IMG/VR virus record: IMGVR_UViG_3300046777_001349
Location: 1 to 39,412 of that record
Length of the DNA: 39,412 bases
Reading direction: 5' to 3' (one strand)
Source of the DNA: a virus
The notes beneath the pieces are model-generated. The model saw only the letters and a list, made by a program, of their open reading frames with translations, was not told the origin of the DNA and ran no database searches. Numbering within the stretch: position 1 is the stretch's first letter; each line of letters begins with the position of its first letter. The translations under genes were made by a program, and so were the position numbers. Below are positions 1 through 39,412 of this stretch, one piece after another.

Positions 1-96
1 CGAACGGCAGCCGCAGACTCCGACAATCCAGCGAAAGGATTTCTCATATACCCAGAACAGGTAAAGGAGTTGATGTCAGTATCCATCTACGATTAG
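1..96 (+). CDS. 3' end of possible nuclease gene (second copy of the tail of the gene starting at 38938)
   Basis: The first 31 codons read in frame from base 1 to a TAG at 94-96 and reproduce the C-terminus of the 144-residue protein encoded at 38938-39372. It is a fragment only because the window starts inside the gene; on the circular molecule it is the same gene. It is followed after 8 nt by the lysozyme-like gene at 105. Confidence 0.9.
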   Translation, partial: RTAAADSDNPAKGFLIYPEQVKELMSVSIYD

Positions 97-126
97 GAGA
101 AACAATGTTAAAGATTTTTATAGCAA
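1..126. repeat. Terminal direct repeat, left copy
   Basis: Bases 1-126 are identical to 39277-39402. The match continues to base 136 / 39412 with three mismatches (127, 132 and 133 against 39403, 39408 and 39409). The repeat carries the end of one gene and the start of the next in a continuous reading arrangement, which is what an assembly overlap of a circular or circularly permuted genome gives. A true short terminal repeat of a linear virion genome is the alternative. Confidence 0.95.
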
Positions 127-578
127 CACTTACAGGTTTAGGGGTAGCAGGGGGAACGGTAGTGATGGCACAAGCACCAGCAGAGACGACGACAGGAACA
201 CCATCATCAACCAGCAACTTTCGTTTAGTAAGGGAAGAACCACTACCAATTCCAGCTGACGCTAAAGTTCCACAATGGTGGGCATTGGCACGACAGGTGG
301 GTTGGAAAGAGGACGCTATGCCCATGCTTGATTACCTGATTTTTAGAGAGAGCCGTGGGTATAACCGTTCATTCAACCGTGAAGACCCTAATGGTGGTAG
401 CCGTTGCTTGCTCCAAATTAATGGGAGCTGGACGGGCTGGCTCATTGACAAAGGCATCATCACTAAACCAGCAGACCTATTCAAACCAGTCACTTGTCTG
501 ACCGCAGGACTTGCCATCTACCAGTACGGTGTAGACCGTTACGGTTTTGGGTGGAGTCCGTGGGCTATCAAACCGTAG
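105..578 (+). CDS. Secreted lysozyme-like / transglycosylase-like protein
   Basis: 157 residues. The N-terminus (about 1-23) is a signal peptide or membrane anchor: Lys3, a hydrophobic core, then an AQA cleavage-like site. A Thr/Ser-rich linker of about 20 residues follows. The globular part (about 55-157) looks like a lysozyme-fold peptidoglycan hydrolase: FRESRG places a candidate catalytic Glu at residue 82, followed by GGSRCLLQING and a conserved-looking YGFGWSPWA end. Cys101 and Cys131 could form a disulfide after export. The start is fixed by AGGAGA just upstream. It sits among early/recombination genes, not with the endolysin at 35299, so it may act in entry or in remodelling the host wall. 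The duplicated start at 39381 carries two amino-acid changes in the signal core. Confidence 0.75.
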   Translation: MLKIFIATLTGLGVAGGTVVMAQAPAETTTGTPSSTSNFRLVREEPLPIPADAKVPQWWALARQVGWKEDAMPMLDYLIFRESRGYNRSFNREDPNGGSRCLLQINGSWTGWLIDKGIITKPADLFKPVTCLTAGLAIYQYGVDRYGFGWSPWAIKP

Positions 579-588
579 GCTGACTGTT

Positions 589-747
589 ATGAAGGGCAGG
601 CACACAACCAAATGGGTATGCGACAGATGCACCATGCGTCTCATTACCCATGTCAAAGTTTCCGAACCACCAACCCATGTATGTCTTGGGCGTGATAGGA
701 ATAGCACAACATCAAACATCTATCCAATGAAAGAAGAAAACAAATGA
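589..747 (+). CDS. Small zinc-ribbon-like protein
   Basis: 52 residues if started at the ATG at 589; an in-frame ATG at 547 would overlap the lysozyme-like gene by 32 nt and has no better ribosome site. Cys11-x2-Cys14 followed by His-x-Cys about 15 residues later looks like a single zinc-binding knuckle. The stop codon overlaps the ssb start (ATGA), which suggests translational coupling to ssb. No specific family recognised; a small nucleic-acid-binding or adaptor role is only a guess. Confidence 0.6.
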   Translation: MKGRHTTKWVCDRCTMRLITHVKVSEPPTHVCLGRDRNSTTSNIYPMKEENK

Positions 748-1148
748 ACACCATCACTATTGTGGGCAATGCAGGTAAGCCCATTGAATTGAAATACACC
801 GCATCAGGATTAGCGCAAGGCTCGTTTACTGTTGCTACCACATCAGGTAAAGATGAAAAGAAAGTTACCGTGTGGCACAATGTCACCGTGTTCGGTCAGA
901 TGGCAGAGTACGCCGCATCATCTATTGAAAAAGGTAGCCGCGTAATCGTGTCAGGCAAGCTCGACATTTCATCATATGAGGATAAGAAAACTGGTGAGAA
1001 AAAGTGGACAACAAAAATCTTGGCAGACGAAATCGGTTTGACGGTCAGGTTCAATGCGGTAGTAGCAGACAAGACAGAACAAACCTTGAAGCAGGTATCA
1101 CAGAAGTTTGGTGCTGTTCCTTTCTTGGGTGACGAAGAAGCGTTCTGA
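744..1148 (+). CDS. ssb: Single-stranded DNA-binding protein
   Basis: 134 residues. It has the N-terminal pattern of bacterial/phage SSB OB folds (NTITIVGNAG, then FTVATTSG and a TVWHNVTVFG strand, then KGSRVIVSGKLDISSYE) and an acidic C-terminal tail ending GDEEAF. That tail is the usual protein-interaction tip, slightly diverged from the DDDIPF type. It coats ssDNA during replication and recombination and would work with the exonuclease and annealing protein at 36611-38226, which lie just upstream on the circular map. The start overlaps the stop of the previous gene (ATGA), and the stop overlaps the next start (TGATG). Shorter than chromosomal SSBs (about 170), as is common in phages. Confidence 0.95.
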   Translation: MNTITIVGNAGKPIELKYTASGLAQGSFTVATTSGKDEKKVTVWHNVTVFGQMAEYAASSIEKGSRVIVSGKLDISSYEDKKTGEKKWTTKILADEIGLTVRFNAVVADKTEQTLKQVSQKFGAVPFLGDEEAF

Positions 1149-1396
1149 TGTTCGTTGATTTCGAAGCATGGTTGAAAGCAGGCATGGATAACGGGTGGAT
1201 TTCACCGCCAGTTTGCTACACCCATGACGGTATCCCTATGTCCATCACCGAAGACGCGGAGTTCACTGACGGCTCTGACCCTTGTATCCATATCATAAGA
1301 TGTTACGAGGACAGACAACAGAAGGAACAGATTGAAGCGAACAGTTTTCAAACCGTGTACCGTAACCCATTCAGGTACAATACTGATGAGGGATAA
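1148..1396 (+). CDS. Small conserved actinophage protein of unknown function
   Basis: 82 residues beginning MFVDFEAWL, with WISPPVCYTHDGIPMS and an acidic GSDPC segment. This resembles a short hypothetical family I associate with actinobacteriophages, usually found among early genes. No catalytic motif is evident; two Cys and two His could bind metal but do not form a classical finger. It overlaps ssb by one base (TGATG), so it is co-translated with it. Function unknown. Confidence 0.8.
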   Translation: MFVDFEAWLKAGMDNGWISPPVCYTHDGIPMSITEDAEFTDGSDPCIHIIRCYEDRQQKEQIEANSFQTVYRNPFRYNTDEG

Positions 1397-1484
1397 AGGC
1401 AAACCATCACCGTGTCCTTGCGGCGAGCTACCTGTACCAAATGAGACAGTCTGTGGCAAACCCGAAGAAGACGACGACGACTGA
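1386..1484 (+). CDS. Possible Cys-rich, acidic-tailed mini-protein
   Basis: A 32-codon reading frame starting inside the end of the previous gene. The product contains CPC and another Cys about ten residues later and ends in a run of four Asp. It overlaps the next frame (1441) by 44 nt, more than is usual here, so either this frame or the extreme 5' end of the next may be unreal. There is no clear ribosome binding site. Kept because it fills the gap between two overlapping genes and has a small zinc-knuckle look. Confidence 0.35.
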   Translation: MRDKGKPSPCPCGELPVPNETVCGKPEEDDDD

Positions 1485-1662
1485 ACTTCCCGATGGCTCA
1501 TGCACATACCCTTGCGGTCATGTCGGTGTGTGTGACCATTGCGGAACAATACAAAACGCTGTCACAGTATGGACAGATTTCGAGATAGACGGCTGTGAAT
1601 GTTTATGTCACCTATTGCGACAGCATTACAGCACACTAAAGAAGAAGGGTAAAAAGAAATGA
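1441..1662 (+). CDS. Cys-rich zinc-binding-like small protein
   Basis: 73 residues if started at ATG 1441; GTG 1453 is an alternative. The centre is Cys/His-rich (CTYPCGHVGVCDHCG, then CECLCH), consistent with one or two zinc sites, and the C-terminus is a Lys tail. The stop overlaps the WhiB start (ATGA). No named family recognised. Being coupled to whiB it may be co-expressed with it; a direct partnership is speculation. Confidence 0.6.
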   Translation: MRQSVANPKKTTTTELPDGSCTYPCGHVGVCDHCGTIQNAVTVWTDFEIDGCECLCHLLRQHYSTLKKKGKKK

Positions 1663-1922
1663 CAATGCACCCAGCGTGGTACGACAAAGCTAACTGTAAG
1701 GGTGTTGGTGGGGAAGTGTTCTTCCCTGAACCACAGGTTGGAATTAGTACTAAAGAGTTCTTTGAGGAAGCACAAACTTATTGCAACAAATGCACGGTAC
1801 GGTCAGCTTGCTTAGAGTATGCAATGGCAGCTGAGACACATGACATTCGTAGGTTCGGTATGTTTGGTGGGCTTACTCCACGCCAGCGTGAAGACTTAGC
1901 TAGGAAGCGTGCGGCAAAATGA
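1659..1922 (+). CDS. whiB: WhiB-family [4Fe-4S] transcriptional regulator
   Basis: 87 residues with the four cluster-binding cysteines of the WhiB/Wbl family: Cys13, Cys42, Cys45 and Cys51, in the C-x2-C-x5-C arrangement. The glycine turn appears as GMFGG at 67-71, where the family usually has G-[IV]-W-G-G, so the Trp is replaced by Phe. LTPRQRED and a basic tail complete the DNA-binding end. Wbl proteins bind the primary sigma factor and retune promoters; phage versions are known to interfere with host WhiB2-type functions. It is the last gene of the rightward early block, next to a hairpin facing the leftward cluster. It is strong evidence for an actinobacterial host. Confidence 0.94.
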   Translation: MTMHPAWYDKANCKGVGGEVFFPEPQVGISTKEFFEEAQTYCNKCTVRSACLEYAMAAETHDIRRFGMFGGLTPRQREDLARKRAAK

Positions 1923-1925
1923 AAA

Positions 1926-1968
1926 GCCCCACTACGACACAGAGAAGGGGAAATCTGTGGAGCGGGGC
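1926..1968. terminator. Candidate bidirectional terminator between convergent blocks
   Basis: Two nested inverted repeats lie exactly where the rightward whiB operon meets the leftward cluster: GCCCC (1926-1930) with GGGGC (1964-1968), enclosing CACAGA (1938-1943) with TCTGTG (1954-1959). There is no long T tract on the plus strand, so the position argues for termination more than the sequence does. Confidence 0.45.
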
Positions 1969-1992
1969 AATTCAACTTGTAACTATAACATA

Positions 1993-2277
1993 TTATTTGC
2001 GGTATCGCACCACCTTGTAATCTGAATAGCGGTGGAGCATGGCGTTATCGGCTGTGGCTTCGGCTTGTTTCTTGCAACGAAACTTGTACGCCTTCAGGGG
2101 TTGATGGGTGAAGGTGTGACCGTTGTGTTTGTAACAGCCACGCCAGTACCCGTATTCCCTGCCAGCTACCACCTTGACTACGACATACAGCTTTCGTGGT
2201 GGCTTGTATTGTCCCTGTTTGCGGTAGTTCCGTTGCCAAAGCCATAACCTAACTTTCGACTTCAGCTTGTTGCTCAT
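1993..2277 (-). CDS. Small, strongly basic protein of unknown function
   Basis: 94 residues from the ATG at 2277; an in-frame ATG at 2292 gives 99. I prefer 2277 because GGAACG lies a few bases upstream. The sequence is rich in Lys, Arg, Tyr and Trp (VRLWLWQRNYRKQG, then YWRGCYKHNGHTF and a YKVVRYRK end), suggesting a small nucleic-acid-binding or beta-rich fold. It is the last gene of the leftward cluster and its start overlaps the previous gene by 29 nt. No family recognised. Confidence 0.65.
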   Translation of the reverse strand: MSNKLKSKVRLWLWQRNYRKQGQYKPPRKLYVVVKVVAGREYGYWRGCYKHNGHTFTHQPLKAYKFRCKKQAEATADNAMLHRYSDYKVVRYRK

Positions 2278-2410
2278 AGCGTTCCATGTCATCTATCAGG
2301 ATTGTCCAACCCCAACGCTTTCGCAGTATCTCTACCACTTGTCGTGCTGTTGGTTCGTTCGTGATGTGATGATGCACCCAGTCTTCAAGTATGTCGCTTG
2401 TGGTTCTCAT
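2249..2410 (-). CDS. 53-residue protein of unknown function
   Basis: A short frame that fits tightly between neighbours: its ATG overlaps the stop of the upstream gene (ATGA at 2410-2407) and its end overlaps the downstream gene start. The product is predicted helical, with ILEDWVHHH, TARQVVEILRKRW and an acidic end. WGWTILIDDMERYE may be a short amphipathic element. No family recognised; the stop/start coupling is the main support. Confidence 0.6.
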   Translation of the reverse strand: MRTTSDILEDWVHHHITNEPTARQVVEILRKRWGWTILIDDMERYEQQAEVES

Positions 2411-2664
2411 GCTTGTGCCTGTTCGTTGAGGAAGGCAAGTGCGTTGTGTAATGCTATGGCGCAGTCTTCGACACCGTCTTGGTATTCGCCGTCACCTAGA
2501 TAACCGCTTTCCCATGAGCGTGTGTCTTCGTTCCATAGTGTGCCATCAGGTAGTACTTCGTCTTCTACATCTGTCTCGTGATACCAAAGCTTTTGGTTTG
2601 GGTCATAGCAGATTACAAAGACATGGCTTAGTTCTGTCTTTTGGGTTAGGTCATACACTTTCAT
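2407..2664 (-). CDS. Small acidic protein of unknown function
   Basis: 85 residues from the ATG at 2664, which overlaps the upstream stop (ATGA) and is preceded by AAAGGAGA; this start is much better than the in-frame ATG at 2691. The product begins MKVYDLTQKTELSHVFVI, contains a Trp/Asp/Glu-rich middle (YHETDVEDEV, SWESGYLGDGEY) and ends with a helix. A DNA-mimic or protein-binding role would fit its acidity but is unproven. Confidence 0.65.
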   Translation of the reverse strand: MKVYDLTQKTELSHVFVICYDPNQKLWYHETDVEDEVLPDGTLWNEDTRSWESGYLGDGEYQDGVEDCAIALHNALAFLNEQAQA

Positions 2665-2855
2665 TCTCCTTTGTATCCTTCGGGATACCATTCGTCACCA
2701 CAAGTAGCGCAGGTGTAACCATCTGGGTATCCTGTTTCGTATGATGGGGTTGCTTCAAGCGTTTCCCCTTCTCTTGTTGCTTCGTCTTGGTAATAGTAAT
2801 AACATTCCAAGCAAACCAAAGCACCTTCTTCTAGTGCCATTCCTATTGTTTTCAT
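2661..2855 (-). CDS. Small zinc-ribbon-like protein
   Basis: 64 residues with two CxxC pairs, CLEC near residue 15 and CATC near residue 49, the spacing of a treble-clef or zinc-ribbon fold. A YYYY run and an acidic centre separate them. The start overlaps the upstream stop (ATGA) and the stop overlaps the next start (ATGA). Probably structural zinc; partner and function unknown. Confidence 0.7.
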   Translation of the reverse strand: MKTIGMALEEGALVCLECYYYYQDEATREGETLEATPSYETGYPDGYTCATCGDEWYPEGYKGE

Positions 2856-2971
2856 TTGGTTAGCCCCCAGCTTGGGTGGTTTCGCATTGCTTGCTTGCGC
2901 TTTAGTGTGCGTACCTTGTGGGTGTTGTATCCTGCTACGAAATACAGTACGGCGATTAGTAATGACATCAT
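2852..2971 (-). CDS. 39-residue single-pass membrane mini-protein
   Basis: MMSLLIAVLYFVAGY at the N-terminus is a short transmembrane segment or signal anchor. It is followed by a strongly basic tail (HKVRTLKRKQAMR) that would stay in the cytoplasm by the positive-inside rule. AGGAGA stands upstream of the start, and both ends overlap neighbours as ATGA. Too short for automated callers, but the ribosome site and double coupling support it. Function unknown. Confidence 0.6.
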   Translation of the reverse strand: MMSLLIAVLYFVAGYNTHKVRTLKRKQAMRNHPSWGLTK

Positions 2972-3150
2972 TGTGCTGTCTCCTTTTCTCGCATTACTTG
3001 TTCGATAATCCACTGAGCTTGGTTGAGTTGTTCTAACATTCCAAAGGTTTGCATTGGGCGTAGTTCACCTTGTCGCACACCTTCGCTTAGTAGAAACCTC
3101 AAGTCCTCAAAGCCCCTGATAATTTCTGCTTGTATTGTTTCTTTGGTCAT
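2968..3150 (-). CDS. 60-residue helical protein of unknown function
   Basis: I start this at the ATG at 3150, preceded by AAGGAGAA and overlapping the upstream stop (ATGA); the in-frame ATG at 3207 lacks a ribosome site. The product looks all-helical: TKETIQAEIIRGFEDLRFL, then LEQLNQAQWIIEQVMREK, possibly a two-helix hairpin or dimer. No family recognised. The stop overlaps the next start (ATGA). Confidence 0.65.
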   Translation of the reverse strand: MTKETIQAEIIRGFEDLRFLLSEGVRQGELRPMQTFGMLEQLNQAQWIIEQVMREKETAQ

Positions 3151-3269
3151 TGCTGTTCTCCTTTGTTGTTTGTTGTATCCATTACTACGCAGTAGCAGAC
3201 ATGGCACAGTTGATACTCGTCCATCTCTCCTACCTCTGTTAGTTCTTTGTCACACTCTTTACAGTTCAT
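3147..3269 (-). CDS. 40-residue zinc-ribbon-like mini-protein
   Basis: Begins MNCKECDKEL and later has CHVCYC, giving two CxxC pairs about 18 residues apart, a minimal zinc ribbon. A weak AGGT lies upstream of the ATG. The stop overlaps the next start (ATGA). It is one of at least three CxxC-pair mini-proteins in this cluster. Function unknown. Confidence 0.6.
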   Translation of the reverse strand: MNCKECDKELTEVGEMDEYQLCHVCYCVVMDTTNNKGEQQ

Positions 3270-3279
3270 TGTTGTTTAC

Positions 3280-3747
3280 CTACCAGCTGCTTTGATATGT
3301 AAAGTCATATTCTTTTTCAAGCGTTAGTGCCTGACCGATGATGTCGACTGTTTCTTCAAGGCACTCAAAGTAGTAATCGTCATACTCTGTGCTACCAAAG
3401 AAAAACCCCTCGCTGGTCGGCATATACTCCGATGCAAGAGTGTGGTTGTCAAGTACACGCTGACACAAGTCTCGCAGTTCTTCCAACTGCTCACGGTTCA
3501 CCCTGTATTCACGGCAGTCATCTTGCCCGTCTTGGCAGTTAGTAACAAACCAGTCGTGGACTTGATTAGCTTTACGCCAGTAGCCAACTTTAAACTTGAC
3601 CGATGCTGACGGAAGATAAGCCTTCGTCATTACATCGCTCGCATCGCAGGCTTCAACTACATCATTGAATTGCTGTCTAATTTTCTTGTCTTGCCATTCC
3701 GAATTGGAAAGGTATTTCTCTGCGTATAGATATTGGTCTAATCCCAT
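3280..3747 (-). CDS. Conserved phage protein of unknown function (MGLDQYL family)
   Basis: 155 residues, the largest gene of the leftward cluster. It begins MGLDQYLYAEKYLS and contains VGYWRKANQVHDWFV, GQDDCREYRV and FFFGSTEYDDYYFECLE. This pattern is one I recognise from widespread hypothetical proteins of phages and some bacteria, with no known activity. A good AAGGAGA lies upstream, and the start overlaps the previous stop (TAATG). The conserved Trp/His/Asp could form a ligand or substrate site, but no enzyme motif is clear. Confidence 0.8.
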   Translation of the reverse strand: MGLDQYLYAEKYLSNSEWQDKKIRQQFNDVVEACDASDVMTKAYLPSASVKFKVGYWRKANQVHDWFVTNCQDGQDDCREYRVNREQLEELRDLCQRVLDNHTLASEYMPTSEGFFFGSTEYDDYYFECLEETVDIIGQALTLEKEYDFTYQSSW

Positions 3748-3839
3748 TACTCTTCTTCTCCTTCGTTGTATGTTTCTTTGTTAAATAGATAAGCAAGCAA
3801 ACTCGCTCGCAATTCCTCATAGGTTGTTATATGTGTCAT
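3747..3839 (-). CDS. 30-residue mini-protein, first gene of a leftward unit
   Basis: A short frame from ATG 3839 to a TAA overlapping the next ATG (TAATG). Upstream is GAAGGGAAA, the ribosome-site variant used by other transcription-unit starts here, and the shared promoter-like motif at 3856-3873. The product is ITTYEELRASLLAYLF followed by a Glu-rich tail. It may be a true peptide or mainly a leader that couples translation to the next gene. Confidence 0.5.
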   Translation of the reverse strand: MTHITTYEELRASLLAYLFNKETYNEGEEE

Positions 3840-3855
3840 GATTTCCCTTCGTTTA

Positions 3856-3892
3856 TATGTCTAACAGTAATACAGATATTTGTGATTGTCAA
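3856..3892 (-). promoter_or_regulatory. Candidate early promoter P1 (leftward)
   Basis: On the minus strand TTGACA (3892-3887) precedes GTATTAC (3873-3867), five bases, then GACATA (3861-3856), about 17 bases before the ATG at 3839. The GTATYAC-N5-GAYA block recurs upstream of three other transcription units in this genome. TTGACA is a perfect -35 hexamer and overlaps the stop of the upstream gene. The -10 is not canonical. Confidence 0.55.
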
Positions 3893-4086
3893 GGATAGAA
3901 AGTCAGTTGGCTTTCCTCGTGCCATGTTTCCCCCTCGCCTGCTACGGGTGTCACCTTGTAATCCAGCTTTCCATAGCGTTTCCGTGCATCTAAGATGATG
4001 ACATTGAATTTGAGTAGCCGTGACCCTGCGACATTCAGGTGCGCTACCTTGCCTATGTTCTCTGCTAGTTCTTGTGCTGTTGCCAT
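3889..4086 (-). CDS. 65-residue protein of unknown function
   Basis: MATAQELAENIGKVAHLNV, then SRLLKFNVIILDARKRYGK and KVTPVAGEGETW: a mixed alpha/beta small domain, perhaps a short beta barrel. The start overlaps the upstream stop (TAATG), with AGAGGCAACTA before it. The stop lies inside the -35 of candidate promoter P1. No family recognised. Confidence 0.65.
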   Translation of the reverse strand: MATAQELAENIGKVAHLNVAGSRLLKFNVIILDARKRYGKLDYKVTPVAGEGETWHEESQLTFYP

Positions 4087-4223
4087 TAGTTGCCTCTGTT
4101 CTTTCGGTATTTGTCGTATTCCTGTTGGTACTGCTTCCAGTTTTCATTGTGGTTTTCTTTTATCCACAGTAAAAAGTTTTCTAGGTCTCGTAGTTCTTTG
4201 ATGAGTTCGTTCTTGGTTGTCAT
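4086..4223 (-). CDS. 45-residue helical mini-protein
   Basis: MTTKNELIKELRDLENFLLW followed by a Lys/Asn/Gln/Tyr-rich stretch: one long amphipathic, probably coiled-coil helix. It is coupled at both ends, ATGA with the upstream gene and TAATG with the downstream gene. AGGGGCAACAA serves as a weak ribosome site. Function unknown; not called by length-filtered gene finders. Confidence 0.55.
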   Translation of the reverse strand: MTTKNELIKELRDLENFLLWIKENHNENWKQYQQEYDKYRKNRGN

Positions 4224-4336
4224 TTGTTGCCCCTGTTCTTTTGTTTGTTGGTTAGTTGGTTTGCGATTGCCCCGATTATGAAGGGCGATACCATGATGAG
4301 AGCGCCTAGCCCTGTGTAGAGAAAGTCGGTTATCAT
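4220..4336 (-). CDS. 38-residue membrane mini-protein
   Basis: After MITDFLY it has a hydrophobic stretch of about 20 residues (GLGALIMVSPFIIGAIA) and then a polar, basic tail (NQLTNKQKNRGNK). This is a typical single transmembrane helix with cytoplasmic C-terminus. The ATG overlaps the upstream stop (ATGA) with AGGTGA before it, and the stop overlaps the next start (ATGA). Function unknown; membrane-acting early phage peptides often modulate the host envelope, but nothing specific is shown. Confidence 0.55.
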   Translation of the reverse strand: MITDFLYTGLGALIMVSPFIIGAIANQLTNKQKNRGNK

Positions 4337-4617
4337 GCCGTCACCTCGCCTGCATACACTGCTACCGCCCCATCTGTAATTGTTGAAGTTATCCAGTGTC
4401 CGCCCCAGTTTGCTTTAGTGACATATTGGCGCACTGCTTCGGCGTAGTTCTCGCTTGGGTCTAGTGCGTAATTCCATGACACCATGATTTTTTGCGGGTC
4501 TTTGCCGTGTGTGTTGCTTTCGTAGCGTGAGACCGTAATCCTTCCGCTGTTGCCTAGATACTTACACCTAAGCGTAACCCTGTGGCTTTCGGTCACATAG
4601 TTGGTTTTTGTTGTCAT
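4333..4617 (-). CDS. 94-residue protein of unknown function, first gene of a leftward unit
   Basis: Alternating polar/hydrophobic segments suggest a beta-rich domain (HRVTLRCKYLG, GRITVSRYES, QKIMVSWNYAL), followed by a helix (NYAEAVRQYV) and a C-terminal strand. The ATG at 4617 follows GAAGGGAAAAGCAA and the shared promoter-like motif at 4637-4654. The stop overlaps the next start (ATGA). No family recognised. Confidence 0.7.
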   Translation of the reverse strand: MTTKTNYVTESHRVTLRCKYLGNSGRITVSRYESNTHGKDPQKIMVSWNYALDPSENYAEAVRQYVTKANWGGHWITSTITDGAVAVYAGEVTA

Positions 4618-4636
4618 TTGCTTTTCCCTTCGTAGT

Positions 4637-4670
4637 TGTGTCTTACTGTAATACAGCCTAGTGGCTGTAT
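4637..4670 (-). promoter_or_regulatory. Candidate early promoter P2 with overlapping palindrome
   Basis: On the minus strand GTATTAC (4654-4648), five bases, then GACACA (4642-4637) matches the shared GTATYAC-N5-GAYA block. An 8-bp perfect inverted repeat, ATACAGCC (4651-4658) with GGCTGTAT (4663-4670) and a 4-nt spacer, overlaps it and could be an operator or RNA hairpin. The leader runs AACTACGAAGGGAAAAGC to the ATG at 4617. A TTGACT lies further upstream. Confidence 0.5.
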
Positions 4671-4673
4671 CGC

Positions 4674-4718
4674 CCTCTAGTCAAGTCATGAACCTGCGCC
4701 GCCTACACGGTCTAGAGG
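4674..4718. repeat. Inverted repeat CCTCTAG / CTAGAGG
   Basis: CCTCTAG (4674-4680) and CTAGAGG (4712-4718) form a perfect 7-bp inverted repeat with a 31-nt spacer, in the gap between the unit ending at 4726 and promoter P2. It may help end leftward transcription from the upstream unit or be a protein-binding site. No T tract is evident. Confidence 0.35.
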
Positions 4719-4725
4719 TAGCTCC

Positions 4726-4932
4726 CTAAAATGTGAGAGTTGCGCAACCTTCGCAGGCGATAGGCTCGCTGGCGTAGCGTGGTGTCCATGACCAGCGAAT
4801 ACCAGTGTCCTCGGCTTCGGCAAGTCTTGCATCTACATTAGTCCCGTATTTCGGGTGAGTTTCCCATCGCAAGTCTGCGCAGTTGTCGCAGAGTATGCCC
4901 TCGTGGTCAGTGTTCGCTTGGTAGTACGCCAT
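4726..4932 (-). CDS. Small zinc-ribbon-like protein
   Basis: 68 residues with CDNC near residue 15 and CEGC near residue 60, two CxxC pairs flanking a Trp/Arg-rich middle (RWETHPKYG, RWSWTPRYAS). This is consistent with one zinc site holding the two ends together. The start overlaps the upstream stop by one base (TAATG). AGGCAACTA before the ATG is the same string as before the gene at 4086. Function unknown. Confidence 0.7.
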   Translation of the reverse strand: MAYYQANTDHEGILCDNCADLRWETHPKYGTNVDARLAEAEDTGIRWSWTPRYASEPIACEGCATLTF

Positions 4933-5135
4933 TAGTTGCCTGCCTTTCGTGCTTGCTTATGTGCGATATTTGCGTTATCTATTGCTTGCTTGATTGCTTC
5001 GCCGACAATTCGGCTGTAGTTGTCCTCGGCTTTGTTTAGTTGGCGCTTCGCCTTGTCTCGCTTTTCGCAGGCTTTGTTGTACCTGTAATTGCGATACGCC
5101 AATTTGTAGGCGACTGGCTTGAATTTGGCTTCCAT
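4932..5135 (-). CDS. 67-residue basic coiled-coil-like protein
   Basis: The sequence is predicted to be nearly all helix and rich in Lys, Arg, Asn and Ala (YNKACEKRDKAKRQLNKAED, then IVGEAIKQAIDNANIAHKQ), with heptad-like hydrophobic spacing. The ATG follows ACGGGGAAAGC, part of a leader resembling those at 4617 and 36611 (AACTAC then GGGGAAA). A folded-RNA-like element lies about 45 nt upstream. A second overlapping frame (start 5205) is judged a shadow. Function unknown. Confidence 0.65.
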   Translation of the reverse strand: MEAKFKPVAYKLAYRNYRYNKACEKRDKAKRQLNKAEDNYSRIVGEAIKQAIDNANIAHKQARKAGN

Positions 5136-5181
5136 GCTTTCCCCGTTCTGTAGTTGGTTTGTGTGTCGGCTTTCGCCTTGT

Positions 5182-5221
5182 CCCTAGTCCGAATCGAATC
5201 GGCACGGCTAAACCGCTAGGG
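5182..5221 (-). other. Compact three-way-junction RNA-like element
   Basis: Three nested/adjacent perfect inverted repeats fall in 40 nt: closing stem CCCTAG (5182-5187) with CTAGGG (5216-5221), enclosing hairpin CCGA/TCGG (5189-5202) and hairpin CGG/CCG (5205-5215). The first inner hairpin loop reads TTCGAT on the minus strand, like a tRNA T loop. It sits in the leader between the genes at 5230 and 5135. It may be a processing site, attenuator or tRNA mimic. Strand assignment is inferred from flanking genes. Confidence 0.45.
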
Positions 5222-5229
5222 GGAACTTG

Positions 5230-5391
5230 TTACGCCTTGAAGGTAAGCAAGCCACAAGCCTCTAGAAATCGCTTGCGGTCGAATCGTGGATTGTCTGCCT
5301 CGAATATTTCGGCAAGTTCCAAAGTGATATAGATGATGTCCTTGCCCTTTGCGATTGCTAAAGCAATTTTTTCGTAGTCTTTCTTTGTCAT
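5230..5391 (-). CDS. Small conserved phage protein (MTKKDYEKIA type)
   Basis: 53 residues: MTKKDYEKIALAIAKGKD, then ADNPRFDRKRFLEACG. The N-terminal KDY-IA-AIA helix and the DNPRFDR-RF--ACG end match a very common mini-protein of phages and some plasmids, of unknown function. It is the first leftward gene after the control region, with AAAGGGGAAACC before the ATG and promoter-like element P3 upstream. Confidence 0.75.
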   Translation of the reverse strand: MTKKDYEKIALAIAKGKDIIYITLELAEIFEADNPRFDRKRFLEACGLLTFKA

Positions 5392-5429
5392 GGTTTCCCC
5401 TTTGTTGGTTGATTTCTTACAGATACCAA

Positions 5430-5456
5430 TTTATCCAACCGTGATACAGACCACAA
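5430..5456 (-). promoter_or_regulatory. Candidate early promoter P3 (leftward)
   Basis: On the minus strand GTATCAC (5447-5441), five bases, then GATAAA (5435-5430), with TTGTGG (5456-5451) upstream as a possible -35. GTATCAC-N5-GATAA is identical in layout to the element before the recombination operon (36559-36576). The ATG at 5391 lies 38 nt downstream after GGGGAAA. Confidence 0.5.
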
Positions 5457-5575
5457 ACACTACAAGACACAACTACACCTACAAAGGCTAGGAAACCCAT
5501 ACAAACAAAGGACTAGAAACTGTAACCAAATTGTAAAGAAAAAAAGACACCAAAAAACACAACCCAAAACCAAAA

Positions 5576-5591
5576 GTTAGGCACACCTAAC
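5576..5591. repeat. Inverted repeat GTTAGG-4-CCTAAC
   Basis: A perfect 6-bp dyad with a 4-nt spacer in the A/C-rich half of the control region. It may be a binding site for a dimeric regulator or a small hairpin. There is no T tract to make it a terminator. Confidence 0.4.
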
Positions 5592-5629
5592 AAACCAAAC
5601 ACACGTTCGCCATATCCGCAACACTGCCC

Positions 5630-5696
5630 AACTTGTATGCAACTTGTACACACCACTAGGCGACCTTGTTCGCTGTTTACTTGTCTGCAACTTGTA
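5630..5696 (+). repeat. Three AACTTGTA direct repeats (iteron-like)
   Basis: AACTTGTA occurs at 5630-5637, 5641-5648 and 5689-5696. The last two are inside the longer match GCAACTTGTAYACA, and the first in CCAACTTGTATGCA. The spacing is 11 and 48 nt. They coincide with the strand-composition switch. Reiterated short sites at such a switch suggest an initiator or regulator binding region. Confidence 0.5.
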
Positions 5697-5773
5697 TACA
5701 TGGTGGCGAGGGGTAGGGGTGTTTTGTTTTTCGGCTAGGTGGGTCAGGGGGCAGGGTGTTCGTGTCCGTCATG

Positions 5774-5803
5774 CGTACATGTGTCCGCCCGTACGCGTGT
5801 CCG
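5774..5803 (+). repeat. Tandem CGTAC-N2-GTGTCCG repeats
   Basis: CGTACATGTGTCCG (5774-5787) and CGTACGCGTGTCCG (5790-5803) are 14-nt direct repeats differing at two bases and 16 nt apart, with a further GTGTCCG at 5762-5768. They lie in the G/T-rich half of the control region and are possible regulator or initiator sites. Confidence 0.45.
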
Positions 5804-6338
5804 CGCCTGCCTGCCTGTGTGATATATCAGCAACTAGGGGTCTGCCGAGCCATGTAGGGGTGGGGGGGTATGGGTTATCACCGAGAGATGTTTTCACTCT
5901 TTTTTCTGTTTTGGCAGTATGGGATTTGGTGCTGAATTTTGTGCGACGGGTGTGTTTCGTCATACGGTTGAAAAAAACAGGCAAAAAAATGGGTGCCTAC
6001 AACTTGGAGACTCGCCACACGACTTGTGCCTTCCTTCTTTGCGAGCAAGCCCGCTAGGGCGCGCTAGTAACCCTGCTGTTGGCGGCAAATCTGAAATAGC
6101 TGTACGTTGCTCTCCCCCACAGTTCCCGCCCCCGCGGAAGGTCGCCGTAGCCAATTTTAGCCGACACCTTTGTTCGATGAAATGACGTTCATCACGCTGC
6201 TTACCTATTTCGAAGAATAGATACCAACCCAGGTTCCCCTGTTTACGCCCCGCCACATGCAACCGTGGTACAGCCCTGCGTGCATCGCTATCATCCCGAC
6301 AGTGACGACTTGTGAAATTGGAAAAGACTATAGCAGAA

Positions 6339-6401
6339 GAAAAACGATGGGAGTCGAACCCACGCTTTGACAAGAAAAACTGCGCCGTAATGTCGCTTCT
6401 C
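6339..6401 (-). pseudogene. Degenerate, shortened tRNA-like element
   Basis: Minus-strand GTGGG-TTCGACT-CCCAT (6363-6347) is a proper T arm with a 5-bp stem and consensus loop. The next bases, CGTTTTTC, pair fully (counting G-T) with GAGAAGCG at 6401-6394, giving an acceptor-like stem with an extra terminal G-C pair. GGCGCAGT, common in tRNA D arms, follows the 5' strand. Only about 30 nt separate the acceptor strand from the T arm instead of about 41, and no anticodon stem forms. It looks like a deleted tRNA, an attachment-site relic, or a mini-tRNA mimic. Confidence 0.45.
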
Positions 6402-6558
6402 CCCCTCCTAGCCCACAACTGTCGAGGTTGTGTTTAAAGTAACTATTTGGAGACTGGTATGTGCAACGCCTTAGTCGCTGGTTTTTACGGTCCCGCCCGT
6501 ACCGCTTCGATTTTCCTTCCGTAAATAAACATACCATCAATGTGTTACCATTTGCAAC

Positions 6559-7305
6559 ATGCCAAAAAAGAAATCTGAACCAAACCCAACACCAAACAAA
6601 ATTGACTGGAACGGGTCACTCGCAGATTTCAAAAACGTTACCGTAAACACTAAACCAGCTGGTGCAGCAATCACCAACAAAGGTGGAACATACACCCCAC
6701 CAGCAAACGCCCAAAAAGCTTATACAGGACCAAACCTGGCAGCAATCAACAAAAAGTTCGAACCAAGCAAACTAGAAAAAATTGGCAATGTTATTGGTGA
6801 AGCAAGCGGAGTAAAAGACCTACAACGAGTAGTAGATAACCCTACAAAAGAAAACATTGCTTGGGCTGGAATATCAGCAGCAGCATACGTTGTCCCAGGA
6901 CTAGTGTCCGCCAAGAGTGGTCGAGCAGTAACCCGCGCAGGTGAAACAGCAATATACAACACCATTATGAGCCGCGCAGGCGCAGAAGCATCAGCAGCAG
7001 CAGGAGTAAACGTAACCAAATCTTTGACTTTAAAAAATGGTCAAGGAGCACTCATATCTGGCGGCAACCAAGTAGCACAACTATTCGGACAAAAAGTAAC
7101 CACAGAAGGACCAAAGAACCTTGCTCGTGTATACGGTGCGACACAACGCATGGCTGGCGAAGCAGGACGAGCAGCCGAAGCAATCAAAGCCGCAGAAATA
7201 GCAGGCAAAGTAAGCGCACTAAAAAACGTTCGCGGAGCAATCATGACAACTAACGTGGTTACAGCAAAAGGCAAAAACAAAGCTAACACCATAAAGAAAA
7301 AGTAA
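6559..7305 (+). CDS. Unknown virion-block protein, Ala/Lys-rich
   Basis: 248 residues, first gene of the rightward block. A basic N-terminus with IDWNGSLADFKN is echoed in the next protein (DYTGSLASYK). The centre is Ala/Gly-rich with a hydrophobic stretch (AWAGISAAAYVVPGLVSA), and the C-terminus is helical and ends in Lys. This resembles small minor capsid or internal proteins encoded beside terminases. The ATG has no strong ribosome site. The stop overlaps the next start (TAATG). No family recognised. Confidence 0.7.
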   Translation: MPKKKSEPNPTPNKIDWNGSLADFKNVTVNTKPAGAAITNKGGTYTPPANAQKAYTGPNLAAINKKFEPSKLEKIGNVIGEASGVKDLQRVVDNPTKENIAWAGISAAAYVVPGLVSAKSGRAVTRAGETAIYNTIMSRAGAEASAAAGVNVTKSLTLKNGQGALISGGNQVAQLFGQKVTTEGPKNLARVYGATQRMAGEAGRAAEAIKAAEIAGKVSALKNVRGAIMTTNVVTAKGKNKANTIKKK

Positions 7306-8276
7306 TGGCACCGAAACCAAAACGCCCAGACTACACAGGCTCACTAGCATCCTATAAACAATCAGTAGCAGACAAACCAAAAAGTTTAGACCTACCATCA
7401 CCAAACGAAGTAGTGAACTGGGCATCAGGAATTGTTGCATCAGGGCGAACCGCCGCAGGACAAACCCAAGCAGTAACCCCAGGAGACAAAGGCGTACGCA
7501 CTATGGGTCAAGGCATATCCATGGCAAACAACATGCTCAACCCATACTCAAACACATCTAAAAAACTTTTAGGATTTGCTGTAAACCAAGACCGTAAATC
7601 ACTTAACGAACTTACAAAGTCCGCTGCAGTAGACGCACTCATCACAGGCGCAGCAGCAGGCGTAGCCAAAACCGTACAAGTAGGAATCAACAAAACAGTT
7701 GAAACAGGACTAGCTGCAAGAATTCAAAACATGGTTAAAGGTGAAACCGTACTCGTACACGGCTCACCAGTCCGCGGCATTACAGAACTACAACCAAGTT
7801 TCTCACGAGCAATACCAAACGAAAAACGAGTGTTTGGTATGCGAACCGACGTTCCACTTCAAGCACAATTTCAAACCCAAAGCGTCACAACAGGATATGC
7901 AACAGGCGGCTCATGGGTCGACAAAGGTCGAGAACTACCACCAGGTGGCGGCTCACTATATGTATTTAAAGCACCAAAGAAAACCACAGACCTACCGCCT
8001 TACCCTAAAACACCAAAGACACCACAGTTCACCGAATCAGGTCGACCAATCATCCAACTTCCACCAACCGTTGCAACAAGCACAAAATCGCCAGGGCGAG
8101 TAGTAGCAGAAATCCCGCTACGCGGAAAACGACCTGATGTTGTCAGAGATTTGCTAAAAGAAGAATTGAAAAAAGCTGGAGCAAAAGTAGAACCAAACGT
8201 TGTTGAAAAAATGTTGAGCAAAGCCGAAGCAAAGAAAATAGCAAAACGCGCAAAAAATAATCCGTCAGTCGTCTAA
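7305..8276 (+). CDS. Unknown virion-block protein with possible ADP-ribosyltransferase-like region
   Basis: 323 residues. The N-terminal segment is related to the previous protein (PDYTGSLASYKQ). Residues about 110-130 are Ala-rich and membrane-friendly (ALITGAAAGVAKTV). A VLVHGSPVRGITELQP motif near residue 150, followed by VFGMRTDVPLQAQF and SLYVFKAP, recalls the HGS/T-x-I-P openings and later strands of ART-like toxin domains carried by some phage head proteins. I cannot place a catalytic Glu with confidence. The C-terminus is Lys-rich and helical. It might be injected with the DNA; that is speculation. Confidence 0.65.
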   Translation: MAPKPKRPDYTGSLASYKQSVADKPKSLDLPSPNEVVNWASGIVASGRTAAGQTQAVTPGDKGVRTMGQGISMANNMLNPYSNTSKKLLGFAVNQDRKSLNELTKSAAVDALITGAAAGVAKTVQVGINKTVETGLAARIQNMVKGETVLVHGSPVRGITELQPSFSRAIPNEKRVFGMRTDVPLQAQFQTQSVTTGYATGGSWVDKGRELPPGGGSLYVFKAPKKTTDLPPYPKTPKTPQFTESGRPIIQLPPTVATSTKSPGRVVAEIPLRGKRPDVVRDLLKEELKKAGAKVEPNVVEKMLSKAEAKKIAKRAKNNPSVV

Positions 8277-8288
8277 GGTTATCCCCGC

Positions 8289-10271
8289 ATGGGAACAAAA
8301 CGAAAAGTCGCACCAGAAGACAAAGCACGATTCTTCGCAGCCATAGCAGCAGGCTCATCAATCACCGAAGCCTCACGCATCGCAGGCGTACACATCAACA
8401 CAGGCTCAAACTGGTTAGCCAAATCTAGAGCAGCAAAAGCAAAACTAGACCAAGCCCTACTAGAAGCAACCCGTGTCCGCGGCAAAGGCGGCGGCGTACA
8501 ACACAAACAATATGAACAAGACCTCGATGAAGCCACCAACCTACCCCCAGCCATCCCACTCACACGACTCTGCCCAGAAGCACAACGCGGACTAGAAGAC
8601 TTCGACTTCTTCCGCCGTTACTACCTAGGACGAGTCCCCTCACCATGGCAAGTAGAAGCCGCAGTCAAACTCGTAGAACTCCTAGAACACCCCGAAAAAG
8701 AATTCGTTGTACTTAACGTGCCACCAGGAGCAGGAAAATCCACCCTGTTCCACGATGTTGCTGTATGGGCAATCGTAAGGAACCGTGCAATCCGTGTCAT
8801 GATTGGCTCAATCAGCCAAGCCATGGCAAAACAATACTCACGACGCATCCGTGAAACCCTTGAACGCCCACAACCAATCCACCCAGACCCAGAAATAGTC
8901 AAAAAAGGACTAGCAGTAAACGCCGAAGGATGCCTATCCATTGACTACGGCAGGTTCAAACCGTCCGATAAAGGTGCATTATGGCGTGCAGAAGAGTTCG
9001 TAGTAGAACAATTAGACGGAAACGGGCTAGATAACAAAGAACCAACCGTCCGCGCATACGGTATTGACTCAGAATACATTGGTCACCGTGCCGACCTTTG
9101 CCTATTTGACGACGTTGCATCAGTAGACAACGCCCGTGAAGGCGCAACCCGTGACAAAATGCTCGAAAGATGGGACCAAGTAGCCGAAGCCCGTGTAGAC
9201 CCAGCAGGACTACTAGCAGTAGTAGGACAAAGACTAGGGTCAGGCGACCTTTACGCCCACTGTCTCAACAAAATCTCCTATGATGTCGACGAAGCAGACT
9301 ACGACGGCATGGACATGACCACCCCAGAGTCACTTGCCGCCACAGAACCAGCCAAAACCCAAAAATACAAGCACATCGTATACAAGGCATACTATGAAGA
9401 ACTTGACACAGGACCAGCATCACGCCGCTACGACGCAAAACCCTACCCCGAAGGACCACTCCTTGACCCCCAACGTCTTTCTTGGAAAGATTTATCCTAC
9501 ATCCGTTACTCCAATCCGCGAACTTTTAAAGTCGTATATCAACAGGAAGATGATGCGGACGACACCAACCTCATCTCACGAGTTTGGGTCACAGGCGGAC
9601 TAGGACCAGACGGCGTACTCTACCAAGGGTGCATCGACAACGACCGTTTGCCAGGGCAAATCCCTGAAGGCTTATCACCACCAGTAATATCAATCATTTC
9701 CGTTGACCCATCACCATCACAGTTCTGGGGAATCCAATGGTGGCTCTACCAACCACAAACCAACCTGCGATATTTGATAGATGTTGAGCGAGTCAAACTC
9801 ACAGCAGAAGAACTACTTGGATATGACACCACAACAGGCGCATACTCAGGACTATTAGAAGACTGGACAAACAGAGCTTTCGCCTACGGCTACCCTGTAT
9901 CACATATCATTGTGGAAGTAAACGCAGCTCAACGATTCCTCCTCGCCCACGACTTCGTACGCAAATGGCAAACACGCCAAATGGTCAACATCATCCCCCA
10001 CACCACAAGCCGAAACAAATTCGACGAAAAACTTGGCATCGAAGCACTACTCCCACCGCTCTACCGTGCAGGCGCAGTACGACTTCCATCAATGCGCGGC
10101 AACTGGAAAACACTCGCACTCGTAGACGAACTCACAAAATGGACACCAGACAAAAAGAACGGCACCGACCTAGTAATGGCAAACTGGTTCGCAGAACTAC
10201 ACTTCCCCAACGTAAGCGGAGTGAAACTACCACCACGACAATGGCGACCATCTTGGTTACTACAAGGCTAA
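8289..10271 (+). CDS. terL: Terminase large subunit with fused N-terminal HTH
   Basis: 660 residues. The DNA-packaging motor has a Walker A VPPGAGKST at 144-152, a Walker B DLCLFDD at about 269-275, and a C-terminal RNase H-like nuclease with acidic residues visible at SVDPS (Asp473), IVEVN (Glu543) and GTDLVM (Asp627). Residues about 10-60 form a helix-turn-helix (ITEASRIAGVHINTGSNWLAKS) of the kind found in small terminase subunits, and no separate terS gene precedes it. The protein may therefore combine DNA recognition, ATPase and nuclease. The portal gene follows after 48 nt. Confidence 0.97.
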   Translation: MGTKRKVAPEDKARFFAAIAAGSSITEASRIAGVHINTGSNWLAKSRAAKAKLDQALLEATRVRGKGGGVQHKQYEQDLDEATNLPPAIPLTRLCPEAQRGLEDFDFFRRYYLGRVPSPWQVEAAVKLVELLEHPEKEFVVLNVPPGAGKSTLFHDVAVWAIVRNRAIRVMIGSISQAMAKQYSRRIRETLERPQPIHPDPEIVKKGLAVNAEGCLSIDYGRFKPSDKGALWRAEEFVVEQLDGNGLDNKEPTVRAYGIDSEYIGHRADLCLFDDVASVDNAREGATRDKMLERWDQVAEARVDPAGLLAVVGQRLGSGDLYAHCLNKISYDVDEADYDGMDMTTPESLAATEPAKTQKYKHIVYKAYYEELDTGPASRRYDAKPYPEGPLLDPQRLSWKDLSYIRYSNPRTFKVVYQQEDDADDTNLISRVWVTGGLGPDGVLYQGCIDNDRLPGQIPEGLSPPVISIISVDPSPSQFWGIQWWLYQPQTNLRYLIDVERVKLTAEELLGYDTTTGAYSGLLEDWTNRAFAYGYPVSHIIVEVNAAQRFLLAHDFVRKWQTRQMVNIIPHTTSRNKFDEKLGIEALLPPLYRAGAVRLPSMRGNWKTLALVDELTKWTPDKKNGTDLVMANWFAELHFPNVSGVKLPPRQWRPSWLLQG

Positions 10272-10319
10272 TATAGTACAGTTGCGTTAGCCGTCAAAAA
10301 ATCAAGGAGTCCACACTAA

Positions 10320-12140
10320 GTGTTATCCGTCGAACAAATCGTCGAACTTTACAACGCAAGACGCGAAGCACAAGGACCAGTATTGCGACGCATGCGCGAA
10401 GTACGCGACCTCGCAAACGGTGACGTAGTAATCCCACTCTCAGAACTAGACCGCAACGCACGCACAAACGTAGCCAACCTACTCATCCAAGGTCTAGACC
10501 AAACCTCAATGCGCATCGCATCAACCATGCCAATGCCATTCTTCCCGCCACTCAAACAAGGCAACCTTGACTCCCAAGAAATGGCAAGACTGCGCAAAAA
10601 AATTATCTTGTCATATTGGGACCACAACAAAATGAACCTGAAGATGCGTCGACGCGCACGACACTTCCTCGCATACTCATCAAGCCCAGTAATGCTACGC
10701 CCAGACTTCCGCAAACTACAACCAACATGGGCAGTACGCAACCCACTAGACACCTACGCTGCGCCATCTGAAGACCCAGATAACCTGGTACCTGACGACT
10801 GTATATTCACATACACCAAAACCGCTCAATGGCTGATTGATTATTACGGTGAACAAGTCATCGGAAAACTCCGCATGGGACGAGTTACCTTCGACACCAA
10901 ATTCACGATTCTTGAATATGTCGACGACCAAGAAATTGTCATCGCTGTCATGGGTGCGCCACTTACTGAGGGACTTACACCTCCAGAACGCGCAGGCTTG
11001 GAGACTGTAGAGCTTGAACGAATCCCTAACCGTACAGGCATGCCTCTCGCAGTAGTTCCATCACGCATCACACTAGACCAACCAAAAGGACAATACGACG
11101 GAGTACTCGGAATGTACTTCACCCGCGCACGCCTACAAGCACTTACCGAAATCGCTATCGAACGCGGCATCTTTCCAGACGAATACCTCGTATCACGCCC
11201 AGGTGAAAACCCAGAAATCATCCAACTCGCTGACGGCAAAACAGGACAACTTGGTGTAGTAAAAGGCGGCGACATCCAACAGCTGCAAACAAACCCAGGC
11301 TACAAAACCGACACCGCACTCGACCGTCTCGAACGCCAAGAACGACTCGAAGGTGCTATCCCTGCAGAGTTCGGTGGCGAATCAGGAACAAACATCCGAA
11401 CAGGTCGCCGCGGCGAAAACGTACTTTCAGCAACAGTTGACTTCCGTGTACAAGAAGCACAAGCAGTATTCGAACAAGCACTCTACGAAGAAGATAAGAT
11501 TGCAGTCGGAATCGAAAAAGCATATTGGGGTAACCAAAAGAAATCATTCTTTATCCCAGGACGAGTATCAGGGGGAATGACACACTATGTACCACTCAAA
11601 GCATTTGAAACAGACTTCCACTACATCACCTACCCGTCATCTGGTTCGGACGTTAACGGTCTCATCGTTGGTCTTGGTCAGCGTTTGGGTACTGGTCTTA
11701 TGTCTAAAGAATCTGCTCGCGAAGCAGACCCACTCATCACAGACCCCGAACTGGAAAAAGACCGCATTACTGCTGAGTCCATGGAAGCAGCATTACTGTC
11801 CTCCATACAAACTCAAGCAGCAGACCCTAACGGACCTTATCAGCCAGACGATTTGGCGTATCTCACGATGCTCACCGTCGAAAAAAATATTCCAATCTAT
11901 CAAGCAGTACAAATGACACAGCAACGCGCACAAGAACGCCAAGCAGCAATGGCACCACAAGGCGCACCAGAAACCATGCCAGGCTTAGCAATGCCAGGAA
12001 TGGGTGCAGAAATGCAAGCAGCACCACAAGGACCACCAAACATTCAAGGACTACTCGCACAACTTGGTGGTGGCAGCGCGGCAGTAGCACAACAACCAAA
12101 CACACCAGGAGCAGTTCTTTCACTAGGGGGAAGACTATAA
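10320..12140 (+). CDS. Portal protein
   Basis: 606 residues starting at GTG 10320, chosen because AAGGAG lies about ten bases upstream and no ATG fits. The position after the terminase, the length, RNPLDTYAAPSEDPDNL (a crown/wing-like segment), a long helical stem region (ALTEIAIERGIFPDEYL, then LERQERLEGAIP) and a Gln/Met/Pro/Gly-rich C-terminal tail fit portals of actinobacterial phages. The dodecameric ring would sit at the packaging vertex and bind the adaptor encoded at 29255. Confidence 0.9.
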   Translation: MLSVEQIVELYNARREAQGPVLRRMREVRDLANGDVVIPLSELDRNARTNVANLLIQGLDQTSMRIASTMPMPFFPPLKQGNLDSQEMARLRKKIILSYWDHNKMNLKMRRRARHFLAYSSSPVMLRPDFRKLQPTWAVRNPLDTYAAPSEDPDNLVPDDCIFTYTKTAQWLIDYYGEQVIGKLRMGRVTFDTKFTILEYVDDQEIVIAVMGAPLTEGLTPPERAGLETVELERIPNRTGMPLAVVPSRITLDQPKGQYDGVLGMYFTRARLQALTEIAIERGIFPDEYLVSRPGENPEIIQLADGKTGQLGVVKGGDIQQLQTNPGYKTDTALDRLERQERLEGAIPAEFGGESGTNIRTGRRGENVLSATVDFRVQEAQAVFEQALYEEDKIAVGIEKAYWGNQKKSFFIPGRVSGGMTHYVPLKAFETDFHYITYPSSGSDVNGLIVGLGQRLGTGLMSKESAREADPLITDPELEKDRITAESMEAALLSSIQTQAADPNGPYQPDDLAYLTMLTVEKNIPIYQAVQMTQQRAQERQAAMAPQGAPETMPGLAMPGMGAEMQAAPQGPPNIQGLLAQLGGGSAAVAQQPNTPGAVLSLGGRL

Positions 12141-12539
12141 ATGGCAACATACGCTAATCGCACCGATTTGCAAAACCCAACAAAAAAACTAGCGGTAACA
12201 GCAGCCACAGGACAAACTTATGGTGAAGCTGGCGCACAACGTGCAGCACAACAAGCCGTACCAATGGGAACACCACAAGCACCACAAGCACCATCAGTAA
12301 CGCCAGGTTCGCTCGGTGCATTAGACCGACCAACAGAACGACCATTAGAACCAGTCACCGCAGGCAACCCACTTGGTGCAGGTCCAGGAGCAGAAGCATT
12401 AGTGACACCGCTACCAGATACGCTGATGCCTGGCGGAAAACAAGACCTTGTCAATCAAGTTCGTTATGTGTACTCAAAGTATCCAAACACAGCTCTTTTG
12501 CAACTGTTATTTGAACTAGAGAATCAACCTATTCAATGA
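12141..12539 (+). CDS. Portal-adjacent small virion protein of unknown function
   Basis: 132 residues, starting immediately after the portal stop. RTDLQNPTKKLAVTAATGQTYG is followed by a low-complexity Pro/Gly/Ala segment and a compact helical end (QDLVNQVRYVYSKYPNTALLQLLFELE). This arrangement is typical of small proteins found right after portal genes in actinophages. The disordered middle with a C-terminal helix suggests a linker, perhaps tethering an internal protein to the portal. The stop overlaps the next start (ATGA). Confidence 0.75.
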   Translation: MATYANRTDLQNPTKKLAVTAATGQTYGEAGAQRAAQQAVPMGTPQAPQAPSVTPGSLGALDRPTERPLEPVTAGNPLGAGPGAEALVTPLPDTLMPGGKQDLVNQVRYVYSKYPNTALLQLLFELENQPIQ

Positions 12540-15500
12540 GAAAAACAATTCAGCAACTAGAAGCAGAAGCGCGTGAAGCAGAACTAGTTCAACAAAAAAG
12601 AACAGAATACGCAAACAAATTTACCGCAGACCATGCTGAGCGTTTAGCAAAAGCAACATATGGTGGTTATTACACAAACCCAGAAATCACCGCAGCAGTT
12701 GGTTTATCAGACATCCCAATCGACACTCAACCAATTCACCTAAACGCACAAAAGCAAGCATTAGCACACAGCGATGCGTTGCGTAGCAGAACCAATATTG
12801 CTACTGAAGTAAAACCGTCAACACAAAAACCATCTGACAACTTCACCATCTACGACTTGTTGCGTATGGACCCTCGTGAACTTGCTGTACGCCACGACCA
12901 TCAGCCAGATTGGTGGGACAAAGTAGACCCAGTAGACCCAGCATCAGGTTTGAACTGGCGAGCAATACCAATCCCAGTAGTCAAAGAAGCAAAAGACTTG
13001 ATGAACCTGCCAGAAGCACAAGTCATCAAACTATATCTATCAAATCCTGACGGATGGTTGAAAATCCCAGGCATGGCAGATTCTGTCAAAGCACAAGACC
13101 TAGACCCAACAATTAAACCTGGCGACAAACGTTATGGCGAATGGATACCAACTGGTTCCGATGCACAAAAAAACATAACAGCCAAATTCAAAATACTTGA
13201 CCAAATCATGTGGGCTAATAACCCAATGAAAGACCGTCCTCAAGGCGCATTGGAAATTGCTGGCGCAACACTCATGGCTGATTTCCAAACAGCAGCAGGA
13301 GTAACCGCAGGTGTTGTATCAGTACCATTTAAAACACTTGGTTTCTTCACGCCAGACCATATCGGTCCTGCAGGTGGATTTAAAATTGAAGCAGCTGGCG
13401 TAACTATTCCGTCGCGTATCAGCATCAAAGACATCGTTGGTAAACCAGTAAGAGGAACAACAAAAGCGGTTGTAGCAGGTCTTCAAGGTGGCGGACAAAT
13501 TCTTAAAAACACCCTTGAATATGTAGCAACACACCAAGGCGGAACAATCGGCACGTTTACCGTGATGAACCCGAACTGGGAAGATTACAAAAAGACCGTA
13601 ATCGAAGGCAACATAATTACCCAGATTCTCAAATCAGCTGTAACGGAAGGACGGCTAGACCTTGGTGCTGGATTCTTCCCTGAAGGACAAATCCTCGAAC
13701 GAGCACGCCAAGCACACGACGCTGGTCTACCAAAAATCGAAGGCAAAACTTGGACTGCTGGACGCGCACTAACCGAACCACTCATCAAAGAAAACTACAT
13801 TGACCGCAACGGTTACGCCGCACAAGTCTTGTCAGGCATTGCTGATGGTGTGTTTACCGCAGGCACCGACTTAACAATGTATGTCAACCCAGTTAAATCA
13901 TTATCAAAATTATTTAACATTGAAGATGTCGCGGCAACAACTCTACTTAAAGGTAGAGCAGCAGACATTGTTCGCAAAAACTGGGCTTTAAAACGTCAAA
14001 CAGCAGGACTATCAACCGTACCTAAAGAAATAATCGAAATGCCATGGGGGGCAGTAGACGAACCAGGTGCTGTTAAAGAATTATTTGGCATGCTCCCACC
14101 TGGAACAAAATTCCCAGATGACGCAGAAGCGTTAGCGCAAGCAATGGCAGACGAAGCAATGGCAGGGAAATCGCTAGCTGCACTTGACTCACCGCCACCA
14201 GTTGTATACCGACCACCATCAAACAGTCTTGATTCGGTCAAATCTACATTTGGTTTGACGAAAACAGCTGATGGTAGTTACAGATTTGACCCAATGAAAA
14301 TTGATGAAATGCCGTTCACCCGTGATGGTCAAATCACCTTAAAAAAACTTTCTTCATTTAAAAACTCTGGCGAACTTTACGACTATTTCTTGGGCAAGAT
14401 ACCTATCGGTGCTGCAGTAAAAATACAAGAAGTCGTAGATGCTGCTGCGAAAGCTGGCAAAGCAGTTAACACCGATGACATTTTTACGGTTATCAGAGAA
14501 GCCGTACTGTCTGGCGACCCGTTCTACAACATCAGAGAAGTACCTGGAGTTATCAAAAGTTGGACTACACAAACTGGTCCACGAATCGCCCAATGGGCAT
14601 CAGGGAAAACACGCCAATTTGCCACAATGCCAGGAACAACATTCTTCTCATTTGATGACCCAATGAATTCAATTAAAGACATGAACAACCTCATGATTAC
14701 CATGAAAGTTCCTGTAGCAGAACGACACAACATGCTTAGCTCTGCAATGAAAGCAGTAGTAAACGGTGAAATCGGCAAACGTTTTGATTTGTCTAAGCAA
14801 TGGATGGCAACCATGCTTTCGTCGCCATTGACTAAAAATAATGTTCCACAAGAATGGATTGAAAAACTTGTTAAATATAAGGGCGACACAGACGAAATCG
14901 CTCAGTGGACATGGGATGCTATGGGTGAAGGTTACCCAGCGTCATGGCTTGCAGATGGAAGCGGTGACGTAATCCGTTCAACTGACATGATTCCTAAAGG
15001 TTTCATGATGGTCCACCCAGAACAACTGAAACAAGTGATTCGCGAAACCACAAACCTTTGGGAAGTATTTGCCCCATTCAGAGGAAACCCTGCAACAGAA
15101 AAATTATTAAAATCTACTCTTTTAGATGAACTTGAAAAAATTCAAGTTAGATGGATGAAGCCAGTTGCATTAGGCGCACCATTCCCAATTCGAATGTTAA
15201 CCAGAATTATCCCAGACGAACTACTGCGCGTTGCAGTTGCTGAAGGATTAAGCATTAGTTCCTTGAAAGCATTGATGGCTAGTGGTCATGTAAACATGAG
15301 TACGTTTGGTGTTGAGATTAAAACTGCAAAAGAAATAGCAAAACTTGAACCATTAGTAGAACGAATTGATGATTTGCAAGCTGGCTTGAAAGCAGCCCAG
15401 GCAGCAAATGATGCAACGGAAATAGCAAAATTCACAGATTTGATTGCTGCATTTACTGCAAAAAATGGTACGAAAAAAGAACTTTTAGACCAAATTGCTT

Positions 15501-18115
15501 TATTCGAAGAGCGCATTGCACAGTCACTTCCAGGCACAGGGAGAAACGTAACACAGATAGCTAAAGGTTTGATGGCTGATGAATTAGCAGACCAAAGTGT
15601 TTTGAATTATGTTCGCCAAATGCGTGGAAATGCAACAAAAGATATTGCTTACGATGTTGCTGGTAACCCAGTCATTAACCCAAAGAGCGCAAAAAACGTC
15701 AACTGGGTTAAAGGTACTGCTCGCGACATTGTTCAAATGTCAGAAACCCCAGAGTACCAAGAAGTTGCAAAAGCAATGCTGGCTGGTGGTTCCGACGCAG
15801 TATTGCAATTACCAAACAGATTCTTGTCTGGAGACCTAAAGCCAGTATTTGAAAAAATTTGGGAGAAAGCACTTAAAACACAAGGTGTTAACGGGATGAG
15901 CAAACTAACCCCATTAACATCTGTCGAAGGAAACTCTGCCTGGATTTACACAATTTATAACGACATCCTTACCCGTACTGGTGGGGATAGAACAGCTATT
16001 GGTGCAATTGCTACTGGCAAACTTGGTGTAGAAAAAATTATTGACAATAGCGGATGGAAAGTAAAAACTTCAACCGTTATCAACGTGTACGAACCAACAA
16101 CAAACTTTAATAACTGGGTCCGTGACAATTTATTACAAAACCCAAATACCGCAAAAGTTGTGCCATTTGCTGCTACCGAAGCAACAGAAGCAGTTCTTCG
16201 CCGTGAACGTCTATTTACTAAAGGTTTCAATCTGTATCGTAATGCTTCAGCAAAATATGCTCGTGGACCTTACTGGGAATACAACAAGTGGAAACGAATC
16301 CTTGAACTAATTCCAGCAATGGACCCGCAAGAAGCACAAAAAATGATGGACGCACTTGATGCAAGCAAGGCTGCTGACTGGATTAAAGACGGCGTTCGTG
16401 CTGAACTTCCACGCGCAGCAGGAACAGCAACACGCAAACAAGTAGAACTTTTAGGCGACATGTTTGGCAGCCAACAAGTTGATGACTTGCTATACAACTC
16501 TTCAAAGCGTTCATATTTTGGTTCACGCCATTCTCTACTCTTTGGGTTCTTTGACGCTTGGAAAGAACAATGGAGCGTTTGGGGAAGGCTCATGGCAGAA
16601 AATCCACAAATGCTAGAAGTTGCTCGACAAACCAAAGAAGGTTTGATGGGTGCAGAACTTCCAGGTTGGGCTGGCGGACAAGACGGACGAGGAATCATCT
16701 TTACCGACGAAGATACGGGTCAACAAGCAGTAGCACTTCCATTCTCACGCGAAGTGTATTCAATGCTCGGACTCAACGCAGAAGAACGAATCCAAACAAA
16801 AAACCTAACCATGCTCGGTTCTGCTGTACCAGGATTTTTTGGTTTTGGTGCAATGGTTATGGACTCGATTTTTCCTAAATCCCAAGCGTATGCAAGCCTT
16901 AGAGAAACGGTTTTCCCGTTCGGTGACCCACAAGCACGAACCAAAATAGCAGACTATTTAGTTCCTGCATGGGGACAAGGAATGATTGGCGCGGCAACAT
17001 CTGCTGCGCGTGGTGGAACAACATTCGATTTATTTACAAACATACAAGCATTGGCATCAACAGAAACAAATGACAGCATCCGCGCATCCACACTCAATGC
17101 TGTACTAACTAACATTGCGTCAAACAGAAACGGTGTTCCAGTAACCGAACAAGAACGCGAAGCAATTCTCAATGATGCTGTCAATAAAACTGATGCTCTA
17201 TTAGCAATAAAATCATTCTTCAAAATATTGCTTCCAGGTGCATCAATGACCAAATACTTCACCGAAGTAGACGGCGGCAACGTTACAACAGGCATGGCAA
17301 TGGACGAACTTCGCACCATGACCGACACCGCCATCAAAAACGGTGGAACATACACCGATGGTGTAGCACAGTTCCTTGGTAAATACGGTCCTGACGCATG
17401 GGTATTCCTTGCTGGCGGAACAAACGCGATGCCTGGTCTTGCACCAACTAAAGAATTTGCAGAATGGACACGCTCAAACGGCGAACTCCTAAAAAAATAC
17501 CCGCTAGTAGCTGGCTACCTTGGACCACAAGGCGGAGAGTTTGACCTTAAAGCCTATTCATCACAAAGTGCTATTGGTTTACGCACTCCACGCGACATCG
17601 AATCACGCCAAGAAAAAGCTTTAAACAGCATGGCTTGGAGTGCATACAACTACAAGAAAGACCAATACATCAAATTCGGTATTCAGCAAGGCTTTACCCC
17701 TGAACAAATCACACGTTCAGAAGACTATAAAGCCGACATGAAAGCCTATGCGGATACCCTTAAAAAGCAGTTCCCAATGTGGAATCCAGCAGCAACCAGC
17801 GGTGAACGCGAACGCGAACTAGTTAATGAGATTCGCCAGATAACCAAAATGGTTGAGGACAAAAAAGTTTTGGCTACCCCAACTGGCAAAGCCTTGAAAC
17901 TTTATTGGGATTACAGAACAGCACAAGTTAATGCTGTTACATCACAAGACCCTGCTTTATCTAACGATAGTTGGCGTAAAACAAAAGGCGGTTCCGCTCT
18001 CCGTCAGGCTCTTTACGACACTGGTTATGGTCTAGCAGAAAAGTATCCAGAGTTTGCTGCCCTATGGGAAAATGTATTATCTAGAGAGTTCGAACCACCA
18101 GAAATAGGAATGTAA
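12536..18115 (+). CDS. Giant (1,859-residue) probable internal virion / ejection protein
   Basis: It occupies 14% of the genome, between portal and scaffold, where podoviruses keep internal-core or ejection proteins. The N-terminus is a coiled-coil-like helix (IQQLEAEAREAELVQQK). The body is largely helical with moderately hydrophobic Ala/Gly segments and another strong coiled-coil region around residues 930-1010 (repeated Ala/Lys/Glu helices). There is no signal peptide and no motif I can assign to a lytic enzyme or polymerase. It is not a convincing tape measure: wrong position and no tail-tube genes nearby. The best analogy is a T7 gp16-like protein by size and context only. Confidence 0.8.
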   Translation: MRKTIQQLEAEAREAELVQQKRTEYANKFTADHAERLAKATYGGYYTNPEITAAVGLSDIPIDTQPIHLNAQKQALAHSDALRSRTNIATEVKPSTQKPSDNFTIYDLLRMDPRELAVRHDHQPDWWDKVDPVDPASGLNWRAIPIPVVKEAKDLMNLPEAQVIKLYLSNPDGWLKIPGMADSVKAQDLDPTIKPGDKRYGEWIPTGSDAQKNITAKFKILDQIMWANNPMKDRPQGALEIAGATLMADFQTAAGVTAGVVSVPFKTLGFFTPDHIGPAGGFKIEAAGVTIPSRISIKDIVGKPVRGTTKAVVAGLQGGGQILKNTLEYVATHQGGTIGTFTVMNPNWEDYKKTVIEGNIITQILKSAVTEGRLDLGAGFFPEGQILERARQAHDAGLPKIEGKTWTAGRALTEPLIKENYIDRNGYAAQVLSGIADGVFTAGTDLTMYVNPVKSLSKLFNIEDVAATTLLKGRAADIVRKNWALKRQTAGLSTVPKEIIEMPWGAVDEPGAVKELFGMLPPGTKFPDDAEALAQAMADEAMAGKSLAALDSPPPVVYRPPSNSLDSVKSTFGLTKTADGSYRFDPMKIDEMPFTRDGQITLKKLSSFKNSGELYDYFLGKIPIGAAVKIQEVVDAAAKAGKAVNTDDIFTVIREAVLSGDPFYNIREVPGVIKSWTTQTGPRIAQWASGKTRQFATMPGTTFFSFDDPMNSIKDMNNLMITMKVPVAERHNMLSSAMKAVVNGEIGKRFDLSKQWMATMLSSPLTKNNVPQEWIEKLVKYKGDTDEIAQWTWDAMGEGYPASWLADGSGDVIRSTDMIPKGFMMVHPEQLKQVIRETTNLWEVFAPFRGNPATEKLLKSTLLDELEKIQVRWMKPVALGAPFPIRMLTRIIPDELLRVAVAEGLSISSLKALMASGHVNMSTFGVEIKTAKEIAKLEPLVERIDDLQAGLKAAQAANDATEIAKFTDLIAAFTAKNGTKKELLDQIALFEERIAQSLPGTGRNVTQIAKGLMADELADQSVLNYVRQMRGNATKDIAYDVAGNPVINPKSAKNVNWVKGTARDIVQMSETPEYQEVAKAMLAGGSDAVLQLPNRFLSGDLKPVFEKIWEKALKTQGVNGMSKLTPLTSVEGNSAWIYTIYNDILTRTGGDRTAIGAIATGKLGVEKIIDNSGWKVKTSTVINVYEPTTNFNNWVRDNLLQNPNTAKVVPFAATEATEAVLRRERLFTKGFNLYRNASAKYARGPYWEYNKWKRILELIPAMDPQEAQKMMDALDASKAADWIKDGVRAELPRAAGTATRKQVELLGDMFGSQQVDDLLYNSSKRSYFGSRHSLLFGFFDAWKEQWSVWGRLMAENPQMLEVARQTKEGLMGAELPGWAGGQDGRGIIFTDEDTGQQAVALPFSREVYSMLGLNAEERIQTKNLTMLGSAVPGFFGFGAMVMDSIFPKSQAYASLRETVFPFGDPQARTKIADYLVPAWGQGMIGAATSAARGGTTFDLFTNIQALASTETNDSIRASTLNAVLTNIASNRNGVPVTEQEREAILNDAVNKTDALLAIKSFFKILLPGASMTKYFTEVDGGNVTTGMAMDELRTMTDTAIKNGGTYTDGVAQFLGKYGPDAWVFLAGGTNAMPGLAPTKEFAEWTRSNGELLKKYPLVAGYLGPQGGEFDLKAYSSQSAIGLRTPRDIESRQEKALNSMAWSAYNYKKDQYIKFGIQQGFTPEQITRSEDYKADMKAYADTLKKQFPMWNPAATSGERERELVNEIRQITKMVEDKKVLATPTGKALKLYWDYRTAQVNAVTSQDPALSNDSWRKTKGGSALRQALYDTGYGLAEKYPEFAALWENVLSREFEPPEIGM

Positions 18116-18117
18116 TC

Positions 18118-18834
18118 ATGGCTGATTGTCCAGACGGATATGTAAAAAACCCAGTAACAGGTAAATGTGACCCTATTGTAACTGCAACCCCAGCTACCGA
18201 TGGCTCACCTTTAGGCGGTATCGACCCAAACTATAAAATACCAACAACATGGGGAACAGTAGATAAACCATACACATTCACAACAAATGACATCAACATC
18301 ATTTATAAAATCTCCACTGACAAACTCACCTCATACCAAGATTTGTTGAAAAAAGCAGTACCTGGATATATCCCATCGAGCGGCAACCGTTCCGACCCTC
18401 GCTTGAAGTCAGCGTTTTCTAAAGCCCTAACCCAAATCAATCTCATCAACTCTGACCCTGCCAGCCCATTGCGTGGTAAATCATTAGACGAAGCATTGGC
18501 ATATCTATCAAAGAACCCAGTCCCAGCGCAAGGCGGCGGACTTAAAACATTCCGTCTCAACGACCCTGACACCTTGAAAAAAGCATTTGAAGGTGGCGCA
18601 CAATCAGCACTAGGTCGCACCTTGTCTGAGCAGGAAATGAACAAACTGGTACAGGCATATAACCAACTTGACAAGCAATATCAGATGGGTGCTGCAACAG
18701 GTGGAACTATCACTCAGCCACCTTCTGCTGAGGTTTTTGCTGCAACACAAGCAGAGAAAATCGCACCAGCGGAAGCTGAAGCATATGACTATTCCTCATA
18801 TATTGGCGCATTATCTGACTGGATGCAAGGATAA
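18118..18834 (+). CDS. Probable internal virion protein with Cys-containing N-terminal knot
   Basis: 238 residues. It starts CPDGYVKNPVTGKCDP, a short Cys-bracketed motif also seen at the front of other phage structural proteins. It continues with FTTNDINIIYKISTDKLTSYQ and a helical C-terminal half (ALGRTLSEQEMNKLVQAYNQ) ending SYIGALSDWMQG. The latter part looks like a repeated small helical domain of internal proteins in short-tailed phages. It lies between the giant protein and another internal-protein candidate, two bases after the former. Confidence 0.65.
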   Translation: MADCPDGYVKNPVTGKCDPIVTATPATDGSPLGGIDPNYKIPTTWGTVDKPYTFTTNDINIIYKISTDKLTSYQDLLKKAVPGYIPSSGNRSDPRLKSAFSKALTQINLINSDPASPLRGKSLDEALAYLSKNPVPAQGGGLKTFRLNDPDTLKKAFEGGAQSALGRTLSEQEMNKLVQAYNQLDKQYQMGAATGGTITQPPSAEVFAATQAEKIAPAEAEAYDYSSYIGALSDWMQG

Positions 18835-18836
18835 CC

Positions 18837-19772
18837 ATGGCAACTGACACCACAACCAAAGAAGAAAAAGTACCAGTAAAAGGCACACCAGCCTGGTTTC
18901 AATATGCCAAAGAACAATACGGATGGGTAGCAGACCTATACCAATCTGTTGGCGAACTACAGACAATCATTGACCAAGCAGTAAAAGAGAAATGGACCAA
19001 AGACCGTTTCCTTAATACCGTTCAATCGACACAGTGGGCGCGAACAAAAGATGCTAAAGAACGTGCATTTATTGAAAAGCAAAACAGTGACCCAACCACG
19101 CTTGCTAATGACATCAACGCTAAACAGTTTGAAATCGAAACCTATATTGGCAAGCAAGGCTATTCGCTAGATGCAACCGCTCTCAAAAATCTTGCAACAC
19201 AAGCCGTCAAATACGGTTGGGATACCAATGAAACCGCACGTTATGTTGGTGCAGAGGTTGCTAAAACTGGTAAAACCCCTGGCGGTGTAGCAGGTGAAGC
19301 AGCCACTAAAGGTCTAGACGCTGCAACTGTTCGCCAATATGCAATCGATTACGGTCTAAAACTAGACGATGCAACAGTCAACGCATATGCACAGAACCTG
19401 ATTATGAAGACGATGACTCCTGAGCAGGTTAAAGAGATGATGCGTCGTGACGCAGAGAATCTGTACCCTGCGTTGAAAGGACAGTTGGATGCTGGTCGTA
19501 CTGTCGCACAAGCAACAGCAACCTATCGTGCTATTGCAGCAAGCGTATTGAACATTGACCCGTACACGGTTGACTTTACGGATGCCAACAAGTGGGGGCG
19601 TTTGCTTTCATACCAAGACCCAAACACAAACGAAACTCGTTTAATGAATGGTACGGAGTGGGGCAAGTTCTTGCGTACGCTTCCTGAGTGGCAGGTAACT
19701 GATGAAGCTAAGACGCTTTATCGTGATGTGGCTTCTACAATTACTAGAGGATTTGGAGTGGTACGAGGATGA
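18837..19772 (+). CDS. Probable internal virion protein, helical
   Basis: 311 residues, mainly alpha-helical. TPAWFQYAKEQYGWVADLYQS, then repeats of short helical units around Gln-Tyr-Gly motifs (AVKYGWDTNETARYVGAEV; AIDYGLKLDDATVNAYAQN), suggest a tandem helical-repeat architecture. AAGGATAACC before the ATG is an acceptable ribosome site. The stop overlaps the next start (ATGA). It is grouped with its neighbours as core/ejection proteins by position; no biochemical motif is seen. Confidence 0.65.
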   Translation: MATDTTTKEEKVPVKGTPAWFQYAKEQYGWVADLYQSVGELQTIIDQAVKEKWTKDRFLNTVQSTQWARTKDAKERAFIEKQNSDPTTLANDINAKQFEIETYIGKQGYSLDATALKNLATQAVKYGWDTNETARYVGAEVAKTGKTPGGVAGEAATKGLDAATVRQYAIDYGLKLDDATVNAYAQNLIMKTMTPEQVKEMMRRDAENLYPALKGQLDAGRTVAQATATYRAIAASVLNIDPYTVDFTDANKWGRLLSYQDPNTNETRLMNGTEWGKFLRTLPEWQVTDEAKTLYRDVASTITRGFGVVRG

Positions 19773-20803
19773 GCAACATATTTGGTGTACAAGAACGAAT
19801 GGCTGACATGGGTGGGGTTGGTCCGACACAGGCTGAACTTCAACAACAGTCAAATGCTCTTTATGATTTTCGTAATAGTTTTTTAGTAGAACAACCACCA
19901 GTAGGTCCAGAAATCCCTACGCAGACATACACACCAGTAACACCATCAACCCCGACCGTGTTACCTGTCGGTAACGCTGCATCAGATGAACTCAAAGCCG
20001 TGCTTCGCCGTTATGGTCTTGAAGGACTGTTCGAATCTTTGAATCAGGCTGTTATGGCTGACACCACATTGGTCCGTAACGCTGATGCTCTGTTCGGTTC
20101 TATCCGTGAAACACCAATCTATAAAGAACGGTTCAAGGGTAATGCTGAGCGTGTGAAGAAAGGTTTGCCTGAGCTTTCTGAGGCTGAGTACATCAACCAG
20201 GAATTGTCATACAAAACAAACTTGAAGAACCTTGGCATGCCAAAAGGTTTCTACGACACCCAAGAAGCCTTCGCCAACTTCATCGCAAACGACATCTCCC
20301 CAGTCGAACTAGCCCAAAGAATACAACAAGGGTATAACGCAGTAACCCAAGCCAGCCCAGAAGTAGTCACCCAACTAAAGCGAATGGTCCCAGACCTCAC
20401 CGACGGTGACATCGCCGCCTACTTCCTAGACCCAGTTAAATCAGGTCAGGAAATCGAACGCAAAGCCCGTGCTGCACAAATCGCTGCAGCAGGCGTAACC
20501 CAAGGCGGAATACAAATCACAACCGCACAAGCAGAACAATTAGCACGACAAGGTGTAACCGCAGAACAAGCACAACAAGGTTTCACCCAAATTGGACAAC
20601 AACAAGAACTATTCCAAACAAACCTCCTAGGTGAACAAGCACTCACCCAAGAAGAAATGATTTCAGGAGTACTCACCAACGAACAAGCCGCAGCACAACG
20701 AATCGCACGACGACGACGAGGACGCACCGCAGCATTTGAAACAGGCGGCGGATTCGCAGGACAAGGCGGACAACAGACAGGACTCACCACAGTCGGCATG
20801 TAA
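19769..20803 (+). CDS. Probable internal virion protein with Arg-rich C-terminus
   Basis: 344 residues. A Pro/Thr-rich linker (QTYTPVTPSTPTVLPVG) separates an N-terminal helix from a helical body (DELKAVLRRYGLEGLFESL, then NFIANDISPVELAQRI). The C-terminus has a Gln/Ala region, an RRRRGR basic patch and a Gly-rich tail, as in proteins that contact packaged DNA. The first ~450 bases use G/T-ending codons and the rest A/C-ending codons, a visible join. It is the last gene before the scaffold. Confidence 0.65.
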   Translation: MSNIFGVQERMADMGGVGPTQAELQQQSNALYDFRNSFLVEQPPVGPEIPTQTYTPVTPSTPTVLPVGNAASDELKAVLRRYGLEGLFESLNQAVMADTTLVRNADALFGSIRETPIYKERFKGNAERVKKGLPELSEAEYINQELSYKTNLKNLGMPKGFYDTQEAFANFIANDISPVELAQRIQQGYNAVTQASPEVVTQLKRMVPDLTDGDIAAYFLDPVKSGQEIERKARAAQIAAAGVTQGGIQITTAQAEQLARQGVTAEQAQQGFTQIGQQQELFQTNLLGEQALTQEEMISGVLTNEQAAAQRIARRRRGRTAAFETGGGFAGQGGQQTGLTTVGM

Positions 20804-20805
20804 TG

Positions 20806-20814
20806 TGTTATAGT
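20806..20814 (+). promoter_or_regulatory. Candidate extended -10 promoter before scaffold/capsid
   Basis: TGTTATAGT is an extended -10 (TG-n-TATAAT with one mismatch) in the 121-nt gap before the scaffold gene, followed at 20827-20848 by a small CACGG/CCGTG hairpin. No good -35 is visible. It would boost capsid and scaffold synthesis. Confidence 0.35.
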
Positions 20815-20924
20815 TCGTAATACCTTCACGGGCAACCCCCGAACCGTGCGGAGCAATAGGGGTGACAAATCAACAGCAGCCATCACTACCCTCCAGAGTG
20901 ATGTGGGCAAAAGGAGAGTGCCAT

Positions 20925-21374
20925 ATGTCAGATATTGACAACTACGACAGCGAAGACCAGATGGAAGAAAACCGAAACCCTGTTAGGGCGAGGATGAAAC
21001 AACTGGAAAAAGAAAACGCAGAAGCCAAACGGCTACTCGCGGAAGCTGAAGCAGCCAAACGAGAACTAGCATTTGTGAAAGCAGGCATCGACCTGAGCGC
21101 ACCAGTGACAAAGTATTTCGTCAAAGGCTACGACGGTGAACTTTCTCCAGAAGCCATCAGACAAGCTGCAGTGGAAGCACAATTGATTAGTCCCCCAGAA
21201 CCAAGCCCGTTAGTGGAAGAAGCACAAGCTTGGAACCGAACAGCAAAAATTGCTGCAGGTTCACAAACCGCTCAACCACCAATCGATTGGAACCGCAGAC
21301 TACAAGAAGCGCGGAATCCACAAGAAGTAGACGCAATTTTGGCAGAGGCACGAATAGCACTAGGAAATTCATAA
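20925..21374 (+). CDS. Scaffolding protein (probable)
   Basis: 149 residues from the ATG at 20925, preceded by AAAAGGAGAG; the upstream in-frame ATG at 20862 has no ribosome site. It is highly charged, with a continuous coiled coil (ARMKQLEKENAEAKRLLAEA, then EAAKRELAFVKAG) and a helical, Pro-containing C-terminal half. It sits directly before the major capsid gene. Size, charge, helicity and position are the classic scaffold signature. It would guide procapsid assembly and then leave; no protease gene is seen nearby. Confidence 0.8.
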   Translation: MSDIDNYDSEDQMEENRNPVRARMKQLEKENAEAKRLLAEAEAAKRELAFVKAGIDLSAPVTKYFVKGYDGELSPEAIRQAAVEAQLISPPEPSPLVEEAQAWNRTAKIAAGSQTAQPPIDWNRRLQEARNPQEVDAILAEARIALGNS

Positions 21375-21400
21375 ACCTCTAAACCAAAGGAAAAATTAAA

Positions 21401-22369
21401 ATGGCAGGCGAAACCCAACTCTCGTCACTGTCCGTAGACCAGGTAGCGTTTGACCGTCTCGCGTATTTCGCGTTGCGTTCAGAACTCTTGTTCGACCAAG
21501 CAGCTGACGTACAACCAGTAGCACAGGCAATGCCAGGAACTGGCGTAACATTCACCATCTTCAGCGACATTGCAGCAGCAACGTCAACGTTGAACGAAGT
21601 TACCGACGTAACCCCAACCGCATTGTCCGACAGCCAAGTAACCGTAACCCTCAACGAATACGGTAACGCAGTAGTAACCACCGCCAAGTTGCGTGGAACA
21701 GCGTTCTTGGATGTTGACTCAGCAGCAGCAAACATCATCGGTTACAACGCAGGTGACTCAATGGACCAAGTAGTCCGTGACGTTCTTGCTGGCGGAACCA
21801 ACGTTGTTTATGCAGGTGGCGGTTCAACAACCCCAACCAGCCGTGTAACGGTACAGGCAGAAGACGTAATCGAAGCCAACGACGTACGCAAAGTAGTTGC
21901 ACAACTCCGTGCAGCAAACGTTGCAACGTTCAACGGCTCATACATGGGATTCATTCACCCAGACGTATCGTACGACTTCCGTTCAGCAACCGACGCAGCA
22001 GCATGGCGTACCCCAGCGAACTACGTTGACCCAACGGGAATCTACAACGGCGAAATCGGCTTGTTCGAATCCGTACGTTTCATCGAAACCCCACGAGCCA
22101 AGGTATGGACTGACGCATCGAACGGAACCAGCACCACAGGTGCAGTTGACGTTTATGCTACGCACATCATGGGTCGTCAGGCTCTTGCTAAGGCGTTCAG
22201 CTCACAGGACGGCAACGGTGCAGTACCGAAGATTGTCCGCGGCAACGTAACCGACCTCCTCATGCGCTTGCAGCCATTGGGTTGGTACTGGTTGGGTGGC
22301 TACGGTCGATTCCGCGAAGCATCATTGCGTCGCATTGAATCAGCATCGTCAATTGCAACCAACGTCTAA
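21401..22369 (+). CDS. Major capsid protein, N4-gp56 family
   Basis: 322 residues with a clear AAAGGA upstream. GETQLSSLSVDQVAFDRLAY at the N-terminus, a TFTIFSDIAAATSTLNEVTD segment, TALSDSQVTVTLNEYGNAV and the C-terminal LQPLGWYWLGGYGRFREASL are characteristic of N4-gp56-type HK97-fold capsid proteins of actinophages. It will be the most abundant virion protein. A strong intrinsic terminator follows at 22388. Confidence 0.93.
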   Translation: MAGETQLSSLSVDQVAFDRLAYFALRSELLFDQAADVQPVAQAMPGTGVTFTIFSDIAAATSTLNEVTDVTPTALSDSQVTVTLNEYGNAVVTTAKLRGTAFLDVDSAAANIIGYNAGDSMDQVVRDVLAGGTNVVYAGGGSTTPTSRVTVQAEDVIEANDVRKVVAQLRAANVATFNGSYMGFIHPDVSYDFRSATDAAAWRTPANYVDPTGIYNGEIGLFESVRFIETPRAKVWTDASNGTSTTGAVDVYATHIMGRQALAKAFSSQDGNGAVPKIVRGNVTDLLMRLQPLGWYWLGGYGRFREASLRRIESASSIATNV

Positions 22370-22387
22370 TTAACTAGACAAGGCTTT

Positions 22388-22420
22388 AGCCCCCTGCTTC
22401 GGCGGGGGGCTTTTGCTTTT
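22388..22420 (+). terminator. Strong intrinsic terminator after the capsid gene
   Basis: A 10-bp stem, AGCCCCCTGC (22388-22397) with GCGGGGGGCT (22402-22411), closed by a TTCG tetraloop with one G-T pair, is followed by TTTTGCTTTT. It is a textbook Rho-independent terminator and probably separates high-level capsid expression from tail genes. Confidence 0.93.
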
Positions 22421-22428
22421 GGTATAGT
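22420..22428 (+). promoter_or_regulatory. Candidate extended -10 promoter for the tail-fibre block
   Basis: TGGTATAGT directly after the capsid terminator has the TG-n extension and a one-mismatch -10, and the next ATG is 22 nt away. The -35 position falls in the terminator stem and is not conserved. The same TATAGT hexamer occurs at 20809 and 10272 in other gaps. Confidence 0.4.
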
Positions 22429-22450
22429 CTTATGACACGAAAGGTTTACA

Positions 22451-22813
22451 ATGTCGATTTCTAACTACGCTGAACTAGCATTTCTTGACACGTTGCGCGG
22501 GACATCGTATTCCGCTGCTGGCACATACCTGAAGTTGCACACTGGCGACCCTGGTGAGGCTGGTACTTCTAATGCTGCTACGGAAACTACCCGTAAGTCT
22601 GTGTCGTTTTCTGCGGCTTCGTCTGGTTCTATGACTTCTTCTGCAACTGTTGAGTGGACGAATGTGGCTGCGACTGAGACTTATTCGCATTGGTCGTTGT
22701 GGGATGCCAGCACCTCAGGTAACTGTTTGTGGTCTGGTTCTTTGGCTTCGTCTGCTGCGGTTACTGCTGGCGATACTTTTCAGATTACGTCGCTTACGTT
22801 GACGCTGGATTAG
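22451..22813 (+). CDS. Tail-fibre-type protein (LHTGDPG motif)
   Basis: 120 residues, beginning MSISNYAELAFLDTLRG. The middle carries YLKLHTGDPGEAGTSN, a motif well known in phage tail-fibre or minor tail proteins, followed by Ser/Thr-rich beta strands and SHWSLWDASTSGNCLWSG, a beta-sandwich-like end. It is the first gene after the terminator. Codon use shifts strongly to G/T-ending codons relative to upstream genes, suggesting a separately acquired module. Confidence 0.8.
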   Translation: MSISNYAELAFLDTLRGTSYSAAGTYLKLHTGDPGEAGTSNAATETTRKSVSFSAASSGSMTSSATVEWTNVAATETYSHWSLWDASTSGNCLWSGSLASSAAVTAGDTFQITSLTLTLD

Positions 22814-22827
22814 GAGGGTAGCCCCTA

Positions 22828-23064
22828 GTGGCAACAGGCTTTCCTACTTCTCTTGACACGCTAACGAATCCGACTAGTTCTGATTCGCTTACCAGTCCTT
22901 CTCATGCTGACCAGCACGCGGATGCTAATGATGCTATTGAGGCGTTGCAGGCTAAGGTTGGCGTGAATGGGTCGTCGGTGACGACTAGTTTGGATTACAA
23001 GATTTCACAAGCGTTGTCAGCTACTTCGTTGATGGCGATACTTACTATGGATATTGGAGCGTAA
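22828..23064 (+). CDS. Short fibre-type protein
   Basis: 78 residues from GTG 22828, supported by AGGAGG about ten bases upstream. FPTSLDTLTNPTSSDSLTSP followed by HADQHADANDAIEALQAKVG is a recurrent N-terminal signature of phage tail-fibre proteins, where the ADANDAIEALQAKVG helix forms a trimeric coiled coil. Here it stands alone without a long receptor-binding part, so it may be a split fibre base or a trimer adaptor for neighbouring fibres. Confidence 0.75.
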   Translation: MATGFPTSLDTLTNPTSSDSLTSPSHADQHADANDAIEALQAKVGVNGSSVTTSLDYKISQALSATSLMAILTMDIGA

Positions 23065-23065
23065 T

Positions 23066-23404
23066 ATGGCTGTTGGTGATAGGAACGAATCTCGTTTGGG
23101 TGGACCTACACAGTTAGGTACTTCGACTACAACTATTTGTACTGCTGCTACAGGGTATGCGGAGATTATTAAGCAGGTGGTTATTTGTAACACGGATACG
23201 GTTGACCGTACTGTGACTTTGGCGATTGGTTCTGCGGCTACTGCGTCTAATCGTTTGTTTTCTAATTTGCCGATTGGTGCAAATGATGTGATGGTGTGGG
23301 ATACGGCGTTGGTGTTGGCTGCTGGTGAGACTTTGCAGGGGTTGTCTGATACTGCGTCGAAGGTGACTGTTACGGTTGTGGGTTGGGAGAAGCAGACTGC
23401 GTAA
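23066..23404 (+). CDS. Small beta-rich tail-associated protein
   Basis: 112 residues from ATG 23066, one base after the previous stop. ICTAATGYAEIIKQVVICNT and TVTLAIGSAATASNRLF, then VMVWDTALVLAAGETLQGLS, form an all-beta jelly-roll-like fold common in small tail proteins (decoration or fibre-tip type). The stop overlaps the next start (TAATG). It shares the G/T-rich codon style of the two preceding genes. Confidence 0.7.
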   Translation: MAVGDRNESRLGGPTQLGTSTTTICTAATGYAEIIKQVVICNTDTVDRTVTLAIGSAATASNRLFSNLPIGANDVMVWDTALVLAAGETLQGLSDTASKVTVTVVGWEKQTA

Positions 23405-24387
23405 TGGGTTTGGATAACGGTTACGGGGCTGGTATTGGAAGTTTGAAACCAGGGGTTTGTACTAGCACAACACGTCCTGCTTCTCCATATGTCGGTCAAA
23501 CTATTTTTGAGACTGACACTAATCTTGTCAAAGCATGGCTAGGCACAGGATGGTCATCTGGTTTTAAGCACTCAATAACACTTAACGTTGAATATGTTGT
23601 TGTTGCTGGCGGTGGTGGTGCTGCATCATCCAATACTGGTGCAGGTGCATCAGGTGGTGGCGGCGGCGCAGGTGGATATAGAAGTTCTGTTCTTGGTGAA
23701 GCAACTGGCGGCGGTGGAACTATTGAATCTGCTTTGGCTTTATCAACAGGAACATACAGCGTAACTATCGGTGCTGGTGGTTCTGGTGGCACAGACGCTA
23801 AAGGAAGTAACGGAAGCAACACCATATTCCACACCATCACATCTACTGGCGGTGGTGGTGGTGGAATTGGAAATACTGCAGCAAATAGCGGTGGTTCAGG
23901 AGGCGGTGGTGACTATATCGCTGGTGCTGCTGGGACAACTGGACAAGGTTATGCAGGCGGTACGGGTTCAGGAAACTCTCAGTACACATCTGGTGGTGGA
24001 GGTGGTGCTGGCGCAGTAGGTGGCAACGCTACTTCAGGGAAATCTGGTGACGGTGGTATTGGTGTTACATCGTCAATCAACGGAACCGCAACATATCGCG
24101 CTGGTGGCGGTGGCGGTGGTGCGTATTCAACTGGGCGTACACCTGGCACTGGTGGTCAAGGTGGTGGAGGTAACGGTGGTTCAAGCGGTACTGCTGGAAC
24201 CGCAAACACTGGAGGTGGCGGTGGTGCAACCAACACTACTGGTCAGGCTGGTGGTTCAGGTATTGTTCTTTGTCGGTATATAACCAACGATGCGACTGGC
24301 TATACCATTACAGGTGGAACCAAGACAACGTCAGGTTCGTACACAATTCATACATTTACTAGTTCAGGAAGTTTGGTAATCGCATAA
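23404..24387 (+). CDS. Glycine-rich tail fibre 1
   Basis: 327 residues from ATG 23404. Three parts are visible: an attachment-like module (about 15-55: VCTSTTRPASPYVGQ, then FETDTNLVKAWLGTGWSSG) shared with the genes at 24644 and 25579; a long Gly-rich polyglycine-II-like domain (about 65-295) full of GGGG runs; and a C-terminal cap (YTITGGTKTTSGSYTIHTF, ending TSSGSLVIA) almost the same as in the 24644 protein. Gly-rich fibre tips of this kind bind host receptors in other phages. The stop overlaps the next start (TAATG). Confidence 0.85.
   Translation: MGLDNGYGAGIGSLKPGVCTSTTRPASPYVGQTIFETDTNLVKAWLGTGWSSGFKHSITLNVEYVVVAGGGGAASSNTGAGASGGGGGAGGYRSSVLGEATGGGGTIESALALSTGTYSVTIGAGGSGGTDAKGSNGSNTIFHTITSTGGGGGGIGNTAANSGGSGGGGDYIAGAAGTTGQGYAGGTGSGNSQYTSGGGGGAGAVGGNATSGKSGDGGIGVTSSINGTATYRAGGGGGGAYSTGRTPGTGGQGGGGNGGSSGTAGTANTGGGGGATNTTGQAGGSGIVLCRYITNDATGYTITGGTKTTSGSYTIHTFTSSGSLVIA
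24301..24384 (+). repeat. Duplicated fibre C-terminal cap, copy 1
   Basis: 84 bp encoding the last 28 residues of fibre 1. It is very similar in protein and partly in DNA (for example TTTACTAGTTC) to 25493-25576 at the end of fibre 2, and a diverged version ends the protein at 32961. It is a potential recombination site for exchanging fibre tips. Confidence 0.75.
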
Positions 24388-24647
24388 TGGCACATTTCGC
24401 ACAAATCATTGGAGACAAAGTAACCCAAGTAATCGTCGTATCAAACGATGACTGCGCGGGTGGAACATTCCCAGAATCAGAACCAGCTGGTCAAGCATTT
24501 ATTGCGTCGCTTGGCTTGGGTGGCGAATGGAAACAAACCTCATACAACGGGAATTTCCGTGGTGTGTATGCGGGTATTGGGTACGATTTTGACCGTGTGA
24601 ACGATGTGTTCGTTGCGCCTGTTGTCGAGGAACCTGCACCTGAATGA
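24387..24647 (+). CDS. Conserved small tail-associated protein (MAHFAQI type)
   Basis: 86 residues: MAHFAQIIGDKVTQVIVVSN, FPESEPAGQAFIASLGLGG, then WKQTSYNGNFRGVYAGIGY and an acidic end. This is a widespread small protein of aquatic phages, encoded among tail-fibre genes, whose function is not established. It may be a fibre chaperone or minor tail component. It is coupled at both ends (TAATG upstream, ATGA downstream). Confidence 0.8.
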   Translation: MAHFAQIIGDKVTQVIVVSNDDCAGGTFPESEPAGQAFIASLGLGGEWKQTSYNGNFRGVYAGIGYDFDRVNDVFVAPVVEEPAPE

Positions 24648-25579
24648 CAATCTCCGCTACCACACAAGGTTTGAAACAAGGAGTTTGCACTTCTTCTAAT
24701 CGTCCTGCCAACCCTTATACGGGCATGATGATTTATGAAACTGATACAAGTCTTCAGCGCATTTGGTTGGGGTCTGCATGGTCTAGTGGTATCAAACACA
24801 CAAGCCTCATGTCCATTGACTACATGGTTGTTGCTGGTGGTGGAGGTGGTGGATTTGACGTAGGTGGTGGTGGTGGTGCTGGCGGTTACAGAACAACCAC
24901 TGGGACTTCTGGTGGCAACTCCTCCGCTGAATCACAACTTGTTTTAGGAACAGGAACTTATACGGTCACTATTGGTGGTGGTGGTGCGGGTGGTGCTTCT
25001 GGTGGAACTGCTAGTTCGGGTTCTAACTCGGTATTCCATACCATTACATCTACTGGTGGTGGTGGTGGTGGCAACTATTCTGGCGGCTCTGGTGCTAACG
25101 GTGGCTCAGGTGGTGGTGGTTCTGGTTATGGGAGTGTGACTACGGGGGGTAACGGTACTGCCAATCAAGGCTTTGCTGGTGGTGCAGGCGTAAACATCGC
25201 TGGAGGTAATTCAACGGGAGGCGGCGGCGGTGGTGCTGGTGGGGCTGGTGCATCATCCGCTAACGCTGTATCTGGTTTTGCGGCTGGTGGAGTTGGTTTA
25301 GCAAATACTATTACTGGTTCTACTGTCACATACGCTGCTGGTGGCAAAGGCAGTGGTGATTCATGGACTGGCATGACAACAAGTACCGCAAATAGTGGAA
25401 ACGGTGGCGATGGTGCTGGTACTGGTACTGGTACTTTTGCTGGTGGTTCAGGAGTAGTGGTTGTTTCATATTTAACTGCTACTGCAAGTTCGTACACCAT
25501 TACTGGTGGGACTAAAACCACTTCAGGCTATTACACTGTTCATACGTTTACTAGTTCGGGAAGTTTGGTTATCGCGTAA
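24644..25579 (+). CDS. Glycine-rich tail fibre 2
   Basis: 311 residues, a paralogue of the fibre at 23404. The same N-terminal module (VCTSSNRPANPYTGMM, ETDTSLQRIWLGSAWSSG) is followed by VVAGGGGGG, a long Gly-rich domain with SVFHTITSTGGGGGG also present in fibre 1, and the same C-terminal cap. The Gly-rich parts differ enough to bind a different surface. Probably receptor-binding, trimeric or fibrous. It overlaps neighbours by ATGA and TAATG. Confidence 0.85.
   Translation: MTISATTQGLKQGVCTSSNRPANPYTGMMIYETDTSLQRIWLGSAWSSGIKHTSLMSIDYMVVAGGGGGGFDVGGGGGAGGYRTTTGTSGGNSSAESQLVLGTGTYTVTIGGGGAGGASGGTASSGSNSVFHTITSTGGGGGGNYSGGSGANGGSGGGGSGYGSVTTGGNGTANQGFAGGAGVNIAGGNSTGGGGGGAGGAGASSANAVSGFAAGGVGLANTITGSTVTYAAGGKGSGDSWTGMTTSTANSGNGGDGAGTGTGTFAGGSGVVVVSYLTATASSYTITGGTKTTSGYYTVHTFTSSGSLVIA
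25493..25576 (+). repeat. Duplicated fibre C-terminal cap, copy 2
   Basis: 84 bp at the end of fibre 2 encoding nearly the same 28-residue cap as 24301-24384. Confidence 0.75.
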
Positions 25580-26211
25580 TGCCTTTGTCATCTGTTGTTG
25601 GCGCACAGTCGATTGTTAAGCCTGGTGTGTGTACGTCGTCTACTCGTCCTGCGTCACCGTTTGAGGGGCAGATGATTTATGAAACCGACACGGATGTGTT
25701 GGCTATCTGGAATGGCTCGGCTTGGAAACAAGTTGCGGCTGCAACAAAAACAGGCTCAACACTCCAAGTTGTAAGTACAACAAAAACTGACACTTTTTCT
25801 ACGACCAGCACAACCTATGTTGATGTGACTGGCTTAAGTGTTTCAATAACCCCGTCCAGTACAGCAAATAAAGTTTTTCTTATGGCGACTATTTCTATTG
25901 GCTGTGACCCATCAACAACACATACAGCAACCAGGTTGCTTAGGGATAGCACAGCAATCGCTGTTGGAGATGCAGCGGGTTCTAGAGTGCAAGCATCAAG
26001 CACTAGTAAAGCCACGGCAACAACAGCGCAAACTACAGAAACAATTTGGTTTTTAGACTCACCAGCAACAACATCTGCAATTACATACAAAATACAAACA
26101 TTAAGTCTTGGTGGAACTACTGTTGGCGTTAACAGGTCATCAGATGACAGCAACTCTGCTGGAAGAACAAGAACGGTTAGCACTATTACTGCTATGGAGA
26201 TTGCGGGGTAG
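25579..26211 (+). CDS. Tail fibre 3, shared N-terminal module with a different beta domain
   Basis: 210 residues. The first ~50 residues repeat the module of the two Gly-rich fibres (VCTSSTRPASPFEGQMIYET, then WNGSAWKQV). The rest is a Ser/Thr-rich all-beta domain (DTFSTTSTTYVDVTGLSVSI, then ATRLLRDSTAIAVGDAAG), like a phage tail-fibre head of the kind found on many aquatic phages. The shared module with different tips indicates modular exchange. It is co-translated with fibre 2 (TAATG). Confidence 0.8.
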   Translation: MPLSSVVGAQSIVKPGVCTSSTRPASPFEGQMIYETDTDVLAIWNGSAWKQVAAATKTGSTLQVVSTTKTDTFSTTSTTYVDVTGLSVSITPSSTANKVFLMATISIGCDPSTTHTATRLLRDSTAIAVGDAAGSRVQASSTSKATATTAQTTETIWFLDSPATTSAITYKIQTLSLGGTTVGVNRSSDDSNSAGRTRTVSTITAMEIAG

Positions 26212-26214
26212 TTA

Positions 26215-27039
26215 ATGACTACCTATAACCAAGCAGGGTTTCTTTACAACCAAGTCGGGGCAATCTATAACCAGTCTGCCATTGAGCGAACAGCCACAGG
26301 CTCAGGTTTAGGCACACAAACAGCCACCTCAAACTTCTTTAGCATCCTCACCCAAACCGCAACAGGTTCAGGTACAGGCACATCTAACAACACCATCGTC
26401 CACGGATTCCTTCGTACAGGATACGGCTCGGGTGGGGCAACAGCAGGAGACACCGCCAACTGGAACGTCAACCCTGTTCGCACCGCAACAGGCACAGGTC
26501 AAGGAACACAAACCGCTGACCGTGTCATCGTCAAAGTACGTACAGCATCAGGGTCAGGAACAGGCACATCGACTACACTCGGACTCCATGTTGCACCACG
26601 AACTGCTACTTCATCTGGGGCGGGAACGCAGACGGCGACGCGACTCGTCAAGAATCTCCGTACTGCATCGGGTTCGGGAACGGGAGCACAATCTGCGCTT
26701 AGCGCAATCATTTTCCGTAGAGAAGGCACAGGCTCAGGGCTAGGCGACGCTGACCCATCCAACTGGGACAAGTCCCACATCTTCCGTGTACCAGCAACCG
26801 AAGGCTACCCGTTCGCTGTAAGACTTTCTGATGCTTCCCCAGACCGACTGTTCGCTCACACCCCACAAGGTGTTCGCGCCAAAAACCTATACCGACTCAG
26901 CAATGGAACATACACCACTACAGACCCACGCCGACCAGAACTCATCACCCGCATCTACTACGGTGGTCATGACAACTTTCTTACACAACCAGAAATCGAC
27001 GAACTTACCGCAGCTGGCTATGGAAGTAGTATCACCTGA
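26215..27039 (+). CDS. Repeat-rich tail-fibre shaft protein
   Basis: 274 residues. After YNQAGFLYNQVGAIYNQSA it carries about eight imperfect units of roughly 20 residues around RTATGSGxGTQTA (about residues 25-175), a likely beta-helical or fibrous shaft. The C-terminal ~90 residues (NLYRLSNGTYTTTDP, then RIYYGGHDN and ELTAAGYG) form a domain repeated as the stand-alone next protein. The stop overlaps the next ATG by one base (TGATG). Confidence 0.75.
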   Translation: MTTYNQAGFLYNQVGAIYNQSAIERTATGSGLGTQTATSNFFSILTQTATGSGTGTSNNTIVHGFLRTGYGSGGATAGDTANWNVNPVRTATGTGQGTQTADRVIVKVRTASGSGTGTSTTLGLHVAPRTATSSGAGTQTATRLVKNLRTASGSGTGAQSALSAIIFRREGTGSGLGDADPSNWDKSHIFRVPATEGYPFAVRLSDASPDRLFAHTPQGVRAKNLYRLSNGTYTTTDPRRPELITRIYYGGHDNFLTQPEIDELTAAGYGSSIT

Positions 27040-27335
27040 TGGCAATTTTCAGACCACCAACGGACAACTTCGTAGTACCAGTAATCGTCGGGGACTATAT
27101 GGGCGGGCTACGTCTGTCAAAAGACCAGCGTCTAGCGAATCGTCTTGGCGGCAGGATAGAACCATCACCGCGTGGACGGAATATCTTCTTGCTTACCAAC
27201 GGAACTTATACAGACGACCAACCATCAAGCCTTGACATGGTTGCCAAAGTGTATTATGGCGGACACGACAACGAAGTGGATGCTGCAGAGGTGGCAGCTT
27301 TGACCGCAGCGGGATACGGGGCATACATCACATGA
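27039..27335 (+). CDS. Stand-alone copy of the shaft-protein C-terminal domain
   Basis: 98 residues. NIFLLTNGTYTDDQPSSLD, VAKVYYGGHDN and ALTAAGYGAYIT align with the end of the preceding protein, so one arose by duplication of the other or by gene splitting. It is probably a small tail component that could cap or bind the preceding shaft. It overlaps both neighbours (TGATG and ATGA). Confidence 0.75.
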   Translation: MAIFRPPTDNFVVPVIVGDYMGGLRLSKDQRLANRLGGRIEPSPRGRNIFLLTNGTYTDDQPSSLDMVAKVYYGGHDNEVDAAEVAALTAAGYGAYIT

Positions 27336-27607
27336 AGCACAGGGAAACTCATCCAAATCTAGACGTTGAAGGATGCTTCGGCTGTCGAGTTGCTGGTGTC
27401 CGCATGGGTGTCAACACGACCACCACTAGAGGGGCTAGGGTAGCGGAAGTTAATACAACTGAACGCAACTGGAACAAAGACATGCCAGCATACAAGCGTC
27501 TTCGAGCTAACGGTTTACAACCTAAGAAGATTGATGGTGCTGCTGAGGTAGAAAAGAAAGCGCAGGAATCATGGCAAGTGGAGACAGGGATTCTGCCAAA
27601 TATCTAA
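27332..27607 (+). CDS. Conserved small actinophage protein with CxxC
   Basis: 91 residues: MKHRETHPNLDVEGCFGC at the start, with CFGC and His residues as a possible metal site, then NWNKDMPAYKRLRANGLQPK and a charged helical end. This is a short conserved protein I associate with tail regions of actinobacterial phages, function unknown. It overlaps the glycosyltransferase start by 37 nt. Confidence 0.75.
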   Translation: MKHRETHPNLDVEGCFGCRVAGVRMGVNTTTTRGARVAEVNTTERNWNKDMPAYKRLRANGLQPKKIDGAAEVEKKAQESWQVETGILPNI

Positions 27608-28701
27608 ATCTTGTTGGAGTCAATATCGAACATGTTGGCTACGGCAAAATGGTTGTCGGACTTAAAACAGCTTTATCTAAAAGCGTAACTCTGTGTGAAG
27701 ACGCAGAACATGTGGTGTTCGCATTACGCCCTAACCTTATTAAAGGTTGGCATAAAGGGCAGAAACCTACGCTGCTTACCATGTGGGAAACAAACTGGCT
27801 GCCACCAGAATTCTCTGATTATCTTTGCAACTTTGAAACAGTTATAGTTCCATCACTACATAACTGGGAAATCTTTTCTCAATATCATGATAATGTGCGA
27901 GTTATCCCATTGGGTGTTGACCGCGAAATGTGGTATCCAAAACCAGCTGAACCGCATGACAAATTCCGTATCATGTGCGGCGGCTCAGAATGGTATCGCA
28001 AAGGATTGGATGTAGTTTTAGAAGTATTTAACAAGTTAGGTTTACCTAACGCTGAACTACACATCAAGATTGTTCCACCACACCTGTTCGCCCCAACTAA
28101 TCTCGACTATCCGAATGTTGTAGTACACCGAAACTGGATGATAGTCCAAGAAGAAGCTGACCTAGTACGGTCAATGGATTGTTTCATATCGGTGTCACGG
28201 GGTGAAGGTTTTGGGCTAATGCCACTTCAAGCAATCTCAGCAGGCATACCCACCATTCTCTCCGATGCTCACGGTCACCGCGAATTCTCAGACCTAGCCA
28301 CTCACCGCATCCCTACCACCTCGGTACCAACCGCTAAAGGTGTCTGGCAAAACATGGGCGACTGGGACGAACCAGACCCAGAAGCCCTAGCTGAAGCCAT
28401 CAAGGACATGTATAAAAACCGTGACCGTTACCGTCAACAAGCAGAAACCTATGCTGGAGAAACCGTAGCCTTCAACTGGGATACGGCAGCCAAACAGTTA
28501 CTGCAAATCGTTAAACCAACCAGCAACCGTGTCGAACCCAACTGGATACCAATGGAATCTAAAGTCCAAATACAGGTAACCAAACCCATCAAAGCCACTA
28601 TTGGTGACCATACAGTCGACCTGGAACCTGGCAAACCATATGATGTAGTGTTAAACGTACGAAATGTCCTACGGGATGCAGGATACCTAGTGGAGAACTA
28701 A
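27571..28701 (+). CDS. GT-B (GT4-like) glycosyltransferase
   Basis: 376 residues. The C-terminal Rossmann half shows FRIMCGGSEWYRKGLDVVLE, a nucleotide-sugar site, and SRGEGFGLMPLQAISAG at 209-225, the E-x7-E region of retaining GT4 enzymes. The second acidic residue is Gln220 here (E212-x7-Q220), which may alter donor binding or activity. About 65 C-terminal residues beyond the GT fold (VQIQVTKPIKATIGDHTVDL) look like a small beta domain. Being embedded in tail genes it could decorate virion fibres or modify host surface sugars against superinfection. The start is inside the preceding gene. Confidence 0.85.
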   Translation: MASGDRDSAKYLNLVGVNIEHVGYGKMVVGLKTALSKSVTLCEDAEHVVFALRPNLIKGWHKGQKPTLLTMWETNWLPPEFSDYLCNFETVIVPSLHNWEIFSQYHDNVRVIPLGVDREMWYPKPAEPHDKFRIMCGGSEWYRKGLDVVLEVFNKLGLPNAELHIKIVPPHLFAPTNLDYPNVVVHRNWMIVQEEADLVRSMDCFISVSRGEGFGLMPLQAISAGIPTILSDAHGHREFSDLATHRIPTTSVPTAKGVWQNMGDWDEPDPEALAEAIKDMYKNRDRYRQQAETYAGETVAFNWDTAAKQLLQIVKPTSNRVEPNWIPMESKVQIQVTKPIKATIGDHTVDLEPGKPYDVVLNVRNVLRDAGYLVEN

Positions 28702-28862
28702 TGAAGAAACCAACTAAAGCACAAAAGAAAACCCAAAAAGTTATGCACGAATTCAAGGCAGGAACTTTGCACTCTGGCAAGGGCGGTCCTGTGGTAAAGT
28801 CCCGCAAACAGGCTGTTGCTATTGCTTTGTCTGAAGCTGGAAAATCAAAGAAAAAGAAATGA
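28701..28862 (+). CDS. Lys-rich mini-protein, DUF6496-like
   Basis: 53 residues. KVMHEFKAGTLHSGKGGP followed by VVKSRKQAVAIALSEAGK is the pattern of the small DUF6496 family found in phages and bacteria; function unknown. Very basic (about a quarter Lys/Arg), with a Lys tail. It is joined to both neighbours by overlaps (TAATG and ATGA). A DNA- or envelope-binding virion accessory is possible. Confidence 0.7.
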   Translation: MKKPTKAQKKTQKVMHEFKAGTLHSGKGGPVVKSRKQAVAIALSEAGKSKKKK

Positions 28863-29107
28863 TTGAATACAGGGGAGAAAAGTTCGCTGGCTATAACAAA
28901 CCGAAGCGAACACCTGATGCTAATAAATCACATGCCGTTCTCGCTAAAGAGGGCGACAAGGTAAAACTCATCAGATTCGGACAGCAAGGTGTCAAGGGTT
29001 CGCCCGAAGGCACAGCAAGAAATAAGGCTTTCAAGGCTCGTCATGCCAAGAATATTGCCAAAGGCAAGATGTCTGCAGCATACTGGGCTAATAAAGTTAA
29101 GTGGTAA
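28859..29107 (+). CDS. Conserved basic phage protein
   Basis: 82 residues: YRGEKFAGYNKPKRTP, KSHAVLAKEGDKVKLIRFGQ, then KAFKARHAKNIAKGKMSAAY. This strongly conserved-looking small basic protein occurs widely in aquatic phages, often near tail or neck genes, with no established role. The AFKARHA segment suggests RNA or DNA contact. The start overlaps the previous stop (ATGA). Confidence 0.8.
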   Translation: MIEYRGEKFAGYNKPKRTPDANKSHAVLAKEGDKVKLIRFGQQGVKGSPEGTARNKAFKARHAKNIAKGKMSAAYWANKVKW

Positions 29108-29137
29108 TATTCAATAACCCCATCACTAGGAGCAACG

Positions 29138-29254
29138 ATGTCAGTTAAAGGCGAAAAGTACAAGTCCAAGGGTGCGATGAAGAAGCACGAAGGCAAAGAA
29201 GGCAAAAAAGAAAAGATGATGGAGTACGGCAAGAAGCCTAAGAAAAAGAAGTAA
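29138..29254 (+). CDS. 38-residue lysine-rich mini-protein
   Basis: MSVKGEKYKSKGAMKKHE continues with more Lys/Glu and ends in four Lys; nearly half the residues are Lys. AGGAG before the ATG is a good ribosome site, and the next gene starts immediately after the stop, which supports it being real. It completes a trio of tiny basic proteins (28701-29254) between glycosyltransferase and tail adaptor. Function unknown. Confidence 0.65.
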   Translation: MSVKGEKYKSKGAMKKHEGKEGKKEKMMEYGKKPKKKK

Positions 29255-30142
29255 ATGACTACAGCCGCAACCGTCATTGACAGGACGTTGCGACAACTGC
29301 TATCGGGGACGGTTGAAGCGCGTAACAAACTGGCATCAACCATCGATGCCTCTGCCACATCTCTTACTACCTCCTACCCTTTGGAGGGGTTGCGCGCTGG
29401 ACAAGTTCTCGAAATCGGCGCAGAACTTATGTACATTTGGACAGCAGACACAGGAACTAAAACACTTGTTGTCGAACGTGGCTACAACGGAACAACCGCA
29501 GCAGCACACACAGCCAATGACCTCATTAAAGTAAACCCACGCTTCCCACGCGCACAAGTACTTGAAGCAATCAACGATGAGATAGCTGACCTATCCTCAC
29601 CACTCAACGGTTTGTTCCAAGTTAAAACATTAGACATCGATTACAACGGTTCCGACACCATGATTAATCTCACGGGTGTAACCGCAATTATTGACCTACT
29701 CAATGTTTCTGTACGCTACATGGTTGACGATTACCCTGTTGCCCGCAAAGTACGGCTCGTGCGTGATGTCCCAACAGATGACTTCGCATCAGGCTATGCG
29801 TTACGGTTCGACCAAGGAGTATTCCCAGGTCGCCTACGCATTGTCTATAAAGCACCATATGTGACCGCTTCGACCGAATCCTCCGACATCAACACAACTT
29901 GCGGGATTCAAGAGTCGGTCACAGACATCGTTGCAATTGGGGCGCAACTCCGACTTATGTCGCCACGCGAAATTAAACGTAACTTCACCGAATCACAAGG
30001 TGACTCACGACGCGCAGAAGAAGTACCAGTCGGAGCAGTCGGTGGTTCTATCTCGAACTTGCAGCGTTTGCGACGCGACCGTATCCAAGCAGAAGCCGCT
30101 CGACTAATGAGGTCATACCCAACATTTTTATCTAAGGATTAA
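29255..30142 (+). CDS. Head-to-tail adaptor / tail tubular protein A-like
   Basis: 295 residues. An N-terminal helix (ATVIDRTLRQLLSG) is followed by a small beta module (GAELMYIW, then VERGYNGTTAAAHTA) also present in the fibre at 31999. After it comes a mostly helical part with FPRAQVLEAINDEIADLSSP and, near the end, VTDIVAIGAQLRLMSPREI. The C-terminal helical repeat and its place before the nozzle-like gene fit gp11-like adaptors of short-tailed phages. It probably binds the portal ring. Assignment rests on context and general pattern. Confidence 0.65.
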   Translation: MTTAATVIDRTLRQLLSGTVEARNKLASTIDASATSLTTSYPLEGLRAGQVLEIGAELMYIWTADTGTKTLVVERGYNGTTAAAHTANDLIKVNPRFPRAQVLEAINDEIADLSSPLNGLFQVKTLDIDYNGSDTMINLTGVTAIIDLLNVSVRYMVDDYPVARKVRLVRDVPTDDFASGYALRFDQGVFPGRLRIVYKAPYVTASTESSDINTTCGIQESVTDIVAIGAQLRLMSPREIKRNFTESQGDSRRAEEVPVGAVGGSISNLQRLRRDRIQAEAARLMRSYPTFLSKD

Positions 30143-31990
30143 ATGGTGGCAACGCTTCTCAAATTCACTGACGCATTTAAACCTGCGCCACAATTCTTCA
30201 CGGGAACAGGGACAACACAACTTGTCCCAGATGTTTTCCCTATTGCGATTAACGGCAGACCATATCTTGTTGACGAAAAATCCAACCAATTTTCTCGCGG
30301 ATTCGAGCCGCGTGTGCGTGACTCTGTTGACCAGTCAACCAGCCCAGGTGAAGCAGCTATTAACCCACAAGGATTGTGGCGTAGAGGTGAAACATCCTGG
30401 CATTACGGTGCTGGACAAAAATATGCTGACACCGCTGAAGCACAGGACTACAGGTTCTACTCCAGTAAAGGTGTAAACCCTTGGACCAAGGGACAGTTAA
30501 CACTTCATAATAAAACTAAATTGTCGTTGTCTTCTGCGGCAACTACTGCTCACCTTGTAACACAAGATGGGCGCATATATGCGTCACTTGGTGCTGATGT
30601 TAAATACACAACAGACCCGTACGCATCTTCACCAACATGGTCTGATTGCACGGGTGAACCTGGCGGAACATGCGCGGCAATGGCAACAGATGGCTCACGC
30701 ATCTACCTTGCTTTCCCAAGCGACGGTGTCCGTGTTATTGACCCTGCAACATCAGTATCAGTAATCTCATCAAGCAAGTTTGTTAACTCAACTGACAGTT
30801 ACTACATGCTTGGCTTTGCGAAAAACTATATGTTCGGCGCACATAGCCATATCCTTAACACCATCTCATCTGGTGGTTCAAAGTCTGCGCACATCACCCC
30901 AGATGACACACAGTTTAAATGGGTTGGTGTAGCCACAGGTCAGAACGCTGTATATGCCGCAGGATATGCAGGCAAGAAATCACTCATCTACAAAATCACC
31001 ATCAAAGCAGATGGCACATTAGACGCTGGTGTTGTTGCACTTGAACTTCCAACAGGTGAAGTAGTCTCCGCAATTTCTGGCTACCTTGGATTCATTCTCA
31101 TCGGCACAGATAAAGGCGTGCGTTATGCATCAACCGATAGCAACAGCAACCTTATCGCAGGACAAATCATTCCAACATCCATCCCAGTCACAAAGTTCAC
31201 TAGCGAAGGACGATACAGCTACTTCACATGGGCAAACTACGACGGTGTATCAGGCGGTTTAGGTCGACTTGACCTCGGAACATTCATCTCCACCAACACA
31301 CCTGCCTATGCCACAGACCTGATGTATGACTCGACCGCAACAGTCAACGGACTGGTTACATTTGAAAACAAACGCTGCTTCTGGATTAGCGGAGTAGGAA
31401 TCATCGCAGAAGATTCAGACAACCTGGTTGAGTCAGGAGAAATAGTTACTGGCACATATCGTTGGGGTATCCCTGACCGAAAGTTCATTGCCAAGTTCGA
31501 CCTAAGAACAACACCACTAGTTGGGACTGTCACCCCATCTATCTCACTTGACTCTGCCGCATACCTAGAACTTCCAGCACACCAAAGTCAAAACTCCACA
31601 GAACATGTAGCAACTGGTCCACAAACCAAATTCATTGAAGCAACATTTAAACTTGTTCTCGACCGTCAAACCGCTACAACAGGACCAACCGTTACCCGTT
31701 GGATGGCACGAGCCTATGCCAGCCCAGCACGAAGCCAAGTCTTCCGTGTCCCAATCCTCATGCACCACCACCTACGGGTCAAAGACGTTGAATACTATTT
31801 CGACGTAGAAACCGAACTGAACTACCTCCGCGACCTAGTAACAAACCCGCGAGTAATCAACTATCAAGAAAACACAGAGTCCTATTCTGTTATTGTAGAA
31901 GACCTTCAATTCAATATTATTGACGCGCTAGAATCTAATTGGGACCTTGAAGGCACCTGCATCATTACGATGCGTTCAGTACAGGATTAG
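30143..31990 (+). CDS. Large tail protein, nozzle / beta-propeller-like
   Basis: 615 residues, starting directly after the adaptor stop. The middle shows repeated beta-blade-like units (HLVTQDGRIYASLGADVKYT; MATDGSRIYLAFPSDGVRV; VVSAISGYLGFILIGTDKGV), each ending in a display-type strand, as in tail nozzle or propeller proteins. The C-terminal ~110 residues (RSQVFRVPILMHHHLRVKDV, then EDLQFNIIDALESNWDLEG) resemble minor tail proteins of actinophages. Likely the tail nozzle/hub receiving fibres. Confidence 0.75.
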   Translation: MVATLLKFTDAFKPAPQFFTGTGTTQLVPDVFPIAINGRPYLVDEKSNQFSRGFEPRVRDSVDQSTSPGEAAINPQGLWRRGETSWHYGAGQKYADTAEAQDYRFYSSKGVNPWTKGQLTLHNKTKLSLSSAATTAHLVTQDGRIYASLGADVKYTTDPYASSPTWSDCTGEPGGTCAAMATDGSRIYLAFPSDGVRVIDPATSVSVISSSKFVNSTDSYYMLGFAKNYMFGAHSHILNTISSGGSKSAHITPDDTQFKWVGVATGQNAVYAAGYAGKKSLIYKITIKADGTLDAGVVALELPTGEVVSAISGYLGFILIGTDKGVRYASTDSNSNLIAGQIIPTSIPVTKFTSEGRYSYFTWANYDGVSGGLGRLDLGTFISTNTPAYATDLMYDSTATVNGLVTFENKRCFWISGVGIIAEDSDNLVESGEIVTGTYRWGIPDRKFIAKFDLRTTPLVGTVTPSISLDSAAYLELPAHQSQNSTEHVATGPQTKFIEATFKLVLDRQTATTGPTVTRWMARAYASPARSQVFRVPILMHHHLRVKDVEYYFDVETELNYLRDLVTNPRVINYQENTESYSVIVEDLQFNIIDALESNWDLEGTCIITMRSVQD

Positions 31991-31998
31991 GAGAAATA

Positions 31999-32958
31999 GT
32001 GGCATACGCAACAAGAAGGTCATACGCTGGCGCAGCACCCGCATGCACATTGACCAACTCTATTACTAGTAGCGACACTACCGCCACTATCACAGGCGAC
32101 ACCACCAACTGGAACAACACCGCCAACGGTTCGTTCTATATGGTTATCGACCCAGGTCTTAGCACCGAAGAAAAAGTTTTAGTAGGTACACGCTCAGGCT
32201 CATCCTTGTCAAGCATTACTCGTGGTGTTGACGGGACAACCGCTGCGGCACACAATGCTGGAGCAACATGCTACCCAGTTTTCACTGCAACCGATGCTGA
32301 CCAAGCCAATGCTGTAGCATCAGCCCTTACCACTAAGGGTGACTTGCTTGTTACTACTGGTTCTGTATTAAACCGTTTGGCTGTTGGCACGAACGATTAT
32401 GCGTTGCTTGCGGATTCTTCTGCTACTAATGGTGTGGCTTGGAAGCAAATCCCTGCAGCTGGTATTGCATCTGATGCTGTTACTACCGCAAAGATTCTTA
32501 ATGCCAATGTGACTGCTGCGAAGTTGGCTACTGATTCTGTTGAGACAGCAAAGATTGTTGATTCGAATGTTACGACAGCAAAGATTGCAGACAATGCTGT
32601 AACACAAGCGAAGTTGGCTGACCGTGTTATTGGTTCTGCTGAGTATGACAACATGACGTTAAACGCTCAGACTGGTACGACTTACACGCTTGCATTGAGC
32701 GATGCTCACAAGTTAGTGACATTGTCAAATGCGTCGGCTATCACTTTAACTGTACCAACAAATAGTTCTGTGGCATTTGAAATCGGTGACCAAGTTAACT
32801 TGTTGCAGTTAGGTGCTGGTCAAGTAACAGTTTCTGGTTCGGGTGTGACTTTCCGTTCTGAAGGTTCTAAGTTAAAACTTAAAGGTCAGTACGCGATGGC
32901 TACGTTGGTAAAGATTGACACCGATACATGGGTGCTTGTCGGTAATACGGCGGCATAG
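31999..32958 (+). CDS. Trimeric tail fibre / spike protein
   Basis: 319 residues from GTG 31999, supported by TAGGAGAAATA. The N-terminal ~100 residues contain the [14 protein letters not shown] module shared with the adaptor. Residues about 155-210 carry a run of heptad-like TTAKI/TAAKLA repeats ([19 protein letters not shown] and so on), typical of trimeric fibre shafts. The C-terminus ([18 protein letters not shown], then [19 protein letters not shown]) is a common phage fibre head. Probably receptor-binding. The 3' half uses G/T-rich codons, unlike the 5' half. Confidence 0.85.
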
Positions 32959-32960
32959 TC

Positions 32961-33668
32961 ATGCAAATACTTGCTGGAGTAGGTAGCGCACCTGATGTAA
33001 TCGCAACCTTCATGGTCGTTGGCGGTGGTGGCGGTGCAGCTGGTGGTTTTAACAACGGTTCAGTAGCATCAACTAGCCCTGGTGCTGGTGGTGGTGGTAT
33101 TGCTATTTCAAGTGATACCACTCTTACGGCAGGAACATATACCGTAACTGTTGGCGATGGTGGTAACGCTGGTGGCGGTGGTGGTGGTGAGCCAAGCGGT
33201 TCAACAAACGGTTCAACATCATCTGTAACTAACCCATCTTCGTCAACTGTTGTCACAGCAGGCGGTGGTGGCAAGTCAACGATGGGTTATCCATCTGGTT
33301 CTGCTGGTTCTGGCGGTTCTGGCTCAACATCAAATGGTTCTGGTGGTGGCACTACTGGAGATAACGGCTGGAACGGTGGATACACAACATCATTCACTGG
33401 CACATCATTAACGTTTGGTCGCGGTGGTAATTCAAACGGTAGTGGTGGTGGTGCATCAGGTAGCGCGAACACTGGTGACGGTGGTGTTGGTGGTGGCGGT
33501 GGAAACCCTTGGGGTGGCGGCGCAGGTGGAAAGGGTGTTGCATATTTGAAGCTTTTGACTTCAGATGTTTCAAGCATCACAGCAACTACAGGCAGTCCAA
33601 CTACAAGTACAACTGGTTCATACACCGTGTATAAGTGGACCTCATCGGGTTCATTCACAGTTGCGTAG
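32961..33668 (+). CDS. Glycine-rich tail fibre 4
   Basis: 235 residues. It lacks the VCTS-RP module of the other Gly-rich fibres but has the same type of Gly-rich polyproline/polyglycine body beginning [11 protein letters not shown], and ends [18 protein letters not shown], a diverged form of the cap of fibres 1 and 2. It probably forms the distal tip of the preceding fibre. The following gene begins inside its last codons. Confidence 0.8.
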
Positions 33669-34890
33669 TAAGTGGCTGATACTAATACCCGCTTTATGGT
33701 TTGCGTTATTCGCTAAACCCGCTAAAGCAGACGGTTTGGGTGACTGGCAGTTCTCTAAGTCATGCGCGAACTCAGGTTCATACGAAGTAGTAGACAACAG
33801 CATTGTTCTGCACGGACCAGACGGCAACGGTTGCTCTGGTCAATCACATTGGGTAAAGATTGAAACCACTATCCCAACAGGGGTCAACACAGTTGACTTT
33901 ACTTGGGTATATCAAACTTATGATGGCGCATGGTATGACCCGCCACAGTACGCGGTAAATGGTACGTATGTTCAGTTAACTATGGCGAACAATGCAACAG
34001 GTTCGCTATCTGTTCCCGTTCAAGAGGGTGATGTTTTCACGTTCCGTCAATACTCAACAGATACCTGCTGTCAACCAGGTCATCTCACAATTAGTAACCT
34101 GTCGTTATGGGCATCTATAACCTCATCCACGACAACAACGACGACCTCTACTACTACTGTCCCGTCAACGACTGTCCCTGTCACCAACCCGACTACTACG
34201 ACAGTTCAAGAAACAACTACAACAACAGTTCCCGAAACAACGACTTCTGTGGAGAACTCAACTAGCACTACCAGTACTTCCGTACCCCAAACAACAACAA
34301 CAGAATCAACGACGACCACGACACAACCACCAGCAACTCTTCCACCTACACCTCCTCAAACAATTCCGCCAGCACCCGTCGAAACTTCTGCTCCAACAAC
34401 GCTTCCCGAAACAACGACAAGCACTTCAACGACAACAATAGTGGCAACCACCACAACAGTCCCGCTTCCGTCAAGTACAACCACATCAACTTCAACATCG
34501 TCCCTACCTCCTGTCACCACCCTAGCCCCGACGACCACGGAGACCACGCTCCCAGCCGTTCTCAGCGACCTTAGTCCTACCCAAGCCCTATCGGTAGCCC
34601 TCGCTCCAGAAACGCTTACAACGCTCACAGCGACCCAAGCTGAGCAGGTGTTCGCCAGTATCGAAACCAGCCAACTGTCAGACACTCAGATTGCTGAGAT
34701 AACAGCCGCCGTACAAGACGCACCTACCGAAGTACGCCAAGCCTTTGAAGAAAAGGTAGACGTATTCAAAGCAGGATTTGATGATTATGTTCCGCTCGGC
34801 TCAAACATCCCAGTTAGCACACGGCGCACCTTAATTGCTGTCACCGCAGGGATAACCCTCGCCGCCGCAGGTACTAGAATTAGACGCTGA
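33661..34890 (+). CDS. Secreted/anchored Thr-rich protein with lectin-like domain
   Basis: 409 residues if started at TTG 33661, which gives a perfect signal peptide: MRSK, a hydrophobic core [14 protein letters not shown], then KPAKA before DGLGDW. No in-frame ATG exists; the 8-nt overlap allows coupling. Residues about 24-150 are a beta-sandwich-like domain with several Cys ([33 protein letters not shown]), possibly carbohydrate-binding. Then comes a ~170-residue Thr/Ser/Pro linker, a helical domain, and a C-terminal hydrophobic segment with basic end ([15 protein letters not shown] then RIRR). It looks like a host cell-surface protein and may be acquired; a superinfection or adhesion role is a guess. 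Confidence 0.7.
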
Positions 34891-35051
34891 TGCGCAAAAT
34901 TTTGGACTACCTAATTGACAACGCTTGGACATGGGCTGGTACAGGCATGGTGCTAATCACCCTATCTGGACCAACCTTACGCCAAGCAACACTCATTACA
35001 GGCACAGTCATTTTGGTACACTCAATACTCACATTCTCAAAGAAAGACTAA
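34890..35051 (+). CDS. 53-residue two-TM protein, holin-like
   Basis: A frame starting at the TGATG overlap with the previous gene. [15 protein letters not shown] is followed by two hydrophobic helices (AGTGMVLITLSG and ATLITGTVILVHSILTF) and a short charged tail SKKD. Placed just before a second small membrane protein and the endolysin, it is a holin or antiholin candidate. Three bases separate its stop from the next ATG. Confidence 0.6.
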   Translation: MRKILDYLIDNAWTWAGTGMVLITLSGPTLRQATLITGTVILVHSILTFSKKD

Positions 35052-35053
35052 CC

Positions 35054-35302
35054 ATGGCAAAACTTCAGAACATCATCTTCCGTATCTTCGCTCTGTTCGG
35101 TTCATCCGCACTCGCAGCAGTAGCTGGCGGTGCGATTATCGGCGTTCAGTTGTGGAAGTCGGCAGCACTTGCAGGCATCATGGCATGCGCCCAAGTAATC
35201 GAGAAGTTGTTGCGCTTCAGCGTAGACGGTTCACTCACCAAAGAGGAAATTGAACTGGCTTTCACTGGCGCAGTTAAGGCTAAGCCTGAAGCAGCCGAAT
35301 GA
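35054..35302 (+). CDS. Putative holin
   Basis: 82 residues from ATG 35054; the upstream in-frame ATG at 34925 overlaps the previous gene and gives a soluble, unlikely N-terminus. An amphipathic start (AKLQNIIFRIFALFG) is followed by two hydrophobic helices (SSALAAVAGGAIIGVQL and ALAGIMACAQVIEKLL) and a charged C-terminus with TKEEIELAF. Size, topology and direct coupling (ATGA) to the endolysin gene support a holin. This type lacks a diagnostic motif, so the call rests on context. Confidence 0.7.
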   Translation: MAKLQNIIFRIFALFGSSALAAVAGGAIIGVQLWKSAALAGIMACAQVIEKLLRFSVDGSLTKEEIELAFTGAVKAKPEAAE

Positions 35303-35862
35303 TGGCGATGAAAAAGAAGGCAGGAAACGACCTACCAATCATCGATGTCAAACTCTGTTCATGCCTTAAAAATGCGAAGCCTGGTGAACTCGCTCCGAAA
35401 CTTCTCCGCAAGATTGAAGGCAAAGGAACACTCCACCATTGCGCCGCAGACGCATACGAAGCAATGGATGCGGCAGCAAATGCAGAAGGAATTGACCTCA
35501 GTCCGACAAGCCCAGCGGACACATACCGCACACTTGCGGTTCAAGAGTACGGATTCTTCCAGCGATACACCACAGATGTAATCGCAGGTCAGAAGCCACG
35601 CATCTATCAGGGTAAAGCATGGTATCTGAAGAAGGGCAATGCACCAATGGCAGTTCCTGGGACATCGAAGCATAATCTTGGTATTGCTATCGACATTAAG
35701 GACGCAAGTAACCCGAAGCGTCTTGCATGGTTGAAAGCTAACGCTGTGTCGTTTGGTTTCTCGTGGGAAGTTGTTCCTGAAGAACCATGGCATTTGCGTT
35801 ATGTTTGCGGAGACAATAAACCGCAGCGCGTATTGGACTACCTAGCGAGCAAAGCAGCTTGA
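35299..35862 (+). CDS. Endolysin, M15 (VanY-type) D-Ala-D-Ala carboxypeptidase-like
   Basis: 187 residues. The zinc-peptidase motifs are clear: GTSKHNLGIAIDI at 121-133 gives the metal ligands His125 and Asp132, and EEPWHLRY at 161-168 gives the catalytic Glu (161/162) and the third ligand His165. A helical N-terminal ~70 residues precede the domain. There is no signal peptide, so holin-dependent release is expected. M15 enzymes cleave stem-peptide bonds of peptidoglycan. It sits in a holin-endolysin-TM cassette. A second wall enzyme is encoded at 105. Confidence 0.92.
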   Translation: MMAMKKKAGNDLPIIDVKLCSCLKNAKPGELAPKLLRKIEGKGTLHHCAADAYEAMDAAANAEGIDLSPTSPADTYRTLAVQEYGFFQRYTTDVIAGQKPRIYQGKAWYLKKGNAPMAVPGTSKHNLGIAIDIKDASNPKRLAWLKANAVSFGFSWEVVPEEPWHLRYVCGDNKPQRVLDYLASKAA

Positions 35863-35863
35863 T

Positions 35864-36082
35864 GTGGACGCTGGCTGGTCCACTATTTGGGCTGCTGTTA
35901 TTGCTGGTTTTTTTGGTGTGCTAACTGTTCTCATACAGAAACTTAAAAAAGAAAACAGCAAAGACCATGAAGTAGTTATGGGTATGTTGAAGATGGTGTA
36001 CAAGAAGCAGGGTTCTGTTGAGTACAAGATTGATAAAGTGTCTGACAAATTGAGTGAGCATATAGAAAATCACCCAAAGTAA
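35864..36082 (+). CDS. Single-TM coiled-coil protein of the lysis cassette
   Basis: 72 residues from GTG 35864; the overlapping ATG at 35862 is in another frame. WSTIWAAVIAGFFGVLTVLI is one transmembrane helix, followed by a charged helix and coiled coil (QKLKKENSKDHEVV; EYKIDKVSDKLSEHIEN). This architecture matches small membrane proteins that follow endolysins in actinophages (DUF2746-like or spanin-like). A second holin or lysis regulator is possible. Confidence 0.65.
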   Translation: MDAGWSTIWAAVIAGFFGVLTVLIQKLKKENSKDHEVVMGMLKMVYKKQGSVEYKIDKVSDKLSEHIENHPK

Positions 36083-36122
36083 ACGCAAGACAATTCGTAG
36101 GGCTGCTAACTTAGTTCGTCCT

Positions 36123-36269
36123 ATGACAGTCCAAACACTAGAGACAATACGCAAATACCTAGTAACAGCAAGGGTTTCTCGTCCAGAAGAAGACGAATTC
36201 TTTCGAGCGTTAGCAGAACTTGACCGACTCATTCACAAGGTCAAAGCCCCACAAAAGCAAGCCGCCTGA
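36123..36269 (+). CDS. 48-residue helical mini-protein
   Basis: MTVQTLETIRKYLVTARVSR, then EEDEFFRALAELDRLIHKVK: one or two amphipathic helices with balanced charge. No ribosome site stands out. The frame stays open upstream to a TAG but has no alternative start codon. It fills most of the gap between the lysis cassette and the gene at 36283. Function unknown. Confidence 0.5.
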   Translation: MTVQTLETIRKYLVTARVSRPEEDEFFRALAELDRLIHKVKAPQKQAA

Positions 36270-36282
36270 CTAGACTTGCCAC

Positions 36283-36552
36283 ATGGAAGAAGGGCGTAAA
36301 TACCCCGTACTTTTGGTGACATGGGCTGATACCCACATGTCCCAAGGCGGCTGGTTGGAACTTGCTGACTACGAAGACGACGGAGAGTGCATCGTCTCAT
36401 CAGTAGGTTTCCACATTCCTGTTGGCGACCCTGGCTCAAAAGATAAACACGTTACCCTTTGGCAGAGCTTCTCTAAAGACGAAGGTATCCATGCAATCCA
36501 TATCCCAGTGGGCATGGTAAGAGAATTAAAAATTCTGAACGAACCTAGTTGA
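36283..36552 (+). CDS. Small protein of unknown function, beta-rich
   Basis: 89 residues. KYPVLLVTWADTHMSQGGWL, ECIVSSVGFHIPVGD, then KHVTLWQSFSKDEGIHAIHI: alternating strands with several Trp/His, suggesting a compact beta-barrel. No strong ribosome site before ATG 36283. Its stop overlaps the -35 element of the promoter candidate that drives the recombination operon. No family identified. Confidence 0.7.
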   Translation: MEEGRKYPVLLVTWADTHMSQGGWLELADYEDDGECIVSSVGFHIPVGDPGSKDKHVTLWQSFSKDEGIHAIHIPVGMVRELKILNEPS

Positions 36553-36576
36553 CATACGGTATCACCATCAGATAAG
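36549..36576 (+). promoter_or_regulatory. Candidate early promoter of the recombination operon
   Basis: TTGACA (36549-36554), 16 bases, GATAAG (36571-36576). Between them GTATCAC at 36559-36565 lies five bases before GATAAG, the layout also seen in P3 and similar in P1 and P2. TCACC (36563-36567?) and GGTGA just downstream form a small dyad over the -10, a possible operator. The leader ends AACTACAAGAAGGGAAATAC before ATG 36611. Confidence 0.6.
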
Positions 36577-36610
36577 GTGACACCAAGGGAAACTACAAGA
36601 AGGGAAATAC

Positions 36611-37567
36611 ATGAACATCAAACGTTATCGTATTCATAAAAACGAACACGGTGGACAAGACTGGTTGAACGACCGCTTCTGGGATGCAGAGAAACGCAAA
36701 CGAGTTTCAGCATCAGCAGTCGCAGCAATCTACGGGCTACACCCATTCGTACCAGCAGACAGATACGCAGCTGAGTTACTAGGTGATACACCCCCTGCAC
36801 CTATCGAACCAACATGGGCAATGACACGCGGCAACGACCTCGAACCATTGTGCATCAAATGGGCAATAGATAAAACAGGAATCCCATTCGTCACACCTGA
36901 AGAAATGTTTGTTGCAGAAACAGACAACGGTGCGCGAATGATTGCCACACTTGACGGCTTCTATGAGAACGGTGACGAGCGAAAGATTCTCGAAATCAAA
37001 ACCTCATCACGCCCATGGGAAGGCGAACTACCTGACTACTGGCGTATCCAAGGAATACAGCAAGCCATCTGTGCCGACACCAACCTCGTTACATGGGGTG
37101 TATTCGATAACACGATGAGCCTGTACATCTATGAGCAACACATCAGCGACGATGAGAAGCAAGAACATTGTGATGCTGTAGCAAAATGGTTGTCCGCTAT
37201 CGACCTTGGTATGACACCCGAAGGTGTGAACTGGTCATATGAAACCATTAGTACCCGCTACCAAAAGGTGGAGCATACCTCAGTTGAACTGCCAGCCACA
37301 GCAAAAGAACTAGTAGCACAACTAAAGCATGTGAAGTCGGAAGCGAAGTCGTTAGCAGAACTAGAAGACAAACTTAAAGCTGAACTGTGTGAGTTGATTG
37401 GCTCTAACGAAGTTGCTACGGTGGACGGAACAATCGTTGCAACATGGAAGGGTCGCACATGGGAATCGCTAGACATTAAACGATTGAAAGCATTAGAACC
37501 TGAGATAGCAGCAAAGTACAGCAAACCAACAACAACACGAACACTTCTCTTGAAAGGGGAAAAGTAA
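36611..37567 (+). CDS. YqaJ-type (lambda exonuclease fold) recombination nuclease
   Basis: 318 residues. Family residues are in order: RVSASAVAAIYGLHPF near 31-46; RGNDLEP with Glu78; ARMIATLDGF with Asp115; ILEIKTSS with Glu128 and Lys130; YWRIQGIQQA with Gln147/150. These form the PD-(D/E)xK core of YqaJ/lambda exonucleases, which resect double-strand ends to make 3' single strands. About 90 C-terminal residues form a coiled coil (VAQLKHVKSEAKSLAELEDK) and a small extra domain. The ATG follows GAAGGGAAATAC, and the next gene (the annealing protein) is coupled by TAATG. Confidence 0.93.
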   Translation: MNIKRYRIHKNEHGGQDWLNDRFWDAEKRKRVSASAVAAIYGLHPFVPADRYAAELLGDTPPAPIEPTWAMTRGNDLEPLCIKWAIDKTGIPFVTPEEMFVAETDNGARMIATLDGFYENGDERKILEIKTSSRPWEGELPDYWRIQGIQQAICADTNLVTWGVFDNTMSLYIYEQHISDDEKQEHCDAVAKWLSAIDLGMTPEGVNWSYETISTRYQKVEHTSVELPATAKELVAQLKHVKSEAKSLAELEDKLKAELCELIGSNEVATVDGTIVATWKGRTWESLDIKRLKALEPEIAAKYSKPTTTRTLLLKGEK

Positions 37568-38226
37568 TGGAAGAACAAGCAATCAAAGAAGCACTACGCG
37601 ATGTGCTTGACAAGCATGGTGTACCTGACAAGTCAATCGTGGGCAAACTTCCACGCGGCGGAGGTTCACTCGATTTTGTCGGGCATGCGGAAATCACCAA
37701 AATTCTTATCGAGGTAGACCCACTATGGTCATGGCAACCATGCGGCTGGAACGAAGGACGACCAGCAATCCATGTAGTCAACGGCATGGCAGTCATGTGG
37801 GGAATCCTTACCGTTCACGGCAAAGACATCATCGGTGTTGGCTCAGTCAAACACGACAAAGCTGAACTTGACAAAGAACTTATCGGAGATTTCCTACGCA
37901 ACGCCGCAATGCGTTTCGGTATCTCATTGTCCCTGTGGTCGAAGCAGGAATGGGAAGGACAAGAAATAGCGGGGAAGGTACAGACCAATAGCAAGGTAGC
38001 GAATCCGCTTGCTACCAAACCTACTGAACCTTCTCCCGTGAACGAAGACAAACCACTATCACAACAACAAGTAAAACAATTCGTTGATGCTTGTGACAAA
38101 GTTGGTTTAGACCCAGCCATCGTTGCATCAAAAGCAAAGCTGAACTGGGACGGAGTAATCATGCAGTCACAGCTACCTGTTTTGCGTGACGCTTTCACCG
38201 CAATGAAGAACGAGGGTGGTAACTAA
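37567..38226 (+). CDS. Rad52/Sak-like single-strand annealing protein
   Basis: 219 residues. IVGKLPRGGGSLDFVGHAEI followed by TKILIEVDPLWSWQPCGWN, GMAVMWGILTVHGKDIIGVG and DFLRNAAMRFGISLSLW is the core pattern of phage Rad52-type (Sak-like) annealases. The Pro/Thr linker and the helical C-terminus (LSQQQVKQFVDACDKVGLDP) resemble interaction tails. It pairs with the YqaJ exonuclease in the usual exonuclease-annealase arrangement, and the SSB at 744 would be its partner. Overlaps TAATG at both ends. Confidence 0.82.
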   Translation: MEEQAIKEALRDVLDKHGVPDKSIVGKLPRGGGSLDFVGHAEITKILIEVDPLWSWQPCGWNEGRPAIHVVNGMAVMWGILTVHGKDIIGVGSVKHDKAELDKELIGDFLRNAAMRFGISLSLWSKQEWEGQEIAGKVQTNSKVANPLATKPTEPSPVNEDKPLSQQQVKQFVDACDKVGLDPAIVASKAKLNWDGVIMQSQLPVLRDAFTAMKNEGGN

Positions 38227-38420
38227 TGGCAGCGAAACGGACAGTAGACCCAACAGGTTCAGCACCGTCAACCAAGATGGTGTCAATGCGTCTTACCGCA
38301 CACCAACTGTCATGGGTAGAAACCATCTGTAAGAAACGTGGCTGGTCGCGTAGCGCATTGTTCCGCATGTTGTTAGATGAGGAGGTGCAACGTGTCGAAG
38401 GAGCGAGCCAAGGGAACTAG
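38226..38420 (+). CDS. Ribbon-helix-helix DNA-binding protein
   Basis: 64 residues. STKMVSMRLTAHQLSWVETI followed by KKRGWSRSALFRMLLDEEV has the strand-helix-helix layout of small RHH (CopG/MetJ-type) regulators: a short strand for DNA contact, then two helices with the SRSALFR helix start. Basic N-terminus. It is a plausible repressor of the early operators and the only dedicated regulator besides WhiB. The start overlaps the annealase stop (TAATG), and the 3' end overlaps the next gene by 29 nt. Confidence 0.75.
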   Translation: MAAKRTVDPTGSAPSTKMVSMRLTAHQLSWVETICKKRGWSRSALFRMLLDEEVQRVEGASQGN

Positions 38421-38727
38421 TTTCGAAACATTCGTAGTCAACTACCTGAAAAACTTTTATCCTCATGTCGAGCGACGCACATTGCACGGCACGTTAGATA
38501 AGGGTGACATCGCAGGTACTGACCCTCGTCTTGTGTGGGAATGTAAGAACCAAAAGACATTGAACTTTTCGGGTTGGTTACATGAAGCTGAGAACGAACG
38601 AGTGAACGCTAACGCAGAGATAGGTATTGTTGTGGCGAAGCGTCGCAACTATGGTAATCCTGCTGACCAGTATGCGCTTGTTCGTTTAGAGGACTTGGTG
38701 AAACTGTTGAAACAAGCAGGCTACTAA
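38392..38727 (+). CDS. PD-(D/E)xK nuclease, Holliday-junction-resolvase-like
   Basis: 111 residues from GTG 38392, supported by GAGGAGGT seven bases upstream; ATG 38377 lies before that ribosome site. KGTSFETFVVNYLK (Glu12), RRTLHGTLDKGDIAG (Asp39) and LVWECKNQ (Glu50, Lys52) match the E...GDI...ECK pattern of Hjc-like or VRR-like resolvases that recur in actinophages. It would resolve branched recombination or packaging intermediates. No cofactor domain. It is coupled to the next gene (TAATG). Confidence 0.75.
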   Translation: MSKERAKGTSFETFVVNYLKNFYPHVERRTLHGTLDKGDIAGTDPRLVWECKNQKTLNFSGWLHEAENERVNANAEIGIVVAKRRNYGNPADQYALVRLEDLVKLLKQAGY

Positions 38728-38945
38728 TGAGTGACGACATTGTGACAAGACTGCGACTGCAAACTCCCAATCGCTCAGCGTCTATGGAAGCAGCCGATGA
38801 GATTGAACGGTTGCGGGAATGGAAAGAACTTGCCTACGAAATACGCAATAGAACAATGCGTAACCTATGGTCGTTCATCTTTAACAGGAAACTGATAAAT
38901 AAATTTAACGATATGCACAAAGCAGATTGGGAACGCCGTGGTTGA
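38727..38945 (+). CDS. Small conserved phage protein (SDDIVTRLR type)
   Basis: 72 residues: MSDDIVTRLRLQTPNRSASM, then AADEIERLREWKELAYEIRN, the helical pattern of a small protein very common in phages of unknown function. The C-terminal part is basic (WSFIFNRKLINKFNDMHKAD). The EA-DEIERLREW helix probably dimerises. It overlaps the resolvase stop (TAATG). Confidence 0.75.
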   Translation: MSDDIVTRLRLQTPNRSASMEAADEIERLREWKELAYEIRNRTMRNLWSFIFNRKLINKFNDMHKADWERRG

Positions 38946-39372
38946 GCGTAGCGAAGGTTACGAACCAACACATGACATCAAACAATTTGACTTCACAAAA
39001 GACTTAGAGTTCGGTCATCACGGTGAAGAACTAGTACAACAGTTTCTTTCTAAGTTGAGCGAAGGTTCTTTTGAGGTGAAGTATGACCGTTTCCGTAATG
39101 GTCGTATCTTCGTTGAGTACGAACAGAACCCGCGTAATACAGGTTGGAAACCATCAGGGATTGCCACTAGTAAAGCCAAATGGTGGGTGTATTTGTTCTC
39201 ACCTAATGCGTTTGTTATAATTGAAACCAGCAGGCTACGCCGATACATAAAAGCAAATGTCGATAGGTTACAAACCCGAACGGCAGCCGCAGACTCCGAC
39301 AATCCAGCGAAAGGATTTCTCATATACCCAGAACAGGTAAAGGAGTTGATGTCAGTATCCATCTACGATTAG
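38938..39372 (+). CDS. Possible PD-(D/E)xK-like nuclease of unknown role
   Basis: 144 residues from GTG 38938, overlapping the previous gene by 8 nt. LEFGHHGEELVQQFLSKL (Glu30), EVKYDRFRNGRIFVEYEQ (Asp50, Glu60 or 62) and SGIATSKAKWWVYLFSP read like the core of restriction-endonuclease-fold proteins. The Lys of the E-x-K motif is not clearly placed. The C-terminus ends YPEQVKELMSVSIYD. It follows other recombination genes. Its last 31 codons are repeated at the left end of the window. Confidence 0.65.
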   Translation: MVERSEGYEPTHDIKQFDFTKDLEFGHHGEELVQQFLSKLSEGSFEVKYDRFRNGRIFVEYEQNPRNTGWKPSGIATSKAKWWVYLFSPNAFVIIETSRLRRYIKANVDRLQTRTAAADSDNPAKGFLIYPEQVKELMSVSIYD

Positions 39373-39402
39373 GAGAAACAATGTTAAAGATTTTTATAGC
39401 AA
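39277..39402. repeat. Terminal direct repeat, right copy
   Basis: Identical to bases 1-126. Beyond it, bases 39403, 39408 and 39409 differ from 127, 132 and 133, which changes two residues of the lysozyme-like signal peptide. Confidence 0.95.
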
Positions 39403-39412
39403 TACTTGTAGG
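39381..39412 (+). CDS. 5' end of the lysozyme-like gene (second copy, cut by window end)
   Basis: The ATG at 39381 corresponds to 105, with the same AGGAGA upstream. Ten codons are present before the window ends. They read MLKIFIAIL-V against MLKIFIATL-T in the left copy, two Thr-to-hydrophobic changes in the signal core. Confidence 0.9.
   Translation, partial: MLKIFIAILV

Follow-up and report, generated by a model that had tools for sequence, protein, structure and literature searches.

Do the very small, closely packed frames on one strand of this virus encode real proteins, and do those proteins form a counter-defence or host-takeover island? The window, that is, the whole stretch of 39,412 nucleotides analysed here, comes from an uncultured, apparently lytic phage of actinobacteria. 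The proteins scanned included WhiB, SSB, a RecE-like exonuclease, an annealing protein and RusA, but no integrase. The cluster has the WhiB gene on one side and the divergent structural operon on the other, and both SSB and WhiB adjoin it. Within positions 1993-5391, sixteen small genes were found on the minus strand; the location and leftward direction given in the original prediction were correct, but its count of fifteen was not. The genes are named here by their low coordinates.

The genes had been described as joined by ATGA or TAATG overlaps, and such overlaps were present at 10 of the 15 cluster junctions. Seven are 4-base ATGA-type overlaps (4333/4220, 4220/4086, 3147/2968, 2968/2852, 2852/2661, 2661/2407 and 2407/2249) and three are TAATG junctions (4932/4726, 4086/3889 and 3747/3280). 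A 29-base overlap joins 2249/1993, and gaps of 94, 108, 49 and 10 bases separate 5230/4932, 4726/4333, 3889/3747 and 3280/3147, respectively. Using the ribosome-binding site as the criterion, the starts of g2407 and g2968 were corrected to 2664 and 3150, and that of g1993 probably to 2277. A candidate cluster promoter lies on the minus strand at 5428-5456, with TTGTGG (5456-5451) and TAAATT (5433-5428) separated by 17 bases. It aligns by position with the TTGACA-17-TATAGT-type promoters of relatives, 39-46 bases before the g5230 start; the sequence is good in the relatives, whereas the match is weak in the window itself. The TGTGA-N6-TCACA site of the relatives was not found before g5230 within the window. 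Taken together with the relatives, the cluster probably has its own promoter before g5230. At the other end, a candidate terminator on the minus strand (1922-1968) consists of a stem-loop (1968-1926) and a T-run (1925-1922), and folds at -19.8 kcal/mol.

Several properties of the encoded proteins had been anticipated. Two CxxC pairs, expected in at least three genes, were confirmed in g4726 (4726-4932, 68 aa, zinc-ribbon-like), g3147 (3147-3269, 40 aa) and g2661 (2661-2855, 64 aa). Strongly charged members were also present as described: g1993 (1993-2277, ~94 aa, charge +20) and g4932 (4932-5135, 67 aa, probably helical, charge +10) are basic, and g2407 (2407-2664, 85 aa), g2661 and g3280 (3280-3747, 155 aa) are acidic. 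Of the two proposed single-TM mini-proteins, g4220 (4220-4336, 38 aa) has a single, clear hydrophobic segment with a 19-residue hydropathy peak of 1.91, whereas g2852 (2852-2971, 39 aa), with an N-terminal hydrophobic segment and a basic tail, is borderline at 1.14. In seven relatives, a membrane protein of family F11 that resembles g4220 is encoded in this region of the island. PHROG matches, all to hypothetical families, were obtained for g3280 (phrog_7971, 3.5e-10), g5230 (phrog_19432, 4.6e-7) and g4333 (phrog_3199, 1.9e-4); the first two had been recognised from the outset, but they are not the only ones.

Homologues in other viral contigs were detected by tblastn for 13 of the 16 ORFs, and in these the changes are concentrated at codon position 3, with pN/pS mostly well below 1. 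The most conserved member, g3889 (3889-4086, 65 aa), is present in 17 of the 18 island loci (pN/pS 0.22-0.38). The first gene, g5230 (5230-5391, 53 aa), was matched at 48 tblastn loci; the last, g1993, occurs at 13 of the island loci, with pN/pS of 0.45-0.74 against distant relatives. Both g2249 (2249-2410, 53 aa; pN/pS 0.12-0.51) and g2968 (2968-3150, 60 aa; mostly 0.15-0.44) were found at 11 loci, and g2852 at 10, its pN/pS of 0.50-0.65 being the weakest coding signal of the conserved members. Identities were 57-79% for g4726 (L064, L036, L050 and L037/L039; pN/pS 0.20-0.41), 61-72% for g4333 (4333-4617, 94 aa; L049, L036 and L068; 0.33-0.37), 72-88% for g3147 (L016, L070 and L037; 0.11-0.51), 78-84% for g2407 (L016 and L008; 0.17-0.18) and 89-93% for g3747 (3747-3839, 30 aa; L016 and L008; 0.04-0.09). 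Homologues of g3280, which belongs to the MGLDxYL family, occur in L002-L004 and in Klebsiella phages, and the motifs YWRKxNQxHxWFV and GFFFGxT are common to g3280 and L002-L004. No homologue was found in the related viral contigs searched for g4086 (4086-4223, 45 aa), g4220 or g4932, and the coding status of these three rests solely on frame, overlap and ribosome site.

Nearly all of the 13 conserved ORFs are under purifying selection. A lack of coding conservation in relatives, which the original prediction had named as evidence against itself, was not what we observed for these 13 of the 16. It is hardly credible that the frames arose by chance in DNA that is non-coding or coded differently: several are shorter than 45 codons and three are without a homologue, but third-position changes and low pN/pS run across 13 frames, with values as low as 0.04-0.11 for the 30- and 40-codon frames g3747 and g3147, the gene order is conserved with overlapping starts, and the codon changes rule this explanation out for the thirteen conserved frames. 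It is well supported by these comparisons that the frames are real genes of a phage accessory region.

The array between WhiB and the structural operon is syntenic in relatives, and its content is variable. Comparison of 18 related loci gave 61 ORF families present in at least two loci and 90 singletons, counts that include errors, the ORFs of the relatives having been called mechanically. The island core comprises g3889, g1993, g2249, g2968, g2852 and g5230, and the rest is mosaic with many singletons. Whole cistrons are gained, lost and moved at the joints between ribosome site and ATG. At AAGGAG...ATG joints, g3280 is exactly absent from L016, and g3280 together with g3147 from L008; the position of g2661 in the order differs in L070, L064 and L053. 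The cluster is a genuine set of accessory genes, under selection yet changing fast.

The short, selected frames lie in one direction and are coupled, syntenic and variable in content. We consider it probable that the cluster is a leftward, likely early, accessory operon of an uncultured actinophage, made up of translationally coupled small cistrons. Leftward transcription would start at the promoter just before g5230 and end at the terminator facing the WhiB gene, and the small cistrons would be read as a translationally coupled chain. The early timing is suggested by position and by analogy with other phages. The role may be the dosage of small host-acting proteins (membrane, zinc-ribbon and SH3-like), which in relatives would include at least one anti-restriction gene.

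Most of the small proteins could instead be regulators or nucleic-acid-binding proteins (zinc ribbons, an SH3-like barrel) that work for the phage itself, in its transcription switch and DNA metabolism. The retention of g3889, g2968, g2249 and g1993 in most relatives is easier to reconcile with such a general function than with counter-defence directed at particular hosts, and the cluster adjoins SSB and WhiB. Modelling also predicts that g3889 is an SH3/Tudor/chromo-like small beta barrel (pLDDT 81; Foldseek probability 1.00, TM 0.6-0.75, E about 0.02). The model of g3280 (pLDDT 81) gave no PDB match in a fold search at E <0.08, and a sequence search of the PDB returned no relatives of either protein. 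However, most families are not core and many occur in just one or two loci, and we regard a housekeeping role as unlikely.

The original prediction of a counter-defence or host-takeover island, in which most of the sixteen proteins would block restriction, CRISPR, abortive infection, transcription or other host processes, fared differently in the relatives and in the window. In L037/L039 and in four further contigs, an ArdA protein is encoded within or beside the cluster homologous to that of the window, and the small, charged, unannotated proteins turn over rapidly. The sole ArdA match among the 80 proteins scanned, L037:5540-5881, scored 27.1 bits against a Pfam cut-off of 27, with phrog_2059 at E 1.2e-8; none of the window proteins among these 80 significantly matched ArdA (PF07275) or an anti-restriction PHROG. 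The window cluster proteins likewise matched no known anti-defence, takeover or other functional family in Pfam, PHROGs, NCBIfam or PADLOC; PADLOC gave only a few poor matches, the best at E 0.001. A recognised anti-defence family was thus found only in the relatives, where the same site also carries GP88 family, SprT-like, DUF3846 and DUF7447 genes, which do not look like counter-defence genes and have no such known role. With partial and indirect support of this kind, a dedicated island is possible but doubtful, and the accessory operon remains our preferred reading.

The control region (about 5830-6335), outside the cluster coordinates, encodes a seven-hairpin RNA on its minus strand. The core, hairpins 2-7 of the seven, is at 6110-6277, upstream of the cluster and on the same strand, and scores 167 bits with the covariance model. 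Alignment and fold place a probable 5' part, hairpin 1 (CUGUC-GGGAU-GAUAG), at 6278-6320 (minus strand). A candidate RNA promoter at 6327-6335 (minus strand) has the extended -10 TGCTATAGT, and relatives conserve TTGCAA-17-TAnnnT at this site. Conserved block A (AGAGTGAAA ... CTCGGCAGACCCCTAGTT), at 5832-5905 on the minus strand, may form the 3' end of this element; in 53 of 94 loci a CGGCA-type motif follows the core at a distance of 100-430 bases, compared to about 5 by chance. Changes on both sides were counted in 293 cells, compared to a mean of 88 in shuffles (0 of 500 reached 293) and 23-46 in slid versions. On the modelled strand, G-U cells outnumber A-C cells by 115 to 11, and the hairpin 3 loop is GNRA in all 39 sequences. 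This covariation is decisive for a structured RNA predicted on the minus strand. Between the RNA and g5230, a conserved TTAGG-N4-CCTAA hairpin (5577-5590) is a possible terminator or operator.

The RNA is conserved more widely than the cluster genes, with 146 distinct cores in viral contigs, and searches of Rfam 15, of cultured phages and of plasmids gave no match to it. No tRNA or known Rfam RNA was matched in the intergenic region: a tRNA-Sec-like match at 6339-6401 reached 20 bits against a cut-off of 47, and sits in an insertion that only L005 and L008 share in the alignment. A lone pattern match in a genome contig (Rhodoferax, L220) was missed by the covariance model and taken as chance. 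We disfavour the RNA as an obligatory leader of this leftward operon, because in 22 of 64 contigs what follows the RNA is mainly opposite-strand and because, in relatives, g5230 carries a promoter of its own. On balance we lean towards a previously undescribed class of large phage RNA, with a seven-hairpin core of ~215 bases and a distal block, ~500 bases in all, divergent from the structural operon and with a TTGCAA-17-TAnnnT promoter. It would be kept across an environmental actinophage clade for a stand-alone role (e.g. early/late switch, packaging or replication) and not only as leader of the small-gene operon.

The structured RNA is more novel than the small-gene cluster, lies outside the RNA families searched and is a defined target for studying what large structured phage RNAs do. 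The cluster shows how abundant uncultured environmental actinophages store and swap very small genes: where the joints combine a ribosome site with an overlapping start, a single cistron can be added or lost with its neighbours undisturbed. The ArdA gene of relatives makes a concrete case for a counter-defence screen of this site.

Among known systems, the RNA described here resembles GOLLD (RF02032; described in PMC12286853) and other large ornate phage or bacterial RNAs in its size, its many hairpins, its GNRA loops and its occurrence in phage genomes. The GOLLD covariance model, applied to seven records with E values of up to 10 admitted, gave no match. ArdA (PF07275) is encoded in the homologous islands of the relatives named above and absent from the window cluster, and phrog_7971, the family that g3280 matches, is hypothetical. 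No near-identical cultured phage was found: the first 20 kb of the window matched none of the INPHARED records at the DNA level, and g3889 and g4333 had no match to INPHARED at the protein level. Small, overlapping, unannotated gene arrays beside DNA-metabolism genes are nevertheless typical of cultured actinophages, and g5230 is homologous, at 39-50% identity, to hypothetical proteins of cultured mycobacteriophages and Streptomyces phages such as Konstantine and Tomas, respectively.

The 39.4-kb viral record had no near match among cultured phages when its first 20 kb were compared. Its rightward genes encode SSB (744-1148), WhiB (1659-1922), a capsid protein (21401-22369), a RecE-like exonuclease, a single-strand annealing protein and a RusA-like resolvase, and WhiB suggests an actinobacterial host. 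The gene at 8289-10271 was treated as the large terminase because its product is ~25% identical to Streptomyces phage proteins annotated as terminases. The protein scan, which covered part of the ORFs, revealed no integrase. The original prediction described fifteen tiny, coupled leftward genes; small overlapping ORFs are present on the minus strand from 5391 down to 1993, but they number sixteen (g1993 to g5230, named by low coordinate). ATGA or TAATG overlaps occur at 10 of the 15 junctions, one further junction is a 29-base overlap, and AAGGAG-like sites precede many of the starts, with better starts at 2664 for g2407, 3150 for g2968 and 2277 for g1993. The predicted CxxC pairs, extreme charges and hydrophobic segments were also seen, except that g2852 is a borderline membrane candidate.

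Coding conservation in relatives, the test proposed for the short frames, supports 13 of the 16 ORFs as real genes. A terminase-based scan yielded 69 loci, many extending over the cluster, and tblastn detected 13 of the 16 proteins in other loci, where the homologues, flanked by WhiB and the structural operon, keep their order; g4086, g4220 and g4932 had no homologues in the related loci searched. Substitutions fall mostly at third codon positions and pN/pS is 0.04-0.5 in most comparisons; g3747, with 30 codons, gave 0.04-0.09, and g3147, with 40 codons, gave 0.11 against the related locus L016. The coding signal is weakest in g2852 (0.50-0.65). 'Stop inside' flags were raised in some loci for g1993, g2249 and g5230; those in g1993 probably stem from an upstream extension that is removed by the start at 2277.

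Gene content is mosaic. When ORFs in 18 loci were called by a single mechanical rule and clustered into families, 61 families occurred in at least two loci and 90 in one, some of these calls being false; for example, conserved non-coding DNA was translated into family F4 and others at the right edge. The most constant members are g3889 (17 loci), g1993 (13), g2249 and g2968 (11 each) and g2852 (10), while g5230 was called in 9 loci and found in more by tblastn. The position of g2661 differs between lineages. The 155-codon g3280 is missing from L016, where g3747 joins g3147 directly, and from L008, where g3747 joins g2968, and the break points coincide with ribosome-site/ATG joints. Viral contigs that otherwise differ (L002-L004) carry homologues of g3280, and Klebsiella phages have weak ones.

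Library searches gave a name to none of the cluster proteins of the window. AlphaFold2 predicted g3889 to be a small barrel (15 sequences, pLDDT 81), which in the PDB most resembles chromo, Tudor and PWWP domains (probability 1.00, TM 0.6-0.75, E only ~0.02), a fold assignment that implies no function. The g3280 model was fair (pLDDT 81) and had no structural match in the fold search. Among 80 proteins from the cluster and its homologous region in relatives, one, L037:5540-5881 (minus strand), narrowly passed the ArdA Pfam cut-off (27.1 vs 27); it matches an anti-restriction PHROG (1.2e-8) and recurs in six loci at 90-100% identity. This ArdA-like protein of relatives is the sole direct support for counter-defence. 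The proposed host-takeover or counter-defence role is plausible and partly supported through relatives. The cluster is a variable, probably early, accessory operon, genuine but of an ordinary kind.

In relatives, a near-consensus promoter lies 39-46 bases before the start of the g5230 homologue (e.g. TTGACA-17-TATAGT in L024, L025 and L035); the window counterpart by position, TTGTGG-17-TAAATT, is a weak match. In eight relatives (L024, L025, L028, L034, L070, L082, L085 and L087) TGTGA-N6-TCACA, the CRP/GlxR-type consensus, lies 80-103 bases before this start and keeps a fixed spacing to the cluster promoter downstream of it; none was seen before g5230 in the window. The 2.1 Mb of loci, duplicate contigs included, hold 65 such sites against ~2 expected with equal random bases, a strong over-representation of CRP/GlxR-type sites in these phages. 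A stem-loop with a T-run (1968-1922) closes the cluster. A palindrome, TTAGG-N4-CCTAA, a candidate terminator or operator, lies at 5577-5590 between g5230 and the structured RNA described below, with similar ones at comparable places in several relatives.

To the right of the cluster, a 1.1-kb gap shows conservation in over 50 related loci, even where the neighbouring proteins g6559 and g7305 share just 25-35% identity. Its minus strand forms seven hairpins, with standard pairs in 94.6% of cells across 39 diverse sequences and changes on both sides at 25 of 37 pairs. Doubly changed cells numbered 293, against 88 on average after shuffling and 23-46 when the structure was slid, although one of the controls leans towards the structure because this was drawn from the same 39 sequences; the double changes are independent of any one sequence family. 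The strand was fixed as minus because G-U pairs exceed A-C mismatches (115 vs 11) and the loop of hairpin 3 is GNRA in 39 of 39 sequences. Single-sequence fold energy was unremarkable (z -1.25), and the case for the RNA therefore rests on covariation. Between the RNA and the terminase, g6559 and g7305 (6559-8276, plus strand) encode two fast-diverging proteins with a common motif at the N-terminus resembling (D/N)(W/Y)xGSLAxxK; g7305 had no Pfam or PHROG match, nor did g6559, searched in PHROGs only.

The structured region, marked by covariation and a conserved promoter, spans 5832-6335 on the minus strand. In most of the relatives compared, a TTGCAA-17-TAnnnT promoter with TGn directly precedes the RNA. 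In the window, a 220-base insertion common only to it, L005 and L008 splits off the -35-like sequence and leaves the extended -10 TGCTATAGT (6335-6327, minus strand). Within this insertion, a perfect tRNA T-arm look-alike, GTGGGTTCGACTCCCAT, lies in a sub-threshold tRNA-Sec match at 6339-6401 (minus strand). In roughly half of the loci, a second conserved block (5905-5832 in the window) follows the RNA at a distance of 100-430 bases. Upstream genes run the opposite way to the RNA in every one of the 112 contigs that extend far enough, the structural operon being divergent from it; genes downstream share its direction in 42 contigs and run mainly opposite in 22. The data are more consistent with a stand-alone RNA than with an obligatory leader.

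A covariance model scored the window copy at 167 bits, produced 60 hits in L002-L101, two of them weak or truncated, and matched 99 of 99 pattern loci searched, long variants reaching just 31-60 bits. There are 146 distinct cores, widespread across the related loci L002-L219 (e.g. L024:7334-7502 and L037:8309-8477), and 99 of 118 pattern loci also encode the related terminase. Three contigs, L104 (426-596 and 12247-12400), L112 and L170, carry a second, diverged copy ~11-12 kb away (63, 61 and 53 bits). The RNA had no match in Rfam 15, even in permissive mode, and no blastn match in cultured phages or plasmids. The RNA adjoining the cluster is a stronger novelty than the cluster itself.

Follow-up and report, generated by a model that had tools for sequence, protein, structure and literature searches.

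Repressors of the ribbon-helix-helix (RHH) type include Arc of phage P22 and the autorepressors CopG, MetJ and omega. The latter protein (ParB of pSM19035) binds 7-bp repeats found in mixed orientations (PMC9499535). In the archaeal virus SIRV2, most early genes have one conserved sequence around their promoter core, and Aca8 is the predicted autoregulator (PMC11065993). Repeated regulatory sites are also present in mycobacteriophages, namely the SAS and ESAS of cluster K and the stoperators of cluster A (PMC3203893, PMC9283540). The phage sequence analyzed here probably encodes an early regulon in which an operator-like box, common to the early promoters of both strands, would be autoregulated via an RHH protein.

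The window, i.e. the whole stretch of 39,412 nucleotides under analysis, is a 39.4 kb phage record with a GC content of 47.5%. Its ends overlap by 131 bp (1-131 versus 39277-39407) with 99% identity, and the record therefore looks like a complete genome that closes circularly, with slight microdiversity. As a consequence of this closure, the rightward early run starting at 36611 spans the window ends and terminates at 1922. This run encodes a YqaJ/RecE-like exonuclease opening the operon (36611..37567, +; protein scans), a single-strand annealing protein (SSAP; 37567..38226, +; phrog_3290), the 64-aa RHH protein considered as candidate regulator of the box (38226..38420, +; Pfam, Foldseek and operon position), a RusA-like protein, an SSB and, in final position, a WhiB-like protein (1659..1922, +; protein scans and circular closure). 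A leftward run of small genes extends from 5391 down to 1993 and is opened by the gene of a 53-aa protein (5230..5391, -; protein scans). The late region, from 6559 to approximately 36500, contains the packaging and structural genes. In the long noncoding region ahead of these late genes, a stretch resembling the 3' half of a tRNA, GTGGGTTCGACTCCCATC, is present at 6340-6365(-). ARAGORN detected no tRNA at this position and the stretch is absent from the relatives that were checked; it is possibly an old att-like remnant or a chance resemblance.

Phage records were searched for a near DNA match to the window and none was found. Genome contigs were likewise searched with the RHH and YqaJ proteins for a clue to the host, and returned no relative. 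The cultured phages E7 and F5 (records OX376640 and OX376641) infect 'Ca. Planktophila' (PMC10202952) and are distant relatives of the window, matching its terminase, portal and one more protein with 23-29% identity. A freshwater actinobacterium is therefore the probable host, in agreement with the presence of the WhiB gene.

A pattern scan of the window with GTATYAC-N5-GAYA returned exactly four matches, located at 3858-3873(-), 4639-4654(-), 5432-5447(-) and 36559-36574(+), against 0.06 expected, and none of 100 shuffles reached four. These are the four copies on two strands reported in a preliminary description of this DNA, whose coordinates were two bases too long. All copies share an additional T, and GTATYACNNT is absent elsewhere in the window. 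Far from being equally frequent inside genes, the motif was found in none: the four copies are all outside the ORF set, noncoding DNA representing 6.1% of the window (chance of four out of four, 1.4e-5). A fifth noncoding site at 20817-20823(-) was discarded, being conserved in the closest relative only. Each copy had been described as preceding the first gene of a unit, which is correct for 5391 and 36611; the genes at 4617 and 3840 lie within the leftward run. The leaders combining AACTAC with a GGGAAA-type ribosome site are indeed present at 4637(-), 5155(-) and 36591(+). In relatives, they are a portion of an A/C-rich stretch ahead of the ribosome site; they were rejected as a second regulatory element in view of their translational appearance.

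The promoters associated with these copies display host-type hexamers. A SigA-type arrangement (TTGACA, 16-18 nt, TANNNT) is observed at 36549, 3892 and 4684, the last being ambiguous as it is located inside the stems of an RNA described below, and the promoter at 5456 has a weaker -35 (TTGTGG). In the rightward early promoter, the -35 TTGACA (36549..36554, +), conserved in 48 distinct promoters of the YqaJ gene, is separated by an 18-nt spacer from the -10 TAAGGT (36573..36578, +; promoter hexamer scan). The spacer contains the box GTATCAC (36559..36565, +; motif scan and relatives), and a second, inverted box-like arm GTGACAC is found at 36577..36583(+) (sequence and relatives), which becomes a perfect GTGATAC in relatives. 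The GTATCAC-N11-GTGACAC pair of the window is a degenerate form of the two facing boxes, GTATCAC-N10/11-GTGATAC, carried by several relatives' promoters.

The leftward early promoter at 5456 was delineated by alignment with two relatives, L046 and L052. It consists of the -35-like TTGTGG (5451..5456, -), the box GTATCAC in the spacer (5441..5447, -; motif scan and alignment) and, with a 17-nt spacer, the -10 TAAATT (5428..5433, -). A second box-like word, GTATCTG (5420..5426, -), lies 21 bp from the first. The same gene in L046 and L052 has its box at an equal position relative to the -10, followed 21 bp further on by another box-like word (GTATTTG and GTAGTTG, respectively). A TGTANNTGTAAGG-like word is conserved directly after the -10 of this promoter of the 53-aa gene (5410-5430(-); L046, L052, L016, L066, L068), and this start-region word occurs in phages without the box too. 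At the third promoter, the -35 TTGACA (3887..3892, -; promoter hexamer scan) and the -10 TACTGT (3864..3869, -; class conserved in relatives) are separated by 17 nt, and a 15-bp near-palindrome, GTATTAC-T-GTTAGAC (3859..3873, -; sequence and relatives), lies over the -10. Relatives' promoters of this class carry GTACTAC-G-GTTAGAC and like 15-bp near-palindromes.

Comparison with related phages confirmed the shared element linking early promoters of both strands, which is conserved at early promoters in about 100 loci. Scanning with the YqaJ protein produced 41 loci, and the addition of RHH-based loci raised the set to 48 distinct YqaJ promoters. The arrangement TTGACA-N4-GTATNAC-N6/7-TANNNT precedes YqaJ in most of the 41 relatives, the most divergent of them differing. 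Across the 48 promoters, GTATTAC, GTATCAC or GTGATAC occurs at offset 9-11 from the -35, and GTGATAC or GTATTAC at offset 27. The box is GTATGAC in one clade (L015, L021, L022), and the exact box is absent at these offsets in three outliers (L017/L018, L038 and L226). In L199, the spacer word is exactly inverted with respect to the close relatives L189/L200 (TGGGTATCACACCCG versus CGGGTGTGATACCCA), thereby flipping the box orientation. A pattern scan of the entire collection returned 48 stretches; those ahead of phage early genes share the promoter architecture and the others look like unrelated coding matches. None of the GTATYAC words of E7 and F5 is located at a promoter.

The box is present in 27 of 40 distinct promoters from 13 genomes versus 2.3% of random 48-bp windows, and in 3 of 19 TTGAC-N-TANNNT pairs not ahead of genes (Fisher p 2.5e-4); these figures give a direction rather than an exact significance, since the regular expression was derived a posteriori from these very sequences and the genomes are related to one another, the p-values therefore overstating independence. 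The offsets from the -35 in these 40 promoters are restricted to 9-10, 19, 27 or 30, and most sites with an offset of 19 or 29-30 form 15-bp near-palindromes with 4-6 of 7 pairs. A matrix built from relatives only ranked the window sites at 4654 (21.9 bits) and 3873 (20.0 bits) first and second, compared to a maximum of 16.2 bits in 40 simulated genomes, a ranking that is not an independent test because some relatives contain identical 15-mers. In G007, G012 and the L022 contig, the YqaJ box (GTATGAC) and the box of a second promoter (GTCATAC, the reverse complement) are altered together, as a shared reader would require, though these are close relatives. G002 is an exception, as two of its promoters differ in their box (GTATGAC versus GTAATAC).

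The 4639 copy borders, on the 3' side, a strongly covarying fold located directly upstream. A three-way-junction RNA (P1-P2-P3), followed by a hairpin P4 and a TACAGTAAGACA tail, was identified at 4637..4718(-) with a covariance model (84.4 bits), and the GTAT of the 15-bp near-palindrome GTATTAC-A-GTAAGAC (4640..4654, -; sequence and fold) is also part of the P4 3' arm. A second copy is found before gene 5135 (5154..5222, -; covariance model, 27.4 bits, and folding). The model retrieved approximately 56 copies in 30 sources, with up to four per contig, including the relatives L109, L111, L123 and L146 as well as E7 (L238; 1360-1434, 1716-1794 and 2128-2207) and F5 (L239; 23538-23611). Among 54 distinct sequences, 92.9% of the cells pair versus 59.7% when shuffled, in an alignment that was fitted to the structure; 25 of the 26 pairs change on both sides, with a covariation score of 0.602 versus 0.142. 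Minimum free energy folding produced the three-way junction in 42 of 45 distinct copies versus 3.4% of shuffles, these copies having been selected by the covariance model, with those of E7 and F5 outside its training set. G-U pairs are frequent in the fold, which points to an element acting as RNA. All 49 copies examined lie upstream of a ribosome site and its start codon, most of them about 8-19 nt past a stop codon. Rfam gave no relevant match for the 4637-4718 RNA at E <= 0.5, and an sR38 match in L123 (E 0.016, 27.7 bits versus a gathering score of 50) was judged to be due to chance. Two simpler interpretations were discarded. A plain promoter at 4639 (TTGACT-N18-TAGGCT) would have its -35 within the RNA stems, and this -35 becomes GTAACT in L136 and L141 with pairing kept. 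A hairpin formed by GTATYAC-N-GTWAGAC itself is at odds with the poor pairing of the GTTAGAC variants and with the location of the promoter copies, mostly upstream of the expected start.

In our estimation, there is a good likelihood that the 4637 copy is one member of an RNA family not yet described. This family, made of a compact three-way junction and a hairpin, would occur several times per genome, between the stop codon of an early gene and the start of the following one, in freshwater-actinobacterial phages that include E7 and F5, and the GTATYAC/RHH operator regulon would be overlaid on the same genes in one branch. The RNA is independent of the box regulon, because the TACAGTWAGACA tail is found on only 14 of 49 copies and because E7 and F5 possess the RNA without the RHH protein; it is a separate finding, more novel than the regulon. 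Its placement would best fit a role in reinitiation control, in mRNA processing or in insulating one cistron from the next, and the RNA could serve in the processing, the insulation or the translational control of each early cistron.

Only the RHH and WhiB proteins were recognized as DNA-binding regulators among the proteins scanned. The RHH fold assignment is sound: Pfam RHH_1 was detected in 12 of 12 family members (best 1.4e-6), the window protein alone being under the Pfam cutoff, the top Foldseek matches are CopASO, CopG and Arc (prob 0.97-1.00, best E 0.065), and the AF2 model displays helices at 25-38 and 42-61. In relatives, the RHH gene is the third of the rightward operon, after YqaJ and SSAP. 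It is present in all eight records of a second set having a YqaJ gene; the records of this set without RHH are fragments that also lack YqaJ, and two more fragments have RHH only. No match to the RHH or YqaJ protein was found in E7 and F5. The RHH gene thus sits in an operon whose promoter bears the sites, and these repeated or dyad sites overlap the promoter. The RHH protein appears as the likeliest reader of the box, and its proposal as binder in the preliminary description is plausible on the basis of its matched fold and constant place in the operon. Co-occurrence does not single it out since RHH tracks the operon everywhere. Its DNA-contact strand displays no clean co-variation with the box letters (L017/L018 have the same promoter and a different strand), and letter covariation from promoter to promoter is limited to three close relatives.

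The sequences themselves show a conserved box, placed over TTGACA/TANNNT promoters in registers and orientations that shift, and an RHH gene that is constant in the operon. From these we infer an operator role, with RHH as ligand and repression as effect. GTATYAC would be an operator-like box overlaid on host-type (SigA-like) early promoters of both strands, and the RHH protein produced from gene 3 of the rightward operon would bind one or two boxes. Once bound, it would block RNA polymerase, and early transcription would be strong first and then shut itself off. Taken as a whole, this explanation is given an even chance of being correct. The phage-specific promoter class suggested previously was abandoned, as the hexamers are ordinary TTGACA/TANNNT and GTATYAC is an added box.

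It is conceivable, if rather doubtful, that two look-alike elements are confounded here, a spacer box GTATYAC (36559, 5432) and a -10/start module TACNGTWAGACATA (3858, 4639) that is often located after an RNA hairpin. The conserved part at 3858 and 4639 may be just the -10 TACNGT and the start region: TACTGT at 3858 is correctly spaced (17) from TTGACA, GTAT at 4639 coincides with the 3' arm of P4, L054 and L056 retain ACAGTWAGACA without GTATTAC, and the module is found in just 14 of 49 RNA copies. However, GT(A/G) ahead of the -10 is kept in class-III promoters although it falls outside the -10 or extended -10, and all four window sites fit a single 16-bp pattern plus a further T. YqaJ promoters also have boxes shifted to the -10/start region, and the paired letter change in G007, G012 and L022 likewise argues for a single element. 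As for the 4639 copy, its overlap with an RNA structure makes its identity with the other boxes possible but insecure.

A box belonging to the core promoter, as a spacer motif recognized by RNA polymerase (with a sigma factor from host or phage) or by an activator binding the spacer, is improbable. Such a role would account for the near-constant GTATNAC-N7-TANNNT position in YqaJ promoters and for the adjacency of the box to near-consensus hexamers in every case, but the offset from the -35 varies (9-10, 19, 27, 30), the orientation flips, and near-consensus hexamers 16-18 nt apart require no activator. A word kept while its register and orientation shift is better explained by an operator than by a core-promoter element. 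A phage sigma factor was rejected as reader, since Pfam and PHROG scans recognized none among the proteins encoded in the window. The -35 is where Wbl proteins work together with region 4 of sigma-A; the WhiB-like protein, also proposed earlier as binder, is encoded in the early run that contains the RHH gene and is shared by relatives, but it is a most improbable reader because the box is located between or downstream of the hexamers and not at the upstream edge of the -35.

The operator box with its candidate RHH repressor would provide a testable early control circuit for one group of phages infecting abundant and hard-to-handle freshwater bacteria, made up of a single small protein, a 7-bp box of defined sequence and promoters on the two strands. 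The small leftward genes are marked as early and are likely candidates for host takeover or counter-defence; motif-guided searches gave such candidates in archaeal viruses (PMC11065993). The RNA fold, if confirmed, would represent a new class of structured RNA with many natural variants, including some in cultured phages.

Of the systems described, SIRV2 with Aca8 resembles the present locus in that one early-promoter sequence goes together with a DNA-binding protein, itself early and presumed to switch the genes off, but it belongs to another domain of life and involves another protein fold, whereas the promoters here are of the host bacterial type. The SAS/ESAS and stoperators are, as here, repeated sites at actinophage gene starts, the ESAS being inverted repeats; SAS adjoin start codons and stoperators are numerous genome-wide, whereas only four sites, placed over promoter hexamers, are present here. 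As with P22 Arc, CopG, MetJ and omega, a small RHH protein is encoded in a unit whose promoter has short repeated or dyad boxes. In contrast to these repressors, the candidate RHH protein belongs to a recombination operon of a phage whose hosts are probably freshwater actinobacteria, and its boxes belong to promoters of either strand and occupy several registers.
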